Source of the DNA: Candidatus Poribacteria bacterium | GTDB lineage: Bacteria; Poribacteria; WGA-4E; UBA9662 | Direction of reading: 5' to 3' | NCBI GenBank assembly: GCA_012963885.1 | Contig: DTUY01000018.1 | Span: 1,933-65,932, forward strand | DNA: 64,000 bases | Program-made: the position numbers and the translations under genes | Notes under the pieces: generated by a model | The model's input: the letters and a program-made list of their open reading frames with translations, nothing else | The model's database searches: none | What the model was told of the DNA's origin: nothing | Part shown: positions 1-64,000 of the stretch, piece after piece | Layout: every line of letters begins with the position of its first letter | Numbering within the stretch: position 1 is the stretch's first letter

Positions 1-234
1 GAGTTCCGCGTTATCTTTGCCAGCAAAAACCAATCCTCGACCAATTTTTCCAGTGCCCCACTTTGGTCCTTTGATGGTTCCATCGTGTTGGTTTCCTGAA
101 GCGTCCTTGACCAATTTCCCATTGCCTTCGTCAAGTTTCCAGAATGCTACAACACCTTCGATTTCCGCTTGTAGATGCATATCTGACAAAAGTAAAGTGG
201 CTGAAAACGTCAATATTAAACTTATTCTAGTCAT
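1..234 (-). CDS. Secreted LamG/concanavalin A-like domain protein (N-terminal part only)
   Basis: The 78 visible codons run off the left edge of the window. The product starts with a signal peptide (MTRISLILTFSATLLLS...) and continues into the opening strand of a LamG/concanavalin A-like domain: 'GVVAFWKLDEGNGKLVKDAS', then 'GNQHDGTIKGPKWGTGKIG'. That pattern (W-x-LDEG, D-SGN-HDGTI, G-GR-L-F-G) is typical of secreted carbohydrate-binding LamG proteins. The ATG has a strong Shine-Dalgarno, AGGAGGAT, six bases upstream, and a sigma70-like promoter lies at 340-369. It is probably exported and may bind glycans; the rest of its domains and any enzymatic part are outside the window. Confidence 0.75.
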   Translation of the reverse strand, partial: MTRISLILTFSATLLLSDMHLQAEIEGVVAFWKLDEGNGKLVKDASGNQHDGTIKGPKWGTGKIGRGLVFAGKDNAEL

Positions 235-339
235 AAAGGTATCCTCCTAAGAACTTGTTTGGGAAAAGTAGGGTTTGGATTGAAGTGGCAGACTTCAAGG
301 AAATCCTCTCTGTCCAGAGAAAATGTTAGCGTTGCACCC

Positions 340-369
340 AAGATAGCAGGATCGCCAAGTTCCTGTCAA
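340..369 (-). promoter_or_regulatory. Sigma70-type promoter for the LamG gene
   Basis: On the minus strand, TTGACA (369-364), an 18-base spacer and TATCTT (345-340) precede the LamG start by about 100 bases. The predicted leader contains a small perfect hairpin (TCTCTG-GA-CAGAGA). The interval 235-448 otherwise holds no gene. Confidence 0.5.
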
Positions 370-448
370 CCTCATTAAGCGACAGATGACAACGACATTG
401 CCGGAGAGATGTGATGCATTTCGAATGAAGTGCTAAAAAGGGCAGAGG

Positions 449-3400
449 TTATTTCAGGATAACCATCTTTTTCATGCTGCTGAATTCATCCGCTTGAATC
501 TGGTAAAAGTAAACGCCGCTTGCAACCTGCTCACCAAGTTGGTTCCTACCATTCCAATAAGCGGCTTTACTTGGAGTAATGTAGTTCCCGGATTTCCGGA
601 ACCCCAGATCAAGGGTTCGAACCGGATGCCCCATGGCGTCATATATATGAATCTGTACAGGTGCCGCGTCCTTAATGGCGAAAGGAACCCACGTTTCAGG
701 ATTGAATGGATTTGGATAATTTTGCATTAAGGCAGATTTTGTAATCTTAGGAATGACAAGGAAATTAAGGGTGCTTGTATCGAAATTGGTTATGCTTTCT
801 TGATTGACTAACTTCGCATTTTCGATTTTTAGAGAGGTGTTTCCGATGCGAAGAGGTTTTATACGTAACGTGATATTTTGATCTAAATACTGACGATTGG
901 CTATAGCGAACAGAATCTTTTGAAAATCTTTTGCTTCAATCTTTTGTGAAACAACGAATGTTTCTTCATCAGAGGGAATGTCCGCAAGCGTAATTTCTAA
1001 TTTATCCGGATCAAATTGAATATCAAAACCAAGACCAATTGCTGTCCTTGAATGAATCGGTATCTCGATAATCTCATCCAATTGAAGTTCATCCGGCAGA
1101 TCGACAAGATCTAACAGGGAATCAAAGAGTCTGCCTTCTGGTGCGGCGTTCTGGACACCCAGATCCGTACTGAATGGCCCAATAGATGAGTGCCCAAAGT
1201 TTCTGATGATTAACTTGAAATCTTCGGTATCCACAATTTTATCCTGGTTGATGTCAGCTACGTTATTATTTGTTCCGAAATTATTGGCGAAGATTGTTAC
1301 GTCATTGATGTTGATGATGCTATCCCCAGTAATATCACCAGCGAACAAAAAATCCTCCGTTTCTCCAGATCCGGTAAATTCCCCATCACCGTTGATATCC
1401 TTGTATCCGTGGATAGTCACGCCTGTTTTCACTACGCCTGGGTAGATATCCAGTGGAATGGTGTGGTGATTTTGTCCGCGCATATGGTAGGGTGTCTTGG
1501 CTGTTAAGAAGAATTTTCCTGTCGGTAGATTGCTAAGTTTAAAATTACCATCGTCATCAGTTTGAATTTGGATGCCGTAGTCTATCGGAGATGCATCGTC
1601 CGCTGAAACATATGCGGAAAAATTTCCTTTACTGCCGGGTTGGCGAAGTTCAAAAGTAAGTAGTGCGGCATGAGTCTGCCAACCTTGAAGCCGTACTGTG
1701 CCGAAAATTGAAGCTGTTGGTGATAATACCACAGGTGTGAAGATGGATTGGGAATTGAAAGGAATATGAACATTTCCATCTTCATCAGTTGTTCGGGTTT
1801 TGCGTGCGGTATCATACGAAACCACGATGTTTGCAAATCCGGTTTCACGCTTTTGAAATACGAGAGTGACGAAAATATCTTCGATAGCAAGGGTTTGATC
1901 TGCTATAGAAAATATGTGGCCGGATGTTGAGGCTGCAACGATATCGGCGGTCCCTTTAATTGCACTGCCATTTCTGAGAATAGCCGCATTCCATTGATTT
2001 GATTCTGAAGCCTGTTGCCACGAATTTTGAATTGGGCCGATCGATACGCCGTTTTGGAAAGGTTGATTCAGTCGGAATGCCGTATTAGCCTCAATTTGAG
2101 CGGTGAAAGCTGTGTCAACTGTTATTGTGCCCGGTACAGTAACACCGTCGTAATCGATTACTTGTCGACGTTGACCTTTGGCATTACCGCTTGTGATGAC
2201 CACGAAAAAACCCTGATAGTAATTATCAATCCCAAGATACGGTAAACTGCTGGAAATTAAAGTTCTCCCATCTTTTCTCCCATCTGTGGTGGTGTTTCCC
2301 TTGGTTGACTGTACGAACGGCTGTGTGGTATCTGCCACGTCGATAACGTTTGGGTCAAAGTTCAGGTAAATATCGACTGCTTTGATAGGCTGGTTATTGG
2401 TATCCAATTTGATATCCACAACAAAGTAATCGCCAACGTCGCCTGTTTTGATCGGTGATCGAATTATAAGGCTGTGATTACTGATAGTGACTGCGGCAGG
2501 ACTTATGCTAACCATTTCAGGCAAGTCGATTCGGTAGTCACTGGAACTGTCGACTGATTCTGAAAATGCCTGGTCAACAGTTAGTGTTTGAGTAGTGACA
2601 TCATATGCCGTAATGGTTCGACTTTCCCCTTTGGCTTTACCTTTAACGATAACGATTCTAGCACCTCGATACAGGGAATTGCCTTCAGTCGTGGTTAAAC
2701 CGTCCTCTGAATTATCAGTTACCGTAGTTTGTGTTCCTCCGGTTACTTGGCCTGCTAGAACACAGTCGGGATCAGCTTCGATTCCCGTATTGTACTCATC
2801 ATTGAGAAGGCCGTCGGTAGCTGCTGTGTCCATAACACCGTAAATGTAGTAAGTGCCATCTGGAATAACGATTTTATAGCTTTTAACATTGCCCGGCGCA
2901 ACAATGGCTTCAACTGCGGGAGTGAAAGTTAGCGTTCCCGTATTGCCATCGTAGTCGGTAATAGTATGTGCTGAGTCAAAGATCCCACTGGTGAAAATTA
3001 ACTTTCGGCCTATGTAATAGTCGTGGTTTGAGCCTAGGCTTGTATCAACAAGCGTGTTATTTGAGGTCGCGGTATTGGTTGGAGATGTTTTCAGAATTAC
3101 CAGATCGTCCCATATCATTTCGTTTGAACCAATTCGTCTGCCGTTATCATCAACAGATAATTCTATATCCTTCTTGATAATACCGAATGGCGCTTTTTCG
3201 TCAGTAACGTCTAGTGCTCTTGCTAGCTCTCCAATTGTTTTGGTTTTGCTTTTGTCAAAATAGAGATCGATGTTGACGGGAACATTGAAGTCTGTCCAGG
3301 ATTCCTCCCATTTGACCTTGTAATCAAGGGTTGTCTGTTCCTGAATTGCCGGTGTTAGAAGTCGCAAAGCCGAACCCTGTTCCCGAACCAGTCCACTAGA

Positions 3401-6400
3401 TTGGTACCCGGCGTCATAGGTGCCATCGCCTTCGGAATCTATTAGCGCATAGATGTAGTATGGGACGTTGTCATCAATAGGACTTGATGCGTTGCCACTA
3501 GCGAAATTAAAGAGAAAACGGTCTGATGTCCCTTCTGGATCTTCATCGATTGGTGTTTCAGTTAATTTGGCATAGCCTGAGGCGATGGTCACTTGGTCTG
3601 TTACCCCTGCTGCCGTATTGAGTGCATTAGTCAATAAGCCTCCGACAGATTCTCCGTTGCCGTTAGCGACGTTGCCACGGAGATCGGTTTTGCTGTAAAA
3701 GAGATCGATCAGAGCTGGTTCATCCCGGTCCACATCAGACCAGGCGATAGTGTAATATGGATGTACTGTTGAAGTAGAATCTGTACTTGAAATTGGGTTG
3801 TCAATCACTATTGCCGGGCTGTGTGTGACGTCAAAAATCATCTCTGCTTTCTTAGCCGCTAGGTCCCCTGATGTATCTTCCAGGATCACCCATACAGTAT
3901 ATTTGCCTGCGGGTACGACGGCGGTTGCCGAATAATAATCCCACCGTTTGAAGCCATCACCCGGATCTTTGGCAAGCCGTTCTGTTTCCGGAAATTGACT
4001 GATCGGTGTGATTGTGCCGAAAGAGTTCATAGCAAATGCTTCGAACGTGTTGTTTTGAATATCTTTGGCTAGGGTATATAATGCTGGGTTCGCATCATAT
4101 GCAATTTTCAGAATATAATAAAAGGAAATTGTGAGGTTGTCGTCCCAGTCACCAGCCTTCCAATCAACCGTTATTGTGTCTGCGGTGACCACATCTGAGG
4201 AATCAATATTTCCAGAATCGGCTTTATTTGGGTTAATTGTTACCGGCACGTCATAGAAAAATGGGCTGTGTCTGACCGTAACCTGGCCAACAGATATAGT
4301 TAAGTAATCGTAGGCGGGACCATTCCCGTCGTCCGCAATTGCGTAAAGATAATAATCTCCTTCCGGTGCCGGACTCTCTCCAAGCAACCCAAATCCAGCT
4401 GTAAGGTCCCAACCGACGCTGTTTGCGGTTGCAGGATCCAAATCGGCTTGAACAAGCACAGCTCTTTTTGTATTGTCTGTTTCACTCACCGCACTGAGCA
4501 ATTGATCAACTAATGCGAAAGGAGCCTGAGAGACATAAATATCCAGATCCTCATTGTTGTTTTTCCTGTCCCAATCTGTCCAAGTTGCAATATGAGTTCG
4601 ATGATCCGATGAGATAATATTGGAATCGACACTTGCCGTATCGACCACGATGTCGGTAATTGGCGGATCGGTAAATTCAAGAGATTTGAGTTTGATTTTC
4701 TTGCTGACGGAAGTGTATGCTGTACCACCCACGTAGTAAAGAGCGTAGATATAATAATCCGTTCCGGTTGTGCTTGCTAGCGCCGATGTGTTCCAAACGT
4801 ACGAATTCGTGTCTTTAGCGTTTAGCGTATCGGTAATAAGAGTGGTGAGACTATTATTGGAAACGTCTGCAAAATCGACATAAGTGCCAACAGGTGAGTA
4901 GCGAAGTTCGATTTGAGCGTCTTCACCTCTGTCTGTCCATTTGAGGATGATGGAGGTAAAAGCTTGATCTTGGCCCGAAGTGGGCAAATCATCTGCTGGC
5001 TCTCCAAAATCTGCTGTTGTCTGGAATGCGATTAGACTTACATTCAGCTTATTGTCTGAAATAATGATGTATTCATTTTCGTCTTTGTTCTGCGGATCCA
5101 TGTAGGCATAGTAGTAATTTCTCGGTGAATCGACCAGTTTCGGATCATCTGAACTATTCCAGTGCGCTGTATTTTTCCCCAGAGTCATTCCTTCTGAACT
5201 ATTGAAATATACATGGGGGCTGGCAACAAGTCCGGCTCGAGTCTGGGCCCCGCCGCTCGTATCTGTATAGAGTTTATAGTATTGTCCATCGTTTAAGATT
5301 GCGGTGGTGACAAAAGCATCAAAGGCGGATGCGCCTTGGTCTACAGGCGTTGCAAATTTTCCTGCCGGCCAGCCTGAATTTCCCGTTGCATTGACAACCC
5401 CATCGTCTGGCACAAAATCGACGGATCCCAGTAATCCAGATCCATATTCACAATCCCGGATGGCAACCCACTCAAAGTCAAGGACAGCACCAAAATTATT
5501 TTTGAGTTCGAATGGTGTTCCAATTGTACTTGAAGCAAAGAGCAGGCGATCATCGGTTTGACCCGACAACTGAAATGTCCCGCTATTATCAAAAATCTTA
5601 CCACTGCCAATTATAATTCTACCGGTACTGACCGCTGATACTGAGGCGCTTGGGAGAAGTGTCAGATGTCCGCCAATTGTCAGTTCGCCTCCCGTGATCA
5701 AAGTGGCAATACCAGTGTTAGCAAAGGTAAGAGGTCCATTAATTATTGTATGTTCCAGGTCAATTGCTTGATTAACTGTTCCGCCGATTTGTAAACCGTA
5801 TCCTGCGGCAGAAGGAATCGTAAATGTTGTTGAGGTTACACCTTCCTCCTTAAGATCACCTTCAATCCACACGTCAGTTGCATTATCAATTACTGGATTA
5901 TTGGTGTTGTTTTTTTGGAACGTTAGGTCTCCACTGACAGCCAACTGAGCATTGTTAACATTCATTTTCGCTGTGCCTTCGTGACTAATAATCTTTATGG
6001 ATGCCATTGTTATAGAAGTTGTTGATGCAGAACCACTGCCAGTATTGTTTATAGTCAGTTTGGCCTCGCCACTGCCGTAGGATTGAATCAGCACGGCTTG
6101 GGTGGATATCGTGCCTTCAAGCAAGGTGAGTGTGATATTACCGGTATTCAAGGCCTTGACCGTTATTGTTCCGTATGTTCTTGCTGGGAGAGTGATACTT
6201 ACATCGCTATCACTGGCTTCTGCTATAATGTTCACTACATCTGGAACGTTTGCTAGGGTTATACCGGCGGAGGGTACGGTCCCGGAATTAAAGGTGGCAG
6301 TTTCGCCCGCTTTCGGCACGTTCTCATCGGCAGGATTTCCCTGCCAGTTATCCCCATCGCCCCAGTCGTTCGGTTGACTGAGTCCATTCGTCCATATTTG

Positions 6401-6493
6401 GTCATCCGCAGATAGTAAACTTGAAAACAGGAATAGGGAAATCAACAAAGTCAAAGTGATTTTGCTCGATTTCAAAAACGCTGAAGTATTCAT
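449..6493 (-). CDS. Giant secreted multidomain protein with cohesin-like, dockerin-like and C-terminal sorting domains
   Basis: 2014 residues. A signal peptide (hydrophobic to about residue 29) is followed by a beta-helix-like segment rich in short G/T/I repeats (about 40-330). Several repeated Ig-like units come next, with 'YYIYAL.D' ends (for example 'DYYIYALYYVGG', 'DYYLYAIADDGN', 'PYYIYALIDSEG'). A cohesin-like segment starts near residue 1340 ('DVGDYFVVDIKLDTNN'). A dockerin/EF-hand-like pair follows at about 1690-1770 ('DINGDGEFTGSG', 'DITGDSIININDV', 'DINQDKIVDTED'). The last 95 residues are the FlgD-like/type A sorting domain ('NYPNPFNPETW', ending 'MVILK'), so the protein is probably exported and attached to, or released from, the cell surface. 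A GAGGA ribosome site precedes the ATG. No enzymatic domain was recognised. The gene is complete and monocistronic. Confidence 0.8.
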   Translation of the reverse strand: MNTSAFLKSSKITLTLLISLFLFSSLLSADDQIWTNGLSQPNDWGDGDNWQGNPADENVPKAGETATFNSGTVPSAGITLANVPDVVNIIAEASDSDVSITLPARTYGTITVKALNTGNITLTLLEGTISTQAVLIQSYGSGEAKLTINNTGSGSASTTSITMASIKIISHEGTAKMNVNNAQLAVSGDLTFQKNNTNNPVIDNATDVWIEGDLKEEGVTSTTFTIPSAAGYGLQIGGTVNQAIDLEHTIINGPLTFANTGIATLITGGELTIGGHLTLLPSASVSAVSTGRIIIGSGKIFDNSGTFQLSGQTDDRLLFASSTIGTPFELKNNFGAVLDFEWVAIRDCEYGSGLLGSVDFVPDDGVVNATGNSGWPAGKFATPVDQGASAFDAFVTTAILNDGQYYKLYTDTSGGAQTRAGLVASPHVYFNSSEGMTLGKNTAHWNSSDDPKLVDSPRNYYYAYMDPQNKDENEYIIISDNKLNVSLIAFQTTADFGEPADDLPTSGQDQAFTSIILKWTDRGEDAQIELRYSPVGTYVDFADVSNNSLTTLITDTLNAKDTNSYVWNTSALASTTGTDYYIYALYYVGGTAYTSVSKKIKLKSLEFTDPPITDIVVDTASVDSNIISSDHRTHIATWTDWDRKNNNEDLDIYVSQAPFALVDQLLSAVSETDNTKRAVLVQADLDPATANSVGWDLTAGFGLLGESPAPEGDYYLYAIADDGNGPAYDYLTISVGQVTVRHSPFFYDVPVTINPNKADSGNIDSSDVVTADTITVDWKAGDWDDNLTISFYYILKIAYDANPALYTLAKDIQNNTFEAFAMNSFGTITPISQFPETERLAKDPGDGFKRWDYYSATAVVPAGKYTVWVILEDTSGDLAAKKAEMIFDVTHSPAIVIDNPISSTDSTSTVHPYYTIAWSDVDRDEPALIDLFYSKTDLRGNVANGNGESVGGLLTNALNTAAGVTDQVTIASGYAKLTETPIDEDPEGTSDRFLFNFASGNASSPIDDNVPYYIYALIDSEGDGTYDAGYQSSGLVREQGSALRLLTPAIQEQTTLDYKVKWEESWTDFNVPVNIDLYFDKSKTKTIGELARALDVTDEKAPFGIIKKDIELSVDDNGRRIGSNEMIWDDLVILKTSPTNTATSNNTLVDTSLGSNHDYYIGRKLIFTSGIFDSAHTITDYDGNTGTLTFTPAVEAIVAPGNVKSYKIVIPDGTYYIYGVMDTAATDGLLNDEYNTGIEADPDCVLAGQVTGGTQTTVTDNSEDGLTTTEGNSLYRGARIVIVKGKAKGESRTITAYDVTTQTLTVDQAFSESVDSSSDYRIDLPEMVSISPAAVTISNHSLIIRSPIKTGDVGDYFVVDIKLDTNNQPIKAVDIYLNFDPNVIDVADTTQPFVQSTKGNTTTDGRKDGRTLISSSLPYLGIDNYYQGFFVVITSGNAKGQRRQVIDYDGVTVPGTITVDTAFTAQIEANTAFRLNQPFQNGVSIGPIQNSWQQASESNQWNAAILRNGSAIKGTADIVAASTSGHIFSIADQTLAIEDIFVTLVFQKRETGFANIVVSYDTARKTRTTDEDGNVHIPFNSQSIFTPVVLSPTASIFGTVRLQGWQTHAALLTFELRQPGSKGNFSAYVSADDASPIDYGIQIQTDDDGNFKLSNLPTGKFFLTAKTPYHMRGQNHHTIPLDIYPGVVKTGVTIHGYKDINGDGEFTGSGETEDFLFAGDITGDSIININDVTIFANNFGTNNNVADINQDKIVDTEDFKLIIRNFGHSSIGPFSTDLGVQNAAPEGRLFDSLLDLVDLPDELQLDEIIEIPIHSRTAIGLGFDIQFDPDKLEITLADIPSDEETFVVSQKIEAKDFQKILFAIANRQYLDQNITLRIKPLRIGNTSLKIENAKLVNQESITNFDTSTLNFLVIPKITKSALMQNYPNPFNPETWVPFAIKDAAPVQIHIYDAMGHPVRTLDLGFRKSGNYITPSKAAYWNGRNQLGEQVASGVYFYQIQADEFSSMKKMVILK

Positions 6494-6752
6494 AAACGAG
6501 TGTCCTCAAAAATCAATATACGACACATTAGTTTGTTTCAAAATCTCACCAATGTGCTGTAAGAATCCCAACGCATTTACTATTTAACTTATTACATTAA
6601 TTCCATAATTGTTGGGCAATTTAGTTATTGTAATAGATCTCTTGCGAAAGTCCGAATTAACATTGAGCCTTTATAGGCGAGAATTTTTTTGAGACTAGCG
6701 TTTAACTTCTAGAAAGTTTTTTTAACCTTTAAGTAGGCGTCGCGGTGGACAA

Positions 6753-6783
6753 AGACACTTGATATAAAGTGTCTAGTATTTTT
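6753..6783 (+). terminator. Orphan intrinsic-terminator-like hairpin
   Basis: A perfect 8-bp stem (AGACACTT / AAGTGTCT) with loop GATATA is followed on the plus strand by AGTATTTTT. No plus-strand gene lies upstream, so it could end an unannotated small RNA starting within 6500-6750, or it could be a chance or relic structure. The stem is only moderately stable. Confidence 0.3.
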
Positions 6784-6988
6784 CTGGCTGCGAAATGATC
6801 CCCGATCCCCAAGTTGGTTCTTTAATAATAACATGTTTTAGATCTATTTTAATCTAGATTTTGCTGGTAACTTCGAGCAAATTGCATGCCATTGGGTATA
6901 CGAATGGTGGTGCTAAGCTGAATGGCACATCAAATTCGGTTGGCTTTTTACAGTGGTAATTTAGATAGGGTACCACTTCCAAAATCAT

Positions 6989-7017
6989 TTGGATTTAATC
7001 ATGTCTTATGCTATAAT
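6989..7017 (+). promoter_or_regulatory. Putative sodB promoter
   Basis: TTGGAT (6989-6994), a 17-base spacer and a perfect TATAAT (7012-7017), about 105 bases upstream of the sodB ATG. The -35 box matches the consensus only at the first three positions. Confidence 0.45.
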
Positions 7018-7121
7018 TACCGGCACCATGGAAAAGTTTTCCTAAATGGATCGTGAAAATTATGAAATTTGTTTCGTTTGCGAAGTTGAAACTATTAACA
7101 ATTTTTAGGAGATAGCACTAA

Positions 7122-7739
7122 ATGGCACATGAACTTCCAGTATTACCTTATAGCCACGACGCTTTAGAACCCTACATTGATGTGAAAACGATGGAAATTC
7201 ATCATGGTAAACATCATCAGGGATATGTGACTAAATTGAATGACGCCCTTGAAGGAAATAGCGATTTGGCAGGTTTATCGGTTGAGGATCTTTTGAGCCA
7301 AATTGATAGCGTCCCCGAAGGGATACGCCAAGCTGTGATTAACAACGGCGGAGGCCATGCTAACCATTCGCTGTTTTGGTCAATCCTCTCACCAAACGGT
7401 GGAGGCCCTCCAACTGGGGAACTGGCGACTGCTATTGAGGCCGCATTTGGATCCCTTGAAGCAGGTCGTGAGGAGTTTACGACTGCGGCTAGCACTCGTT
7501 TTGGTTCTGGCTGGGCGTGGCTGGTTGTTGACGGGAATGGCGATCTCAAGATCTATTCAACCGCCAATCAGGATAGCCCGATTATGAATGGTGACACACC
7601 GATTATCGGTCTGGACGTATGGGAGCACGCTTACTATTTGAATTATCAGAATCGTCGTCCAGATTACATTGAGGCGTTTATTGACAATGTTATTAATTGG
7701 GATGAAGTTACCAGGCGCTACGCTGAAGCAAAAGGATAG
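7122..7739 (+). CDS. sodB: Superoxide dismutase, Fe/Mn type
   Basis: The 205-residue product dismutates superoxide to hydrogen peroxide and oxygen in the cytoplasm. Both family domains are present. The four metal ligands are in place: His27 in '[12 protein letters not shown]', His82 in '[11 protein letters not shown]', and Asp165 and His169 in '[13 protein letters not shown]'. Length and the start ([17 protein letters not shown]) match the family. The ATG follows AGGAG by about eight bases. No signal peptide is seen. The choice between iron, manganese or cambialistic metal use cannot be made by eye, so sodA is an equally possible name. The gene is monocistronic; a separate promoter and T-box leader follow it. 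Confidence 0.93.
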
Positions 7740-7751
7740 TGTACAAAAATC

Positions 7752-7780
7752 TTGACAGTCCTGGCTGTCTTGTGTATACT
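7752..7780 (+). promoter_or_regulatory. Promoter of the ilvBNC T-box transcript
   Basis: TTGACA (7752-7757), 17-base spacer, TATACT (7775-7780): an almost consensus sigma70 promoter immediately after sodB. It would start the T-box leader near 7787. Confidence 0.75.
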
Positions 7781-7786
7781 TCCATG

Positions 7787-8074
7787 TTCATCCAAAAGCT
7801 TTGAAGGGAAGGAGTAGGTCGGAAGGTCTTGATAGACAGAGAGGGAAATGCGAAGGCTGGAACGTTTCCTCAAGAAACCCCGATTGAACATCGTCCTGGA
7901 GCTGTCAGCCTGAAGCTTGTCGTTAGTTAAGTAGGGCTGGTCGGTTGATACCCGTAATCGTATTGAAATAAGAGCCTTTTTGGGTTTGTAACGCAATAAG
8001 GAATTGGAGTGGTACCGCGGTAAGGTTTTTGCCCTTCTCGTCTCCATCGTTTTGGAGCGGGCGGGGCTTTTTTA
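7787..8074 (+). promoter_or_regulatory. T-box riboswitch, isoleucine-type (AUC specifier), controlling ilvBNC
   Basis: The leader has the hallmarks of a T-box. Stem I carries AGTA (7813-7816) and the distal AGAGAG (7838-7843). The strand opposite AGTA reads GATTGAACATCGTCC and pairs through GGTCGG/CCGATT. The specifier triplet in that loop is ATC (7890-7892), an isoleucine codon. The near-invariant T-box bulge sequence TGGTACCGCGG is at 8010-8020. A GC-rich terminator hairpin plus T-run follows at 8031-8073. In the family, uncharged tRNA pairs with the specifier and the UGG of the bulge, stabilising the antiterminator. Here isoleucine starvation should therefore raise ilvBNC expression. Confidence 0.93.
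8031..8073 (+). terminator. T-box-controlled intrinsic terminator
   Basis: GCCCTTCTCGTCTCC pairs with GGAGCGGGCGGGGC (one bulge, one mismatch, some G-U pairs) around the loop ATCGTTTT, followed by TTTTTT. The 5' arm lies just after the TGGTACCGCGG element, as expected for a competing antiterminator. Confidence 0.85.
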
Positions 8075-8119
8075 TTCCGGATTCTATTCACAATCACTAT
8101 GGGGTATAGGAACATGCTA

Positions 8120-9835
8120 ATGCGAGGAGCGAATCTTCTTATTGAGAGCCTAAAGCGCGAGAATGTAGAATATATTTTCGGTCTTCAAGGGGGGGCCGCA
8201 ATGCCTATCTTTGATGCGCTCTACGATGCTGAAGGTATTAAGCTTATCACGATGCGGCATGAACAGGGAGCGGCACATGCTGCTGACGGGTATGCGCGTG
8301 CAACCGGTAAAGTTGGTGTAGCATTGGCGACCTCTGGTCCTGGTGCTACAAATCTTGTAACTGGAATTGCAACAGCTCACATGGATTCAATTCCTATGGT
8401 CGCAATTACCGGACAGGTTCCAACTCAATTAATCGGTAACGATGCATTTCAAGAATGTGATGTTCTAGGTGTAACACGTCCAATTTGCAAGCATAGCTAT
8501 CTGATTAAAGACAGTTCCGAGGTGCCGGAGGTTGTGGCGGAAGCTTTCCATATCGCTAGTACGGGGCGACCGGGGCCGGTTGTTATCGATTTTGCAAAGG
8601 ATGCACAGATTGCTGAGTCTGAATTCTATTATCCCGAACAAGTTGATTTGCGTAGTTACAGTCCGACTACCGAAGGACATCCGCGTCAGATTGCCAAGGC
8701 CGCTGAACTGATCAAGGCTGCTAAGCGCCCAATAATTTATGCTGGAGGCGGCGTTATACTCTCGAAAGCATCTGAAGAGTTGCGTGAATTGGCAATTAAT
8801 GCGCATATGCCGATTACTGTGACCTTGATGGGGCTGGGAGCATTTCCTGAAACTCATGAGCTGGCCATGGAAATGCCTGGTATGCACGGATCGTGTTGCG
8901 CCAACTACGCATTTACCGATGCGGATCTGGTGGTGGCAATCGGCGCTCGATTTGATGATCGGGTGACAGGAAAATTGGAGGTGTTTTCACCCAAGTCAAA
9001 AAAGATTCACATTGATATTGATCCATCTTGCATCGGAAAAAATGTTTGGGTCGATGTGCCGATTGTTGGGGATGCCAAAAATGTTTTACGCGAACTCAAC
9101 AAGCAAGTTGAAAGAAAAACGGATATCGATCCCTGGTTACGCCAGATTGATGAATGGAAAACGAAGTACCCATTCGAATACCGCCAAAAAGGCGATAAAA
9201 TTATGCCACAGTACGTTATTGAAGAAATCTATAACTTGTATCCGGACGCAATGGTTACTGCGGATGTCGGGCAACATCAGATGTGGGCTGCTCAATATTT
9301 CAAGTTTACAGAACCTCATCAATGGCTTAATTCTGGCGGTTTGGGAACGATGGGGTTCAGTCTGCCGGCGATGATAGGCGCTCAGATTGGCCGGCCGGAT
9401 AAAACTCAAGTTAATATCAACGGTGATGGTTCTTTCATCATGACGATTCAGGAACTTGTACCAGCAGTATCAATGAAACTGCCATTGAAGATCTTTATTA
9501 TCAATAACATGTATCTTGGTATGGTACGTCAGTGGCAAGAACTTTTCTTTAACAAGAGATATGCCGCTGTAGACTACCATGATAATCCTGATTTTGCTAA
9601 GCTTGCTGAAGCTTTTGGTGCCACGGGTATTCGGATTGAAAAAATTGAAGATGTTCGCCCCGCACTTGAACGGGCTAAGGAAATTGAGGATGGTCCAGTT
9701 GTTATCGATTTCATCGTTGACGAAGAAGAGAACGTTTTTCCCATGGTTCCATCGGGTAAGGGTTTGGGTGATTTGGTTCGAAACGAAGAAGAGGCGGGTA
9801 AGGGTTTGGGTGGTTTTATTCGAGGGTTAGCCTAG
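8120..9835 (+). CDS. ilvB: Acetolactate synthase large (catalytic) subunit
   Basis: This ThDP-dependent enzyme condenses pyruvate with pyruvate or 2-oxobutyrate in the first common step of valine, leucine and isoleucine synthesis. Visible marks are the N-terminal PYR domain with the catalytic Glu ('MRHEQGAAHAADGYA'), the FAD/central domain, and the C-terminal ThDP motif 'NGDGSFIMTIQEL...NNMYLGMV'. I chose the ATG at 8120 (MRGANLLIESLKRE) because AGGA lies eight bases upstream; in-frame ATGs at 8114 and 8099 have poorly placed or no ribosome sites. The extreme C-terminus carries a tandem duplicate ('GKGLGDLVR' then 'GKGLGGFIR'). Its stop overlaps the ilvN GTG start (TAGTG), indicating translational coupling. 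Confidence 0.95.
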   Translation: MRGANLLIESLKRENVEYIFGLQGGAAMPIFDALYDAEGIKLITMRHEQGAAHAADGYARATGKVGVALATSGPGATNLVTGIATAHMDSIPMVAITGQVPTQLIGNDAFQECDVLGVTRPICKHSYLIKDSSEVPEVVAEAFHIASTGRPGPVVIDFAKDAQIAESEFYYPEQVDLRSYSPTTEGHPRQIAKAAELIKAAKRPIIYAGGGVILSKASEELRELAINAHMPITVTLMGLGAFPETHELAMEMPGMHGSCCANYAFTDADLVVAIGARFDDRVTGKLEVFSPKSKKIHIDIDPSCIGKNVWVDVPIVGDAKNVLRELNKQVERKTDIDPWLRQIDEWKTKYPFEYRQKGDKIMPQYVIEEIYNLYPDAMVTADVGQHQMWAAQYFKFTEPHQWLNSGGLGTMGFSLPAMIGAQIGRPDKTQVNINGDGSFIMTIQELVPAVSMKLPLKIFIINNMYLGMVRQWQELFFNKRYAAVDYHDNPDFAKLAEAFGATGIRIEKIEDVRPALERAKEIEDGPVVIDFIVDEEENVFPMVPSGKGLGDLVRNEEEAGKGLGGFIRGLA

Positions 9836-10329
9836 TGGCTGAGGGAAGACACATTTTCTCTGTCTCGGTTGAAAACAAGTTCGGAGTTCTGGCCAGAGTG
9901 GCGGGCTTGTTTAGTGGTCGAGGGTTTAATATCGACAGTCTCTCAGTTGCTGAGACAGAGGATCCGAATACATCCCAGATGACGATTGTTACGCATGGTA
10001 ATGAGGCTATTATCGAACAGATTGAGAAGCAATTGAATAGGCTGATTGAGGTCATCAAAATTAAGGACATGACCAAAGAGAATCATGTCGAACGGGAGAT
10101 GATTCTTGTAAAGGTAGCGGTCGATACGTCCAAACGGGGCGAGGTACTGCAAATCGTCGATATCTTCCGCGCTCGGACAATTGATGTGGCTTCTGGGTCG
10201 TTAACAATCGAAATCACGGGTGATGAAAGCAAATTAAGTGCGATCACCGATATGCTAAGACCATATGGTATTCGTGAGCTTGTACGTACGGGTAAAGTCG
10301 CCATTATGCGCGGTACGGGGAAACAGTAA
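9835..10329 (+). CDS. ilvN: Acetolactate synthase small (regulatory) subunit
   Basis: The 164-residue regulatory partner of IlvB begins with an ACT domain ('RHIFSVSVENKFGVLARVAG', 'GRGFNIDSLSV') that binds the feedback inhibitor valine in this family. The C-terminal ALS small-subunit domain follows, with 'EREMILVKV' and 'ITGDESKL'. The start is GTG, sharing one base with the ilvB stop, and GAGG lies about nine bases upstream inside ilvB. It is the second gene of the T-box-controlled ilvBNC operon. Its length is normal for the long (IlvN/IlvH) form. Confidence 0.95.
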   Translation: MAEGRHIFSVSVENKFGVLARVAGLFSGRGFNIDSLSVAETEDPNTSQMTIVTHGNEAIIEQIEKQLNRLIEVIKIKDMTKENHVEREMILVKVAVDTSKRGEVLQIVDIFRARTIDVASGSLTIEITGDESKLSAITDMLRPYGIRELVRTGKVAIMRGTGKQ

Positions 10330-10392
10330 AAGAGATTACTAAACATTAATTTAAATTCTTGATTTGGAGACATTCACTTTAGGAGAGATCTG

Positions 10393-11388
10393 ATGGCAAC
10401 GATTTATTATGATAGCGATGCAAATTTTGATTTACTCAAGACGCGAACAATTGCTGTGATTGGTTATGGGAGCCAGGGACATGCACAAGTGTTAAATTTG
10501 CAAGACAGCGGTGCCAATGTAATCGTGGGACTTCGGCCAACGAGTCGATCGGTTTCCGAAGCTGAATCAAACGGTTTAACAGTAAAAAGCGTTGAAGATG
10601 CTGCCGCTGAGGGGGATATCATCCAGATATTGATTCCGGATGAGCTACAAGGGACTGTATATACAAGTCAGATTGAACCGAATCTGGAAGATGGGAACAT
10701 GATAATGTTTTCTCATGGTTTCAGCATCCATTTCGGTCAAATTGTGCCGTTACAGAATATTGATGTTGCAATGATTGCACCTAAAGCGCCTGGACACCTT
10801 GTTAGGCGTGTTTTTACAGAAGGAGCTGGCACACCTTGCCTCCTCGCGATTCATCAGGATGTGACTGGTCAAGCAAAAGATCTAGCCCTTGCTTATGCTA
10901 AGGGTATTGGTGGAGCGCGTGCAGGAGTCATTGAAACAACTTTTCGTGAAGAGACCGAGACAGATCTTTTTGGAGAACAAGCGGTTCTCTGCGGAGGAAC
11001 TACAGCGCTGATAAAAGCGGCCTTTGAAACGCTTGTTGAAGCGGGATATCAGCCGGAAATGGCATACTTTGAATGTTTACACGAATTGAAACTAATTGTT
11101 GATCTCATTTACGAAGGGGGACTTTCTTGGATGCGTCATTCGATTAGCAATACGGCTGAGTATGGTGATCTAACACGCGGCCCAATTGTAATCGATGAGC
11201 ATGTTAAGGCAAAAATGAAATCGATTTTAGAAGATGTACAGAGTGGCAAGTTCGCCCGTGAATGGGTGCTGGAAAATCAGGCCAATCAAACAGTATTACA
11301 ATCTCTTCGTCGAAATGAAGCAGAGCACGATATTGAAAAGGTGGGAAAAGATCTGCGTAGCATGATGAGTTGGATTGAAGAAAACTAG
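10393..11388 (+). CDS. ilvC: Ketol-acid reductoisomerase (NADP+), class I
   Basis: The 331-residue enzyme converts acetolactate or acetohydroxybutyrate to dihydroxy acids, the second step of branched-chain synthesis. The N-terminal Rossmann fold shows '[17 protein letters not shown]'. The knotted C-terminal domain carries the Mg2+ and substrate residues in '[12 protein letters not shown]' and '[17 protein letters not shown]'. Its length fits the short class I enzymes. AGGAG lies just upstream of the ATG. A 63-base gap separates it from ilvN with no promoter apparent, so it belongs to the ilvBNC transcript. A likely terminator follows at 11416-11456. Confidence 0.96.
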
Positions 11389-11415
11389 ACAATAACAAAA
11401 CTATAAGCCATTGAA

Positions 11416-11456
11416 GCGCTGCCTTGAGAATTTAGGACTAATAGGCGGCTCTTTTT
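11416..11456 (+). terminator. Probable terminator of the ilvBNC operon
   Basis: GCTGCCT pairs with AGGCGGC (one G-U) around an 18-base loop, followed by TCTTTTT. The loop is long, so the call is moderate. Confidence 0.5.
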
Positions 11457-11554
11457 ATGCCTATTGATTTCTTTCTTCAAGAATTTTTGCGTAACGAAAT
11501 TTATACTCAGTTCGTTTTCCTTCTGGAAACAATTAATATCCGAAGGGGAATTGT

Positions 11555-12571
11555 ATGCCTGTAGGTCGACAGCTCATTGTGTGGATGTCTATAATACTGG
11601 TATTAAGTTTTATCTTATTTAGCAAATTAAGGGATGTCTCTGCAATTGCTGAGGAACTGTTACCGGATGAAACTCCACTTAGCTTTAGAGAGATTCTAGC
11701 TGAATCAATTAACTCTGATGTAAGTGAGGTCACATCTACCCAGAACTTAATCGAAGGTTCGATTCTAAAGGAGCGGGGAGAAGAATTTACCGAATTTAAT
11801 TCCGCAAAATTTGATATTCCTATTAAGAAACCAACCCTTTCTATAGAGACTTATCTGGTCAGAAGGAATGAAAATCTGTGGAAAATCGCACAGGATAATG
11901 GTCTTGATGCGTTTACTTTGTTAAGTGTTAATAAGCTGAGAAATGGAAATTTAATTCGACCTGGTCAATCAATCAAAGTTCCAAATCAGCGTGGAATTCT
12001 CCACAAGGTAGTCAAGGACGAGTCTTTGGAAGAAATAGCCATCCGTTATCAGGCAAGCATTAAAAAAATTATTGAGTCTAACGGTATGCTTGATCCGGAT
12101 ACAATATACGCTGGCACAGAACTCTTTATTCCGGGTGCTAAGCTAAATGAATCTTTCCGCAAGAAATTAATTCCACCGCCTTACAAGCCGAAATTTTTAA
12201 TGCCTGTCTCTGGGCGGTTAACAAGTGGATTTGGATACCGTATCCACCCGATCTTAAAAAAAAGGCGAATGCACAAAGGAATTGATATCAGTTCAAGATA
12301 TGGTTCTAACGTCAAAGCGGCAGTCGGCGGTTTTGTGACCTACAGCGGTCAAATGGGAAATTATGGAAATCTGGTAGTTATTGATCACCAAAATGGTTTT
12401 GAAACGCGTTACGCCCATAATTCTCGTTTAAAGGTCAAAAAGGGGGATAGGGTTCATCAAGGACAGACTGTCGCTCTTGTCGGGAATACAGGGCGTTCAA
12501 ACGGTACACATCTACATTTTGAAATTTGGAAGAATGGGGAAGCTATTGATCCCATTCATTATCTAAAGTAA
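11555..12571 (+). CDS. LysM-containing M23 family peptidoglycan peptidase / hydrolase activator
   Basis: 338 residues. An N-terminal hydrophobic segment (residues 8-28) acts as signal or membrane anchor. Two LysM-like repeats follow ('YLVRRNENLWKIAQDNGL...IRPGQSIKVP' and 'HKVVKDESLEEIAIRYQAS...IYAGTELFIP'), which bind glycan. The C-terminal M23 (LytM) domain has the zinc motifs 'MHKGIDIS' and 'HLHFEIW', so catalytic His/Asp residues are kept and it may cut cross-links itself rather than only activate amidases. A purine-rich site GAAGGGGA precedes the ATG. Its stop overlaps a possible start of the next gene (TAATG), and the three envelope genes to 14802 appear to form an operon. Confidence 0.85.
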   Translation: MPVGRQLIVWMSIILVLSFILFSKLRDVSAIAEELLPDETPLSFREILAESINSDVSEVTSTQNLIEGSILKERGEEFTEFNSAKFDIPIKKPTLSIETYLVRRNENLWKIAQDNGLDAFTLLSVNKLRNGNLIRPGQSIKVPNQRGILHKVVKDESLEEIAIRYQASIKKIIESNGMLDPDTIYAGTELFIPGAKLNESFRKKLIPPPYKPKFLMPVSGRLTSGFGYRIHPILKKRRMHKGIDISSRYGSNVKAAVGGFVTYSGQMGNYGNLVVIDHQNGFETRYAHNSRLKVKKGDRVHQGQTVALVGNTGRSNGTHLHFEIWKNGEAIDPIHYLK

Positions 12572-12591
12572 TGTTAGGAGATTCAACTGTC

Positions 12592-13500
12592 ATGAAAAAT
12601 TATGTTTTTAGGATCGTAGTTGTTGTTGCAATCGGTCTTACCTTGGGTTGTGCAGATCGACCGGATCGGTATGAGGAGCCAGACCCTGAATCACCTGAAG
12701 CCCTAGCAGCTGAAGCTCTCAATCTGGCTCAGGAAGCGATGAAAGCCGCCGGAATTGACATTGAATTCAATGATTTGGGTGACCTTGCCGAGCTGTCTTC
12801 GATTCTACCGACACCGGAGAAGTTAACTAGTTTGAATGACCAGCAGGTTGGTCACATGCAAACCGCGACTGATGAAATGTACAAAATCTTGGAAGTCGTT
12901 GGCGAATCTGGAAGTGTGCCTGGTGCACCATTGAACCCTGCCAAGGATATTCAGCCGATTCTATCTGATGCGGATCTCCTTCTTGTAAACTTGCATTTAT
13001 CGTACCTGAATGTGCTTGAGGCAGTTAGATCCCTTTCGGTTACTGGGGAAGATATCTATAAAATCGAATACTCACAAGATGCCGGATATGCATTTAAGTT
13101 GACTGAGTCAGGACAGGCCAAACTGGATCAGGCAAAACCTGGGGAGTTTATCCGTGACCTCAGCGAAGCACAGCGCCAAGCGATTGTCGATTCACTTTTT
13201 ATACTAACTGGTGCCAAAGTGGAAGTGAGTAACTTACCAGGCATGGTGCGAACAATTAAACGTATGGATTGGCAGAATGCTATTTATCATTTGGATGAGA
13301 TGTTAAGTTTGGCTGAAAAGATAGCTCCGGATCTAGGTGTTGCCATGATTGATTTTAATGACGTTATTGCTGATGCACTTTCAAAGGGTGTAATTGATCA
13401 GGTAACGGAATGGGGGTTTAAGATCGAAAACTACGATGATGTAATGAATAAGATCAAAAATTTAGTTTCAGATGAAGCTAAGAAGCAAATTAGCGGTTAG
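12592..13500 (+). CDS. Hypothetical lipoprotein
   Basis: About 302 residues with no family that I recognise. It begins with a lipoprotein signal peptide (MKNYVFRIVVVVAIGLTLGC, lipobox LTLG-C), so it should be lipid-anchored in the envelope. The mature part is acidic and mostly helical ('EALAAEALNLAQEAMKAAG'). I prefer the ATG at 12592, because AGGAG lies 12 bases upstream and the signal peptide begins there. An alternative ATG at 12571 overlaps the previous stop. It sits between a murein peptidase and an outer-membrane barrel, so an envelope role is inferred from context only. Confidence 0.7.
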   Translation: MKNYVFRIVVVVAIGLTLGCADRPDRYEEPDPESPEALAAEALNLAQEAMKAAGIDIEFNDLGDLAELSSILPTPEKLTSLNDQQVGHMQTATDEMYKILEVVGESGSVPGAPLNPAKDIQPILSDADLLLVNLHLSYLNVLEAVRSLSVTGEDIYKIEYSQDAGYAFKLTESGQAKLDQAKPGEFIRDLSEAQRQAIVDSLFILTGAKVEVSNLPGMVRTIKRMDWQNAIYHLDEMLSLAEKIAPDLGVAMIDFNDVIADALSKGVIDQVTEWGFKIENYDDVMNKIKNLVSDEAKKQISG

Positions 13501-13509
13501 GGGGGTGAA

Positions 13510-14802
13510 ATGAGATTGAATGATACCGGTGATGTTGTGAAAATAGTTGCTATGTTCATATTGTTGATTATTGCTGGCAGCTTGTTATATACCGACGTAA
13601 ATGCAGAAGAAGATCAAAAACCGCTTTACCTTTTCAGAAGCGCGCGCGCTTCTGCATTGGGGAACGCCTATGAAGCGATCGCCGATGATATTTACGCTGT
13701 GCATTATAACCCAGCTGGTTTGACCAACATTGGTGAAACGATTTTTCAACTAATGGCTGTACGGGGACGTTTTACTTCTGATGTTGTTGAAGAAGCTTCA
13801 ACAATGCAGGATTTTGTCAACGAAACGATAGTGCCGTTGACAGACTCGAATAACCCGTTAATGGATCCAACCCTTTCAGCGCAGAGAGAAGCTCTCGTTA
13901 CAAGGGCTGAAGAAATTCTGAAAAGACGTATCGGTTTCGGTTTGGATCTGCCTGCGTTTGGTTTAGTTTTACCAATGGCCGATAGAAAGTTAGCTTTAGG
14001 TGTATCCTTTATACCGATGACTCAGACAAATACAAGCTTTCGTATCGTTAAGCGTGGTTTACCATGGCCTGACCCTGTAATGGAAATGTTTGATAATCAG
14101 GTGATCTATCGTGTCGCATTTCAAGGATCGTTGGCGACTGCTGTATCATATAACCATGATTTGAATGCATCTTTTCTGAAGTCGATAAAAATCGGTGCCG
14201 GACTAAGGTTAATTCGTCGCAGTATTTTTACTGACGAAGACAACCCGTTTATGATTGCCGATGTGTTGAACCCAGATGAGTTTAAAAAGAATTACTTCAA
14301 TGTGGGTGATGAAGGATTTAGCGGTTACGCACGCGATAATTTTGAGACATCGACTGGTTACAGTGTTGATCTCGGTTCATTATTGACACCTATGGATGGG
14401 TTGAATCTTGGGCTTACGTTCAGAAATCTGGTGAGTGGCATATCTGATCAGTCTTTTCCTCCTAACTTCACTATGGCAGTTGCGGCTAAACCTTTTAGTC
14501 TGCTAAATGTTGACAATAACTTACTGGATCTAACGCTCGCTGCTTCTTGGGATGATCCTAACGGTGATGATAATCTGGGTGGTTTTGCCCTCGATCAGTA
14601 TACCGATCACATCCATCTGGGAGCTGAAGTGCGATTGTTGCCTGGGCAACTGGTCGAAGTTGCATTAAGAGCAGGAAACAATCAAGGTTTCCCGACTGTC
14701 GGAACAGGCCTCAGGATATTTAAATTTTTGAACTTGGACGTTGCCTGGTATGGTGATTTAGAAGCGGATTGGCTGGTTGGTTCAATGGAAGTCAGTTTTT
14801 AA
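13510..14802 (+). CDS. Outer-membrane beta-barrel protein, PorV/TraF/UPF0164-like
   Basis: 430 residues. After a signal peptide (hydrophobic to about residue 32) comes 'SARASALGNAYEAIADDIYA' and 'HYNPAGL'. This N-terminal signature is shared by FadL-like, PorV and TraF-type barrels ('G-R-A-LG-A--A-ADD--A--WNPAGL'). Alternating hydrophobic strands run through to the C-terminal 'WLVGSMEVSF', which ends in Phe like many outer-membrane proteins. The exact cargo or partner cannot be told. GGGGGTG precedes the ATG, nine bases after the lipoprotein gene, so it is in the same operon. Confidence 0.75.
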   Translation: MRLNDTGDVVKIVAMFILLIIAGSLLYTDVNAEEDQKPLYLFRSARASALGNAYEAIADDIYAVHYNPAGLTNIGETIFQLMAVRGRFTSDVVEEASTMQDFVNETIVPLTDSNNPLMDPTLSAQREALVTRAEEILKRRIGFGLDLPAFGLVLPMADRKLALGVSFIPMTQTNTSFRIVKRGLPWPDPVMEMFDNQVIYRVAFQGSLATAVSYNHDLNASFLKSIKIGAGLRLIRRSIFTDEDNPFMIADVLNPDEFKKNYFNVGDEGFSGYARDNFETSTGYSVDLGSLLTPMDGLNLGLTFRNLVSGISDQSFPPNFTMAVAAKPFSLLNVDNNLLDLTLAASWDDPNGDDNLGGFALDQYTDHIHLGAEVRLLPGQLVEVALRAGNNQGFPTVGTGLRIFKFLNLDVAWYGDLEADWLVGSMEVSF

Positions 14803-14840
14803 TCTGGATTTTAAAATAACCGCATTAATTTGAACAGAAA

Positions 14841-14880
14841 TGCAGGCTTTGTGGTTGATCTTGCATGGCCTGTTTTTTTT
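14841..14880 (+). terminator. Possible terminator after the envelope operon
   Basis: ATGCAGGC and GCATGGCCTG can form a short stem (CAGGC/GCCTG) followed by eight T residues. It sits at the convergent junction with pth. Weak pairing keeps the confidence low. Confidence 0.4.
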
Positions 14881-14888
14881 GGCAGGGA

Positions 14889-15473
14889 TTAGTCAGCGGG
14901 ATTGGTCTTACCGTTGAATTGATTCATTGTGACATCAATACCATCTGTAATGAAGATTTCCACCGCTTCTGCTGCCTGTGATATTGCAGACTTGATTTCA
15001 TCGATTTCTTGATCTGAAAATTTGGCCAAGACATGGTCGGTGAATTCACCACTTGGTTTTCCAATCCCAATGCGGATTCGCGAGAATGCGTCGCTATCCA
15101 GATGTTTGATAATGGATTGCATGCCTTTCTGTCCACCGTGAGTTCCTGATCTACGGCATCGCAATACCCCTAAATCCAGATTCAGGTCGTCATAAAGCAC
15201 GCATAACTTTTCAAGATCAATCCCATATTTTTCAACCAGCATGGATACAGCAACACCACTGTGATTCATATAGGTCATCGGCTTGGCAAAGATCAGTTTG
15301 TGGTCTGCTTTTTTTGGATCGGGTTGTTCGGCAACAAGTGATTGACATACATTTTTAAACTGGGCCAAATTCCGTTGGGCAAGAAGTTGATCTATAACAC
15401 AAAAACCGACGTTGTGGCGGGTGTTTTCGTATTGTGATCCCGGATTCCCGAGTCCCACAATTAGCTTACTCAT
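14889..15473 (-). CDS. pth: Peptidyl-tRNA hydrolase
   Basis: The 194-residue cytoplasmic esterase releases peptides from peptidyl-tRNA. The family opening 'MSKLIVGLGNPGSQYENTRHNVGF' region is complete, with catalytic His ('TRHNVGF'), Asn ('PMTYMNHSG') and Asp ('VLYDDLNLDLG'). 'GTHGGQKGM' and 'RIRIGIGKP' follow. Its ATG begins exactly one base after the leuD stop, so it is translated from the leuC-leuD transcript; a housekeeping translation gene at the end of a leucine operon is unusual but not unique. Confidence 0.95.
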   Translation of the reverse strand: MSKLIVGLGNPGSQYENTRHNVGFCVIDQLLAQRNLAQFKNVCQSLVAEQPDPKKADHKLIFAKPMTYMNHSGVAVSMLVEKYGIDLEKLCVLYDDLNLDLGVLRCRRSGTHGGQKGMQSIIKHLDSDAFSRIRIGIGKPSGEFTDHVLAKFSDQEIDEIKSAISQAAEAVEIFITDGIDVTMNQFNGKTNPAD

Positions 15474-16064
15474 TCAGATTCCAGATTGTGCCTCATAATC
15501 AGCAATCTGCGATTCAAATTGTAGGGTCCAACCGATTTCATCAATACCTTTCAGCATACAGTCCTTCTGAAAATCATCAATCTCAAAAGAATGGGAAACA
15601 GTATCTGGCTGGATTACTAATTGTGCGTCAAGGTTAATTTTAAGTCGATAATTATCTTCAGATGCTACCGCCAACATCAATTCTTCCACGGCTTCGGTTG
15701 ATAGAATCACCGGCAGGATTCCATTTTTGCAACAATTGTTTTTAAAGATGTCTGCAAATGAGGGGGCGATAATTACACGGAAGCCATAGTCACGTAAAGC
15801 CCAAGGAGCATGTTCTCGCGAGCTTCCACATCCAAAATTTGTGCCGGTGATTAGTACAGTTCCATCTTTATATTGGTTGTGATTGAGTATAAAATCTGGG
15901 TTAGTGCTGCCATCATCAAAGTACCGCCAATCATAAAACAGAAATTCTCCAAACCCTGTCCGTTCGATCCGTTTCAGAAATTGCTTGGGAATAATTTGAT
16001 CTGTATCGATGTTAATTCGATCTAATGGCACACAAAGGCCGGTATGTTCTAGGAATGGTTCCAT
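15474..16064 (-). CDS. leuD: 3-isopropylmalate dehydratase small subunit
   Basis: The 196-residue swivel-domain partner of LeuC isomerises 2- to 3-isopropylmalate in leucine synthesis. Visible marks are 'IDTDQIIPKQFLK', 'ILITGTNFGCGSSREHAPWAL'-type sequence (here 'GTNFGCGSSREHAPWAL') and 'SFADIFKNNCCKNGILPV'. The length is standard. It starts 12 bases after leuC and abuts pth without a gap. Confidence 0.95.
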   Translation of the reverse strand: MEPFLEHTGLCVPLDRINIDTDQIIPKQFLKRIERTGFGEFLFYDWRYFDDGSTNPDFILNHNQYKDGTVLITGTNFGCGSSREHAPWALRDYGFRVIIAPSFADIFKNNCCKNGILPVILSTEAVEELMLAVASEDNYRLKINLDAQLVIQPDTVSHSFEIDDFQKDCMLKGIDEIGWTLQFESQIADYEAQSGI

Positions 16065-16076
16065 TTAATTAACTCC

Positions 16077-17483
16077 TTAGTTTCCCCAGGTACGGATATC
16101 GACGAATTTCCCTTCAATAGCGGCTGCAGCAGCCATTTGTGGGCTTACCAAGTGGGTTCGGCCATCTTTACCTTGCCTGCCTTCAAAATTTCGGTTGGAT
16201 GTACTAGCACATCGTTCACCGGGTTGAAGAACGTCATCATTCATGGCTAAGCACATGCTGCAGCCGGCCTCTCGCCATTCAAACCCCGCTGCTCGAAAAA
16301 TTTCATCCAGTCCCTCGGTTTCCGCTTGACGCTTGACGGCTTGCGAGCCTGGCACGACGATCGCATTGACGTTCGAAGATACTTTCCGATCTTTCGCAAT
16401 TTCTGCAGCTGCTCGAAGATCCGTGATGCGTGAGTTCGTACAACTGCCGATAAAAACCTTGTCAATCGCAATCTGTGTAATTGGAGTGTTCGGCTTGAGA
16501 TCCATGTATGCCAGTGCGTTTTCAGCAGCTTTTTTCTGACTCTGGATCGGCATCTTGTCTGGATCAGGTATGGTTTCTGTAACATTAATAACCATGCCAG
16601 GATTTGTCCCCCAAGTGACCTGCGGCGCTAGGTCTGTAGCTGATATCGTGATTGAATGATCATATGTTGCGTCTGAATCAGTCGGTAATTTTTTCCAGTT
16701 GGCGACAGCGTTATCAAAGTCCTCGTCTTTCGGAGCAAATTCACGACCGGCGATATACTCGTAGGTTTTATCATCGGGAGCGATCATGCCCGCACGGGCA
16801 CCAGCTTCAATCGACATGTTGCAGATTGTCATCCGTTCTTCAATACCCAGTGACTTTATAGCTGAGCCAGTATATTCGACTACTGTCCCGGTACCACCGT
16901 CTATATCGATCTTGCCGATAATTGATAGAATAATATCTTTAGCCGTTACACCAAATTGAAGTTGTCCATCTATACGGATTTCAAAGGTTTCAGGCTGGTG
17001 TTGAAGCAAACATTGCGTGGCTAGAACGTGCTCAATTTCGCTGGTGCCGATGCCAAATGCAAGCGCGCCAAATGCACCATGTGTCGACGTATGACTGTCA
17101 CCACAGACAATTGTCATGCCGGGCTGTGTGATCCCCAGTTCTGGGCCAAGGACGTGGACGATTCCCTGATTTGAATGGTGAAGATCATAAAGCCTAATCC
17201 CAAATTCCTCGCAATTTTTTGTCAACGTTTCCATCTGCTTTTTTGATATCAAATCAGTGATTGGTAACGACCGGTCTGTTGTTGGAACGTTGTGATCCAT
17301 GGTGGCGAACGTTTGGTCTGGTCGACGTACTTTTCGGTTTGCCAGACGAAGCCCTTCGAAAGCCTGAGGGGAGGTAACCTCATGGACTAAATGTATGTCA
17401 ATATACAAAACCGTAGCTTCGCTTTCCGATTCCCGGACAACGTGGTTATCCCAGATTTTTTTAAACATTGTCTTGGGGGACAT
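16077..17483 (-). CDS. leuC: 3-isopropylmalate dehydratase large subunit
   Basis: The 468-residue aconitase-family enzyme carries the [4Fe-4S] cluster. The three cluster cysteines are visible in 'FIGSCTNSR' and 'GCSMCLAMN'. Substrate motifs include '[13 protein letters not shown]', '[14 protein letters not shown]' and '[12 protein letters not shown]'. AGGAAAT precedes the ATG. It heads the leuC-leuD-pth operon, driven by a promoter at 17530-17559. No leuB is present in this window, while leuA lies separately at 24391. Confidence 0.96.
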
Positions 17484-17529
17484 TTTAATATTTCCTAGAG
17501 TTTATAGTGGCGCTTTCTCAAACATATTT

Positions 17530-17559
17530 ATTTTATCAAATCTTTAGTTCTGCTGTCAA
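17530..17559 (-). promoter_or_regulatory. Promoter of leuC-leuD-pth
   Basis: On the minus strand TTGACA (17559-17554), an 18-base spacer and TAAAAT (17535-17530). The predicted leader is only about 40 bases, with no attenuator visible, unlike ilvBNC. Confidence 0.65.
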
Positions 17560-17724
17560 TGTTCCTGTACTATCAGCTTCTGTTTGCAGTCTGAAGTACA
17601 AATTTGTTACACTGATGATATCGTTAGATTGTTGAGAGATGAATTTTGAATATAATGTTCGGCTCAGCAATCGACGATAACTGGCATTTTTATTTCAACT
17701 CCTTCTCTCCAATTTCGGCCAACT

Positions 17725-20433
17725 ATGTTTATGCACTATTTCAAGCGCAAATTGATCTTATTTTTTCTGTTTTTTATTGTACTGAACGGGTGTTCAGTGA
17801 TTCGCAGGGGACATCTGCTGCGAAGACAGGAGACTGTTGATCCATTTATATTGCGGAATCGACAATGGAAAGAACAAATTAGCTTAGCTGATCAGGCGTT
17901 ACTGGATCGAAATTTTCCGCTAGCACTTGAAGCTTTTCAGAATGCTTTGTTGATAAAGCCGAAGCAGAGTCATCCCCACATTGAGATAGCAAAAATATAT
18001 CTTCAGACTCAGGACTACGAGAAAGCACGAGATGCCTTTTCCAAGTATATAGCGTTGGAACCTAAGGATCGAAATGCGCGAAATTACCTTGGTTACATTC
18101 ACGAAAAGCTTGGAAATTATGCAGCAGCTATGGAGCAATTTGAAAATTCGTTACGAATTAATTCGCGTGATTTGTATGCATTAAACCATCTTGGTTTAGC
18201 ATACAAGCAGACGGGTAGACTTGATGATGCTGAGGTGATATTGCGGAAAGCCTTAGCCATTGATCCAGTATGTCAAAGAACCGAAAGCAAGAATTTGCAT
18301 AACTATCTGGCACTTATCTTTCAAGAGCGTGGAGATATCGGTGAAGCCATTGCGGAGTTTCGAGAGTCTCTTCGGCTTTTCCATGACGATGTTTGGGCTC
18401 GACAACAACTGGGTGCTATTTTTGAGGATAAAGGTCGGCATTTTGAAGCACAAATCCAATACAGCAAAATATTGGAGATAGATTCGGAAAACCTGTTTGC
18501 CAAAGATCGTTTGCGAGCCTTAAACCAGATATCTATACCAAATGTTGTTAAGGTAAGTCCTGTCGATATCATTGAGATCGATGAAGAGAAAATCATCGAA
18601 GATGGATATCTGGTGGAAACCATATATCCGAATGCGGATGCTGTTATCTTGCTTAATCAGTTTTCTCATGAAATTTTGACTAATGGTCAAACTCGTTATA
18701 CCACACATCAGATAATTAAACTGTTAACGTATCGTGGTATTAAGCAATACGATGACATCGCTATTCCATATAATCCGGATGTTCAGTACCTCACCGTTAA
18801 TCAAGCTCGTACTGTTTTGTCTGATGGATCGATGCATCAGTCGGAGGTGTTTAACAGGGTAACACCTCCAGGACTGCTTGAGTATAATTTGTATTCTGAT
18901 ACTGTGTGGCACGTGATTTCGATGTCAGCACTTGAACTGGGTTGCACAATTGAATATCAGATTTCAATTGAAGATGCAGTAGCCTCCGGTGGCGAAAACC
19001 GTTTCTGGGGAGGATTTCATTTTCAGTCAACTAATCCAACGTTGCAGACGAACTATGCACTTCGGTTGCCGAGGGATCGAGGTTTCCGGTGGAAGGCGGT
19101 GAATTGCATGATCGAACCGCAGATTGTGTTGGATAATGAGATTGTAACTTACCTCTGGCACTATGGCGAAACTCCGGCAATCCGTGAAGAAGTTGGAATG
19201 CCTAACATCAATGAGGTCGTACCACGATTCAGTTTTTCGTCCTTTGAATCGTGGGATGAAGTTTCGAATTGGTATCGGGAGTTAGCTAAAGATCGATACG
19301 ATTTCGATCCAAAAATTGAGCGGATAGTCAATAATTTAACCTCTGATCCAGAAAAACAGCACAAGAAAATTCGAGCCATCTACAATTTTGTCACAGGCAA
19401 AATTCGATATGTTGGAATCGAGTTAGGAAAAGGTGCATATCAACCTTCTTTAGCTAGCCAAGTATTATATAGACGTTATGGTGATTGTAAGGACAAAACG
19501 ACTTTGATGATATCAATGCTCAATCAGATTGGTGTGGAGGCGTTTCCAGTTTTAATCAATCCGTCACCTTTTGAACGGATTGATCTAGATATACCATCGA
19601 CTGGTCAATTCAGTCATCTAATTACAATGATTCCCCAGCAGGATGACGAAATTATGTGGTTGGATCCTACGTCTGAAACCTGTCCTTTTGGGACTCTGCC
19701 AGTAAGCGATCAGGGACGTAGGGTTCTGGTAGTAAAAGAAGAGACGGCTGAGTTTCTTGAAACCCCTATAGCGCTACCGGAATTTAATCAATTGATTGTT
19801 AATATAAAGATTGTAATTAACTCAGATGGTTTAGTTCGTGGTGAAATGGAGATTCTACCAACTGGACAATACGATATTGATTATCGGTTTACCTACAAGC
19901 AGATTAACCCGATCAATATCAAGCAGACTTTTGCGGCTGAATTGAATGGGCGGTTTCCAAGTTTACAGGTTGATCAAGTCCATATGTCAGATCTACAAAA
20001 CTTAAGTGTACCAACGTGGTTTAGAATTAAATTTCATGTTGATCGAAACATGATGCCAGTGGCTAATGATCAATTTTTGTTTTTGTTTCCTGGTGGTGAT
20101 TTTGAGAATTATGCTGAGATCTTTGCGCTACCTGAGCGCCAATATTCGCTGGACCTGAGTCACCCGATAAAAGTGGTTAGATCAACCGAAATTTGGATTC
20201 CTGAGGGTTGGGATGCGATACTTCCATCGGAAGTTAGTGAGAATTATTGTTTTGCCAGTTTCGGCAGTAAATACAGTTATGAAGACAACATGATTTATGC
20301 CCAGTTGAGTTTAGTAGTTAAAAATCCTGTGATTTTGCCAAATGATTATCCAGTGGCAAAAGAGTTTTTTGATCAGCTGGTTCGTGAGGATCAGAAATAT
20401 TTCATTTTACAAAAGAAAATTGGAGGAACCTAA
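17725..20433 (+). CDS. TPR lipoprotein with DUF3857 and transglutaminase-like domains
   Basis: 902 residues. The N-terminus is a lipoprotein signal (hydrophobic stretch then 'VLNGC' lipobox). Five or more tetratricopeptide repeats follow at about 45-260 (for example 'ALEAFQNALLIKPKQSHPHI', 'YEKARDAFSKYIALEPKDRN'). A DUF3857-like beta domain is at about 290-500. A transglutaminase-like core at about 540-660 keeps the catalytic triad: Cys in 'RRYGDCKDKTTL', His in 'GQFSHLITM', Asp in 'MWLDPTSE'. The family is found in secreted bacterial proteins of largely unknown substrate. No clear ribosome site precedes the ATG at 17725; ATG 17731 is an alternative. The MBL hydrolase starts immediately at its stop. 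Confidence 0.85.
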   Translation: MFMHYFKRKLILFFLFFIVLNGCSVIRRGHLLRRQETVDPFILRNRQWKEQISLADQALLDRNFPLALEAFQNALLIKPKQSHPHIEIAKIYLQTQDYEKARDAFSKYIALEPKDRNARNYLGYIHEKLGNYAAAMEQFENSLRINSRDLYALNHLGLAYKQTGRLDDAEVILRKALAIDPVCQRTESKNLHNYLALIFQERGDIGEAIAEFRESLRLFHDDVWARQQLGAIFEDKGRHFEAQIQYSKILEIDSENLFAKDRLRALNQISIPNVVKVSPVDIIEIDEEKIIEDGYLVETIYPNADAVILLNQFSHEILTNGQTRYTTHQIIKLLTYRGIKQYDDIAIPYNPDVQYLTVNQARTVLSDGSMHQSEVFNRVTPPGLLEYNLYSDTVWHVISMSALELGCTIEYQISIEDAVASGGENRFWGGFHFQSTNPTLQTNYALRLPRDRGFRWKAVNCMIEPQIVLDNEIVTYLWHYGETPAIREEVGMPNINEVVPRFSFSSFESWDEVSNWYRELAKDRYDFDPKIERIVNNLTSDPEKQHKKIRAIYNFVTGKIRYVGIELGKGAYQPSLASQVLYRRYGDCKDKTTLMISMLNQIGVEAFPVLINPSPFERIDLDIPSTGQFSHLITMIPQQDDEIMWLDPTSETCPFGTLPVSDQGRRVLVVKEETAEFLETPIALPEFNQLIVNIKIVINSDGLVRGEMEILPTGQYDIDYRFTYKQINPINIKQTFAAELNGRFPSLQVDQVHMSDLQNLSVPTWFRIKFHVDRNMMPVANDQFLFLFPGGDFENYAEIFALPERQYSLDLSHPIKVVRSTEIWIPEGWDAILPSEVSENYCFASFGSKYSYEDNMIYAQLSLVVKNPVILPNDYPVAKEFFDQLVREDQKYFILQKKIGGT

Positions 20434-21228
20434 ATGCATCCACTTACAGATCTTGACGTTGCAAGGGGCACTGTTGCTATTCATTGGTTCGAACAGAGCA
20501 CCTTTGCTCTCAGGGATTCGAGTGGTACCGTTGTACAAGTAGACCCATATTTTCCACGTGATAGATCTCCTGGACAGTTTATTCATGCTGAAGCACCGCT
20601 GGATGAGTCTCAGTTGCATACAGATGCAGTACTTTTGACACATGCTCATGGTGACCACACTTGTACTGAATCCATACTGCGTATTCATGCGAACTTCAAC
20701 AATGTGAAGTATGTAGGACCACATGAGAGTATTCGACAGATCCTGACTGAAACTGATATTCCGGCAGGGCAAACCCATGTAGTTGATGCTGGTGACATAG
20801 TTGAATTAGGATCGATGACGGCTTATGCTGTTTATGCCAAACCACCAGCAGGCGATCCAGCGGCGGATATTGCACCTCCGGATGTTACTCACTTGGGTTA
20901 CGTGATTGATGCTTTTGGAGTAAAGATGTACTTTTCCGGAGATCCAATCAATAATTTTGCTGATCACGATGACCTTGTTACACCGATTGCCGACCTAAAT
21001 CCAGATATTGGTTTTCTGACAAATCATCCGACCGAAGGTGAATTTCCCTTCTTCAGTGGAAGCGTGAAAATGGCGAGGAGAATAGGGCTCAAGCACGTTG
21101 CACCGACTCATCGGGCCTGTTTTGTCAAACGCGATTATAATCCGGAAGAATGGGCTGCAAATTTTTCGGATGCCGACCCGAAACCGATAATCATGGAGCG
21201 AAATTCACATATTGTTTACCCGATCTGA
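20434..21228 (+). CDS. MBL-fold metal-dependent hydrolase (UlaG-like)
   Basis: 264 residues with the metallo-beta-lactamase fold. The zinc motif is 'THAHGDHT' (HxHxDH), with further ligands likely in 'YFSGDPIN' and 'APTHRACF'. The overall layout resembles the L-ascorbate-6-phosphate lactonase UlaG/YtnP group of cytoplasmic hydrolases. The substrate cannot be deduced; lactonase or phosphodiesterase activity would be a guess. It starts directly after the stop of the TPR lipoprotein, with GGAGGAA inside that gene as ribosome site, so the two are co-transcribed. Confidence 0.8.
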   Translation: MHPLTDLDVARGTVAIHWFEQSTFALRDSSGTVVQVDPYFPRDRSPGQFIHAEAPLDESQLHTDAVLLTHAHGDHTCTESILRIHANFNNVKYVGPHESIRQILTETDIPAGQTHVVDAGDIVELGSMTAYAVYAKPPAGDPAADIAPPDVTHLGYVIDAFGVKMYFSGDPINNFADHDDLVTPIADLNPDIGFLTNHPTEGEFPFFSGSVKMARRIGLKHVAPTHRACFVKRDYNPEEWAANFSDADPKPIIMERNSHIVYPI

Positions 21229-21245
21229 AGTTGAGATGGATCTGC

Positions 21246-21274
21246 TTGACATCATATGGTTGTTTTGCTATAAT
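21246..21274 (+). promoter_or_regulatory. hisS promoter (consensus sigma70)
   Basis: TTGACA (21246-21251), 17-base spacer, TATAAT (21269-21274): a perfect consensus. It starts an approximately 225-base leader before hisS. Confidence 0.85.
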
Positions 21275-21280
21275 GGGGGT

Positions 21281-21478
21281 CGCAATTTTTTAGAGGATAA
21301 TTTTTATTGTAAGTAAGATTCGATTTCCCGTCGTGGTTATGAAAACCTCTAACTCGATTCCCATGTTTTTTGAGGACCGATGTTAGGTGATTTGAGATCG
21401 AGGCCTCATTAATCTCAGTAGAAACTACCGAAAATGCCCATCACCGATTTCAGTTTCGATGATGGGCATTTTATTTTG
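21281..21478 (+). promoter_or_regulatory. hisS leader RNA with attenuator, related to the aroF leader
   Basis: The leader contains a purine-rich site (AGAGGATAA) soon after the start and a conserved block CGATGTTAGGTGATTTG (21378-21394). A tiny hairpin GTAG-AAA-CTAC follows (21418-21428), then a strong terminator (21434-21478). The same four elements recur in order before aroF (22906-23105). The conserved block resembles the 3' terminator arm and can pair with the 5' arm, so it is a likely antiterminator. Short reading frames are present but contain no His codon run. It lacks T-box signatures. The effector is unknown. Confidence 0.65.
21434..21478 (+). terminator. Attenuator terminator upstream of hisS
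   Basis: ATGCCCATCA and TGATGGGCAT form a perfect 10-bp stem, followed by TTTATTTT, 25 bases before the hisS start codon. With no gene between promoter and terminator it must act on the leader transcript. Confidence 0.85.
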
Positions 21479-21503
21479 GTATTGTAAATAAGGAGTTCTT
21501 CCT

Positions 21504-22817
21504 ATGGAATTCATCAAACCTCGGATCTATTCTGGTCTTCGGGATCGCCTACCAGAACAGATGAATTATCGCGGATTTGTCGTCTCGAAACTTCAGTCCC
21601 TATTTGAGAAGTATGGTTTTGAACCCCTTGAGACGCCCGCCATGGAATTTTACGATATTCTGACCGGAAAATATGGGGAAGAAGCTGAGAATTTAATTTA
21701 TCGACTTGACTACAGAGATGGAAGGACGCTTGCCTTACGGTATGATCTGACAGTTCCGCTTTCCCGGGTGATTGCCATGAATGCTGAACTGGTTCGACCA
21801 ATTTTCAAACGTTATCAAATTCAGCAGGTGTGGCGTGGTGAACGTCCGCAAAGAGGGCGTTATCGCGAGTTCACACAGTGTGATATTGATGCGATTGGTA
21901 GTGCGTCAATGCTGCACGATGCTGAGATCATCGCTGCAATTTATGAGATGATGATCGGTTTTGGGTTCCATCAATTTGAAATTCTGATTAATAATCGTAA
22001 GATCCTCGATGGTATGGTTAAATATGCGGGAGTTGATGATAAATTGAAAGAGGTCTGTCGCTCAATTGACAAGTTGGAGAAGATTGGATCAGACCAAGTT
22101 AGGCAGGAACTGGCAAAGTCTGATGTCTCCGTTCAATCTATTGGGAAGATATTTGCTGTAATTGAGATTGATGGAAATCATGAAACGGTCTTGGCCGATT
22201 TAGAAAAGATCATTGGTGATGTTGCCCAAGAGGGTGTTGACGAATTGCGTGAGGTTAGATCATATTTATCAAAGCTTGGGATTGATGAGGGATGTTATCG
22301 GTTTGATCCGGCATTAGCTAGAGGATTGGATTATTACACCGGCCCGGTGTTTGAAGTCGTCGTCAAGGATGCAAGTATTGGCAGTGTTGTTGGAGGAGGA
22401 CGTTGGGATACGTTAATCGGTCAATACACTGGCAATAATGTTCCTGCGGTTGGAACTTCTTTCGGGTTGGAACGTTTAATTGATTCAATGGAAAAACTTA
22501 ACCTTTTGCCCCAAATTAGGACAAAGACTCAGGTGCTTGTCGTTCCGTTTAACACAGAGCTAATCTCTCAGAGCTTGAGTTTTTTAGCTGAACTTAGGTC
22601 TGCTGGTGTTAATTCTGAAATTTATGGTGAGCCGAAATCGTTCCGCCAAACTTTCGGTTATGCAAGTCGAAAGGGTATTCCACTTGCTTTAGTTGTCGCA
22701 CCTGATGAATTAGCAAATGGACAACTGGCAATCCGTAATATGGAGACGCGAGATCAGGTAGTTTGCTCTGTTGATTGTTTTGTTGAAAAGGTACAGAAAA
22801 TGTTGGCTGAGCTTTAA
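21504..22817 (+). CDS. hisS: Histidyl-tRNA synthetase
   Basis: The 437-residue class II synthetase charges tRNA-His in the cytoplasm. Motif 2 is seen in 'FKRYQIQQVWRGERPQRGRYREF', and the histidine-specific 'ARGLDYYTGPVFEV' marks it as true HisS rather than the HisZ regulator. A C-terminal anticodon-binding domain is present ('VLVVPFNTEL...SAGVNSEIY'). AAGGAG precedes the ATG. It is transcribed alone behind its own attenuator; the next gene, aroF, again has its own promoter and leader. Confidence 0.94.
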   Translation: MEFIKPRIYSGLRDRLPEQMNYRGFVVSKLQSLFEKYGFEPLETPAMEFYDILTGKYGEEAENLIYRLDYRDGRTLALRYDLTVPLSRVIAMNAELVRPIFKRYQIQQVWRGERPQRGRYREFTQCDIDAIGSASMLHDAEIIAAIYEMMIGFGFHQFEILINNRKILDGMVKYAGVDDKLKEVCRSIDKLEKIGSDQVRQELAKSDVSVQSIGKIFAVIEIDGNHETVLADLEKIIGDVAQEGVDELREVRSYLSKLGIDEGCYRFDPALARGLDYYTGPVFEVVVKDASIGSVVGGGRWDTLIGQYTGNNVPAVGTSFGLERLIDSMEKLNLLPQIRTKTQVLVVPFNTELISQSLSFLAELRSAGVNSEIYGEPKSFRQTFGYASRKGIPLALVVAPDELANGQLAIRNMETRDQVVCSVDCFVEKVQKMLAEL

Positions 22818-22870
22818 GCTATAAGATTTTTCTCTTAATGGTCGATAAATGCTATTAACTAAGGATTTTC

Positions 22871-22899
22871 TTGACACTATTTTGTTATCTTGTTAGAAT
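22871..22899 (+). promoter_or_regulatory. aroF promoter
   Basis: TTGACA (22871-22876), 17-base spacer, TAGAAT (22894-22899), located 53 bases after the hisS stop. Confidence 0.75.
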
Positions 22900-22905
22900 A
22901 TATGC

Positions 22906-23105
22906 CACAATTTTTTGAGGAGAAACTTATTTCCGATGTTACAAATCCGAATCGCACTTTCAAGTAGTTTTTGCCTTCATAGCGTTGCACTTGACACCTA
23001 TTTTAAAATCGATGATAGGCGATTTGGAAATGAGCCTTAGTTCACACCAGTAGCTCTACAAAAAACGCCCGTCATCGAAACAGAAAATCGATGACGGGCG
23101 TTTTT
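22906..23105 (+). promoter_or_regulatory. aroF leader RNA with attenuator, related to the hisS leader
   Basis: The elements follow the hisS leader order: CAATTTTTT then GAGGAGAA, conserved block CGATGATAGGCGATTTG (23010-23026), hairpin GTAG-CT-CTAC (23050-23059) and a strong terminator. The block can pair with the terminator 5' arm CGCCCGTCATCG over 12 positions (10 Watson-Crick, one G-U), a convincing antiterminator. A 34-codon leader frame runs from ATG 22936 to TAG 23040 and passes through the block. It includes Phe, Tyr-Phe and Phe codons, which would suit control of DAHP synthase by aromatic amino acids, though this is inference. Confidence 0.65.
23060..23105 (+). terminator. Attenuator terminator upstream of aroF
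   Basis: ACGCCCGTCATCG and CGATGACGGGCGT form a perfect 13-bp stem, extended by A-T pairs, with an 11-base loop and a T5 run. It ends 35 bases before the aroF ATG. Confidence 0.9.
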
Positions 23106-23140
23106 AATTTCAGGAAAATTTAGAGGACGGAAAAATAAAG

Positions 23141-24157
23141 ATGGTTATTATAATGCAAAACGGTGTCACCGAAGAACAAATTGAACAGGTAGTTCAACGT
23201 ACTCATGCCGCGGGGTTGAAAACTCAAACGAACGTTGGAGAACAATGTACTGTAATCGCGGTCATTGGTGATAAAACAGCACTGAGTGACACTCCAATAG
23301 AGTCTATGGCGGGGGTGGCGCGAACCATGCCAATTAGCGCTCCTTACAAGCTTGCGAGTCGACAATTCCATGAAGAAAATACCGTAATTAGCGTTAATGG
23401 GGCTAAAATAGGTGGCAAGCAGTTGGCTATGATGGCTGGACCATGCGCGGTTGAAAATACAGAGCAAATTGTTCGAATAGCTAAACATGTTGTGAAGTCA
23501 GGAGCACAATTCATTCGCGGTGGTGCATTCAAACCACGCACAGGCCCCTATAGTTTTCAAGGGTATGGTGAACCAGCTTTGGAAATGCTAGCTACTGCAC
23601 GAGAGGAAACAGGTCTCCGGGTTGTTACAGAGGTAATGACACCACAGGAAGTTGGCCTCGTTGGCAAATATGCCGACGTCTTCCAGCTTGGCACACGTAA
23701 TATGCAGAACTTTCCCTTGTTACGCGAAGTTGGCAGACACGGGAAACCTGTGATTTTGAAGCGTGGTCTCTCCTCTACCATCGAAGAATGGTTACTCGCT
23801 GCTGAATATATTCTTTCCGAAGGAAATCCGGATGTTATTCTTTGTGAACGTGGAATTCGTACTTACGAAACTCACACTCGAAATACGCTTGATTTAAATG
23901 CTGTACCAGCTGTAAAAGAACTTAGCCATTTGCCCATTATTGTTGATCCAAGTCATGGTACTGGCATCCGAAGTTATGTTCCGGCCATGGCCAAGGCTGC
24001 AGTTGCTGCTGGGGCCGATGGGTTGATCATTGAAGTTCACCATGATCCAGATAATTCGATGACGGGTGATGGTGTGCAATCTCTTTTCCCAGATCAGTTC
24101 AATCAACTAATGCAGAGCTTAAGGCAAATTGCTACTGCTGTTGATAGGGAAATTTAA
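23141..24157 (+). CDS. aroF: 3-deoxy-7-phosphoheptulonate (DAHP) synthase, type I-beta
   Basis: The 338-residue enzyme joins phosphoenolpyruvate and erythrose-4-phosphate, the first shikimate-pathway step. A ferredoxin-like/ACT-like regulatory domain (residues 1-70, '[18 protein letters not shown]') precedes the barrel, as in the Thermotoga-type enzyme feedback-inhibited by Tyr/Phe. Barrel motifs: '[11 protein letters not shown]', '[18 protein letters not shown]', 'RNMQNFPLL', '[13 protein letters not shown]' and '[11 protein letters not shown]'. GAGGA lies about 12 bases before the ATG. aroG and aroA are alternative symbols used for this type. Confidence 0.93.
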
Positions 24158-24226
24158 CATTTGACCCCAAATTCTTAGTGATTTCGTCATCAGGATTGAG
24201 AAAAACTTTCAGGTAGAGATATGATA

Positions 24227-24254
24227 TTGACTGTTCACACGTGTTTCCTATCCT
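24227..24254 (+). promoter_or_regulatory. Putative leuA promoter
   Basis: TTGACT (24227-24232), 16-base spacer, TATCCT (24249-24254), leaving a leader of about 130 bases. I see no terminator or T-box in this leader. Confidence 0.4.
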
Positions 24255-24390
24255 GGGTTAGCAAAATATGCTTGATCAAGTTAGGTTTCAGGTGATTAAT
24301 TTATTTGGTGAGCGACCAAAGTGAGTACACATAGAATTGCAAAGTGAATGATTATCTTAGGAAAAATGAAATCGGAATGGAGGTCAAAAG

Positions 24391-25908
24391 ATGCCAGATA
24401 AAGTAATTATCTTCGATACTACGCTTCGGGATGCAGAACAAACGCCAGGGGCTGCATTAAATAGTGCTGAAAAGTTTGAAATTGCAAAACATCTCGCCCA
24501 GTTAAATGTTGATGTGATTGAAGCGGGCTTCCCTAGATCTTCGCCTAGTGATTTCGAAGCCGTTCAGCGGATTTCTAACGAAATTGAAGGTCCGGAAATC
24601 TGTGCACTGTCAAGAGTAATAGATCAGGACATCACCGATGCGTGGAATGCCATCAAGTGTTCGCCTAGACCTCGAATCCATACTTTCGTCGGCACATCGG
24701 AGATTCATGTTAAAGGAATTATGCGTTCTGACCGAGAAACAGTACTGAAAAAAGCTATCAATGCTGTTACATACGCACGAAGTTTATGCCGAACTGTAGA
24801 ATTTTCACCGATGGATGCGGCACGGACAGATCCCCGGTACCTATACGAGGTTGTTGAAGCAACCATCTCAGCAGGCGCAACTATCATTAACATTCCCGAT
24901 ACGGTTGGTTATGCTATCCCTTCGGAATTCGGACAGTTAATTAGAAGTATCTGTGAGAATGTTCCGAACATAGATCAAGCCATCATCAGTGTTCATTGCC
25001 ATAATGATCTTGGTCTCGCTGTGGCTAACAGCCTGGAAGCCATTAAGAACGGTGCCAGACAGATTGAGTGTACTATAAATGGTTTGGGTGAACGTGCAGG
25101 AAATACGTCGATGGAAGAAATTGTAATGGCAATCAGGACACGTGGAGATCACTTTGATCTAGTCTGTACTGAGGTAAATACAAAAGAGATTGTCCCAATT
25201 AGCCGCTTAGTTAGCCGTTTGATGGGTATACCTGTTGCGCCGAATAAAGCCATTGTCGGTTCGAACGCCTTTGCACACAGTTCCGGAATTCATCAGGATG
25301 GTGTAATTAAACAGCGTGATACCTTTGAAATTATTGATCCAGAAGATGTTGGTTTGAAAGAAAGCCTAATTATCTTAAGTCCTCGTTCCGGACGCAATGC
25401 TTTACGTCACCGTTTAGAGATACTGGGATATCAAGTTGATGGAGAACAACTTGACAAGATCTATGAGCGTTTTCTAACCGTGGCAGATAAAAAGAAGGAG
25501 GTTCACGACGCTGATCTCGACGCGATTATGAGTGATGAAGTGCGGTCGATCCCTGAAACATACAGCTTTGAGTACATTCAGGTTTTGAGTGGAACTCGGG
25601 TTTCAGCCACAACAACGATTGGACTTCAGATTCAAGGCGAAATTATCGAAAAAGCTGCGACGGGCGATGGTCCAGTTGATACCGCCTACAAAGCAATTGA
25701 TCTCATCACAAACTTACCGCTTAAACTGGTTGATTATAGCATTAGATCTGTTACCGAAGGTAAAGATGCGATTGGCGAAGTCACAATTAAGGTGCAAAAC
25801 GGTGCCCATCTTGTTACTGGTTACGGTGCAAGCACGGACGTGATTGAGGCGAGTGCAAGAGCCTATGTTGATGTGGTTAACAAGGTCATTCACCAAGATA
25901 GCAGATGA
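24391..25908 (+). CDS. leuA: 2-isopropylmalate synthase
   Basis: The 505-residue enzyme condenses acetyl-CoA with 2-oxoisovalerate, committing carbon to leucine. The HMGL-like barrel shows 'IFDTTLRDAEQTPGAALN', 'FSPMDAARTDP', metal ligands in 'VHCHNDLGLAVANSL' and 'INGLGERAGNTSMEEI', and 'SSGIHQDGVIK'. The C-terminal LeuA allosteric domain (about 385-500, leucine feedback) is present, which favours LeuA over homocitrate or citramalate synthase. GGAGG precedes the ATG. Confidence 0.93.
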   Translation: MPDKVIIFDTTLRDAEQTPGAALNSAEKFEIAKHLAQLNVDVIEAGFPRSSPSDFEAVQRISNEIEGPEICALSRVIDQDITDAWNAIKCSPRPRIHTFVGTSEIHVKGIMRSDRETVLKKAINAVTYARSLCRTVEFSPMDAARTDPRYLYEVVEATISAGATIINIPDTVGYAIPSEFGQLIRSICENVPNIDQAIISVHCHNDLGLAVANSLEAIKNGARQIECTINGLGERAGNTSMEEIVMAIRTRGDHFDLVCTEVNTKEIVPISRLVSRLMGIPVAPNKAIVGSNAFAHSSGIHQDGVIKQRDTFEIIDPEDVGLKESLIILSPRSGRNALRHRLEILGYQVDGEQLDKIYERFLTVADKKKEVHDADLDAIMSDEVRSIPETYSFEYIQVLSGTRVSATTTIGLQIQGEIIEKAATGDGPVDTAYKAIDLITNLPLKLVDYSIRSVTEGKDAIGEVTIKVQNGAHLVTGYGASTDVIEASARAYVDVVNKVIHQDSR

Positions 25909-25947
25909 TTTGCCCATGATAGTTGAAATTTGGATAATTCCATTTGA

Positions 25948-27132
25948 TTATTCAATTTCATCTGGGTTATGGTTGTTCAAAAACTCCCTTAGTTCTTCTA
26001 AGCCTTCTTCAATATCGTTGGATCTGTGATCCTCAGTATCCTCCAGAATATGGTGGATAATGTCAGCCAATCGGGAAAAACGAAATTTCCATTGGCAATG
26101 TTTCAGGTTGGACAGACTGTAGTGCTGAAGAAGCCGATGCCAAAAATCGTCTCCGTAGTTCCGATGCATATAATATAAGTCGTGAGCCGGGTCACTGACG
26201 CGAATATCTTCAAAGTCGATGATACCCGCAATTTCACCCTTTTCTTCATTGAACAAAATGTGTCTTGGTTGAAGGTCTCCATGAATTAATGAAGGTTGGT
26301 AAGAAAAATCACTTTCATTGTTAACGTAGAAATCAAACCATTTTTGGCACTGTTCCTGCTCAGTTGGACTGAGGTTAGGATACACTTTTTGTCGAGAAAA
26401 TTGCAACATGTCCCGCACTGGCAATTCCATCGTTTCTCTAAATGGTATGGAATAGGTCATGGCGTCCTCAATTGGGAAGTTGTGTAGAACCTTCAAGAAG
26501 TGAGCGACCTGCTGCACCACTTTTTCCCGTTGATCCATCGATAGTCGGTGGTAATATTTTCCCTCGAAAGGTTGGCCTGAAATCATTGGGTAAACACAAA
26601 AAGGGAGTCCGTTGCTCATGTACCCCACATGCTGAAACTGCGGAATGGCAATTTGTAACTGCGGTTGTAATTGCGGCAATAACCTTTCTTCCCAACGCAG
26701 TCTCCTGACGGAATCGCGATGTCTGGCACAACGAATAATGTAGTCTTGATTTAATGTATAGGTGCAGAAGCTGGATCCCTGCCCACAAAATCGCAGTTCT
26801 CGAATCGGCCAATCGGGGAAATGCTCGTTGATTAAGCTACGAACTACCGTTTTTTTATAAGTTGGATCACGACTACTATGTCGGTTTGATCTACTACTGC
26901 TGGTATGAGAATGTCGTTTTCCGCTTTTCCGACTGGATGTGGGAAGTAACTTATTCTGTTGGATCAGTCTTCTTATGGACTTTTGAGAGGCTGTACAGAG
27001 GTGTTGTAACCGATTAATTTGCGCATCTTTCTCCTTAACCTGACTCCAGAGACATGCAATTTGTCCTTGTAGATCCTGAATGTGTTTTTCTTCTTTGCTT
27101 AAAATTTCAGGCGATTTTTGGCTGATATTAAT
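25948..27132 (-). CDS. Aminoglycoside-phosphotransferase-like kinase with N-terminal coiled coil; non-AUG start
   Basis: The frame encodes about 394 residues. An N-terminal coiled coil ('KEEKHIQDLQGQIACLW', 'KEKDAQINRLQ') is followed by a Ser/Arg-rich linker ('SSRKSGKRHSHTSSSRS') and a full APH/choline-kinase fold. The N-lobe is 'SLINEHFPDWPIREL', the catalytic loop 'LIHGDLQPRHILF' and the metal motif 'GIIDFEDIRVSDPAHDLYYM'. No ATG, GTG or TTG occurs before a TTG at 26679, which would remove most of the N-lobe. The frame opens at 27132 with ATT-AAT-ATC directly after the in-frame TAA of the upstream gene. GAAGG just before it suggests initiation at ATT or ATC, probably by coupling. Readthrough of the TAA or a mutated start are alternatives. 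The substrate is unknown. Confidence 0.65.
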   Translation of the reverse strand: MNISQKSPEILSKEEKHIQDLQGQIACLWSQVKEKDAQINRLQHLCTASQKSIRRLIQQNKLLPTSSRKSGKRHSHTSSSRSNRHSSRDPTYKKTVVRSLINEHFPDWPIRELRFCGQGSSFCTYTLNQDYIIRCARHRDSVRRLRWEERLLPQLQPQLQIAIPQFQHVGYMSNGLPFCVYPMISGQPFEGKYYHRLSMDQREKVVQQVAHFLKVLHNFPIEDAMTYSIPFRETMELPVRDMLQFSRQKVYPNLSPTEQEQCQKWFDFYVNNESDFSYQPSLIHGDLQPRHILFNEEKGEIAGIIDFEDIRVSDPAHDLYYMHRNYGDDFWHRLLQHYSLSNLKHCQWKFRFSRLADIIHHILEDTEDHRSNDIEEGLEELREFLNNHNPDEIE

Positions 27133-27714
27133 TTACCTTCGATCTTTCAGATTCGCCCAAGTTGTTGTCAGTAAACCGGTAGGATTGACAGGTGTGGTAT
27201 CGATTTCAGGATCAAAGAAGATTTCAATCTCCCAAAGACTCGGCTCGTCAGATGCTCCGGTGGTCTTGGTTACATGATACTGCAGGATAGTTGTGTTGAC
27301 TGTATCGAAAGTCAAAATATGATCTGGAACCACGACTGGCTTTTTTTGATTGCCTGGATGATTGGCAGAGGCATCTGCATTTGCTGGTTTCAGAGTTAAG
27401 CCTTTTACTTCCTTTAAAGTCTCATTGTATTCAATGGTGTGTCCGCGGAGACGAGATCGAAACTCAGTAACATGTACTCGATTAACCTTCTGCTTGTTCT
27501 TCCAGGTGAATTTAATCCAAGTATCCACATCATCATTTTTTGCATTCCACCGCGTATCAAAATTTTCATCGTTAATGTGAATAACAGGATGGTCTTGACC
27601 GTCTGTTTTCAACTTCGCCAGGGGAGCGATATTCTTGAGGTCTTTATGTCCTTGACCGTAGGTTGGAACAATCAAAAAGGCCAATAGGATGAATGACAGA
27701 ATTAGATTTTTCAC
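27133..27714 (-). CDS. Secreted F5/8 type C (discoidin)-like domain protein
   Basis: 193 residues. A signal peptide (MKNLILSFILLAFLIVPTYG) is followed by a galactose-binding-like jelly roll: 'IHINDENFDTRWNAKNDDVDTWIKFTW', 'VNRVHVTEFRSRLRGHTIEY', and a terminal strand 'PSLWEIEIFFDP'. Such domains bind glycans; no catalytic part is attached. The start is GTG, with AAGGAG six bases upstream. Its TAA stop is followed without a gap, in the same frame, by the kinase-like reading frame. Confidence 0.75.
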   Translation of the reverse strand: MKNLILSFILLAFLIVPTYGQGHKDLKNIAPLAKLKTDGQDHPVIHINDENFDTRWNAKNDDVDTWIKFTWKNKQKVNRVHVTEFRSRLRGHTIEYNETLKEVKGLTLKPANADASANHPGNQKKPVVVPDHILTFDTVNTTILQYHVTKTTGASDEPSLWEIEIFFDPEIDTTPVNPTGLLTTTWANLKDRR

Positions 27715-27788
27715 TGAAATCTCCTTGTTAGGTTATTATTTTACTTAAATATTCAATGATGTTTATCACATCAGGATAGAGTCTATTA

Positions 27789-29276
27789 TCAATGCCAATC
27801 ACGAACGAGTTGAATCAACAACCTGACACCATAGCCGGATCCTCCTTTCGAAATATATGAAGAGCCCTTGATGTCAAAGGCCGTACCACCAATATCAATA
27901 TGAGTCCATGAATAACCTTCAGCGAACTTTTTCAGAAACGTACCACCAACAATAGCACCTGCTGTTCCATCACCGGTGTTTTTTACATCCGCAACTTCGC
28001 TCTTAAGTGCCTCTTCATAATCATCCCAAAGTGGCAACTGCCAGACACGTTCATGCGTTTTTTCAGCAGCTGAAATGATCCGGTCCACTAGTTTCTGATC
28101 TGTTCCCATTATACCTGCGGTGGAGCGGCCGAGTGAGGTCACAACCGCACCTGTCAACGTGGCGAAATCTATTACTGCTTCAGGTTTAAAGTTCTTAGCG
28201 TATCCAAGTGCATCGGCTAGTACCAGACGCCCTTCAGCATCGGTATTGAGGATCTCGATCGTTTTCCCTCCATACGAGGTAACGATATCACCTGGACGTT
28301 GTGCTGTCCCGCTTGGCATATTCTCGCTGGCAGCAATAAGACCAACAACGTGCAAATCCGGCTTGAGTTCTCCAATTGCTTGCATGGCACCCAGTACAGT
28401 CGCTGCGCCTGCCATGTCGTCCTTCATGGTCTCCATACCGCTGCCACTTTTCAGGGACAGACCACCGCTATCGAATGTAATGCCTTTGCCTACTAAAACA
28501 AGGGTGTCTTTTTCATTGGCTTCTTCAAAACCGTATTCAAGGATTACAAACCTCGGTTCTTCAAGACTTCCCTGTGAGACACCAAGCATGGCGCCGAACT
28601 TTTCTTCCTGCAATTTCACCGAGTCGAAAATCTCGCACCTCAGATTCTTCTCCTTGGCAACTGATTGTGCTGTTTCTGCCAAGATAGTGGGGGTAAGATA
28701 GTTCGCTGGCTGGTTGGTTAAATCACGAGCTAAGATTACTCCATCCGTGATGGTGTTTCCCAGTTCAATGCCTTGTTTTATTACTGACGTTCTGGATTCA
28801 TTGGCCGTTAGGAATGTTAGCTCTTCTAATTCCTTGATTTCATTGCGACCTTCGGTTTTGTGTTGATCAAATGTATATAGCCCCAGTTTTACACCCTCAA
28901 CAATGGCTTGAACAGGGAGGTCAGAGATGTCATCGGGAATTGGCACGATTATCTTTTTAACACCCAAGTTTCTAAGGCTTTGCGCGTGTTTCGCTGACAC
29001 CTGCCGGATATTTTCTTGGTTGAAATCTTCAGCTTTGCCACATCCGACGAGAGAGATTCTGGGTGAAGAGACCTTACCGTTGGTATAAAGAGTTACTACC
29101 TGCTTTAGTTTGCCTTCAAAATCACCTAAACCCATTAAGTTGCTGATGGCACCGCCGAGAGCTTGATCAACAGATTCTGCCAGAGGTGTAAGGCTATCCT
29201 CTCCTTCGTAAATACCAAGAGCAATAGCATCGGTTTCTTCTTGTCGAAAATCGCCAACTTTTACGTTAATCTTCAA
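27789..29276 (-). CDS. pepA: Leucyl aminopeptidase, M17 family
   Basis: The 495-residue cytosolic metallo-aminopeptidase removes N-terminal residues from peptides. The two-metal active site is visible in 'GKGITFDSGGLSLKSG', 'MKDDMAGAA' and 'ILNTDAEGRLVLADAL'. The N-terminal macro-like domain precedes it at the usual length. Start is TTG with AGAGGA six bases upstream. Confidence 0.94.
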   Translation of the reverse strand: MKINVKVGDFRQEETDAIALGIYEGEDSLTPLAESVDQALGGAISNLMGLGDFEGKLKQVVTLYTNGKVSSPRISLVGCGKAEDFNQENIRQVSAKHAQSLRNLGVKKIIVPIPDDISDLPVQAIVEGVKLGLYTFDQHKTEGRNEIKELEELTFLTANESRTSVIKQGIELGNTITDGVILARDLTNQPANYLTPTILAETAQSVAKEKNLRCEIFDSVKLQEEKFGAMLGVSQGSLEEPRFVILEYGFEEANEKDTLVLVGKGITFDSGGLSLKSGSGMETMKDDMAGAATVLGAMQAIGELKPDLHVVGLIAASENMPSGTAQRPGDIVTSYGGKTIEILNTDAEGRLVLADALGYAKNFKPEAVIDFATLTGAVVTSLGRSTAGIMGTDQKLVDRIISAAEKTHERVWQLPLWDDYEEALKSEVADVKNTGDGTAGAIVGGTFLKKFAEGYSWTHIDIGGTAFDIKGSSYISKGGSGYGVRLLIQLVRDWH

Positions 29277-29346
29277 AATTTTCCTCTCATTAACTGAGCA
29301 AACAGATTAGCCTGTTACAAATTAATCTGCCCATTTTAATTTTTCT

Positions 29347-30315
29347 TTAGGTAAGGTCTACCTGTTTTCCTGTTATGAAAGATTCGCTCGCGGCCAGTGT
29401 AATTTGCAGTGTTTTCAACGCGTCCTCGTATGGTGAACGAATCTTTGAGCCGTTTTTACTTTTGACCGCATTGATAAAGACCCTATCTTCGTGTTGATAA
29501 CCGTTTACTTCATTTGCATATGTTTCTGTTTCATCCTCACGGTTGATTTTTATTGAACCACTACTTACGTCAACGACAAGACCATTTGAAAAGATCTCCA
29601 GTTTTACGCGACCAAAACCTTTGAGCATGCATGCTGAGGTTATATTTGCGATGGTACCGTTTGCAAATTGAATGTTAATGATGCTCATATCGTCAACATC
29701 ATAGTTAGGGATGTCACTCATTGATCCATCTGCAGCAAAACCGTGAACAGCAACCACATCGCTCCCGACAAGGTAACGGCAGAGATCGAAAATATGGGTT
29801 GTTTGCTCAACATGTTGGCCCCCAGATCCCTCACGAGTCCTCCACCAACCGACACCTGGCATTCCTCCCATCCAGTAGCCCATTGCCCCGATAATCTGAA
29901 CGCCATCAAGTACTTCAATTGCTTTATCGACATTACTTTGATAACGCCAATGGTAACCAACACTACTGATAGTACTACTATTTTCGATAGCTTCATTTAT
30001 TTGGTGTGCAGTTTCCATAGTCGTTGCAATCGGTTTTTCAACAAAAATTTGAATTCCTCGTTCTATCGCCATTAACTCCGACTGACCATGCGCAAATGGT
30101 GGTGTACAGATGTAAACAGCGTCGAGTCTTTCTTTATCATACATCTTGGCAAAATCGGTATAAGCATTTCCTCCGTATTCTTGGCACCTTTGTCTGGCAC
30201 GATCTTCGGAAATGTCACAGAATGCCACAAATTCGACATCTTCAAACTCGTTTAGATTATTAAAGTGTCCACTAGCCATACTGCCGGCACCAATAGCACC
30301 GACCTTTACTATCAT
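29347..30315 (-). CDS. Gfo/Idh/MocA family oxidoreductase
   Basis: 322 residues. An N-terminal Rossmann fold ('VGAIGAGSMASGHFNNLNEF') is followed by the family Lys in 'FVEKPIATTMETAHQI' and the C-terminal alpha/beta domain with 'GGQHVEQTTHIFDLCRYL', which holds the likely active-site His. Members oxidise or reduce sugars and inositols with NAD(P)H; the substrate is not evident. The start overlaps the rsmD stop by four bases (ATGA), so they are coupled. A second member of the family lies at 40906. Confidence 0.87.
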   Translation of the reverse strand: MIVKVGAIGAGSMASGHFNNLNEFEDVEFVAFCDISEDRARQRCQEYGGNAYTDFAKMYDKERLDAVYICTPPFAHGQSELMAIERGIQIFVEKPIATTMETAHQINEAIENSSTISSVGYHWRYQSNVDKAIEVLDGVQIIGAMGYWMGGMPGVGWWRTREGSGGQHVEQTTHIFDLCRYLVGSDVVAVHGFAADGSMSDIPNYDVDDMSIINIQFANGTIANITSACMLKGFGRVKLEIFSNGLVVDVSSGSIKINREDETETYANEVNGYQHEDRVFINAVKSKNGSKIRSPYEDALKTLQITLAASESFITGKQVDLT

Positions 30316-30896
30316 GATTTATTCTCCAGTTTGTAAAAAAAAAGTGTTGTTTCACCATAGCATTTTTGATTATATGGTTGAAAATCTCCAACTCCTAATT
30401 GCAGCATTTCAACTATCTTCTCATTAGTTTGCCTGCACTCAACGCAAATCAGTCCTGACCTATTGAGCAACTGATTGTCGGAAATTAGCTGAAGGCATCC
30501 TTCATATATTCCGGAATCGTAAGGCGGGTCAAAATAAATCAAGTCATACGATTCCGATTTGTATCCAAGTGCTTTGATCGCTTTTTGAGCGGTTGATCTC
30601 CTTAATTGTATCCGATGAATCTTTGCATCTAAGCCGCAAAGATTCAAGTTGAAGCGTATTAGCTGAATAGCACCGGAATGCTGATCGACGAACGTGACTG
30701 ACTCTGCACCACGGCTTATAGCTTCAAGACCAATACTACCCGAACCGGCACACAGATCTAAGAATTTTGCATTGGTGATCTGATTCTGTAGGATACTAAA
30801 TACAGATTCTTTCACACGATCAATTGTTGGTCGAATTACATCGGTTTTTGGCGTTTTTAGACGCCGTCCCTTGAACTTACCCGCGATAATCCTCAT
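30312..30896 (-). CDS. rsmD: 16S rRNA (guanine(966)-N2)-methyltransferase RsmD
   Basis: The 194-residue SAM-dependent enzyme methylates G966 of 16S rRNA. Family marks: 'MRIIAGKFKGRRLKTP', 'RPTIDRVKESVFSIL', SAM motif I 'FLDLCAGSGSIGLEAISRGA', and catalytic 'YDLIYFDPPYDSG'. Standard length. It forms a two-gene coupled unit with the downstream oxidoreductase. Confidence 0.93.
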   Translation of the reverse strand: MRIIAGKFKGRRLKTPKTDVIRPTIDRVKESVFSILQNQITNAKFLDLCAGSGSIGLEAISRGAESVTFVDQHSGAIQLIRFNLNLCGLDAKIHRIQLRRSTAQKAIKALGYKSESYDLIYFDPPYDSGIYEGCLQLISDNQLLNRSGLICVECRQTNEKIVEMLQLGVGDFQPYNQKCYGETTLFFYKLENKS

Positions 30897-30996
30897 CAGT
30901 TCCGATTATACTATAGTGATTTTTCACGGGGCAAACCATTTTTGGTGTGTTTTCTCAGATGTATGCATGAGATATGTGGATTCAATTTAGTCATTA

Positions 30997-32190
30997 TCAA
31001 GTCCGGTACTCTGCGTTTATCTTGACGTAATCGTATGAATAGTCGCATGTCCAAAATGTTACACTAGTATGACCAGCGTGAAGGTCAATAGTGATGCTGG
31101 TAGTATCTTTATTTAGTTGATTTGTAGCTTTCTGTTCGTCGAATCCAGCATCAACCCCATTTTTCACGATTTGGCAGTCACCAATCCATACTTCGACATT
31201 TGACTGTTCAAATTCCGCCCCCGATTTGCCAATTGCCATCATAATTCGTCCCCAGTTGGCATCATTGGCAAAAACTGCCGTTTTGACAAGAGGCGATTCC
31301 GCGACCGCGCGTGCTGCGAGTGCTCCCTCATTTTCATTTCTAGCGTTATTGATGACAACCTCCAGCAGTTTTGTCGCACCTTCACCATCACGAGCGATCA
31401 TCTTTGCCAATTCGATACAGACAAAATCAAGAGCATTTTGAAAATCTTGGTGATGCGTTGTGATTTGAGGATTTTCGACAGTACCGTTGGCTAGAATCAA
31501 CACAGTGTCGTTTGTACTTGTATCTGAGTCAACTGTTACCCGATTAAACGATTTTCTGATAGCAGTTTGCAAAGTAGCTTGCAGGATCTCGGGTGAGATA
31601 CTCACGTTGGTAGTCAGAAAACTGAGCATGGTAGCCATGTTAGGCGCGATCATCCCGGACCCTTTGGCCATGCCGCCGATAATAATGGAATGTCCGTCGA
31701 TTTTGGTTTCGACTGCGACTTCCTTCGGGATAGTGTCCGTTGTCATAATTGCTTGGGCGGCGTCATGGCCGCCACCTTCATCTAGCGTTTGGACGGCAAG
31801 ATGAATTCCATTTTCAATTATATCCATTGGCAGCCGTTGACCGATGACACCCGTTGAACAGATAAGGACAGAATTTGAATTAATTCCTAAAGCTCCACCG
31901 GCTAGTTCCGCTGTCTGGTAAGCATCTTCCAAACCTTCCTGGCCAGTACATGCGTTGGCATTCTTGCTATTAATGACAATTGCATTTGCAACCTGATTCC
32001 TGATGTGATCTTGGCAAAGTGTTACTGGGGCTGCACAGACACGATTTTGTGTGAAAACACCAGCGGCTGTCGCCGTCGGGTCCGAGAGTATAATTGCAAA
32101 ATCCTTCTGATGGTTATCTTTAAGTCCAGCGTGTACACCAGCTGCTTTAAAACCTGGTGCCGCCGCGATACCTCCCTGAATTTGTTTCAT
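30997..32190 (-). CDS. argJ: Bifunctional ornithine acetyltransferase / N-acetylglutamate synthase
   Basis: The roughly 397-residue Ntn-like enzyme transfers the acetyl group from N-acetylornithine to glutamate, recycling acetyl in arginine synthesis. It self-cleaves before the catalytic Thr, seen here in 'GMIAPNMATMLSFL'. Other marks: 'ILICSTGVIG'-type sequence (here 'VLICSTGVIGQRLPM'), 'GGMAKGSGM' and 'NRVTVDSDTSTND'. I chose the ATG at 32190 (MKQIQGGIAAAPGFKAAG) because GAGGG lies six bases before it; an upstream in-frame ATG at 32217 lacks a site. Confidence 0.94.
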   Translation of the reverse strand: MKQIQGGIAAAPGFKAAGVHAGLKDNHQKDFAIILSDPTATAAGVFTQNRVCAAPVTLCQDHIRNQVANAIVINSKNANACTGQEGLEDAYQTAELAGGALGINSNSVLICSTGVIGQRLPMDIIENGIHLAVQTLDEGGGHDAAQAIMTTDTIPKEVAVETKIDGHSIIIGGMAKGSGMIAPNMATMLSFLTTNVSISPEILQATLQTAIRKSFNRVTVDSDTSTNDTVLILANGTVENPQITTHHQDFQNALDFVCIELAKMIARDGEGATKLLEVVINNARNENEGALAARAVAESPLVKTAVFANDANWGRIMMAIGKSGAEFEQSNVEVWIGDCQIVKNGVDAGFDEQKATNQLNKDTTSITIDLHAGHTSVTFWTCDYSYDYVKINAEYRT

Positions 32191-32282
32191 ATAAACCCTC
32201 AAATGACATAGATTCACTATATTATTCTACCATATCAATTAAAATTTATGATGTAACTTAACCGGAAGAAAGGAATGTGAAA

Positions 32283-33338
32283 TTATAGGAGGGGGAAAGA
32301 AAACGTTAAAAGGAAAGTAAGTCCTCTTTTAAAAGTATCGCTATCTTCGGAAAGCATTTTCTGTCCAAGGGGTTGTATCAAGTTGAATTGGACAACGGAT
32401 CTGTCCCAGAAGCTGACACTAGCACCGAAGAGTAGTGCATTCACTATCAAGCCTGTGTTCCGATCCCGCTCGCCATCCCAGTAGCCATAATGTTGGTACA
32501 AACCGGTATAATGCGTGTTTAGCGCCAATGAATTTGAGATGCGATATCGAACACCAAAGTTATAGTTAAGTTCGGTTGGTGCACGATAAGCTTTTCCATT
32601 TTCGTAGAACGGAAGACGGCCGGTAACATAACTGTGTAAAGCGAGCTTTCTCAGCAATTTTATGCTGTGCTGAAACTTTATTATTGGTACGAACGTACCA
32701 GTACCGAATTGAATGTGAAGATGCTTTTTACCCGCATCACCAAGTCTATATGGATCCTCTTCTATCTTGCCAATTGGCAGACTCATTCCTAAAGAAAAAA
32801 CCAATTTCTCTCCCAGACGAAGGAGGTTGCCTGAATAGTAATTAACACTAAACTCGAAGTCACTTAATCCAGTGTATGTTTCAGTTCGATGATGTATGTC
32901 GCGGTTTGCTAAAATAGCGTCTCGATTTTCTGGTGTTTGGTTGCGCCCCAAAAAATCAACCCGTGCCTTTTGGTTCTTAATATCGTATGGCAGGTCCAAT
33001 GACAGTGCCAAAGCGTTCCGCATGAAATACCGGATACCAAGCTCTATTCTGGTGAAATCGAGAGATACTTCGTGCCTGTGTTGGGGATGAATATGCTCAA
33101 TGACTTCCCCTTTTGGTCCCAGACCTCGATATTCGAAATGGCCTCCTCGAGAATCCGGACTTCTTAAAACGTTCAGGGAAAAATTCAGACGTTCAATTTT
33201 TGAGGCCGAACTGACCTCTCCCGTCTCCACGCGAGGAAAGACGGGGTTGCTTCAAGCGCCTCAGCTATCTTGTGCTTTAACACAAACTTGGCAGAACCAA
33301 AGAGCAGCTATGAACAGGAGAATGAAGGCGTTTTTCAT
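32283..33338 (-). CDS. Candidate double-selenocysteine outer-membrane barrel protein (two in-frame UGA codons)
   Basis: An ATG at 33338 overlaps the M56 stop (TAATG). It opens a signal peptide (MKNAFILLFIAALWFC...VKAQDS), then reads UGA-Gly-Ala-UGA (33263-33261 and 33254-33252) and continues in the same frame through 'SNPVFPRVETGEVSS' into the barrel. About 351 residues in total. The mature part has amphipathic strands ('FGTGTFVPIIKFQHSI', 'LNYNFGVRYRIS', 'LIVNALLFGASVSFWD') and ends 'LTFLLTFSFPLL', as in 'transporter'-type outer-membrane barrels. If UGA is read as Sec, the mature N-terminus is Ser-Sec-Gly-Ala-Sec, a redox/metal motif equivalent to CxxC. A GTG at 33230 would give a barrel without an export signal. 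A hairpin at 33220-33245 fits a SECIS position. The alternative is a gene broken by two nonsense codons. Confidence 0.65.
33220..33263 (-). promoter_or_regulatory. Candidate bacterial SECIS element with its two UGA codons
   Basis: Downstream of the UGAs the minus strand forms CCCGTCT / AGACGGG (perfect 7 bp, 33245-33220). The inner TTCC-TCGCGT-GG can add two C-G pairs with bulged U residues. The inner loop lies about 17 bases after the second UGA and about 26 after the first. Known bacterial SECIS loops lie roughly in that range. The loop sequence does not obviously match the E. coli fdhF consensus, so this is a structural inference. Confidence 0.45.
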
Positions 33339-34267
33339 TAGTGACTGTTTCCTTTCTGGTAACATGATCGGTAGTTAAAGTTACAAAATTCTGTTTCACA
33401 CTCTTTTTCATTTAGAATTGGCCGTTCTTCTGAAAATAGGACTCCAGCAGAAATTGAAATTGCAAAAGCAAACGATAGAGCTAAAGAAAATGTGAATTTT
33501 GATTCTTTTTCTGTTTCATTGCTATTAATTAAGGATTCAATTCTATCAATCAAGTCACCTTGATTGACAGAAACGAACATGAATTTTTGAACTTGGTTTC
33601 TTACCCGGACAAGTTTTATTAAAGCCTTGGAAAGTTCCAGTGGTGAACTCCCACAGCGTGTCGCAAATTGATCCGCTGCTTTTTCACTTGATATCTGAAA
33701 GTTTCTTTTGAGATTTCGACAAACAGGTAAGAAAAACATAGAATCGCTTAAAAAATTAATTATCAGGTTTTTTAGAGTGTCGAACTGACGACAATGGTAT
33801 ACTTCATGCCTAAGAACAGCCTGAATTTCTTCCGTCGTCATGAGCTGAATTAATCCGGTTGACAGATAAATTCTGGGGAGAAACACTCCAGCAGAGAACG
33901 CCCAACAGATAGTATCATTTCGAAAAACATGGATGCGGTTGGTTGGGAAATTAACTGACAATCCAAGGGGTAGTGAGTTGACAATTGAAAGCTGGCTTAA
34001 AAACTTCTGCGTTTTGTAGAGATGTGCTATTACTCGAATAGTGGCAAAAATGATTCCAACAACCATAGCCGCAATGCTCATCCAGATTGGGATTTTGTAT
34101 GCTGAGAAATTACAAACTTGAAAACAAATAATCGAATCACCACATGAATGCAGTGTTTTGGTGGTTACGATAGTTAACTGCAATAGCCCAGCGAATAGTA
34201 TGAAGATGAAGATCACGCCCCAGAAACTGGCATCACTTTTTCTTTTATGGTGAATAAAGCTACTCAT
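33338..34267 (-). CDS. BlaR1/MecR1-like M56 family membrane metallopeptidase
   Basis: 309 residues with about four hydrophobic segments. The zinc motif 'VLRHEVYHCRQFDTLKN' (HExxH) and 'SSEKAADQFA' are typical of M56 sensor proteases that cleave BlaI-type repressors. The penicillin-binding sensor domain of BlaR1 is absent. Instead, after the last membrane segment, a short Cys-rich tail appears ('NEKECETEFCNFNYRSC'), which could sense metal or redox state; that is inference. Its start overlaps the repressor gene by eight bases, and its stop overlaps the next ATG (TAATG). Confidence 0.85.
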   Translation of the reverse strand: MSSFIHHKRKSDASFWGVIFIFILFAGLLQLTIVTTKTLHSCGDSIICFQVCNFSAYKIPIWMSIAAMVVGIIFATIRVIAHLYKTQKFLSQLSIVNSLPLGLSVNFPTNRIHVFRNDTICWAFSAGVFLPRIYLSTGLIQLMTTEEIQAVLRHEVYHCRQFDTLKNLIINFLSDSMFFLPVCRNLKRNFQISSEKAADQFATRCGSSPLELSKALIKLVRVRNQVQKFMFVSVNQGDLIDRIESLINSNETEKESKFTFSLALSFAFAISISAGVLFSEERPILNEKECETEFCNFNYRSCYQKGNSH

Positions 34268-34697
34268 CCGAATCTTTTTCCTTCAGCTGGCGGCGTTTTT
34301 GCTCAATCGCATACTCAAGTTCCTCAATTGATTGCGGATCATCTTGGCTAAGGAGATTTACAATAGCTGAAATCGCGTTCGAGCGGGAAATAGACAATGC
34401 GCTTTTTATGGCCTGCTGACAAGCAAGATGTTTGAACTCTTCACGGCTAAGAACAGCAGAAAAGTGGAAAACTCCCGCCTTTTTTTTCTTACCTAATAGT
34501 CCCTTTTTGACCATGCGGTTCAATACAGTCAAAATGGTGTGATAGGCATTCTGGCGTTTCAGGGAAACAGCATCGAAGATTTGCCGTCCAGTAGCTTCAT
34601 CACTCTCCCAGAGATAGTTTAGTAAGTCTTGCTCCAGATGACCAAGTACTTGGTGGAGTCCCTTATTCTGTGTTGTGAGTCGGTTGATCAATGTCAT
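34260..34697 (-). CDS. BlaI/MecI/CopY family transcriptional repressor
   Basis: 145 residues. The winged-helix DNA-binding domain covers about 15-90 ('QDLLNYLWESDEATGRQIFD', 'NAYHTILTVLNRMVKKGLL'), followed by a dimerisation/cleavage region. Family members bind TACA-n-TGTA-type palindromes and are inactivated by an M56 protease or by copper. The next gene is such a protease and the operon promoter contains a TACA/TGTA palindrome (35491-35509), so autoregulation is very likely. It follows the TlpA gene by 30 bases. Confidence 0.88.
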   Translation of the reverse strand: MTLINRLTTQNKGLHQVLGHLEQDLLNYLWESDEATGRQIFDAVSLKRQNAYHTILTVLNRMVKKGLLGKKKKAGVFHFSAVLSREEFKHLACQQAIKSALSISRSNAISAIVNLLSQDDPQSIEELEYAIEQKRRQLKEKDSDE

Positions 34698-34727
34698 TTT
34701 GCCTTAAGTTAAGTGCTAATAATCGGT

Positions 34728-35450
34728 CTATTTTTTATTAAGCAAGTTTGAAACGTGTTTTTCCACTTCTTGGTGATTAGTTTTGCCTGTCCATTGCGCA
34801 ACGATTTGTTTTTCTGTATTGATCAAAAACATCGTTGGAACTACTTTTAAGTTAAAAGATTTAAACGCTGAATCTTTTTTTGCATCATGTAAAATTGGGT
34901 AAGAAATGTTCTTCTCTTTGATAAAATTTTTAATTTTTTTCCTGATGTCTTTGCCTTGATCAATAGAGATTCCTAGCACAACAAACTTTTTGCTTTTCTT
35001 ATGCTTTTTATTTAGTTTCTGGAGTTCGGGCATCATTTCTACACATGGAATACACCAAGTTGCCCAAAAGTCAATTAGTACTACCTTACCCTTGTAGTTT
35101 TTCAGGGTTATATCTTTACCCTTAAGATTCTCAACAACGAAATCGGGAGCAGGACGTGGAATAATCGGAGGAAGATAGGCTGTAGGATTGTCATCAAATT
35201 GTTCTTTGCACTTTTGGCAGCAGAAGTAATAGGTTTTACCTTCGTATTTTCTCCAAGCTCCGACTTCAACGGGAGTTGTATCACCTTGACTTGAGCGAAT
35301 TGTGCATGGAGCTTCTTCGGGGATTTTTCCAACTTCCCCCGCTTGTATTATGTTCAGAAAACTGAGATGCACCAAGATTAGAAACAAATAGGTTCCCATG
35401 TATTGCTTTATCCTTCTCATAGCAGGTAGCAAAAAAACCAACCAATTCAA
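34728..35450 (-). CDS. Secreted TlpA-like thioredoxin with N-terminal YHS/TRASH-like domain
   Basis: About 240 residues. A hydrophobic export segment ('GTYLFLILVHLSFLNIIQA') is followed by a YHS/TRASH-like metal-binding module ('EGKTYYFCCQKCKEQFDDNP') at about 55-95. A thioredoxin/AhpC-TSA fold follows with redox motif 'WATWCIPCVEMMPEL' and cis-Pro 'LKVVPTMFLI'. It should be a periplasmic thiol-disulfide reductase linked to a metal-binding domain. I prefer a TTG start at 35450, nine bases after AAGGAG. The in-frame ATG at 35480 would lie almost at the predicted transcription start. ATGs at 35420 and 35399 are also possible. It is the first gene of the BlaI-controlled operon. Confidence 0.82.
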   Translation of the reverse strand: MNWLVFLLPAMRRIKQYMGTYLFLILVHLSFLNIIQAGEVGKIPEEAPCTIRSSQGDTTPVEVGAWRKYEGKTYYFCCQKCKEQFDDNPTAYLPPIIPRPAPDFVVENLKGKDITLKNYKGKVVLIDFWATWCIPCVEMMPELQKLNKKHKKSKKFVVLGISIDQGKDIRKKIKNFIKEKNISYPILHDAKKDSAFKSFNLKVVPTMFLINTEKQIVAQWTGKTNHQEVEKHVSNLLNKK

Positions 35451-35485
35451 TTTGGATTTCTCCTTAAGTATAGATTCCATAGGTA

Positions 35486-35514
35486 ATTGTATTTTACAGA
35501 CTGTAAAATGTCAA
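35486..35514 (-). promoter_or_regulatory. Operon promoter with BlaI-type operator filling the spacer
   Basis: On the minus strand TTGACA (35514-35509), a 17-base spacer, and TACAAT (35491-35486). The spacer sits within a perfect palindrome, ATTTTACAG-A-CTGTAAAAT (35491-35509 as read on the plus strand). TACA/TGTA half-sites are the known BlaI/MecI/CopY pattern, so repressor binding would block RNA polymerase directly. Confidence 0.85.
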
Positions 35515-35761
35515 GTGGAATTTGGCGGTACTTTATGGTATGTGACCGTAAGATATATGGCTGATTGTTGTTAAAATTATTTGCTGAATACATTGTTATA
35601 GGTTGAGTTATAAGATTAAATGGTTGGCAAACATGATAAAATTCGAGGTATACTTAACTAAGTTGCAATCGTTCTTACTTGTGAGTGTACCGAAAATTGA
35701 AAAAAGAAAAAAGGTTTTAATTATAAGTTTAGTTCCTTGATTATAAGAAATATCGAGCCAA

Positions 35762-36388
35762 GTGATAAATATTAAATTGATTGCCATTGTGTTTCTTGTC
35801 TTATTTGCTTTTTTTGCTTTGATACAAATTGAATCAATTGCAGGTCTTAATCCAATCCTTTACTCGATGGCTGCCTCAATTCGTTATCTAGTAACGTTGG
35901 TGTTTCAACTTCAGACGACATCTGAGAATCAAGTTCTTCTCAAGGGTGAGCATCAATTCCTAAGTCCAACTGACGAAACTAAGGTTGTTCCTTCTACAGT
36001 ACCCGCGGCCAAATATAAGCAGCGACTGGATCAAATGCGTGAATCTGGACCTAGCAACAAAGACGTCAATCTTGACTTTTTATTTAATGCGATTGAGTCC
36101 GAACTAACCCATCCTGCAACAGCAAATGGAGATGAAGAAATTATCGAGGTTCTAGGTCTCGCCGTCGAACTAGAGGATCCAATTACTGATCTGTTTCTGG
36201 AAACTGAATGGTACGATACTGGATTTAATTTTGACGATGTCTATTACGATGAGTTTTGGCAAGCTGAGTTGGAAACGAGCAGTGTACCAACTAATGATGA
36301 CTTTGAGTTGAATCAGATTGAGGGATTGCTTGAGGAATTTCCTGACCCCTCAGAAATTAATCAGCTAGATGTTTTCGATCAGAAATGA
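35762..36388 (+). CDS. Hypothetical membrane-anchored acidic protein
   Basis: 208 residues, family not recognised. An N-terminal hydrophobic segment (residues 5-28) suggests a signal anchor. The rest is hydrophilic and strongly acidic towards the C-terminus ('DTGFNFDDVYYDEFWQAELE', 'LLEEFPDPSEINQLD'). The start is GTG without a good ribosome site, and TTG at 35777 is an alternative. The thiD ATG follows only three bases after its stop, so they are probably co-transcribed, but nothing in the sequence ties it to thiamine synthesis. The 246 bases upstream hold no other gene. Confidence 0.6.
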   Translation: MINIKLIAIVFLVLFAFFALIQIESIAGLNPILYSMAASIRYLVTLVFQLQTTSENQVLLKGEHQFLSPTDETKVVPSTVPAAKYKQRLDQMRESGPSNKDVNLDFLFNAIESELTHPATANGDEEIIEVLGLAVELEDPITDLFLETEWYDTGFNFDDVYYDEFWQAELETSSVPTNDDFELNQIEGLLEEFPDPSEINQLDVFDQK

Positions 36389-36391
36389 AAC

Positions 36392-37174
36392 ATGAAGCAA
36401 ATTCTGACCGTTGCGGGATCTGATTCCGGCGGTGGAGCTGGGATTCAGGCGGATATCAAATCAATCCATGCCAACGGGGGGTTTGCGATGTCTGTGATCA
36501 CTTCCGTAACTGCACAAAACACGTGTGAAGTAACCAGTGCCTTTGATTTACCAATTGAGATAATTGAAGCGCAAATTGACGCTGTCTTTTCAGATTTCGA
36601 GGTTTCAGCGGTAAAAACTGGAATGTTATCAAGCGCGGAAATTGTGCGGGTTGTTGCGCGGAAATTGCATCATCATTCTCCTGCAAAAATAGTGGTTGAC
36701 CCAGTGATGATTTCGAAAAGTGGGTTTCAGCTTTTACAGGAATCTGCAATCGAAACAATCAAATCCGATCTTATTCCATTAGCAACGGTTATAACTCCCA
36801 ATGTCCATGAGGCCCAACTTCTATCTGGTTTGGAAATTCAGAATGTGAAGGAGGCGGAAGTTGCGGCGGAAAATATTCATCAACTTGGTTGCAATAGTGT
36901 TTTAGTAAAAGGTGGCCACATGGAAGATGAAACGTCAATTGATGTATTGTTCTCAGACGATAAGTTTTGGTTTTTTGAGTCAGAACGGATAAATACTAAG
37001 AATACACATGGCACTGGCTGCACCTACTCAGCAGCGATTGCAACGCAACTTGGGTTGGGTAAAGATCTTGTCTCTAGCATTGAAGCTGCCAAAGATTACA
37101 TTACGAATGCAATTCGTCACTCCCTTGAGATTGGCCATGGTCATGGCCCAACAAATCATTTCTACTTTCTATAG
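36392..37174 (+). CDS. thiD: Hydroxymethylpyrimidine / phosphomethylpyrimidine kinase
   Basis: The 260-residue ribokinase-fold enzyme phosphorylates HMP and HMP-P in thiamine synthesis. Marks: 'VAGSDSGGGAGIQADIKSI', 'VKTGMLSSAEIV', 'KIVVDPVMISKSG', 'ITPNVHEAQLLSG' and the anion hole with catalytic Asp/Cys region 'KNTHGTGCTYSAAIATQL'. Normal length. No thiE or thiC lies nearby. Confidence 0.94.
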   Translation: MKQILTVAGSDSGGGAGIQADIKSIHANGGFAMSVITSVTAQNTCEVTSAFDLPIEIIEAQIDAVFSDFEVSAVKTGMLSSAEIVRVVARKLHHHSPAKIVVDPVMISKSGFQLLQESAIETIKSDLIPLATVITPNVHEAQLLSGLEIQNVKEAEVAAENIHQLGCNSVLVKGGHMEDETSIDVLFSDDKFWFFESERINTKNTHGTGCTYSAAIATQLGLGKDLVSSIEAAKDYITNAIRHSLEIGHGHGPTNHFYFL

Positions 37175-37182
37175 AGAAGTGG

Positions 37183-38607
37183 TTATGATACGTTTGACTG
37201 CTTTTCGTTTATTAATTCTTGTTGGAGATTCTCTAATTTTTGACTTAGGGTAACGGGATAAGTGGCAGGTTGATCTAAGGTTTTGTGTTTATCTGGTAGA
37301 CTTGAGACGTTGTTTTGAGTTTGAACTTGAATTTCTTTTAAAGTTGGAAAATCGTAAACAAGTTCGCCTCTTTTGACAATTGGAATTAGTAGACCATCTT
37401 GATCAATTTCATCCCATAAACAGATTTGATCCTTGATGTAGTATTGATCTGGGTCAGTGAACCGTTGAACCTGTTTCCTTGCGGGTAAGGTTGATTTTGC
37501 CGTATCATTGCTTATTTTAAAGGTTGGTATAGTTTGATCTCCTTTAATTTTTTCGACGTGTTTATACACACCAGGCAATGCTGAAACTCCACCGTTTCCA
37601 GAAATGGGATTGAATGTCGCACCAGTTGCCAAACGTGTCCCAATTCCAAATCCATCCAGAGGAGCACCCGATTTTAGTAAGCGATCAATTTCAAATTCAT
37701 CTAGGTCATTGCTAGCAAAAATTTTGGCTTCCTTTAGATCACCATCGTCTAGAATAGATCTCACCTGTTTACTGAGTTCTAGTAAATTTCCGCTATCCAA
37801 TCGAACACCTCTTAATTCTTGCCCTTTGGCTCTCATTTCTTGACCGATAGTTACAGCATGTTTGGCTCCCTGAATTGTATCGTACGTGTCGATCAAAAGT
37901 ATGGTATTGTGAGGAAAAGACATTGCGTAATCACGAAAAGCCCCAAGCTCAGAAGGCCGGTCTTGAATAAATTTGTGAGCGAGTGTTCCGACATAGGGGA
38001 TATCAAAGTATTGACTTGCAATAACTAGAGAAGTTGCTGACATTCCTCCAATGAAACTTGCACGTGCAGATAAGATCGCGGCATCGCGTCCGTGAGCACG
38101 CCTAGCACCAAAGTCGAAACAGATTCGGCCACCTGAGACATTTACGATACGAGATGATTTAGTGGCTATCAGCGTTTGAAAATTCATTATACTCAGCAAA
38201 TAAGTTTCAAAAAGTTGTACATCAATTGATCTCCCGGTAATGTTAATGATGGGTTCGTTTGGCAAGACAATGGTTCCTTCCGGAACAGCGTAGACATCAC
38301 CATCGAACTTAAAATTACGGAGGTAATCAACGAAATTCGGACTTATTTCGGGGATGGATTTACTACTTTGGAGCCATGCCAAATCATCTTCAGAAAAACG
38401 CAGATTCAGGATGTAGTGGATGACCTGCTCAAGACCTGCAGCGATAAGGTATGCCCCTTGCGGGATAGCACGAGCAAAATAATTTTCAGTGCATACAGCG
38501 TTCTGGCTGCTGTCGAAATCAGCTTGGCCCATCGTCAACTCATAATAGTCAACGAATAATGCCATATTCGTTTCTGTTAGTAGTGCAGATTTGGGTAAGT
38601 TAGCCAT
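37183..38607 (-). CDS. pncB: Nicotinate phosphoribosyltransferase
   Basis: The 474-residue enzyme makes nicotinate mononucleotide from nicotinate and PRPP for NAD salvage. Family marks: 'TNMALFVDYYELTMGQADFD', 'ICFDFGARRAHGRDAAI', 'GTLAHKFIQ', 'LLIDTYDT', 'VRLDSGNLLELSKQVR' and 'GFGIGTRLATG'. A polar C-terminal tail of about 40 residues after 'DFPTLKEIQVQ' is low-complexity. It is convergent with thiD, with eight bases between. Confidence 0.93.
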   Translation of the reverse strand: MANLPKSALLTETNMALFVDYYELTMGQADFDSSQNAVCTENYFARAIPQGAYLIAAGLEQVIHYILNLRFSEDDLAWLQSSKSIPEISPNFVDYLRNFKFDGDVYAVPEGTIVLPNEPIINITGRSIDVQLFETYLLSIMNFQTLIATKSSRIVNVSGGRICFDFGARRAHGRDAAILSARASFIGGMSATSLVIASQYFDIPYVGTLAHKFIQDRPSELGAFRDYAMSFPHNTILLIDTYDTIQGAKHAVTIGQEMRAKGQELRGVRLDSGNLLELSKQVRSILDDGDLKEAKIFASNDLDEFEIDRLLKSGAPLDGFGIGTRLATGATFNPISGNGGVSALPGVYKHVEKIKGDQTIPTFKISNDTAKSTLPARKQVQRFTDPDQYYIKDQICLWDEIDQDGLLIPIVKRGELVYDFPTLKEIQVQTQNNVSSLPDKHKTLDQPATYPVTLSQKLENLQQELINEKQSNVS

Positions 38608-38644
38608 ATCTGCAATCTAACAAGCGGTCCAATGTTTGTCAACC

Positions 38645-38863
38645 CTAATTTAATTTATAGGTTTTTGGTGATGTTGAAATTAAGCTGATCCAATCTCTTT
38701 GATCGGTATTAGCGCTATTTGCAAATTCATTGCAGATGCGTGAGAGGTTATCGATGAAAGCTACCCATTGGTTATCAGCATTGCTCTTACGTGAATGTGA
38801 ATCAGCAAGTAGGAGAGCCTGCTCATAAAGGTTGGCTCGGTGCACCTGAGTTTTGATTGACAT
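38645..38863 (-). CDS. Small hypothetical protein
   Basis: 72 residues, hydrophilic and probably helical ('QVHRANLYEQALLLADSHSR', 'NQWVAFIDNLSRICNEF'), with no recognisable family. AAGGAA lies about ten bases before the ATG and the composition looks coding. It sits 37 bases upstream of pncB on the same strand and could share its transcript. Function unknown. Confidence 0.5.
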   Translation of the reverse strand: MSIKTQVHRANLYEQALLLADSHSRKSNADNQWVAFIDNLSRICNEFANSANTDQRDWISLISTSPKTYKLN

Positions 38864-38969
38864 CTTTAAATGTTTCCTTGGTGTTTACAATAGTCGACTG
38901 TTTTAAGTCAAACTAAAATACTGGCAATTTTAATGCCAAATCCTGAGTCTTGAAGGGCTTGCTTTCTAA

Positions 38970-38999
38970 TTGACACAGCCCGTAGAGGTTTGATATGCT
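38970..38999 (+). promoter_or_regulatory. Putative glnS promoter
   Basis: TTGACA (38970-38975), an 18-base spacer and TATGCT (38994-38999), about 150 bases before glnS. The leader between has no clear terminator. Confidence 0.45.
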
Positions 39000-39155
39000 T
39001 TTCAATTGCGATCTTTACACAATAACTAACTATGAAACTGGTCAAAAGGTAACACTTTTTTAGTTAAGAGATAATGATGCGAAAGTTATAGTTACGTTTG
39101 TTTTACATATATTAGATAGAGCGCAGGAATTACATGGCAGGAGAGGAGACAGAGC

Positions 39156-40889
39156 ATGGGAGATAAAGCGGCTAATAGGGTTGACAATCACACCGAAAGC
39201 TTATCTGCAGGAAATTCTGCCGTTCCCACCGATTTTATCAGGCAAATTGTTGAAGAGGACGTAAGAATTAGTAAATATGATGGACGGGTTCATACCCGGT
39301 TTCCACCAGAGCCAAATGGCTATCTACATATTGGACATGCTACCTCCATTTGCCTTAATTTTGGTATTGCCGAAGATTTTGGTGGACTTTGCAATTTGCG
39401 ATTTGATGACACTAACCCGATAGGTGAAAGCATAGAGTATGTGGAATCGATAAAGGAGGACATTCGCTGGCTTGGATTTGATTGGGGAAATCGGGAATTC
39501 TACGCCTCGGACTATTTTGAACAGCTCTACGAATATGCCGTGAAACTGATTGGAAAAGGGGTAGCGTACGTTTGTGATCTGAGCCCAGGTGAAATTAGAA
39601 AATATCGTGGCACCCTAACTGAACCCGGTACGGATAGTCCATATCGTAGTCGCTCTGCTGAGGAGAACTTAGATTTGTTCGGGCGCATTCTGGCGGGTGA
39701 ATTTCCGGATGGTTCTCGCACGCTCCGTGCAAAAATTAATATGGCCTCGCCAAATTTGAACATGCGAGATCCCGTCATGTACCGTATTCTAAGGGCAACT
39801 CATTTCAGACAAGGTGACAAATGGTGCATCTATCCAATGTATGACTTCACGCATGGCCAATCAGATTCTATTGAGGGAGTAACCCACTCACTGTGCTCAC
39901 AGGAATTTGAAGATCACCGTCCATTGTATGACTGGTATCTCGATGAATTAGAAATCTACCATCCACAACAGATTGAGTTTGCTCGGCGAAATCTTAGCTA
40001 TGCCGTCATGAGTAAGCGAAAGTTGATTCAATTGGTGGAGGAAGGACATGTCAGTGGCTGGGATGACCCACGAATGCCAACGCTGTCAGGGTTGCGCAGG
40101 CGTGGTTACACACCGGAGGCAATTCGAGATTTTTGTGGTCGTATCGGGGTTGCTAAAAGTGATAATCTGGTTGATATAGCTATGCTTGAGCATTGTATCC
40201 GTCAAGATTTGAATAAGCATGCGTTACGTGTGATGGCAGTGTTGCGTCCGCTTAAGGTTGTGATCAACAATTACCCTGAGGAACAAACAGAGGAGTTGGA
40301 AGCTACCAACAATCCGGAAGATCTGAGCATGGGATCACGGAAGATCCCTTTTTCTCGTGAGCTTTATATCGAGCAGGAAGATTTCATGGAATCTCCTTCC
40401 AAAAAGTACTTCCGTTTAGCTCCTGGGCGAGAAGTTCGGCTGATGCACGCATATTATGTCAAGTGTGAACGCGTAGTTAAAGATGAAAAAACTGGCGAGG
40501 TGCTTGAAGTTCATTGTACCTACGATCCTGAAACTCGGGGTGGCTGGTCTGAAAATGGTCGCAAAGTCAAAGGAACGTTGCATTGGGTATCTGCTAACCA
40601 CTCGCTTGAAGCTGAAGTCCGTTTGTACGATCATCTCTTTTTGAAAGAGAACCCGGATGATGTGGAAGATGGTGATGATTTTAAATCAAATTTGAATCCA
40701 AATTCTTTGGAGATCTTGACTTCATGTCAGATTGAACCGAGTTTAATGGATGTAAATTCCGGTGATCGCTATCAATTTTTAAGGCAAGGCTATTTCTGCG
40801 TTGATCCCGATTCTTCTGCTGAAAAACCTGTTTTCAACCGGACAGTATCGTTACGCGATACATGGGCCAAAATCCAAAAGAACAGATAA
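39156..40889 (+). CDS. glnS: Glutaminyl-tRNA synthetase
   Basis: The 577-residue class I synthetase charges tRNA-Gln. The HIGH motif is '[15 protein letters not shown]', followed by 'NLRFDDTNP', '[19 protein letters not shown]' and the KMSKS-like 'YAVMSKRKL'. C-terminal anticodon-binding beta-barrels follow. GGAGAGGAG precedes the ATG. A direct GlnRS next to a GltX suggests tRNA-Gln is charged directly here, though an amidotransferase route cannot be excluded. Confidence 0.95.
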
Positions 40890-40905
40890 TCTTGGAAAAT
40901 CGAAA

Positions 40906-41946
40906 TTGAATGAGACCAATAATAAAGCAATCAGAATCGGTGTTATTGGGGCTGGAGCTTTTGCCTCGCGCCGGCACTTGCCGTCTTTGGTAGAGTCGAG
41001 TGATGCTGAGATAGTTGCGCTTTGCCGACGAAATCAGGAAATGCTCGTCAAAATGGCAGATCATTTTAATGTTGAGAGAACATTTACCGATTATTGTGCC
41101 ATGCTTGATAATGTGGAGATGGACGGCGTTCTGGTTGCGTCACCACATGCTCTGCATTATGAACATGCTAAGACTGCTCTGGAACGCAATCTCCACGTGT
41201 TGATCGAAAAGCCAATGACAGTTAGATCTGATGAAGCAAGGGATCTGATCGTGTTAGCTGAAGCAAAGAAACGTGTGCTACTTATTGCGCTGAATCCACC
41301 GTACTGGGCGCACGGGTTGTTTCTCCAAAAAGCTATTCAGGATGGAGAGATTGGTGAAATTGAAGCAATCAATATAAACTGGGTGGGTGATGTACGGGAA
41401 GTTTATGGGAAAATTCCGTTCCCTGCAAATCTACCCGGCGTTGTGCCTCCCACTACCTTTCGAGCTGATCCAAAAATGGCGGGCGGTGGGCATCTGTTGG
41501 ATGGCGGATCGCATTTAGTTTGCGAAATTCTATGGGCAACCAAATTGCGTCCAATTGCGGTTTCTGCAGTTATGGATGATGCCGACACCGATCTAAGATG
41601 TGCAGTCAACCTCAGACTGGAAAATGGGGCTTTTTGTACGATCTCTCTGGTTGGTGATAGCGAAATCAGGCGCCGGTTTCATAGTACGTACTTTGGATCG
41701 AAAGGTACACTGATTGTGGACGGGATACCGTTTAAAGTTACCATGCAAAAACCCGATGGTGAATTATTGGTACACGAAGAGGATCAGATGGAAACGCCTC
41801 AGCAGCCAGTGGATAATTTTATTGATGCCATTCTTGGTCGCGCCCAACCTCTCTCAACAGGAGATGATGGTCTGCGTGTCGTTGAAGTGATTGAGGCCGC
41901 ATATCAGTCGAGCCGAACAGGGAAAATTATATCACTGTCGCTTTAA
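40906..41946 (+). CDS. Gfo/Idh/MocA family oxidoreductase
   Basis: About 346 residues. Rossmann motif 'RIGVIGAGAFASRRHLPSL', family Lys in 'LHVLIEKPMTVRSDEA', and C-terminal domain with 'AGGGHLLDGGSHLVCEIL' bearing the likely catalytic His. The frame extends back into glnS, but the first sensible start after the glnS stop is TTG 40906 (MNETNNKAIRIG), with GGAAAA upstream. The likely substrate is a sugar or polyol, unspecified. It lies between two tRNA-synthetase genes on the same strand. Confidence 0.83.
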   Translation: MNETNNKAIRIGVIGAGAFASRRHLPSLVESSDAEIVALCRRNQEMLVKMADHFNVERTFTDYCAMLDNVEMDGVLVASPHALHYEHAKTALERNLHVLIEKPMTVRSDEARDLIVLAEAKKRVLLIALNPPYWAHGLFLQKAIQDGEIGEIEAININWVGDVREVYGKIPFPANLPGVVPPTTFRADPKMAGGGHLLDGGSHLVCEILWATKLRPIAVSAVMDDADTDLRCAVNLRLENGAFCTISLVGDSEIRRRFHSTYFGSKGTLIVDGIPFKVTMQKPDGELLVHEEDQMETPQQPVDNFIDAILGRAQPLSTGDDGLRVVEVIEAAYQSSRTGKIISLSL

Positions 41947-41991
41947 GATCAGGCGTTTAATGTTGTTTACTTGATATAGAAGACATTACAA

Positions 41992-43485
41992 ATGGAAACG
42001 AATTCGTCGGTTCGAGTACGCTTTGCCCCTTCGCCAACAGGGTTTTTGCATGTTGGTGGAGCACGTACAGCGTTGTTCAATTGGCTCTTTGCAAGACATC
42101 ACGGAGGAATTTATATTCTTAGAATCGATGATACCGATGAACAAAGATCAACACAGGAATCGATGCAACAGATTTACGATTCACTGAGATGGCTAGGATT
42201 AGACTGGGATGAAGGAGCGATTATCGGCGGGGACTATCAACCGTATGTCCAGTCCGAGCGAGGAGAGATCTATCAAAGATATATCCAGAAGTTGCTTGAT
42301 AGCGGTGATGCTTACCATTGCTACTGCACACAGGAAGAATTGTCGCAGATGCGCGAACAGGCACGGGCGGAAAATAGCAACCAGTCTTATAATGGAAAAT
42401 GTCGTAATTTAACGGTGGAAGATCATCGGAAGTTTGAGGCAGAAGGACGTAAATCAACTGTACGTATCAGAGTACCCAATCAGCCGGTTGTGGTTCAAGA
42501 TCTAATATTGGGCGAAACCAAAGTCGGCCCTTCGTCTCTGCAAGATGAAGTAATTGTCAAGTCAAATGGGATGCCGCTTTATAATTTGACTTCAATTGTT
42601 GATGATATTGAAATGCAGATTACTCACGTGATTCGTGGGGCAGACCACCTGAATAATACTTCAAAGCAAATGATTATTGCTAACGCACTTGGTACTGAAC
42701 CGCCACAGTTTGCTCATCTACCAATGGTACTTGGTAGCAGCAAAGGCGAGAAACTTAGTAAGCGACACGGAGCTACTTCTGTTGATCAGTACAGAAAAGA
42801 TGGATTTATACCTGAGGCACTGGTTAATTTTCTGGTTCGGCTTGGTTGGTCGCTTGATGACAAGACAGAAATTTTTTCCATTGATGATATGATTGACAAC
42901 TTTAGCCTTGATCGGATTGGTAAAAGTGGAAGCGTATTTGATGTTAAGAGATTAGAATGGCTCAATAACCACTACATCTTGAAACTCAATCTGGCTGAAA
43001 GAACTTCTGCCCTGATTCCATTTCTGCAGCGGGATGGTTTGCTTGAAGACAAGATTGCTGATGAAGAACTATCTTGGCTTGAGAAAATTGTGGAATCGGT
43101 TGGTGACCGGCTTACCACATTGGCTGACATAACCACTTATGCTAGGTTCTTCTTTACCGATGATTTTGACTATCATCCGAAGGATGTTAAAAAATGGCTA
43201 ACAAAAGGCGATCCAGTTACTGTTCTTTCAGGAGTGCGTGATACGCTGTTGGATATTGAAAATTTTGAGTCCGAAACGGTCGGGACCAAAGTTAAAGCCT
43301 ATTTGGATGGACTTGAGGTGAAAAGAATTCAAGTGATGCAACCTTTGCGGCTTGCACTTTCTGGTCAGACATTTGGACCTGATTTATTTGCTATTATCAT
43401 TTTGCTTGGTCAGGAAAAGACAATTTCTAGGATCAATCGATTAATTGACTATATCTCGACCACCGGTGAAGGGAGAGTAAGCTAA
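41992..43485 (+). CDS. gltX: Glutamyl-tRNA synthetase
   Basis: The 497-residue class I synthetase charges tRNA-Glu. HIGH-type motif 'RFAPSPTGFLHVGGARTALF', 'YILRIDDTDEQRS', zinc-region 'YHCYCTQEELSQMR', and KMSKS-type 'GEKLSKRHGATSV'. The C-terminal helical anticodon domain is complete. No strong ribosome site is visible before the ATG. Confidence 0.95.
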   Translation: METNSSVRVRFAPSPTGFLHVGGARTALFNWLFARHHGGIYILRIDDTDEQRSTQESMQQIYDSLRWLGLDWDEGAIIGGDYQPYVQSERGEIYQRYIQKLLDSGDAYHCYCTQEELSQMREQARAENSNQSYNGKCRNLTVEDHRKFEAEGRKSTVRIRVPNQPVVVQDLILGETKVGPSSLQDEVIVKSNGMPLYNLTSIVDDIEMQITHVIRGADHLNNTSKQMIIANALGTEPPQFAHLPMVLGSSKGEKLSKRHGATSVDQYRKDGFIPEALVNFLVRLGWSLDDKTEIFSIDDMIDNFSLDRIGKSGSVFDVKRLEWLNNHYILKLNLAERTSALIPFLQRDGLLEDKIADEELSWLEKIVESVGDRLTTLADITTYARFFFTDDFDYHPKDVKKWLTKGDPVTVLSGVRDTLLDIENFESETVGTKVKAYLDGLEVKRIQVMQPLRLALSGQTFGPDLFAIIILLGQEKTISRINRLIDYISTTGEGRVS

Positions 43486-43487
43486 AT

Positions 43488-44507
43488 ATGGAACAGTTGC
43501 TGGAGCATTTGATCAAAGATCTTCCTAATTTGTTTTTATTTCTGGTGATTGCCGGGACGCTTTACACAGTTGGGAAGGGAGCAGATATACTTGTTGAAGA
43601 GGCAGTAGATCTCTCGAAAAAATGGGGGGTACCCAAGGTCTTAATCGGTGCTACCATCGTTAGTCTCGGTACAACATTACCTGAAGCAGTGGTCTCAGTT
43701 CTAGCGGCCGTTAAAGGGCTGCCCGATCTCGCGCTTGGCAACGCCGTTGGATCAATTATCTGCGATACCGGCTTAATATTGGGTATAGCGGCGATTATTT
43801 CGCCACTGCCTCTAAACAGAGAGATGGTAAATCGTCAGGGATGGCTTCAGTTTGGTGCTGGCTGTTTATTAGTAGTTGGCTGTTTACCACTTAGCTCATT
43901 AGAAACCATTTTTGAAAAAGGGGGGCAACTCCCACAAAGTTTCGGTTTCATCTTCCTAATTTTACTTGCTGTCTATTTATGGTTCACGATTCGTTGGTCC
44001 AGTGGGCCAAGTACGGAAACTGATGAAATGGAAGTTGACCATGGTTCCAACTCAATCCTTGCACTTATTAAGCTGGTATTTGGCATTGCCTTGGTTGTAA
44101 TCTCTTCGTGGGTACTGATTCCTGCTGTTCTGGAAGTGGCAGAACGAGTTCATGTTCCTGAGAGCATTATCGCTGCTACCCTTGTTGCGTTTGGAACTTC
44201 GTTGCCTGAGTTGGTTACAGCGGTGACTGCAGCCAGAAAAGGGCATGGGGAGCTAGCGATTGGTAATGTTATAGGAGCGGACATTTTAAATGTTTTGTTT
44301 GTTGCTGGTGCCTCGGCGGCTATCACGAATGGTGGGTTAACCGCTCCCCCACATTTCTTCCGTCTTTTGTTCCCAGCTATGTTGTTCGTATTACTGGTCT
44401 TCCGAATTGGTATTTTCGTCTCTGGAACTGCTTTCAAGCGCCCTTTTGGATTTGTTCTAGTTTCCGCTTACATTATTGTAACTGTACTTAGCTATGTAGC
44501 TATGTGA
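43488..44507 (+). CDS. Calcium/sodium antiporter, CaCA family (YrbG-like)
   Basis: 339 residues with about ten hydrophobic segments in two inverted halves. Each half carries the alpha-repeat: 'GATIVSLGTTLPEAVVSV' with 'NAVGSIICDTGLILG', and 'AATLVAFGTSLPELVTAV' with 'NVIGADILNVLFVAGA'. The paired acidic residues (TLPE, SLPE) coordinate the cation. It acts in the inner membrane, exchanging Ca2+ for Na+ or H+. It starts just after gltX. Confidence 0.9.
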   Translation: MEQLLEHLIKDLPNLFLFLVIAGTLYTVGKGADILVEEAVDLSKKWGVPKVLIGATIVSLGTTLPEAVVSVLAAVKGLPDLALGNAVGSIICDTGLILGIAAIISPLPLNREMVNRQGWLQFGAGCLLVVGCLPLSSLETIFEKGGQLPQSFGFIFLILLAVYLWFTIRWSSGPSTETDEMEVDHGSNSILALIKLVFGIALVVISSWVLIPAVLEVAERVHVPESIIAATLVAFGTSLPELVTAVTAARKGHGELAIGNVIGADILNVLFVAGASAAITNGGLTAPPHFFRLLFPAMLFVLLVFRIGIFVSGTAFKRPFGFVLVSAYIIVTVLSYVAM

Positions 44508-44700
44508 TGAAATAGGATCTCATGGTTTTTTGCTCCTTACTCAAGTTGAGCATATGAAAACGACAGGGATCGATTAAGTGCTATGGATCTTCATAGCTGT
44601 AACGTTTTTTGGAACAGACACTGGATAATAAGCGTTTGGTTTTGTGGATTATCCAAATAGGATAATCTGTCTAATTAAACAGGATTTTGAGGTGTTTTAT

Positions 44701-45654
44701 ATGTCCAAGCGTTATGCGTATGTGGTGATTTGCCTGAAGGAATCGAAAAGTCGTTGGTCTGTCAGTTTTAAATCTTTAGGCAGCTCCGTTCCAGCAGAAA
44801 TTCTGCAGTTACCCAATCTCTCCCAACCTTTAACGCCAGCGTCGTGTCGTAAGCTAGATCTTAATCCAGTTGATTACTTCCGCCGGATTTTTCGCGATAT
44901 GCCTGAGATGTTGCGTAGCTATAGGTCTCGGATTGTTAATCGGGTACGTAATAATCTGAATCAGCTTGGAATTGGTCAGTCATGCCACGTGAAAGTAGTA
45001 TATATAGACTGCGGTGGAGGTATAGCTCCCTATAATTATAATATAGATCTACTTGATGACGTTTCTACCGATCCATATGAATTGAATAAGGCGGTCTACG
45101 CTGACGTAAGTACAAAACAAGAGGCCGTTATTGGGCAGGAACAACCTCAGCAGGATTTATTGTCTTCTGATTGTGAAATCTCATCTCATCCTGAAAATGA
45201 TTTTGCGGATGTATTAATGCAGTTGACTCAGGATTTTACTGAGCTCCGAGCAGATTTGGAAAGTCTAAAACGACAAATAGCAAACCAGGACTTGCAGTCG
45301 TTAGAAAACACAGATACAATTAGGAGTTGCGTTGCTCTGCCTGACCCGGGTTGGTCGTTTGAATCGGAAGAACTGGTTGGTTCCGAACTGCATAGTCCAA
45401 AGATTGGTTATGCCATGGGAAATCCGACAGGGATTCAATTGAGCCGTGAGGAAAATTTTGTCTTAAGGTACTTGTCTGAACACCAGGTGGCATCCGAATC
45501 CACATTACAGACTCAATGTCAAATTGAGAATCCGATTTCGGTAATGACCAGTTTAATGGCTAAAGTTGAACGGGGGAATTTACCCCAGATTTCTTCTAAA
45601 ACGGGCGATGATGGAGAAATGATTTATATTTGGGATCGGCCATGTCACCAGTAG
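44701..45654 (+). CDS. Hypothetical protein with coiled coil and winged-helix-like C-terminus
   Basis: 317 residues, family unknown. The N-terminal third is compact ('KRYAYVVICLKESKSRWSVS'), the middle is acidic, a short coiled coil follows ('DFTELRADLESLKRQIA'), and the C-terminal 75 residues look like a helical/winged-helix unit ('REENFVLRYLSEHQVASE'). I chose the ATG at 44701, seven bases after GAGGT; an upstream in-frame ATG at 44644 has no site. A DNA-binding role is only a suggestion. The 193 bases before it hold no gene. Confidence 0.65.
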   Translation: MSKRYAYVVICLKESKSRWSVSFKSLGSSVPAEILQLPNLSQPLTPASCRKLDLNPVDYFRRIFRDMPEMLRSYRSRIVNRVRNNLNQLGIGQSCHVKVVYIDCGGGIAPYNYNIDLLDDVSTDPYELNKAVYADVSTKQEAVIGQEQPQQDLLSSDCEISSHPENDFADVLMQLTQDFTELRADLESLKRQIANQDLQSLENTDTIRSCVALPDPGWSFESEELVGSELHSPKIGYAMGNPTGIQLSREENFVLRYLSEHQVASESTLQTQCQIENPISVMTSLMAKVERGNLPQISSKTGDDGEMIYIWDRPCHQ

Positions 45655-45696
45655 GTAGAAGATAAATTATAACTATGTTTTCAAGGAGCCTAGAAA

Positions 45697-46470
45697 ATGG
45701 CCAATATTGTTGCATGCAACTTAGGAAGTTATCGTGGACAATTCAGCAGGCAGGAAGCCTATGGGCATCTTAATCAGATCGGTTTGACCAACGTTGAAGT
45801 CGGTACACCAGCACCGCAAGAAATAGGTTCTGTACTGGAAGAGCTGGATTCATATGGATTGACGGCAACAACAATTACAGCATCGCATGATGTTAAGAGT
45901 GAGAATTTTGTTTCAGACTTTCAGAAAACTCTAGAGGCTACACGTAAAATGGAAGTGAACCGAATATTTCTTAGTGCACATGGCGGCGATTTACCGAGAG
46001 AAGTGGTTTTCAACCGGTTGAGGGAACTCGGTGAAAACGCACAGAAACTGGGAATCATCATCTGCTTAGAAACGCATCCTGATTTAGCAAACAACGGAGA
46101 TGTTGCACTTGAGACGATGAATGGTGTCAATCATCCCGGTATAGGAATTAACTTTGATACTGCTAACGTCCACTACCATACCAACCGTGAAATTGATACC
46201 GTTGAGGAAATTCAAAAGGTTTTAGGTTATGTCAAGGCTGTACACTTGAAAGATACTATGGGTGGGTATCATGCTTGGAAATTCCCCGCTTTGGGTGAAG
46301 GTGTTGTTAACTTTAAGTCAGTTTTTGAGTTGTTGAATGGTTATGGATTCAATGGGCCGTTCACCATGGAATTGGAAGGAGTTGAGGGAGAGGATCTTGA
46401 TCGGGCCGGAGTTCTAGCCAGAGTAGAACAGTCTTTTCAATATCTCAAAGACATTGGTGTGGTAAGTTGA
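45697..46470 (+). CDS. Sugar phosphate isomerase/epimerase (xylose isomerase-like TIM barrel)
   Basis: 257 residues with the AP-endonuclease-2/xylose-isomerase-like barrel. Metal-ligand motifs: Glu in 'IICLETHPDLANNGD', Asp/His in 'GINFDTANVHYHT', 'VKAVHLKDTMGGYHAW' and terminal Glu in 'FTMELEGVEGED'. AAGGAG precedes the ATG. Such genes commonly accompany Gfo/Idh/MocA dehydrogenases in sugar or inositol catabolism; the substrate is not deducible. It is followed by an amidotransferase-like gene. Confidence 0.85.
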   Translation: MANIVACNLGSYRGQFSRQEAYGHLNQIGLTNVEVGTPAPQEIGSVLEELDSYGLTATTITASHDVKSENFVSDFQKTLEATRKMEVNRIFLSAHGGDLPREVVFNRLRELGENAQKLGIIICLETHPDLANNGDVALETMNGVNHPGIGINFDTANVHYHTNREIDTVEEIQKVLGYVKAVHLKDTMGGYHAWKFPALGEGVVNFKSVFELLNGYGFNGPFTMELEGVEGEDLDRAGVLARVEQSFQYLKDIGVVS

Positions 46471-46563
46471 TCCTATGGTTTAACATAGATCTATCATTAA
46501 GTGTGCGTGTAAACTTTTCGCAGTATGTCATGATTAGAAGACACTCTCTGGTAGAGGACAAAC

Positions 46564-47403
46564 TTGTTGAAGTTTCTGATTATTGATGGATATCCAAAGC
46601 CCAACCGTGAGCAGTTTGAGTTGGTGGGTATGACATGCGCTGGTCAATTATATGCTAATCTGCTGTTGCTATATGTAGCCGATGCAGAATATAAAATCTT
46701 ATACATCAGTGATGATGCGGCTGAAATTCCAACTGAAGAAGAAATTAGGCAATACGATGGTATTCTGTGGCCGGGATGCAACTTGACTGTCTATCATACT
46801 GACGATCAACGTGTACGAAAGATGATTTTGATTGTTGATATGGCCTATCAGGTTGGTACGCCCCAGTTTGGTAGTTGCTGGGCGGCTCAGATTGCCATAC
46901 ACGTGGCTGGCGGTGAAGTGAAGCCTAATCCAAAAGGGAGGGAGATGGGGGTAGCACGAAAAATACATCTTACCCCTGATGGGAAAGATCATCCGATGTA
47001 TTATGGAAAACCTGAAGTGTTTGATGGATTCATTAGCCACGATGATGAAATTATTCGTTTGCCAGACGGTGCCAAGTGGTTGGCATCAAATGATTTTACT
47101 CGGATCCAAGCAGTTTCCGTTACTTACAAGAATGGAAATTTCTGGGCAATCCAGTACCATCCGGAATATGATCTCCGGGAAATGGCTAAATTAATTGTTG
47201 CCCGGCGGGAAAAACTGATGTGTGAGGGGTACTTCACATCCGATGATGACGTGCTAGCGTACGTGCATGACTTGGAAACTATTGCCCAAGATCCGTCACG
47301 GAAGGATCTACGTTGGAAATATGCTATTGATGATGATTTGCTGGATGATTCTATTCGGCAGATCGAATTTATGAATTGGCTAAATGATCAAGTTTTGAGC
47401 TAG
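46564..47403 (+). CDS. Class I glutamine amidotransferase-like protein
   Basis: 279 residues with the GATase-1 fold. The nucleophile elbow is 'TPQFGSCWAAQIAIHVAGGE', with Cys in G-S-C-W, and the catalytic His-x-Glu is 'IQYHPEYD'. The layout resembles stand-alone GMP-synthase-like amidotransferases, possibly gamma-glutamyl hydrolases. Start is TTG (46564 or the adjacent 46567) with AGAGGA upstream. A C-terminal tail of about 70 residues is acidic. Substrate unknown. Confidence 0.8.
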   Translation: MLKFLIIDGYPKPNREQFELVGMTCAGQLYANLLLLYVADAEYKILYISDDAAEIPTEEEIRQYDGILWPGCNLTVYHTDDQRVRKMILIVDMAYQVGTPQFGSCWAAQIAIHVAGGEVKPNPKGREMGVARKIHLTPDGKDHPMYYGKPEVFDGFISHDDEIIRLPDGAKWLASNDFTRIQAVSVTYKNGNFWAIQYHPEYDLREMAKLIVARREKLMCEGYFTSDDDVLAYVHDLETIAQDPSRKDLRWKYAIDDDLLDDSIRQIEFMNWLNDQVLS

Positions 47404-47479
47404 ATAGACATCGAGTCAAGGAAAATTAGGTTAACATAACAGTTGGCTATTTGGGTGTTCACAGTTTAATTTACTGGGG

Positions 47480-48226
47480 CTACAACTGCTTCAAGATTTC
47501 GGTTAATTCTGCATAGTTTCTGCATATGGCGTCGGCACGTGTTTGATCGCTTAGGTCACGATCATTAGCACCTGTATAGAGAACTGATTTGGCTCTGACC
47601 CTGACTGCACCGTCAATATCCGTTTTTTCGCGGTCACCAATATGTAGGATCTCGTTTGTTGAAACTTCTAGTGTTTCGGCAGCTTTTTTGAATACGACAG
47701 GGCTTGGTTTAGATCTGCCCACTTCATCTGAGAAGATGAAACCGCTAAAGTACTGAATAATTCCCCAGTTTTGCAACATTTTTTTTATGCCACGTCCTGG
47801 TGTATGGATGGTATCTGAAATAATACCGAGTTTGTAGTCTGTAGCAAGGCTGGCAATGACTTTGGCAATATTATCCACCGGATACGGTGGAATCAGGACT
47901 TCCATTTCTTCGATCGCTTTTACAAAGACGTCGAAACTCGGCGTAAGCTCAATTTCTAAGAACCTATATCCTTCTCGAAAGCGATCCACAACTGGAAGTG
48001 TTATGTGCTTCTGTTTCCAGAGATTGGTGAAATTTTCATTTGCGTGTTGAAATGCTTTGCCTATTTGGGAAAGATTGATTTCTGAATGATATCTTAAGAT
48101 CTCGTCGGCAAAAAGTTGAAGTCGTGCTTGTACTTTGGTTGGTAGTCCAACATCTTTTCGCTTTAATTCGTCTGATTCGTCAATAGCGATTGTATCCCAG
48201 AAATCGAATGTAATAGCTTGAACCAT
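47480..48226 (-). CDS. HAD superfamily hydrolase
   Basis: 248 residues. HAD motif I is 'ITFDFWDTIAID', which has Trp in place of the usual second Asp (DxWDT), a variant seen in some HAD subgroups. Motif II 'LGIISDTIHTPG' and motif III/IV 'RSKPSPVVFKKA' with 'HIGDREKTDIDGAV' are present. The cap is helical. Probably a phosphatase of a small metabolite. It lies 21 bases after the tricorn-like protease gene on the same strand. Confidence 0.85.
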   Translation of the reverse strand: MVQAITFDFWDTIAIDESDELKRKDVGLPTKVQARLQLFADEILRYHSEINLSQIGKAFQHANENFTNLWKQKHITLPVVDRFREGYRFLEIELTPSFDVFVKAIEEMEVLIPPYPVDNIAKVIASLATDYKLGIISDTIHTPGRGIKKMLQNWGIIQYFSGFIFSDEVGRSKPSPVVFKKAAETLEVSTNEILHIGDREKTDIDGAVRVRAKSVLYTGANDRDLSDQTRADAICRNYAELTEILKQL

Positions 48227-48247
48227 TTTATTATATTATTTTTGGGG

Positions 48248-51200
48248 TTAGAGTTGCTCGCCTTCTGAACCGTCAATCTGATCAAGTAACTCGGCGACTG
48301 CGGTGTTGAGTTGTCGGTCTATCCCTAGGTTCAATTCACCCAGGATACGGTCAACCTCAATATCGACAGGTCTAGCATTCCCTTCCAGATTTTCGCCGGT
48401 TTCTGTGCTAACTTTCATGCGAGGCAAACGAAAGGTCACATTGTTAAGAAGGTGCCAGTTCCATGTCCAGATTACCGCACCGGAAGTTGGCATACCAACA
48501 ACTTTTCCTAGACCAAGTGTTTTGAATCCCTGGCTAAACATCTCAGTGTTGCTACCCGAATGTTCATTTGTTATTAGGATTAGGGGTTTTTGGATAATTC
48601 GATTTCCAGCCAAGTTGGAATCAGAAGTTGTCACCAGTTGACGGTAACTTGATTGTGTGTATGCCTTTCGGTTTAGAACATCAAGAATAAACGGGGCAAT
48701 ATGTCCACCACCGTTAAAGCGAACGTCAATGACAACCCCTTCCTTGTTATGAGTTTCAGTGTCGAGATCAGCGGTAAATTTAATATATGCACTGTAAGAC
48801 ATGGAACGAATGTGGGCATAACCAAGACGCCCATTACTTTTTTGGTCTACATAGTCGGCATTCCACCGAACCCAATGCTGATAACGAAGTTGACCATGTT
48901 TCTTGGCATTGATTGGTTTAACGACTAGCTCTCTGGCTTCCTCAAGTTGGGGTTTGTCGTTGAGGTGTATTTTTATTCGTTTGCTACTTTTATCCTGTAG
49001 TATCCAATTTAGGTTTGACTCTTGATTGATTTCGATTCCGTCAACTGCTACCAGAAATTCCCCTGATTTTGCTGGCTCTGGTGGTAGGGACAGCGGAGAT
49101 TCAGGCAACACAAAATTGATTTGGAAATGATTGTGATTTTCAAGTTGATCTCTATCGAAATCAACACCAAGATAACTATCCCGTGAATTGTATCCTGTTC
49201 CTCCTGTTCCAAGATGTGATGCGTTTAATTCGCCAACCATCAGGTTCAGAATTTCTTGAAAATCTGAACCTGTTTGAACCCCTTGCATGATTGGGCGAAA
49301 TTGATCGTAAACCTGTTCCCAATTGCAACCATGAAAGTTGGGATCGTAGAAGTAATCACGGATTAGTCGCCACGCTTCGTCGAAGGATTGTATCTTCTCA
49401 AGATGGAAATCAACCTCAAGTTCTGACTGGGTATCGAGTACTTTCTGATCTCCGTCTTTACTACCGTCTTCCTCTATATCGAGGAAATGGATCCGGCCAT
49501 TTTCAAGAAAGTGAATCCGTTTGCCATTAGGGGTGAAATATATTTGCCTTTTTTTATCTGCTGACCACGTAAGTTGCTTTGGTAAATCCCTTTTTTTCTC
49601 TTCTTCAAGCGACATACTCCATAAATTGGGTTGTCCGGTGAATGATGCTTGAAAGATGAGAGTCTTGCTGTCAGGCCGGATCTGAAGCGCTTGTGCGTTT
49701 AGTTTAAAGTCAGTTAGAAAGATAGCTCGTCGCTTAATTGTACCGAGCTCAATCTCAGTGGGTTCAATCTCTTTATTTTTTTTGGAATCCTTATTTCCAT
49801 TTTTACTGGTATCAGATTGGTCTTGATCGTTTTTTTCTTCTTTTGGTGTCTCTTCTTTTTGTTTTTCTCCTTCTGACTCTTCAAAAAGTTTATCAAAATC
49901 TTCTTCCTTGAATGTAGGCTGGATTGGTTTAAGATCAACCCGTACAATTTGGTTTTCCGTCCGATATTGGCCTGTGTTGAAGATAATGAACTTTCCATTG
50001 GGAGACCATACGATATTATGTGAAGAAATGTTACTTAGGAACGTAAGTTGTTGGGAGGATAGGGCCTCAATATTTTGTACATATATGTTTGAAAAGAAGT
50101 TGTTATCTTGGGCGATGAAAACTATCCATTGGCTGTCAGGTGACCATTCAAAATCAGTTGGAAAGGGAACGCCTGTGAAAATTTGATTGATGATAAATGC
50201 GAATTTATCTTCGGTTTGGGTATTGATAAGCCAAATTTCAGTTTTCTCCTGAATATAGGCGAGCCATTTGCCGTCAGGTGAATATTTCGGCAGATATTTC
50301 TGATCAGGTTGATCTGTTAACTGTTTTTCGACCTGGTCTCTAAAATTGTAGCTGAAGATCTGGTTGTTTCCCAACCGATCCGAAACGTAAATGATAGAAT
50401 CACTGTCGGGATGCCAGCTAAGCTGGCTTTCACGAAATGGTGTATCTGTGACTTTGAAGGAGTTACCTCCCTTTTTGATTTTGTCCCCTTTTTCGCTAAG
50501 GTCAGCGAAGATGGATCCGTGTGCAATGAAGGCCACTTTTTTACCGTCAGGTGAAAGATGATATTCGTTGATTTCGCTATTTGTTGTGTAGTTTCGTACG
50601 GGTGAAAATTTCTCATCGGAATTAACAGTTATCTCGATGGGCGTTGCTTGCTGTTGATTGAGATCCAATTTCCAAATCTGAAAATTCCGTTCAAAGACAA
50701 TCCAATTCCCTTTGGCTGAAATAGATGGTCGAATCATGCGCAGATCAGTGAAATTCGTAATCTGCTCAGCATCACCATCCCCATTCAGCGACATCAACCA
50801 AATATTCTCGTGGCTATCCCGATCACTTAGAAAATATATTTTGCTACCATCTGCGTTCCACATAGGTCTAAGATTTCTGCCTTGATACTGCGTTAATCGT
50901 CGGTGATTGCTTATTCCAGATTCATCGGCAATCCAGATGTCAGAATGTCCTGCTGGATTCTGTCCGTGTCGCCACCACGGATGTCCATTGTTGTTAAACG
51001 CCAGCGTGCTGCCATCAGGTGAGGTGGCGAGATGATAATGAGTCTCCATCGGATCTCCACCAATTTCAATCGGCGTATTTCCATTAACAGAAATTTTGTA
51101 AGGGTATCCTCCAATACCACCATAGTTTGAGGTGAAATAAATCCATTTGCTATCCGGTGACCAACAGTCAGGGGGAGACGCTCCAGAGTGAAAGGTTAAG

Positions 51201-51535
51201 CGTGTAGGAGTGTCATTCTGCTCAAGGTCTGTCAGATAAATATTGCCGCCACCTGTGCGGTTGGAAGCGAATGCTAATTTTGTTCCATCGGGGGAGAAGA
51301 TTGGATGAGAATCGTAACTTGGATGGGAGGTAATTCGCCTAGCAATTCCGCCATTAGCGCTGACGATCCAGATATCGCCCGTGTAGGTAAATGCGATTTT
51401 GCTGCCATCGGGTGAGATTGAAGCCTGTTTTAAGTATGGTTTCTTTTCAGACTCACTGGATAAATCCAAGGTTTGTTTCGATTGCGAGAAGGTTATTTTA
51501 AGTAGTGAGAAAAACATCCCACTGGGATTAGTCAT
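48248..51535 (-). CDS. Tricorn-like S41 family protease
   Basis: 1095 residues. N-terminal beta-propellers of WD40/TolB/PD40 type ('ISPDGSKIAFTYTGDIW', 'HPIFSPDGTKLAFASNR' and many more repeats to about 620) precede a tricorn C1-like helical domain ('EAWRLIRDYFYDPNFHG'). A PDZ domain and the S41 core follow ('GVVIDVRFNGGGHIAP', nucleophile Ser in 'TNEHSGSNTEMFSQG'). Tricorn degrades peptides in the cytoplasm, and no signal peptide is visible here. A highly charged low-complexity linker (about 550-600, 'EKQKEETPKEEKNDQDQSD') separates the propellers. Full family length. Confidence 0.9.
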   Translation of the reverse strand: MTNPSGMFFSLLKITFSQSKQTLDLSSESEKKPYLKQASISPDGSKIAFTYTGDIWIVSANGGIARRITSHPSYDSHPIFSPDGTKLAFASNRTGGGNIYLTDLEQNDTPTRLTFHSGASPPDCWSPDSKWIYFTSNYGGIGGYPYKISVNGNTPIEIGGDPMETHYHLATSPDGSTLAFNNNGHPWWRHGQNPAGHSDIWIADESGISNHRRLTQYQGRNLRPMWNADGSKIYFLSDRDSHENIWLMSLNGDGDAEQITNFTDLRMIRPSISAKGNWIVFERNFQIWKLDLNQQQATPIEITVNSDEKFSPVRNYTTNSEINEYHLSPDGKKVAFIAHGSIFADLSEKGDKIKKGGNSFKVTDTPFRESQLSWHPDSDSIIYVSDRLGNNQIFSYNFRDQVEKQLTDQPDQKYLPKYSPDGKWLAYIQEKTEIWLINTQTEDKFAFIINQIFTGVPFPTDFEWSPDSQWIVFIAQDNNFFSNIYVQNIEALSSQQLTFLSNISSHNIVWSPNGKFIIFNTGQYRTENQIVRVDLKPIQPTFKEEDFDKLFEESEGEKQKEETPKEEKNDQDQSDTSKNGNKDSKKNKEIEPTEIELGTIKRRAIFLTDFKLNAQALQIRPDSKTLIFQASFTGQPNLWSMSLEEEKKRDLPKQLTWSADKKRQIYFTPNGKRIHFLENGRIHFLDIEEDGSKDGDQKVLDTQSELEVDFHLEKIQSFDEAWRLIRDYFYDPNFHGCNWEQVYDQFRPIMQGVQTGSDFQEILNLMVGELNASHLGTGGTGYNSRDSYLGVDFDRDQLENHNHFQINFVLPESPLSLPPEPAKSGEFLVAVDGIEINQESNLNWILQDKSSKRIKIHLNDKPQLEEARELVVKPINAKKHGQLRYQHWVRWNADYVDQKSNGRLGYAHIRSMSYSAYIKFTADLDTETHNKEGVVIDVRFNGGGHIAPFILDVLNRKAYTQSSYRQLVTTSDSNLAGNRIIQKPLILITNEHSGSNTEMFSQGFKTLGLGKVVGMPTSGAVIWTWNWHLLNNVTFRLPRMKVSTETGENLEGNARPVDIEVDRILGELNLGIDRQLNTAVAELLDQIDGSEGEQL

Positions 51536-51597
51536 TCACGACTTCCTAATTGACTATAAATTTGTCAGCATTTTCGAGAAAATTGTAGATAAAGAGA

Positions 51598-52314
51598 CTA
51601 TTCAATTTCAAATATAATTTCAACAGTGATTGATATCTCCAATTCACTTGGAGTTTGAATTGGAACCTCTGCGTCAGCCATTGTAACGTCATATTCTCTT
51701 CGTACTACTGGCGGATAATTACCACCAGTCTCGTTAAGACTAATAACTTTTCCAACTTTTACACCTAGGGTCTCGGCCATACTTTCTGCCTTCTGCTTGG
51801 CATCTTTGACCGCTTCTACACGTGCTTTTTCTCTGACTTTTACTACATCCTCTACCGTGAAATTGATGCCAGAAATATTGTTTGCTCCTGCTTGAATAGT
51901 TGCCTGTAGAATTTCACCAACATGGTTCAGGTTTCGGATGGTGACCGAAATAGTGTTGTTAACCTGAAAGCCAACGATTTGGTTTGGAGGGTCACGCCGA
52001 AAATCACGTTGTGGATATATGTTAAAAGATACGGTTTCAAAATCTGTTTTTGAAACACCCTTTTCTGTGAGTGCTGAAAAGATTGCGTTTATCTTTTCAT
52101 TATTAATATCTACAGCTGTTTTCGCTTTTTCATCAAAGGTTTGCACACCGATGCTGGCATGTATAATATCTGGTGAGGCTTTGACGATACCTGTTCCTGA
52201 GACACGGATTCCTTTACTTTGAGTACTATCTGGAACAATGATGTTGGTATCCGAGCAAGCCATCAGCACTGTCATCAAAACAGAAACAATTATGCTGGCA
52301 TGCTTGGTAAACAT
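51598..52314 (-). CDS. SIMPL (DUF541) domain lipoprotein
   Basis: 238 residues. The start at 52314 gives a lipoprotein signal (MFTKHASIIVSVLMTVLMAC) and has AGGAG nine bases upstream. The SIMPL domain follows: 'IRVSGTGIVKASPDIIHASI', 'VSKTDFETVSFNIYPQRD', 'VKDAKQKAESMAETLGVKVG'. The family forms periplasmic or membrane-associated oligomers, of uncertain function. It is 34 bases after the TPR gene and probably co-transcribed. Confidence 0.85.
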   Translation of the reverse strand: MFTKHASIIVSVLMTVLMACSDTNIIVPDSTQSKGIRVSGTGIVKASPDIIHASIGVQTFDEKAKTAVDINNEKINAIFSALTEKGVSKTDFETVSFNIYPQRDFRRDPPNQIVGFQVNNTISVTIRNLNHVGEILQATIQAGANNISGINFTVEDVVKVREKARVEAVKDAKQKAESMAETLGVKVGKVISLNETGGNYPPVVRREYDVTMADAEVPIQTPSELEISITVEIIFEIE

Positions 52315-52348
52315 TTTATTTTCTCCTAAAAACATCCTAAAGTTCATG

Positions 52349-54157
52349 TTACTGGGACAACATTGCGAGTTGTCGTTTCGCTTCTGCGTGATTTGGTTCA
52401 ATTCTTAATACTTGCCGTAGCGGCTTCAAAGCAAATTGATAGTTCTTTGTGTCGATTTGAACCATTGCATGGTCATAGTAAGCTTCAAGATATTCTGGAT
52501 TTAACTCGGTTGATTTTTGGAGCGCTTTGATTGCTCGTTCTGGTTGATTTTTCATCCTGTAAGCGACACCAATTTTGTGGTGGATCTCATGCGAGTCTTG
52601 GTTTATAGTTGCTGCTCTCTCAAGCATCTCAAGTGCATTATCAGCGTCATTTTTTCCCAGGTATGAAACGCCAATTTTATATCTGGCATCGCTGTTGCCT
52701 GGATCAAGCCGAACGGATTCGTGATATTGCTCAATTGCCAGTTCAGATTCTTCCTGTAGTTCGTAGACGATTCCTAGGTTGTAATGAGTTTGCGCATCTT
52801 CTGAATTTATTTCAATTGCTCTTTTATAATGGATAATTGATTGATCAAAGTCAGTTAACACATGGTAGACAAGGCCAAGATCAAATTGAATTTTGGCCTT
52901 GTTAGGATCTAAGTCTGCTGCTCTTTGGTGAGATTCAAGTGCTGCATCGAAGATTGCCATCTTCATGTAAACCAGACCAATATTGTTGTGGGTATTTGCT
53001 AATTCTGGGTTGAGTTCAATCGCTTTTTTATAGTGTTCAAGTGCCTCTTCAAATTTCTCTTCCGTTTGGTGAGCGACACCGATATTATTGTGTGTCACTG
53101 CGTCATTTGGATTCAGAGATAATGATTTTTCATAGTGTTCAATTGCTTTTTCGTATGACTTTGCCTGCCCATAAGCGGCGGCAATGTTGTTGTGTATAAT
53201 GTGGTTATTGACGCTAAAACTTAGTGCCTGTTCAAAGTGTCTGGCAGCAGATAAGTAATCTTTCTTATGATAATATGCCATGCCGAGACGATAATACACT
53301 TGCAGATTGTCGTCGGTTTGACCGAGTGATTCTTGTAATGCGTTAATAGCAGCATTGTAATCTTCGGTCTCAATGTTAGCAATGCCAATATAGTAATTCA
53401 CCAAGTTCTTATTTGGACGAAGACGCTTTGCATGCTCATAGGCTTCTATCGCCTCATCATATCTGCCAAGATAATGGTAGCAAAGGCCAAGATGATGTTG
53501 AGTTCTCACCAGATCAGGATTTAAGGTGATGGCTTGTTTGAATAACTTTGATGCTTGTTCGTATTCCTGTTGTTTATAAAGAATTTCTCCAAGTCTTTCG
53601 TATGCTTGAATGAGTGTTGGTTTGAGCTTGATTGCTTGATGATAACATAGAGTTGCTTGGTCTACTTGATCTCGTCTTTCGTAAATTCTCCCAAGTCGAT
53701 ACTGTGCTGTTGCCTGTTCAGGATCAAGTTCAATGGTTTTTTCGTAATTTCCAAAAGCTTTATCAAAATCGTTTTTTCTGTAGAAAAGAGAACCAAGATT
53801 ATAATACGAACTGGGTTGGTCTGGGTCTAGACGAATTGCCCTTTTATAGGCTTGAACTGCCTGCTGCTCTTTGCCGATTCTCTGATAGACCGATCCAAGA
53901 TTATTGTAGGTATTGGCATAATCGGGACGAAGTTGAATCGATTTTTTTAAGCAAGCAAGTGCGTGATTATATCTTTTCTGGTAAAAGTAGGCTGAACCAA
54001 GATTATAGTATGTGGTAGCATCTTCTTCATTCTGATAGATTAGCTTTTTACTGAATGATATTATTTGCTCCAAATCAGGCTGACTTTTTCGACTAAAGTT
54101 AACAACAGCTTTCTCGCTACTGACAACTAATGCATTTGTTGGGGTTTCGTCCGCCAC
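52349..54157 (-). CDS. Large tetratricopeptide-repeat protein
   Basis: 602 residues, nearly all of it TPR units of 34 residues (about 16, from residue 45 to the end), for example 'ATTYYNLGSAYFYQKRYNHA' and 'AVTHNNIGVAHQTEEKFEEA'. No signal peptide or enzymatic domain is seen. It should be a protein-interaction scaffold. Start is GTG with AGGAG nine bases upstream. It precedes the SIMPL lipoprotein on the same strand. Confidence 0.88.
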   Translation of the reverse strand: MADETPTNALVVSSEKAVVNFSRKSQPDLEQIISFSKKLIYQNEEDATTYYNLGSAYFYQKRYNHALACLKKSIQLRPDYANTYNNLGSVYQRIGKEQQAVQAYKRAIRLDPDQPSSYYNLGSLFYRKNDFDKAFGNYEKTIELDPEQATAQYRLGRIYERRDQVDQATLCYHQAIKLKPTLIQAYERLGEILYKQQEYEQASKLFKQAITLNPDLVRTQHHLGLCYHYLGRYDEAIEAYEHAKRLRPNKNLVNYYIGIANIETEDYNAAINALQESLGQTDDNLQVYYRLGMAYYHKKDYLSAARHFEQALSFSVNNHIIHNNIAAAYGQAKSYEKAIEHYEKSLSLNPNDAVTHNNIGVAHQTEEKFEEALEHYKKAIELNPELANTHNNIGLVYMKMAIFDAALESHQRAADLDPNKAKIQFDLGLVYHVLTDFDQSIIHYKRAIEINSEDAQTHYNLGIVYELQEESELAIEQYHESVRLDPGNSDARYKIGVSYLGKNDADNALEMLERAATINQDSHEIHHKIGVAYRMKNQPERAIKALQKSTELNPEYLEAYYDHAMVQIDTKNYQFALKPLRQVLRIEPNHAEAKRQLAMLSQ

Positions 54158-54949
54158 GAATTAGACTCCTAAAATCAAACGTCGAATGTGTTCGGAATTT
54201 TCAATTCCATACACCAAATCTTTAGGTGATATGATGTTGAAAGAAATACCATATTTTTTCCATGTTGTGTTTGGAAACTGTAACCTACAATCCGTAATCT
54301 GGTTTCATGTTTTCCATGTAAGTGCGATTCGATTCAGCAATCAATGAGCCTACTTAATCCCCTTGCGTGGTAATCAGCATCTCCTCCTGCGAATCGTAGG
54401 AAGCAGTAGGTAGATGTAAGTGAAACTAATGCTGTTTGTTCGTAAATATTCTGCGACATTCAACGCTTGTGATGCAATACTTTCTGAAAAAGCAAAATCC
54501 GCTGTTTACAGTTGAAGATCGATTTTCGGTGACTACTCAAGATCGTAACCGAAAAAATCCACTGCTTAGAACTAAAAGTGAACTGAATTCAAGTCTTTGC
54601 GCTATGAACCATTTTTCGTGCTGGGGTTTCCAAGTTAACAAAAGAAAATTTGACCATGGCGACAGCGTATTCCAAAATTTGAGCGATTGGTGTTCGGATC
54701 GCTCTCCAACGTCTCAGTTCAATAAACTTAGCAATTCCCATGCCGATCTAGAGCGAGTAGATCAAGCCGACGAGATAGATTGACTAATACTTGCCGACTG
54801 ATAACCAAAAATTTTACCAAATAACGGAGTTTCGTTCTGTTCAAGCAGGCTTGTAAAGGTATGTTCTTCATCAAATTGTAGTGATTCGAGGTGACGAAAA
54901 CCTATACTTTACCCAACGGTAAGCTTGCATTTGGCACGGCACACAAATG
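54158..54949. other. 792-base region without a convincing gene
   Basis: A 115-codon plus-strand frame (54436-54783) exists but has no ribosome site, no recognisable motif and an unremarkable composition, so I do not call it. A small hairpin TCCTGCG-AAT-CGTAGGA lies near 54383. Conceivably a decayed gene, but no homology could be recognised. Confidence 0.4.
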
Positions 54950-55927
54950 TCATGGGATTTTTCGTAGGATCGAGACAAGAGCAATCTTTAGAATTAATAG
55001 GATTGTTGCAGGGAACATAAAGTAGCCTGCAAGTTCTTTGTGCCGGATAAATTCTGTCGTCTCGATTTTGGTGGTTTCAAGCTGATTGATTTCCTGGTAT
55101 ATTTCAGCAAGTTTATGTTCATCAGTTGCTCGGAAATAACGCCCATTAGTGATTTCTGCAATCTGTTTTAGTGATTCTTCGTCAACATACGCACGGATTG
55201 GTCGATACCGTTTTCCAAATATGGGATCATGATATGGTATCAAGGCGCCTTCCTCCGTGCCAACACCGATAGTATAAACCTTAATGCCAATTGTCTTGGC
55301 GGCGTTTGCAGCTGTAATTGGGTCGATCTCGCCAGCATTGTTTTCCCCATCGGTAAGCAGAATAATTGTCTTACTTTTGGTTGTGGAATGGCGTAAACGG
55401 TTAGTCGCGTTGGCTAATGCTAAACCGATGGCAGTGCCATCCTCGATTATTCCAATTTCGACTTCTTTTAGTAGCTTAACTAGCATTAGGTAATCTGTTG
55501 TCAGCGGACAAAGCGCAATGCTTTTGCCTGAAAAAACAACCAGTCCGATTCGGTCGTTTCGGCGATCCTGCAGAAATGATCGAATCACCGATTTCGCCGC
55601 CTGCAAACGGTTTACTGGTTCGAAATCTTCCGCTCTCATGCTTCCTGAGATATCAAGAACGAGCAAAATGTCGATACCTTCGGATGTAGTTTTTTCGATG
55701 CTTTGCGTGGATTGTGGTCGAGTGAGAGCGATAATGATTAACACAATAATGCACCAATGGATAAAGTCGAGCGAACGGAATACCGAAATGCGAAAAGTAT
55801 TTCGGTTTTGATGAATCAATTTGGTATCCGAAAACAGAATGCCGGCGTTTTTTCTTTTTCGCAGGAATATGACGATTAACGGAATAAGAGGAATCAGAAT
55901 GAAAAATATGGGATTGCCAAATCTCAT
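54950..55927 (-). CDS. BatA-like von Willebrand factor A domain membrane protein
   Basis: 325 residues. Two N-terminal hydrophobic segments (residues 5-22 and about 52-68, 'WCIIVLIIIALTRP') precede a VWA domain with a complete MIDAS: 'LVLDISGSMRAEDF', 'EDGTAIGLALANATNRL', 'IILLTDGENNAGEI'. One C-terminal membrane segment follows. The family accompanies MoxR ATPases in Bacteroides aerotolerance-type operons, but no moxR or batB is present here. The ATG at 55927 begins three bases after the upstream gene's stop region; an in-frame ATG at 56038 lies inside that gene and is less likely. Confidence 0.82.
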   Translation of the reverse strand: MRFGNPIFFILIPLIPLIVIFLRKRKNAGILFSDTKLIHQNRNTFRISVFRSLDFIHWCIIVLIIIALTRPQSTQSIEKTTSEGIDILLVLDISGSMRAEDFEPVNRLQAAKSVIRSFLQDRRNDRIGLVVFSGKSIALCPLTTDYLMLVKLLKEVEIGIIEDGTAIGLALANATNRLRHSTTKSKTIILLTDGENNAGEIDPITAANAAKTIGIKVYTIGVGTEEGALIPYHDPIFGKRYRPIRAYVDEESLKQIAEITNGRYFRATDEHKLAEIYQEINQLETTKIETTEFIRHKELAGYFMFPATILLILKIALVSILRKIP

Positions 55928-55931
55928 CACT

Positions 55932-56972
55932 TTACTGCCATGTGACGGGAATCGGTCGCTTGGCTTGTGAGTGAGTATAATTTGTACTGTCGGTAAGGCT
56001 ATTTCCAAAAATGGATCGGATACAGAGCGCAATACCAATCACGCTGGCAACGACAAAGGTGATTTCACCAACATGGTAAAAGGAAGGGATTCTTACGGCT
56101 AGCCCATAAATTGCGTATCCGATGATAATCTTAATTGCTTGTACTTTTTGCTGTGGCCATATGGTATTACCGATTGAAAGAAAGATAGCGGTTTTTCCAT
56201 ATATGGACATAACCAATAACCCAGACATGATAATCAGTACAAGCGGAATTCCAATAATTGAGAGGACTCCAAACATAATCGAGTAAGGTATTACGATAGC
56301 TGTTATCAGACCGATGACAGCGCTGCCGAATGGACGTCGCACAATGATTTGTGCCATGTTTTGCGCTTGCTGGGAGAAAATTGTACCGATGCCCGCATAA
56401 GTTAATGCCATTGTCAATAGTATGGATGCGTGCCAAAACAGTTCCCAGTTTTTAGACATTCCCCAGTGTTCCTGTAAGTGCAAAAAAGGGTCCCATATAA
56501 GTGGTACCACATGATAAATCATAAATTTCCAAATGCCAATTTCTTGATAATTATTGCGCTGTAAAGTCTGTTTCCAATCGTCACTTTTATCTGTCCCGCG
56601 AATTCGCCCGAAAATGGTTTTGACTGTTCCTTCCACTGACGCACTGGTTCCAATATCAATATTGCCGCGAAAAACAGTTACATGTCCGTTGACATGACCT
56701 TCGATAGTTGCGTTGCCAAATAAAATAGTCATACTATCAACCGACTGATTTTCTGCTAAATGGAAATCCTCCCAAAACTTTAAAATGACAGGCATATTGA
56801 GCGTGTCAGAAAGTGATGTCGATTCTCTCTGATTATTTTCTTCTGTCTCAGCGGAATCAGTGTTTCCTTCTGGGGTGAGTGTCATTTTCATCGGAACTTT
56901 AATTGAATTCTGCGGTATCACCATCAAGGAGATGAAAAATAGCATGATCATCAGATAGATTTTTCCATGCAT
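55932..56972 (-). CDS. Membrane protein with bactofilin/polymer-forming-like segment
   Basis: 346 residues. A signal peptide (MHGKIYLMIMLFFISLMVIP) is followed by a short beta-repeat segment at about 85-120 ('GNATIEGHVNGHVTVFRGNI', 'SASVEGTVKTIFG') similar to polymer-forming cytoskeletal proteins. Four or five membrane helices follow ('ILLTMALTYAGIGTIF', 'VIPYSIMFGVLSIIGIPLVL'). Similar architectures are annotated as polymer-forming or 'DUF' membrane proteins of unknown role. It ends four bases before the VWA gene, indicating one operon. Confidence 0.72.
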   Translation of the reverse strand: MHGKIYLMIMLFFISLMVIPQNSIKVPMKMTLTPEGNTDSAETEENNQRESTSLSDTLNMPVILKFWEDFHLAENQSVDSMTILFGNATIEGHVNGHVTVFRGNIDIGTSASVEGTVKTIFGRIRGTDKSDDWKQTLQRNNYQEIGIWKFMIYHVVPLIWDPFLHLQEHWGMSKNWELFWHASILLTMALTYAGIGTIFSQQAQNMAQIIVRRPFGSAVIGLITAIVIPYSIMFGVLSIIGIPLVLIIMSGLLVMSIYGKTAIFLSIGNTIWPQQKVQAIKIIIGYAIYGLAVRIPSFYHVGEITFVVASVIGIALCIRSIFGNSLTDSTNYTHSQAKRPIPVTWQ

Positions 56973-57181
56973 TTAGCGCCTCTGTGAAGATTATGTTTAC
57001 AAATAAGTATGGACTATATTATATTTTGAAAAATTTGTCAACTTTATTCTTTGTTACACAAGGGTGCGGTGGGTTTTCGCGGTTTTCCGTATAGTTGACG
57101 TCAAATGTTATTAAGATTATAATGATTTTTCGCATTTATATTGTTGAATTACTATATGGTGTATAGGAAGTGTGAATAGTT

Positions 57182-57742
57182 ATGTTTAAAAAAAATAGCT
57201 ATCCAAGTGTCTTTGAAATTACTGAGCAGCACGATGATGCACTAGATACAATTGAGATGGAGCCCTCTGCGACAGTTGAACATCACCTTGGGACAATTAT
57301 TGCCGATCTCAGAATTTTCAGAGGCGACATTGTTAAACTAAATGAGAATAGCAAGAAACTTGAAAATGCAATTGACTTAATGCAACGAGAATTTGCCGAT
57401 TACCGTGGTACAATAGAAGAGAAACTAAATCTATTAGTTAAAAATACTGCCCATATTTTTGCCTTGCAACATATAGGGGAAGATTCCAAAGATAACAAGA
57501 ACAATGATGATGTTGACAGTACTGCAATGGATCTAACATTTATCACTGAGTTTCAAACACAGGTGTTGAAAGAAATTCAAGAATTTAAGAAGAAAATGAC
57601 AGCATTGATAGAAACTCATAGTCAGCTTGAGCATACAACTGCTAGCTCTCAGAGTGAAATTAAGGCCAAAATGTTTGAGTTACAATCGAGGGTTCGAAAT
57701 CAACTTGAAGGTTTTCTCCAGAATCTGTTTATAACAAAATAG
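57182..57742 (+). CDS. Hypothetical coiled-coil protein
   Basis: 186 residues, cytoplasmic, predicted almost wholly helical with heptad-like stretches ('VKLNENSKKLENAIDLMQRE', 'LKEIQEFKKKMTALIETHSQ'). Family not recognised. No signal peptide or membrane segment. The ribosome site is weak. The 209 bases before it are AT-rich and hold no gene. Confidence 0.65.
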   Translation: MFKKNSYPSVFEITEQHDDALDTIEMEPSATVEHHLGTIIADLRIFRGDIVKLNENSKKLENAIDLMQREFADYRGTIEEKLNLLVKNTAHIFALQHIGEDSKDNKNNDDVDSTAMDLTFITEFQTQVLKEIQEFKKKMTALIETHSQLEHTTASSQSEIKAKMFELQSRVRNQLEGFLQNLFITK

Positions 57743-57823
57743 AATCGATAAGACAGTTAGGATTTTAGAAGATAGTTTGAGTATCATTTGAATAATCAAT
57801 CTGCTTAGGGAAGGGATTGAATT

Positions 57824-58434
57824 ATGAAGATTATAAAGCTTGAAACTTTTCTGGTTGAACCAAGGTGGCTTTTCCTGGAGATTCATACAGATCAAGGATT
57901 AGTTGGTCTGGGCTAGCCGATTCTTGAAGATTGGGCCAAGACATGCGCGACTGCTGTTGAAGAATTGGAAACATATTTAATCGGAAGGGATCCACGTCGT
58001 GTCGTTCATCATTGGCAGGCTAATGTATCGGCACGCTTTCTATCGTGGAGGTCCTATTCTTACCGGTGCACTGAGTGGCGTTGAACAGGCGCTCTGAGAT
58101 TTAGTAGGTAAAGCATTAGGTGTGTGCCGGTTTATCAACTTTTTGGTGGGCCAGCACGTAACTGTGTTCGTATTTACAGAGGAGAGGGAAGCCCTGAGGG
58201 TGTCAAGGAAGGAATTGGGCAAGGGTTTACCGCCTTAAAATTCAGGAACACACGACTTTGGGCGAGGGTTATCTCAAAAATCCCTTTGTATTTAAAGATG
58301 GTTTCGTGGAATTACCCGCTGGTCCGGGGTTGGGTATTGAGTTGGATGAGGATGCGATTGCTAATAAGATAGATCACGATTGGAAGAATCCTGAATCGTA
58401 CCTGCAAGACGATGATTCGGTTGTCGATTGGTAG
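57824..58434 (+). pseudogene. Decayed mandelate racemase / muconate lactonizing enzyme family gene (galactonate dehydratase-like)
   Basis: The remains read as an enolase-superfamily sugar-acid dehydratase: 'MKIIKLETFLVEPRWLFLEI', 'HWQA', then in a second frame 'MYRHAFYRGGPILTGALSGV' and in a third 'PVYQLFGGPARNCVRIY', ending 'DHDWKNPESYLQDDDSVVDW'. Damage includes a TAG at 57914 where Glu is expected, a TGA near 58095 where Trp is expected, at least two frameshifts, and loss of roughly half the gene, including the metal ligands. An AAGGGA ribosome site still precedes the ATG. It is clearly not functional. Confidence 0.85.
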
Positions 58435-58463
58435 TCGGCCATCAATCTTCTTAGTGGACTCGA

Positions 58464-61325
58464 ATGAAAAAAGTTGCGCTGATATCGTTGCTGTTTTGGT
58501 TCCTTTGTTCTGGATATACATTTGCACAACGAGCTCCAACAATTAGCGCAATTTTTCCTGCGGGTGGTCAGGTCGGTCAAACAGTGGAGATATCGGTTCG
58601 GGGATCTGACCTAGACGGTGCGCACACGCTGATCGTTAGTGGCAGTCGTGGCGTGACAGGGGAACTTTTTTCCGCCGGCGGAAAGGTTGATACAACCTAC
58701 AAGTCTCTGTTTGAAGATACGTGTGCGCAGTGCCATGAACTCCGTTCACCAAGAAACAGATCAATGACACCTTCTCAATGGGAGGCTGTTGTTGACCGAA
58801 TGATTAGTGAAAAGGGTGCGCCAATCGACAGTAGTGACAGAGACAATATTTTGGTCTACCTGAAATCTGCCGCCAGAGCAAGCGGTGGACTGACAGCACA
58901 ACTCCAGATTGAGCCGGATGCTGTTCTGGGTAGACGCGAAATTCGGGTTGTCGGCAAGCACGGTGGATCCACTGCCTTTCCATTTGAAATTGATTGTCAA
59001 ACCGAAACAATTGATACCGAACCAAATGATTTAATCACAGATGCGGTAAGGGCTAACCCGCCAATCATTATCAACGGTATAATTAAACAGAACGGCGATC
59101 AGGACTACTTTTCTTTCCTTGCCAAAGCTGGAGATCGGTATATTTTTAATATTAAAGCCTACCGCCTTGATAATTCCAGTCAACAGTTTTTTAATCCAAC
59201 GATTATCCTGTTTTCGGAAAAGGGAGAAGAACTTGCTCATAGCAACGGTTTTTATGCGTTTGATCCCTTGATCGATTATGTGTTTCAAACTGAAGGGGTT
59301 TATTATCTCTGTATTCGGGATTTGCTTTATCGAGGGAGTCCCGCTTGTGTCTATCGATTAACGATGGGGAATCTCCCTTATAATACGTACTTGTTTCCGA
59401 CTGGTGGTCAGCTTGGATCTGTTATCGAAAGCACTATTGGCGGTACAAATTTGACCAAAGCTCCATGGCAAATAGATCTCACCAATGAAACTGAGGGGCT
59501 GAAACAGATTGATACTCCTTATGGAGTTTTTCCCTTTATCGTTAGCAAAGTAACTTCGCTTGTTGAAGCTGACATAAACATTCAAGATAAGTTATTCAGT
59601 AGTGTCGGGGCGACGGACGCTGAGGCAGAAATTCTTTTTCAGACGAAATGTGTCCAATGTCACGAACCTCGGTCACCCAGCAATCGTCCGCTTACGGCTG
59701 ATGATTGGGCCGTAACTATTCAACGGATGGGCGAGAAACAGAATTCGGATATTTCGCCTTCAGAAGCGGCGCGAATCATTACTTTTTTCAATTCTGAAAT
59801 TACACGCCTGAGTCAATTGACGGCCAGCCGAATCCAATTGGCGCAGAGAATTGAAGTTCCTGTTGCTGTCAGTGGTCGTATTTCCCAACCCGGTGAAGTT
59901 GATTATTATCGTTTTACAATTCCAGAAGCCAAAACACTTGATGATTGGTGGGTGATCCATCCATTCGATAATCCTGACGAATCTGGGTTTGATATTGCTT
60001 ATTCGCCTGAAAAGGAGATCAACCTTGAACAGGAATACATCGGTAAGAACAACCGTAAACTGAAATGGTACAAAACCACTGGGTCTGGTGAGAGCGCTTT
60101 TTCAAATGTGCCGGAAGACGATGTCATCGGGTATGCGCTGACTTATATTGACTCGGAGACTGAACGGACAGAAATTCTGTCGCTTGGATCTGATGATGGA
60201 ATCAAGGTCTGGGTAAATGACCAGCTAATCTGGAGTAATTTTGTCCATCGCGCGCTGGCGCCGGCTCAGGATGTTATAGCCTTGCCGCTGAAAAAGGGCT
60301 CGAATAAACTGCTGATCAAAATTTCAAATGGTTGGGGGCCTTGGGGATTTCTGGCTTTGATTGGCGGTTATGCCATTGAACTTACCGCGGAAGCAATAGG
60401 ATCGCCATTGAGTCCCTCACTAACCTTGCTTGATGTACAGGGACAAGTCTTGCAGAATAATGCCGGTATCGGAGGAACCCGAAATGCACGGATTGATTAT
60501 AGTTTTCGGAATGTAGGGGACTACGCTGTCAGAATTGAGGACGCGACCGAATCGGCCGGCGTCGCTTACACCTACCACCTGAGTATCTCACCGGCAGCCC
60601 CCGATTTTGCCATTACTGTGACGCCAGCTAATCCGAACGTTGGACGAAAAGGCACACGTCTACTGACAGTGACAGCCACGCGACGCGTTGGATTTACGGG
60701 AGATATTGAGATTCTGGTTGAAAGCTTACCGGATGGAGTTATAGCTAGTTCGGGAGCAATCCTTAAGGACATGACACAGGGATTTATCACTTTGACTGCG
60801 GCTGGAGATGCGCAGTTAGGGTATCGTGTTGTTAACATCATTGGACGTGTGAAAACGGCGGGGAATCATTATCTCCGTCGGGTAGCGACTCCAATCGAAA
60901 TCTATCGGATCCAGAATCAAAACCGGACCGTTCAACGAAAAAGCATTATCGTTGGAGTTGTTGAAATACCGAAATTGACGCTTGAAGTGGTTCCCAATCA
61001 AATATCGGTTTCACCAGAAAAATCTGCCAAGTTGAAGATAATAGCCAACCGTTATAGTTCTCGGCAGAATTTGACTTTGTCCATTTTGGGATTGCCGTCT
61101 GGTGTAAGGTTGGAACGTGCTTTTACGGTATTAGATCAAAGCCAGTCCGAGACGGAAATAGAGATATTCCCGAATATTGTTGGATCAGGTGTTGGCAATC
61201 AGCGTCAAAACCCATTCGTGGGTCGTGAACTCGCCGTAAGTCCGTATAATATTGTGGTTAACGCTTCAGTTGGTAATCAGTTGGTAGCGAGTAGTCCAGT
61301 AACTAAACTTCTGATTACGAAATAG
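58464..61325 (+). CDS. Secreted protein with two CxxCH heme-c-type motifs and PPC-like domains
   Basis: 953 residues. After a signal peptide (MKKVALISLLFWFLCSGYTFA) comes an IPT-like segment ('ISAIFPAGGQVGQTVEISV'). A cytochrome-like helical insert follows with 'CAQCHELRSPRNRSM' (about residue 86), then a PPC (pre-peptidase C-terminal) domain ('QDYFSFLAKAGDRYIFNI'). A second heme-like insert 'CVQCHEPRSPSNRPL' (about 395) and a second PPC-like domain come next, then Ig-like repeats. The two inserts share 'CxQCHE-RSPxNR' and are clearly duplicated. It should be a periplasmic or surface c-type cytochrome; a methionine axial ligand ('DRMISEKG', 'QRMGEKQN') is plausible. The electron partner is unknown. 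Start ATG, no strong ribosome site. Confidence 0.82.
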   Translation: MKKVALISLLFWFLCSGYTFAQRAPTISAIFPAGGQVGQTVEISVRGSDLDGAHTLIVSGSRGVTGELFSAGGKVDTTYKSLFEDTCAQCHELRSPRNRSMTPSQWEAVVDRMISEKGAPIDSSDRDNILVYLKSAARASGGLTAQLQIEPDAVLGRREIRVVGKHGGSTAFPFEIDCQTETIDTEPNDLITDAVRANPPIIINGIIKQNGDQDYFSFLAKAGDRYIFNIKAYRLDNSSQQFFNPTIILFSEKGEELAHSNGFYAFDPLIDYVFQTEGVYYLCIRDLLYRGSPACVYRLTMGNLPYNTYLFPTGGQLGSVIESTIGGTNLTKAPWQIDLTNETEGLKQIDTPYGVFPFIVSKVTSLVEADINIQDKLFSSVGATDAEAEILFQTKCVQCHEPRSPSNRPLTADDWAVTIQRMGEKQNSDISPSEAARIITFFNSEITRLSQLTASRIQLAQRIEVPVAVSGRISQPGEVDYYRFTIPEAKTLDDWWVIHPFDNPDESGFDIAYSPEKEINLEQEYIGKNNRKLKWYKTTGSGESAFSNVPEDDVIGYALTYIDSETERTEILSLGSDDGIKVWVNDQLIWSNFVHRALAPAQDVIALPLKKGSNKLLIKISNGWGPWGFLALIGGYAIELTAEAIGSPLSPSLTLLDVQGQVLQNNAGIGGTRNARIDYSFRNVGDYAVRIEDATESAGVAYTYHLSISPAAPDFAITVTPANPNVGRKGTRLLTVTATRRVGFTGDIEILVESLPDGVIASSGAILKDMTQGFITLTAAGDAQLGYRVVNIIGRVKTAGNHYLRRVATPIEIYRIQNQNRTVQRKSIIVGVVEIPKLTLEVVPNQISVSPEKSAKLKIIANRYSSRQNLTLSILGLPSGVRLERAFTVLDQSQSETEIEIFPNIVGSGVGNQRQNPFVGRELAVSPYNIVVNASVGNQLVASSPVTKLLITK

Positions 61326-61372
61326 TTCAATAGTTGATTTTCTTTCCTAGCTAAAAAGGTAAGGCAAAAAAT

Positions 61373-63453
61373 ATGAAATTAGGTGATCTTGGTTTGTCGG
61401 CTAACGGCTTGTTAATCAATCGAATTAGCTGGAAACACCTTTTTGTCCTATTTCTCATTCTTCATATCATACCAATCTGGATTTTTTCCTTCTTCCCTTC
61501 TCAGGATGGTGTCAGCCATATTTACAATGCCCATGTACTCAAAGAGTATCATAGGCACGAAAACTATATCATTAGGGATGTTTGGCAACTCAACCTGACA
61601 GTCTTCCCCAATTGGCTCTCGCACATTAGCCTTACCGGAATGCTGTATGTCTTCCCACCGATTATAGCAGAAAAAATTCTGCTAACATTGATGATTATCG
61701 GTATTCCAATTTCGTTTTTGTATTTCTTGAACGCCATTCACAAAGAGAATGCATGGGTGTTCAGTTGGCTGGGTTTTATTTTTTCTTATAATTATTTGCT
61801 CTACATGGGATTCTACAACTTCACCATTTCGATTTCGTTCTTCTTTTTAAGTTTTGGTTACTGGTGGCGTCACAAAGACGGAATGGAAGTTAATAACTTA
61901 ATTGTTTTTTATAGTATCCTGCTATTAACTTACCTTTCACACTTCGTTTCTTTTGGCTTAGTTTTACTTGCCATCTCAGTTTGCCAAATCTGCCTGTGCG
62001 GGGTCGGGATAATCTCTGAAACTTGGCGTGACCGATCAACTAGGGTTTTTTTTCGTGGTCTTCGACCGTTAGTTCAGTTTGCTGGTTACATTTTACCAAT
62101 CTATTTTGTTTTAGCGACCTATTACTTACAGAGTTTGAGGGATCACAATTCAGGGAATTACAGGGGGATTGAATGGGTTTGGGAATACTTCTGGGGAGTT
62201 AAATCAATCGTCTATTTTACCGATTGGCATATTCCAGTAAATCAAGCTTTACTGGGAGTTTTGGGATTAGCCGTAGTGATGTCCTTGGTTTATCGTATAC
62301 TTCGGAAGGAGTGGATCAAAAAGAGTGATTCGTTTCTACTCATCTCAATTATTTTTACATTTATGTTCTTCAGGGCGCCATGGTCCTTTGGTCCGGGGGA
62401 TGGATAAACGACCGAATACACTTATATATTTTGTTGATGCTTGTGCCTTGGCTAATCCATAATGGGCATAGGATTCTCCAAATCGGATTTACTCTGGCTC
62501 TGGTAGTCATCACACTTTTGCATTTTGGTCGAACGGCATATGATCATGGGCGATTGAGCATGGAGATAGCTGAGGAAGTTTCCGCTGTTGATCTGATTGA
62601 ACCTCATACCACATACACAATTCGCAGCCCAAGCTGGAATAAATCCGATTCGTTAGGAGTCGTTAAGTATGTTGCTCCATTTGTGCATGCAGTAGCCCTT
62701 TATGGCACAGTGAATAAGGATATTGGACACCTAGCAAATTATGAAGCCAGCTATAATTATTTTCCTGTCAATCATTTCAATCACTCATACTATAGTGGTA
62801 AAGAAGATTACGTCATTGCATGGGCATATCCAGAAGCTGAGGAATTTTCCGACCTGACACCTAACTTTGATCTGATCCACTCAATCAAGAATCTGAAAAT
62901 ATTTCGTCGAAAACAGACAAATGATTTAGATCTCTCAGCTTGGTATCAAGCTGATGATGGTCGTTTGGCAATCAAATTTGATTTTCAAGGAAGTAGTTCT
63001 GAACTTGCCAATGGATGTCAGTTAGTTACTAAAGATCATCGCTATACTTATGGGAAATTCGGTTGGGTAACACAACCTCCGCATACTGAGTTTTCAGGGG
63101 ACAAGAAAATTGACTCACTGCCTCGCGATTGCGTTAGTGGAACTCAAGACGGAGTATTCAAGCTTAATCTGCCGAATGGTGACTATCGGATAACGAGCTA
63201 TTTCTGTTCAGTTGATGCTGGTGAGCACAAAGTGTATCTGATGGCCAATAGCCGGAAAGTGATCAAGAAGTTAATCGTACCAAGCGATAAAGCGGTAATT
63301 AAGAGGACTTATGCTGTTAACGTAACAGATAGAGAACTGACTCAGGTTATTTATACTTCTAGGGAGCGTGTGCAGCGTGGCACTGGTAAACACAACCATT
63401 GGGTTTGGAATGGCTTTGTGATTGAAAAATCACAAACCAATAGCCAGCTGTAG
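61373..63453 (+). pseudogene. Multi-pass membrane glycosyltransferase-like protein with malectin-like C-terminus, split by a frameshift
   Basis: Two overlapping frames (61373-62407 and 62380-63453) read as one protein of about 694 residues. The first gives around eight membrane segments ('HLFVLFLILHIIPIWIFSF', then 'FPSQDGVSHIYNAHVLKEY', an acidic loop typical of GT-C enzymes). The second begins with further membrane segments and ends in a soluble beta domain ('LAIKFDFQGSSSELANG', 'YGKFGWVTQPP') like malectin/galactose-binding folds. In the G5 run at 62395-62399, adding one G, or a -1 slip, joins 'APWSFGPG' to 'GWINDRIHLY'. It may be a sequencing error, a true mutation, phase variation or a programmed shift. 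Function inferred as sugar transfer at the membrane. Confidence 0.65.
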
Positions 63454-63589
63454 AGGCAAAGTAGCACCCATCAACCAGGCAGGGCTATGAAGATTGTACC
63501 AAGTTCCATTTGTTTGTTTTTTGCTTTTGAATTCACACTGATTAGTAGGCAGCAATCAAGTTAAAACTGGGATGAAAGGAAGTTCCATT

Positions 63590-64000
63590 GTGAAACACAT
63601 CGGAGTAATTGGGCTAGGGAATATGGGTATGGCCATGGCCAATAATATTATTGGGAGTGGGTTTATCCTCACCGGCTATGATTTGGAGGACAGCCGCCTC
63701 CAAGCACTAAAGGATCTGGGCGGTAAGATAGCTCAAAGTCCGCAAGAGGTCGGGCAACAGGCTGATGCGGTATTCGTGATGGTGCTTAACGGAGAACAGG
63801 TTTATCAAGTAGTGGCTGGCGACGACGGCCTATTGAAAAGTATGAAAGCTGGTTCCACTATCATTGTCACAGCCACAATTGAACCAAGGGAAATTCGGGA
63901 AGTCGCCGAGGTTATCTTTGCCAAAGGGGTCAACCTGATTGACACACCGGTTAGTGGTGGAAAGTCCGGTGCAGAAGCTGGAACCCTCACCATGATGGCC
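63590..64000 (+). CDS. 3-hydroxyisobutyrate dehydrogenase / tartronate semialdehyde reductase family protein (5' part only)
   Basis: The visible 137 codons run off the right edge. The product opens with the Rossmann motif 'KHIGVIGLGNMGMAMANNII' and continues with 'GYDLEDSRLQAL', 'ADAVFVMVLNGEQV' and the substrate motif 'LIDTPVSGGKSGAEAGTLTM', in which 'DxPVSGG' marks beta-hydroxyacid dehydrogenases. I chose GTG 63590, since AAAGGAAG lies just before it; ATG 63572 is an in-frame alternative with no site. The exact substrate (3-hydroxyisobutyrate or 2-hydroxy-3-oxopropionate) is undecided. Confidence 0.85.
   Translation, partial: MKHIGVIGLGNMGMAMANNIIGSGFILTGYDLEDSRLQALKDLGGKIAQSPQEVGQQADAVFVMVLNGEQVYQVVAGDDGLLKSMKAGSTIIVTATIEPREIREVAEVIFAKGVNLIDTPVSGGKSGAEAGTLTMMA

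Follow-up and report, generated by a model that had tools for sequence, protein, structure and literature searches.

The window analysed here, a stretch of 64,000 nucleotides, is part of contig C18 of a Candidatus Poribacteria MAG of 6.84 Mb in 420 contigs, with a contamination of 5.45%. Positions 32283..33338 of its minus strand hold a gene for an exported beta-barrel protein, 351 residues long from ATG to TAA when TGA is translated as selenocysteine (Sec, U). Read in this way from 33338 to 32283, the product begins MKNAFILLFIAALWFCQVCVKAQDS-U-GA-U-SNPVFPRVETGE..., after which 322 open codons and the TAA follow. The in-frame TGAs of the gene are codons 26 (33261..33263) and 29 (33252..33254) only, and codons 24-32 read DS-U-GA-U-SNP. 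For the signal peptide region (codons 1-25, 33264..33338) our structural model predicts a helix at residues 2-19 and then an unstructured stretch. The predicted 12-stranded barrel occupies 32286..33188. The first-pass annotation had described the same arrangement, namely an ATG overlapping the stop of an M56 gene, a signal peptide, and two UGAs in a frame that stays open into the barrel, and all of this was borne out.

The overlap lies at 33338, and the upstream partner is an M56 (BlaR1-type) metallopeptidase gene (33338..34267, minus strand; PF05569, 3.5e-15) which likely shares an operon with the barrel gene. Upstream of the M56 gene are present, on the same strand, a BlaI/MecI/CopY-type repressor gene (34260..34697; PF03965, 6e-21) and a gene for a TlpA-like thioredoxin (34728..35480; PF00578, 1.7e-24). 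The latter had been named earlier as a neighbour and was found to carry an N-terminal YHS domain (PF04945, 6.6e-10). The nearest named relative, in a separately assembled Candidatus Poribacteria MAG (locus L006, 77-78% identity), has both TGAs and also an M56 gene upstream of the barrel. A second copy is present in the window's own assembly (locus L021, G000:C357:2033-3079, minus strand), which is 87% identical and carries the motif CSAU. Its upstream sequence looks like the M56 gene's 3' end and includes a stop, and a gene for a small, Cys-rich secreted protein lies nearby. This copy could have come from a second strain, or it could be a duplicate of the window locus that has decayed.

Distribution and motif of the barrel family

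A profile search of 85 genomes of the phylum placed the family in 67, and almost all of these copies contain one or two in-frame TGAs. Verrucomicrobiales contributed 11 full-length copies among 387 genomes, all with two TGAs, while a search of 399 genomes from the order to which Terrimonas (Bacteroidota) belongs found four copies, none with a TGA. Draws across the wider Verrucomicrobiota and Bacteroidota yielded no further Sec member but did add a fifth Bacteroidota Cys copy, and a tblastn search of plasmids with the Cys form gave no match.

In the 85 homologous loci only UGA and Cys are seen at the two sites: 53 loci have UGA and 32 have Cys at residue 26, and at residue 29 these counts are 81 and 4. 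In Poribacteria the motif reads UGAU or CPAU, with CSAU seen once; Verrucomicrobiales have UPAU and Bacteroidota have CPAC. Cys at these codons of homologues, which the first-pass annotation had named as a check on its Sec reading, thus occurs in both Bacteroidota and Poribacteria. Its argument that an exact pair of UGAs would hardly arise by coincidence is strengthened as well, since 134 in-frame TGAs fall on codons 26 and 29 of the 85 loci as against only one elsewhere inside the genes, and the pair recurs in the nearest relative. On the family tree three label changes are needed. The CxxC forms make up one clade, and Cys at residue 26 has at least two origins within Poribacteria, one in a whole paralogue clade and one in a single copy in the window's own genome. 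Values of dN/dS 3' of the UGAs range from 0.05 to 0.23, indicating purifying selection and conserved coding. When both sites were rechecked in independent assemblies TGA was present, and the two TGAs are found in dozens of assemblies from two phyla, some of them single-contig.

Fragmented copies of the barrel were seen elsewhere in the same phylum (G019:C20, G027:C2:632590-633130 and G046:C1:1198245-1198774), where the family is decaying. The lone extra TGA, at codon 60 of a UxxU copy (L102), stands where relatives have Trp and is either an error or early decay. Distant barrel homologues (L119-L131 and L137-L144) align with the profile chiefly over its second half, and a scan of them found no [U/C]xx[U/C] motif; one of them, L142, has a Cys-rich N-terminus.

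Selenocysteine machinery and RNA hairpins

The genes for Sec insertion, for which the first-pass annotation had proposed to search, were all found in the window's genome: SelA (E 1.5e-154), tRNA-Sec with the anticodon tca (UCA), SelB at about 17 nt from tRNA-Sec on the same contig (TIGR00475 search) and SelD (G000:C46:18580-19500). The SelD gene contains one in-frame TGA, suggesting that SelD is here probably a selenoprotein itself. Among the genomes tested, the three Verrucomicrobiales with UPAU have SelA, whereas Terrimonas, with CPAC, lacks it. No full-length SelA match was obtained in a few Poribacteria carriers (G015, G026, G029 and G048), all of them draft MAGs with an estimated completeness of 81-90%. 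As a terminal stop, TGA is used by 21 of the 85 family genes and by 8 of the 39 long ORFs in the window, so there is no global recoding. Since only a single other internal TGA occurs beside these 21 real stops, decoding must depend on context.

A hairpin 6 nt past the second UGA had been noticed from the beginning. It is present in the minimum-energy fold (hairpin 1, CCCGUCUUUCCUCGCGUGGAGACGGG, 33220..33245, minus strand), but it is probably not the whole signal; the strongest conserved SECIS-like hairpin of Poribacteria lies about 40 nt downstream. In a contiguous-stem test hairpin 1 did not rise above the synonymous-shuffle control in Poribacteria; its Verrucomicrobiales counterpart is a GGUC-loop hairpin seen in 10 of 11 copies. 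Hairpin 2 (GAGGUCAGUUCGGCCUC, 33202..33218, minus strand), likely the SECIS element, has GU in its apical loop and lies 39 nt 3' of the second UGA. Across 41 Poribacteria loci it forms 8 bp with a GUU-type loop, and four of the eight pairs show changes on both sides, with C-G replaced by U-A in five sequences and A-U by G-C in four.

When hairpins with a G-U or G-G apical loop were counted, 68 of 70 Poribacteria loci had one at 39-43 nt past the second UGA, against 3-6% expected from synonymous shuffling. This range was chosen after viewing the alignment, once the strict bSECIS criteria, with a spacing of 16-37 nt, had failed in Poribacteria (4 of 42 and 0 of 28 passing). The published model asks for an apical-loop G, a stem of at least 4 bp, a spacing of 16-37 nt and an energy of -7.5 kcal/mol or lower (PMC13188914). 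Loop and stem of the Poribacteria hairpin fit this model, but its energy is often -5 to -7.5 kcal/mol, and its spacing falls just outside the published limits, which counts against it as a Sec signal. In Verrucomicrobiales a CCCC-GGUC-GGGG-type hairpin is positioned 19 nt past the second UGA and meets the model in 10 of 11 copies (2.5% expected). Neither hairpin type was found in any of four Cys genes, and an Rfam search of 33000-33500 gave nothing meaningful. Sec-bearing Poribacteria also often have IPRSG, the peptide encoded by the Verrucomicrobiales hairpin region, whereas the Cys-only Bacteroidota have LQSSE there, a pattern which, as an inference from sequence, is consistent with a constraint on the RNA. 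In these comparisons the hairpins track Sec and not the protein. Decoding of both UGAs as Sec under their direction is strongly supported on comparative grounds, without direct proof. The counts come from related loci and are therefore not independent events.

The machinery, the restriction of both columns to U or C, the SelA pattern, the absence of global recoding, the hairpins and the low dN/dS together underlie the reading of both UGAs as Sec. On this evidence, which is drawn from sequences and includes no protein-level proof, we hold that reading to be nearly certain. The first-pass annotation had made the same proposal, which would have failed had the genome lacked Sec genes, had homologues lacked Cys or Sec at the two sites, or had independent reads shown TGT/TGC or TGG there; none of these results was obtained.

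Barrel fold, gene neighbourhoods and proposed function

AlphaFold2 modelling from five sequence rows gave 12 long strands with a pLDDT of 71.9 and a pTM of 0.72. The top fold matches in the PDB are FapF (5o65, E 2.6e-11) and a COG4313 channel (4rl8, E 3.4e-11, TMt 0.71), while a PDB sequence search with the barrel found no homologue and a BFVD fold search only generic barrels. Seven histidines (H67, H87, H89, H149, H150, H206 and H208) are invariant in all 85 loci. The UxxU motif is placed, at low confidence, in the N-terminal segment preceding strand 1. The pLDDT is below 50 in this segment and in residues 191-214, where H206 and H208 lie, and therefore the geometry of a metal site cannot be read from the model. 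The N-terminal segment of the COG4313 channel reaches into the lumen of its barrel from the periplasmic side (PMC4493636). As modelled, the window barrel resembles these 12-stranded channels; a luminal position of its N-terminus would rest on analogy alone.

Metal transport or sensing genes, in clusters of the copper/mercury/silver type, surround the CxxU and CxxC forms and are not seen around most UxxU copies. In 29 of 30 loci of CxxU paralogues the upstream gene encodes a small secreted protein rich in Cys, and 20 of 30 have genes for a YHS protein and an OEP efflux protein, with the barrel lying between the Cys-rich and the YHS/OEP genes; many of these loci show only 1.5 kb of flank. A CusB-type adaptor with four HMBD domains is encoded in all three wide CxxU loci. 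In Bacteroidota, an HMA-thioredoxin gene is located directly upstream of the CxxC form in all five loci. Around one of them (L007) are present MerTP (264 bits, cut-off 180), CsoR-type and ArsR-type regulators, HMA and a multicopper oxidase, and around another (L145) MerTP-like and CsoR-like genes, judged from their sequences without a profile. Six of the 11 Verrucomicrobiales copies have a Cys-rich small protein upstream. Proteins of this kind (CCQ...CC type) are encoded just upstream of the barrel in both Poribacteria and Verrucomicrobiales, for example at L108:5213-5653, L073:4297-4767 and L008:3627-3971. These three had no NCBIfam match, and that of L108 no Pfam match either; it is possible that the small proteins are metal chaperones. 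Of the 42 UxxU copies in Poribacteria, 29 have an aldo/keto reductase gene directly upstream (e.g. L067-L079), and genes for a cupin and a small membrane protein are often close by; the metal reading is weakened for the UxxU copies by this context.

We base a role in metal handling on the gene contexts of the CxxU and CxxC forms, the YHS and TlpA domains in the window operon and the seven invariant histidines; in the absence of binding or tolerance data we lean towards this role with no great assurance. In the mechanism that we propose, SelA, SelB, tRNA-Sec and SelD of the genome would decode both UGAs, directed by the conserved hairpins just 3' of them. Signal cleavage would leave UxxU near the start of the mature protein, before strand 1, where the two selenolates (Cys thiolates in relatives), probably together with the invariant histidines, may bind a soft metal ion such as Cu(I), Ag(I) or Hg(II). 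At the outer membrane, and alongside Cus-type efflux or Mer/Cop proteins, the barrel would then capture the metal or hand it on. Known metal-related selenoproteins support such chemistry (PMC13188914). Taken as a whole, a UxxU outer-membrane selenoprotein that binds a soft metal seems to us a probable explanation of the locus. Gating of the barrel by metal remains speculative. A fuller version, in which UxxU plugs the 12-stranded barrel, captures a soft metal with the invariant histidines and opens or loads a selenolate-gated channel, both Sec residues being inserted under one tandem-hairpin SECIS whose main Poribacteria element lies about 40 nt away, beyond the published spacing, is offered only tentatively.

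The first-pass annotation had left the motif as one for selenium redox or for metal. Homologue neighbourhoods favour the metal half of that suggestion, and thiol redox is less favoured without being excluded. In the redox case the same double-Sec protein would use UxxU or CxxC as a thiol/selenol pair to reduce disulfides or peroxides at the outer membrane, and the neighbouring TlpA-like thioredoxin would recharge it. The TlpA-YHS gene of the window operon and the HMA-thioredoxin fusion beside all the Bacteroidota copies suit such a role as well as a metal one, and in most known selenoproteins UxxC and CxxU are taken as redox motifs (PMC13188914). However, the modelled barrel has no thioredoxin-like fold and carries the motif on an unstructured N-terminal segment, the CxxU loci belong to a Cus-type cluster with no thioredoxin in view, and the invariant histidines suit metal binding, which makes a redox pair rather unlikely in our judgement. 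We find it very hard to believe that the UGAs are merely a selenium-sensing switch, which without selenium would stop translation at codon 26 so that no barrel is made, the residues themselves mattering little. So early a termination would indeed cost little, but Cys alone replaces Sec, including in lineages that keep only the second UGA or none, which argues that the chalcogen side chain matters. A pseudogene or an assembly or sequencing error might be suspected from the fragmentation and contamination of the MAG and from the broken copies in G019, G027 and G046; we rejected it as virtually impossible, given TGAs at the same two Cys columns in dozens of assemblies from two phyla, some single-contig, and purifying selection downstream. 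Genome-wide reading of TGA as a standard amino acid such as Trp, which an in-frame TGA in a conserved gene could suggest, was likewise rejected and deserves practically no credence, as TGA is a real stop in family genes and window ORFs and homologues have Cys, never Trp, at both sites.

Comparison with known systems

The barrel family has no match to an NCBIfam model above its cut-off, and it is not among the 119 prokaryotic selenoprotein families of a 2026 compilation (Table 1 of PMC13188914). Our literature search found no paper combining "Poribacteria" and "selenoprotein". A groundwater MAG study of 2026 reportedly describes selenoprotein candidates that are not in that table. The barrel thus looks like an unlisted selenoprotein family, with priority not settled in view of the groundwater candidates. 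It would add a family in two phyla for which little selenoprotein literature was found, with a double-Sec motif in a rare location, an exported outer-membrane barrel. Copies are probably misannotated as truncated, since standard gene callers either end the gene at codon 26 or begin it within the barrel. The naturally occurring UxxU, CxxU and CxxC forms offer a direct test of why selenium serves at a likely metal site, and the two UGAs, 9 nt apart, allow decoding from one element to be studied.

In fold, the closest likeness is to the COG4313/Phenol_MetA_deg (PF13557) channels (Pput2725, 4rl8) and FapF (5o65), with which the family shares a predicted 12-stranded barrel and an N-terminal segment before strand 1. 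Identity to these proteins is only about 10-12%. PF13557 matched two of seven tested family members weakly (best 4.6e-6), and the window protein had no significant Pfam match. The context of the window family is one of metal and not of aromatics or amyloid, and UxxU/CxxC and the invariant histidines are not among the features described for COG4313 in the part of the source that we could consult (PMC4493636).

Other outer-membrane barrels with predicted Sec are the GSU2204/MtrB-PioB-type proteins (NF041027) and the TonB-dependent receptor FCYXU (NF049945) (PMC13188914); these have one Sec each, in other motifs and families, and the window protein matches neither model. In motif, the nearest parallel is the UxxU metal-binding (seleno)protein NF041115 (MerP/HMA-like), which also has UxxU in place of a metal-binding CxxC and is metal-related. 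NF041115 is, however, a small HMA-like domain, and the window barrel shares the motif with it without a match to its model. The SO_0444 Cu/Zn efflux and MerT/CopZ-type heavy-metal transport selenoproteins belong to yet other protein families, and what they have in common with the proposed role of the barrel is the use of Sec in metal transport.

Follow-up and report, generated by a model that had tools for sequence, protein, structure and literature searches.

A BlaI-M56 operon of Candidatus Poribacteria with a predicted selenoprotein outer-membrane barrel and a candidate cysteine-based sensor

Introduction

The BlaI-BlaR1 and MecI-MecR1 systems of S. aureus pair a repressor of the PF03965 family with an M56 protease encoded by the following, overlapping gene, and a palindrome lies in the promoter that they control. 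EL1 and the C-terminal sensor of BlaR1 jointly transmit the signal (PMC9834060). The CopR/CopY copper repressors belong to the same repressor superfamily but sense metal directly and are defined by C-terminal CXC metal motifs, and the operators of both BlaI and CopY are TACA/TGTA palindromes (PMC7253601). Outer-membrane barrels with an in-frame selenocysteine (Sec) have been catalogued as well, namely the MtrB/PioB-type GSU2204 family (NF041027) and a TonB-dependent receptor (NF049945) (PMC13188914). Our search of titles and abstracts found nothing relevant on BlaI/M56 with copper or on Poribacteria with selenocysteine. Here we describe an operon in a 64,000-nt stretch of a Candidatus Poribacteria genome (the window) and compare it with these systems.

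Results

Four minus-strand genes in the window form one operon within 32283-35514, a range whose upper end coincides with the first T of a TTGACA -35 box. In order, they encode an exported protein with a YHS/TRASH domain and a TlpA/ResA-like thioredoxin domain carrying WCIPC (34728..35480; PF04945 6.6e-10, AhpC-TSA 1.7e-24, ResA 1.3e-28), a BlaI/MecI/CopY-family repressor of 145 aa (34260..34697; PF03965 6e-21), an M56 (BlaR1-like) membrane protease of 309 aa with 3 TM (33338..34267; PF05569 3.5e-15), and a predicted selenoprotein outer-membrane barrel of 351 aa (32283..33338). This is the gene order given in an earlier note on this DNA, and the coupling or close spacing it described is borne out by intergenic gaps of 30, -8, and -1 nt: BlaI follows the thioredoxin gene after 30 nt, M56 overlaps BlaI by 8 nt, and the M56 stop and the barrel ATG share a base (TAATG). 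The output differs from that of BlaI-BlaR1/MecI-MecR1, consisting of a thioredoxin and a predicted selenoprotein barrel. A beta-lactam role, which the note had already denied, is ruled out by the absence of both a sensor domain and a beta-lactamase gene from the operon. Wide conservation of the four-gene order, on which the note had made its proposal depend, did not emerge from the survey of relatives, where BlaI-M56-barrel is found in two genomes only, both of this genus (the window genome and its congener G001). BlaI is ~79% identical in G001, and the thioredoxin gene has been lost there by an internal deletion that leaves 5' and 3' gene remnants, so the thioredoxin is dispensable in one of the two genomes. 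A thioredoxin homologue (49%) stands alone in G002, and BlaI adjoins M56-TlpA fusion proteins in G003, G006, G009, and G011.

The promoter of the operon, on the minus strand, consists of a -35 box TTGACA matching the consensus at 6/6 positions (35509..35514), a 17-nt spacer, and a -10 box TACAAT (35486..35491); with 11/12 consensus positions it is the best promoter-like site within 31800-35900. The entire spacer is occupied by a perfect 17-bp palindrome, TTTTACA-GTC-TGTAAAA (35492..35508, minus strand; 19 bp with flanks, ATTTTACAGTCTGTAAAAT, 35491-35509), which we propose as the BlaI operator. The window promoter reads TTGACA-[TTTTACAGTCTGTAAAA]-TACAAT and that of G001, the only congener, reads TTGACA-[TTTTACGTGTCGTAAAA]-TATGAT, where the same -35 box is joined to the -10 box TATGAT, and TTTTACG-TGT-CGTAAAA lies in the same spacer, a paired A/T to G/C change relative to the window. 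The window palindrome has the form TACA-N3-TGTA and the G001 site has TACG/CGTA. The CopR/CopY operator RNYKACANNYGTMRNY is not matched, the window centre being 3 nt vs 2 nt in the consensus, and the likeness is confined to the half-sites. The pattern TTTTACN5GTAAAA occurs once per genome in the window genome (G000) and G001, each time at this promoter; this number does not exceed the one found with the reversed pattern as control (1), and it is the position in the promoter that speaks for the palindrome. As a regulon motif it was rejected, since the stricter pattern has no further sites in G000 or G001, and this operon is therefore its sole predicted target. A looser pattern, TTTACANNNTGTAAA, yields one further site in the window genome, at an unrelated locus (L222), and a palindrome site in G002 has no BlaI close by. 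The promoter-operator anatomy supports a single co-regulated operon under BlaI/M56, as the note had proposed. Because the predicted transcription start falls on the ATG at 35480, the thioredoxin start codon probably lies downstream of it, for example at the TTG of codon 11 after AAGGAG.

The window BlaI scores 75.4 bits against PF03965 (Penicillinase_R; curated cut-off 22.6), which places it in the family. Among the NCBIfam models, CopY_TcrY (7.5e-11; 42 bits vs a cut-off of 122) is slightly ahead of BlaI (6.3e-9), and both matches are far below cut-off. The BlaI sequence contains no CXC metal motif, which rules it out as a CopY-type direct metal repressor, and any metal sensing must then fall to the M56 protease, which stands here in the place of direct sensing by CopR/CopY.

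The M56 domain scores 56.4 bits (cut-off 31), and the protein scores 26 bits against blaR1_generic (cut-off 400). It carries HEVYH (H154-H158) and E195, and H154, E155, H158, and E195 are invariant across 19 M56 sequences, including distant ones. Unlike BlaR1, it has no C-terminal penicillin-binding domain in Pfam and ends ~30 residues past TM3. In place of the sensor are two short segments of three Cys each, an EL1-like loop (C42/C48/C52) and a C-terminal tail (C290/C295/C302), and all six Cys are conserved in G001. The earlier note had recognized the missing transpeptidase-type sensor domain and the Cys-rich tail; the loop is a second Cys segment that it did not mention. The structure prediction that it had called for bears out the BlaR1 relationship, with BlaR1 (8exp) as the best PDB match, but the Cys segments, including the tail, are modelled at low confidence.

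The barrel gene contains in-frame TGAs at codon 26 (33261..33263, minus strand) and codon 29 (33252..33254, minus strand), both predicted to encode Sec, in the sequence QDS-U-GA-U-SNP behind a signal peptide. The note had called the barrel UGA-containing, and these codons are not chance occurrences, as the homologues, present in 52 of 58 relatives, for the most part retain one or two in-frame TGAs at this site. Across 91 non-redundant loci of the phylum, the second UGA is kept in 91/91, and the first position is UGA or, in the CPAU/CSAU relatives, Cys. Before duplicate removal, the motif forms are UGAU (81), CPAU (37), CSAU (1), and UPAU (1). Throughout the phylum, the upstream signal peptide and an SxxAxSNP motif are conserved in this reading frame. 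Constraint is also seen at the RNA level: codon diversity is 0.26 after the UGAs vs 0.61 elsewhere in the gene (0/20,000 permutations), and a bSECIS-like hairpin, GAGGUC-AGUUC-GGCCUC (33202..33218, minus strand), places its apical loop ~39-40 nt past the second UGA. The bSECIS model expects a stem-loop with G in the first two loop positions 16-37 nt after the UGA; in 90 sequences of the family the loop lies mostly 40-43 nt past the second UGA, beyond this range, while the stem and the AGUU/GGUU loop fit. The stem is conserved in the family, with changes on both sides, and the SECIS-like region has no credible Rfam match.

On contig C160 the window genome encodes SelB (359 bits) and, next to it, tRNA-Sec (70 bits). 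Because tRNA-Sec is above cut-off in 54/58 relatives, including genomes that lack the barrel, presence and absence of Sec machinery cannot be contrasted among the genomes. The barrel family has no match in NCBIfam release 20 and is absent from the 119-family selenoprotein catalogue of 2026 (PMC13188914), and 17 pattern matches in viral contigs include no relative. Judged by its conserved codons, it is an uncatalogued family of predicted selenoproteins, and it differs from the GSU2204 family NF041027 and NF049945 in its size, in the fold it matches, and in its motif, a UxxU that immediately follows the signal peptide. Sec is rare in this fold class, and annotation pipelines would miss the N-terminus of the barrel.

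By sequence, the barrel has no match among solved structures. Its predicted ~12-strand structure is closest in fold to the COG4313/FapF 12-strand channels (4rl8, Z 25.1, 253 residues, rmsd 2.8; FapF, Z 23.5), although it is only about 10-12% identical to them. To our knowledge, neither a Sec/Cys pair nor a His set has been described for these channels, while the window family has seven invariant His. PcoB, a copper outer-membrane protein, is likewise a barrel tied to copper operons, but its structural match (Z 13.2, rmsd 4.0, 192 residues) is far below the best ones. Phenol_MetA_deg (PF13557) weakly matches 7/22 barrel members (best 6.3e-5) and leaves the window protein unmatched. In the model, a flexible U26/U29 segment comes ahead of the barrel.

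The neighbourhoods of the barrel genes differ with the motif. Class-B loci (CPAU/CSAU) have a Cys-rich protein upstream in 29/30 cases and YHS, OEP, and CusB efflux genes downstream in 19/30, a count in which 25/30 loci have 4.5 kb of downstream sequence; the CusB near these barrels carries four HMBD (Pfam). CusB/OEP/HMBD efflux genes are not present at the window locus. None of the UGAU barrels outside the window has YHS/OEP/CusB neighbours, and most of them are flanked by an aldo-keto reductase on one side and an ABC transporter on the other, adjoining its substrate-binding protein and permease, so the window's own motif form carries no link to metal genes. The class-B context, drawn from the Cys-form paralogues, lends independent support to a metal role. 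Together with the M56 anatomy, these copper-operon paralogues favour the Cys-based sensor and the metal, thiol, or selenium chemistry suggested in the note.

Discussion

We lean towards reading the locus as a self-regulated envelope-protection operon that answers a thiophilic signal, for which a soft metal, copper for instance, is the likeliest candidate. In the absence of the signal, BlaI dimers would sit on the spacer-filling palindrome and exclude RNA polymerase. The two three-Cys segments of M56, one in the loop equivalent to EL1 and one in the short C-terminal tail, would meet the signal at the periplasmic face, standing in for EL1 and the penicillin-binding sensor of BlaR1. Thiol bridging or oxidation would then activate the cytoplasmic HEXXH protease, BlaI would be cleaved, and the entire operon, BlaI and M56 among its products, would be expressed. 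One effector would be the periplasmic YHS/TRASH-TlpA thioredoxin, which may bind metal and supply electrons. The other would be the outer-membrane 12-strand channel, with the UxxU Sec pair at its mature N-terminus on the periplasmic side and the invariant His set near the strand ends. Sec may bind or pass on the metal, and the thioredoxin, through contact with the barrel, would keep the diselenide reduced. A more specific form of this reading, which we hold only tentatively, is an outer-membrane metal channel built around selenium, with a diselenide or metal-binding UxxU at its periplasmic mouth, and governed by a BlaI-M56 switch whose sensor is reduced to two facing Cys triads.

If this reading is correct, we would know of no earlier BlaR1-type signal transducer that responds to a metal or thiol and of no earlier BlaI-controlled selenoprotein, and the locus would tie the use of selenium to the way sponge-associated bacteria handle copper in their envelope. 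It offers a testable case of a BlaR1-type transducer with a non-beta-lactam input, in which the candidate sensor is narrowed to six named Cys and the candidate operator to 17 bp.

A rather unlikely alternative is that the operon responds to redox stress (disulfide, oxidant, or selenium) and not to metal, the M56 Cys forming disulfides, the thioredoxin mending envelope thiols, and UxxU acting as a peroxidase- or reductase-like site on the channel. The TlpA/ResA-like thioredoxin with WCIPC and the M56-TlpA fusions elsewhere in the phylum fit such a role, as do the aldo-keto reductase, rather than metal genes, beside most UGAU paralogues and a review that gives most uncharacterised selenoproteins probable redox roles (PMC13188914). 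However, the YHS/TRASH domain of the same thioredoxin points to metal, and so do the CusB/OEP/YHS genes by the CPAU paralogues and the seven invariant His.

The His set also speaks against the less probable view of the barrel as a general porin-like or import channel, in which UxxU would serve assembly or gating as a diselenide lock or plug, the thioredoxin would be its isomerase, and the class-B metal context would be incidental. Against it also stand the Cys-rich protein by 29/30 and the efflux operons around 19/30 of the CPAU/CSAU copies; in its favour, FapF and the COG4313 channel are the closest folds, the UGAU copies lie beside an ABC substrate-binding protein and permease, and the flexible U26/U29 segment precedes the barrel in the model. 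Most improbable by far is genuine termination at the UGAs, with the gene either a relic or translated from an internal GTG at 33230. A reading from this GTG does exist and gives 315 aa, but the signal peptide and SxxAxSNP stay in the same frame upstream across the phylum, codon 29 is TGA in 91/91 loci, and the RNA-level constraint and the Sec machinery are both present.

Organization of the operon and its promoter

The window belongs to contig C18 of a 6.84-Mb assembly (G000) and carries on its minus strand an operon (35514-32283) of four genes behind a near-consensus promoter. The YHS/TRASH-TlpA thioredoxin gene comes first, the BlaI-family repressor gene lies 30 nt downstream of it, the M56 protease gene overlaps the BlaI gene by 8 nt, and the ATG of the barrel gene (32283-33338) shares one base with the M56 stop. 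The anatomy described in the earlier note is correct on all points, and it gives good backing to an operon under repressor-protease control. A divergent gene (35762-36388, plus strand) for a secreted or anchored 208-aa acidic protein without a Pfam match is kept beside the operon in G001, the only other genome of the genus.

The promoter reads TTGACA-TTTTACAGTCTGTAAAA-TACAAT in the window and TTGACA-TTTTACGTGTCGTAAAA-TATGAT in G001. In both genomes the 17-bp spacer is filled by a palindrome, the proposed BlaI operator, whose 12 outer arm bases are identical and which differs by a paired A/T to G/C change, while the promoter as a whole is conserved no better than its flanks (22/29 vs 107/145 upstream). 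The pattern TTTTACN5GTAAAA occurs once per genome, at the operon promoter; because a reversed-pattern control likewise gives one match per genome, the location of the palindrome is the evidence and the count is not.

The survey of relatives that the earlier note suggested shows no conservation of the gene order beyond the genus: BlaI and M56 genes lie beside the barrel gene in G000 and G001 only, and an internal deletion has removed most of the G001 thioredoxin gene. Both ends of that gene remain, and therefore the four-gene form is likely ancestral in the genus.

In-frame UGA codons of the barrel gene

With TGA read as Sec, the barrel protein has 351 aa, in which a signal peptide is followed by QDS-U-GA-U-SNP and then by strands. 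Homologues, found in Candidatus Poribacteria MAGs, are present in 52 of the 58 relatives, most of these 52 with one or two in-frame TGAs. Across 120 reads the motif is UGAU (81), CPAU (37), CSAU (1) or UPAU (1), and its second position is TGA in 120/120 reads and, with duplicates removed, in 91/91 loci. Such conservation argues strongly for Sec in the barrel, and SelB and tRNA-Sec genes are adjacent in G000. In a tree computed with the motif left out, the CPAU barrels form a single clade (support 100/100) and the CSAU barrel falls within the window's genus; thus Sec at the first position was exchanged for Cys on at least two occasions.

Constraint on the RNA also supports recoding of the UGAs. 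At conserved residues 30-52, codon diversity falls to 0.26 vs 0.61 elsewhere, and 0 of 20,000 permutations are equally low. A 7-bp hairpin with sequence changes on both stem sides lies 3' of the UGAs, and its AGUU/GGUU loop agrees with the published bSECIS loop rule, but it lies mostly 40-43 nt after the second UGA, farther than the usual 16-37 nt. Other probable selenoproteins are TlpA-like thioredoxins whose genes have a single in-frame TGA (G000:C52:19602-19964, G002:C321:25253-25663 and others).

The barrel very probably belongs to a new selenoprotein family: the window protein has no match in Pfam and nothing significant in NCBIfam, and the family has no recognisable entry in the 2026 catalogue of 119 selenoprotein families (PMC13188914). 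Its structure model (pLDDT 76.9, pTM 0.76) resembles in fold the COG4313 channel 4rl8, the nearest structure (Z 25.1, rmsd 2.8, 253 residues), and FapF (Z 23.5). Seven His residues are invariant in 22 sequences (H67, H87, H89, H149, H150, H206 and H208); they sit near strand ends in the DSSP string of the model, from which they seem to face one side of the barrel. The divergent UPAU barrel of a marine MAG (L152) is the farthest relative detected.

Gene neighbourhoods of barrel relatives

We grouped the non-redundant loci into class A, with Sec at the first motif position (61 loci), and class B, with Cys there (30 loci). Class-A barrels have an aldo-keto reductase gene upstream in 40/61 and an ABC substrate-binding protein gene downstream in 29/61, and YHS, OEP or CusB genes beside them in 0/61. 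At L047, L053, L059 and other UGAU loci, a conserved cassette holds genes for an aldo-keto reductase, the barrel, an ABC peptide-type binding protein, a permease and a small membrane protein. Class-B barrels have a gene for a small Cys-rich secreted protein upstream in 29/30 and YHS, OEP and CusB genes downstream in 19/30; in Pfam the YHS match (29.9 bits) is slightly below the cut-off of 30.3, and the others match OEP and a CusB carrying four heavy-metal binding domains. The class-B neighbourhoods offer independent support for metal, which we favour over pure redox as the likelier chemistry of the operon.

A second barrel copy in G000 (contig C357; CSAU, 87% identical) adjoins a gene for a Cys-rich protein like that of class B and the decayed 3' end of an M56 gene. 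Because this copy groups with that of G001 in the tree, it is a possible paralogue, or else its contig may be a contaminant.

The M56 protease and its predicted mode of action

The repressor and the protease of the operon are members of the BlaI and M56 families, but the protease is not a BlaR1 sensor and the repressor is not a CopY. The M56 protein has intact catalytic residues, predicted TM segments at 17-35, 59-77 and 260-278, and Cys at 42, 48, 52 and 290, 295, 302, all of which (6/6) are kept in G001. Comparison with BlaR1 would place both Cys segments outside the membrane; in BlaR1, loop EL1 shares the sensing with the C-terminal domain (PMC9834060). The structure prediction suggested in the earlier note, which had described a BlaR1-like protease with a Cys-rich tail, bears out the likeness, BlaR1 structures being the best matches, and leaves the Cys segments, tail included, at low confidence, so contact between them is hypothetical. 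In its predicted mode of action the system follows BlaR1-BlaI signalling, with an input that is new.

A link between the BlaI-M56 switch and thioredoxins recurs elsewhere in the phylum, where BlaI genes lie upstream of M56-TlpA fusion proteins in four other genomes (G003, G006, G009 and G011). Poribacterial M56 proteins that are 776-1096 aa long and carry AhpC/TlpA-type thioredoxin domains as fusion partners are encoded at L219, L220, L221, L223 and L224, preceded by a BlaI-like gene.

A T-box leader elsewhere in the window

The best-known T-boxes are those of Firmicutes and related bacteria. The window carries a T-box leader on the plus strand (7792-8048; Rfam RF00230, 104 bits) upstream of the acetolactate synthase genes ilvB (8099-9835) and ilvN (9835-10329), with a ketol-acid reductoisomerase gene next.
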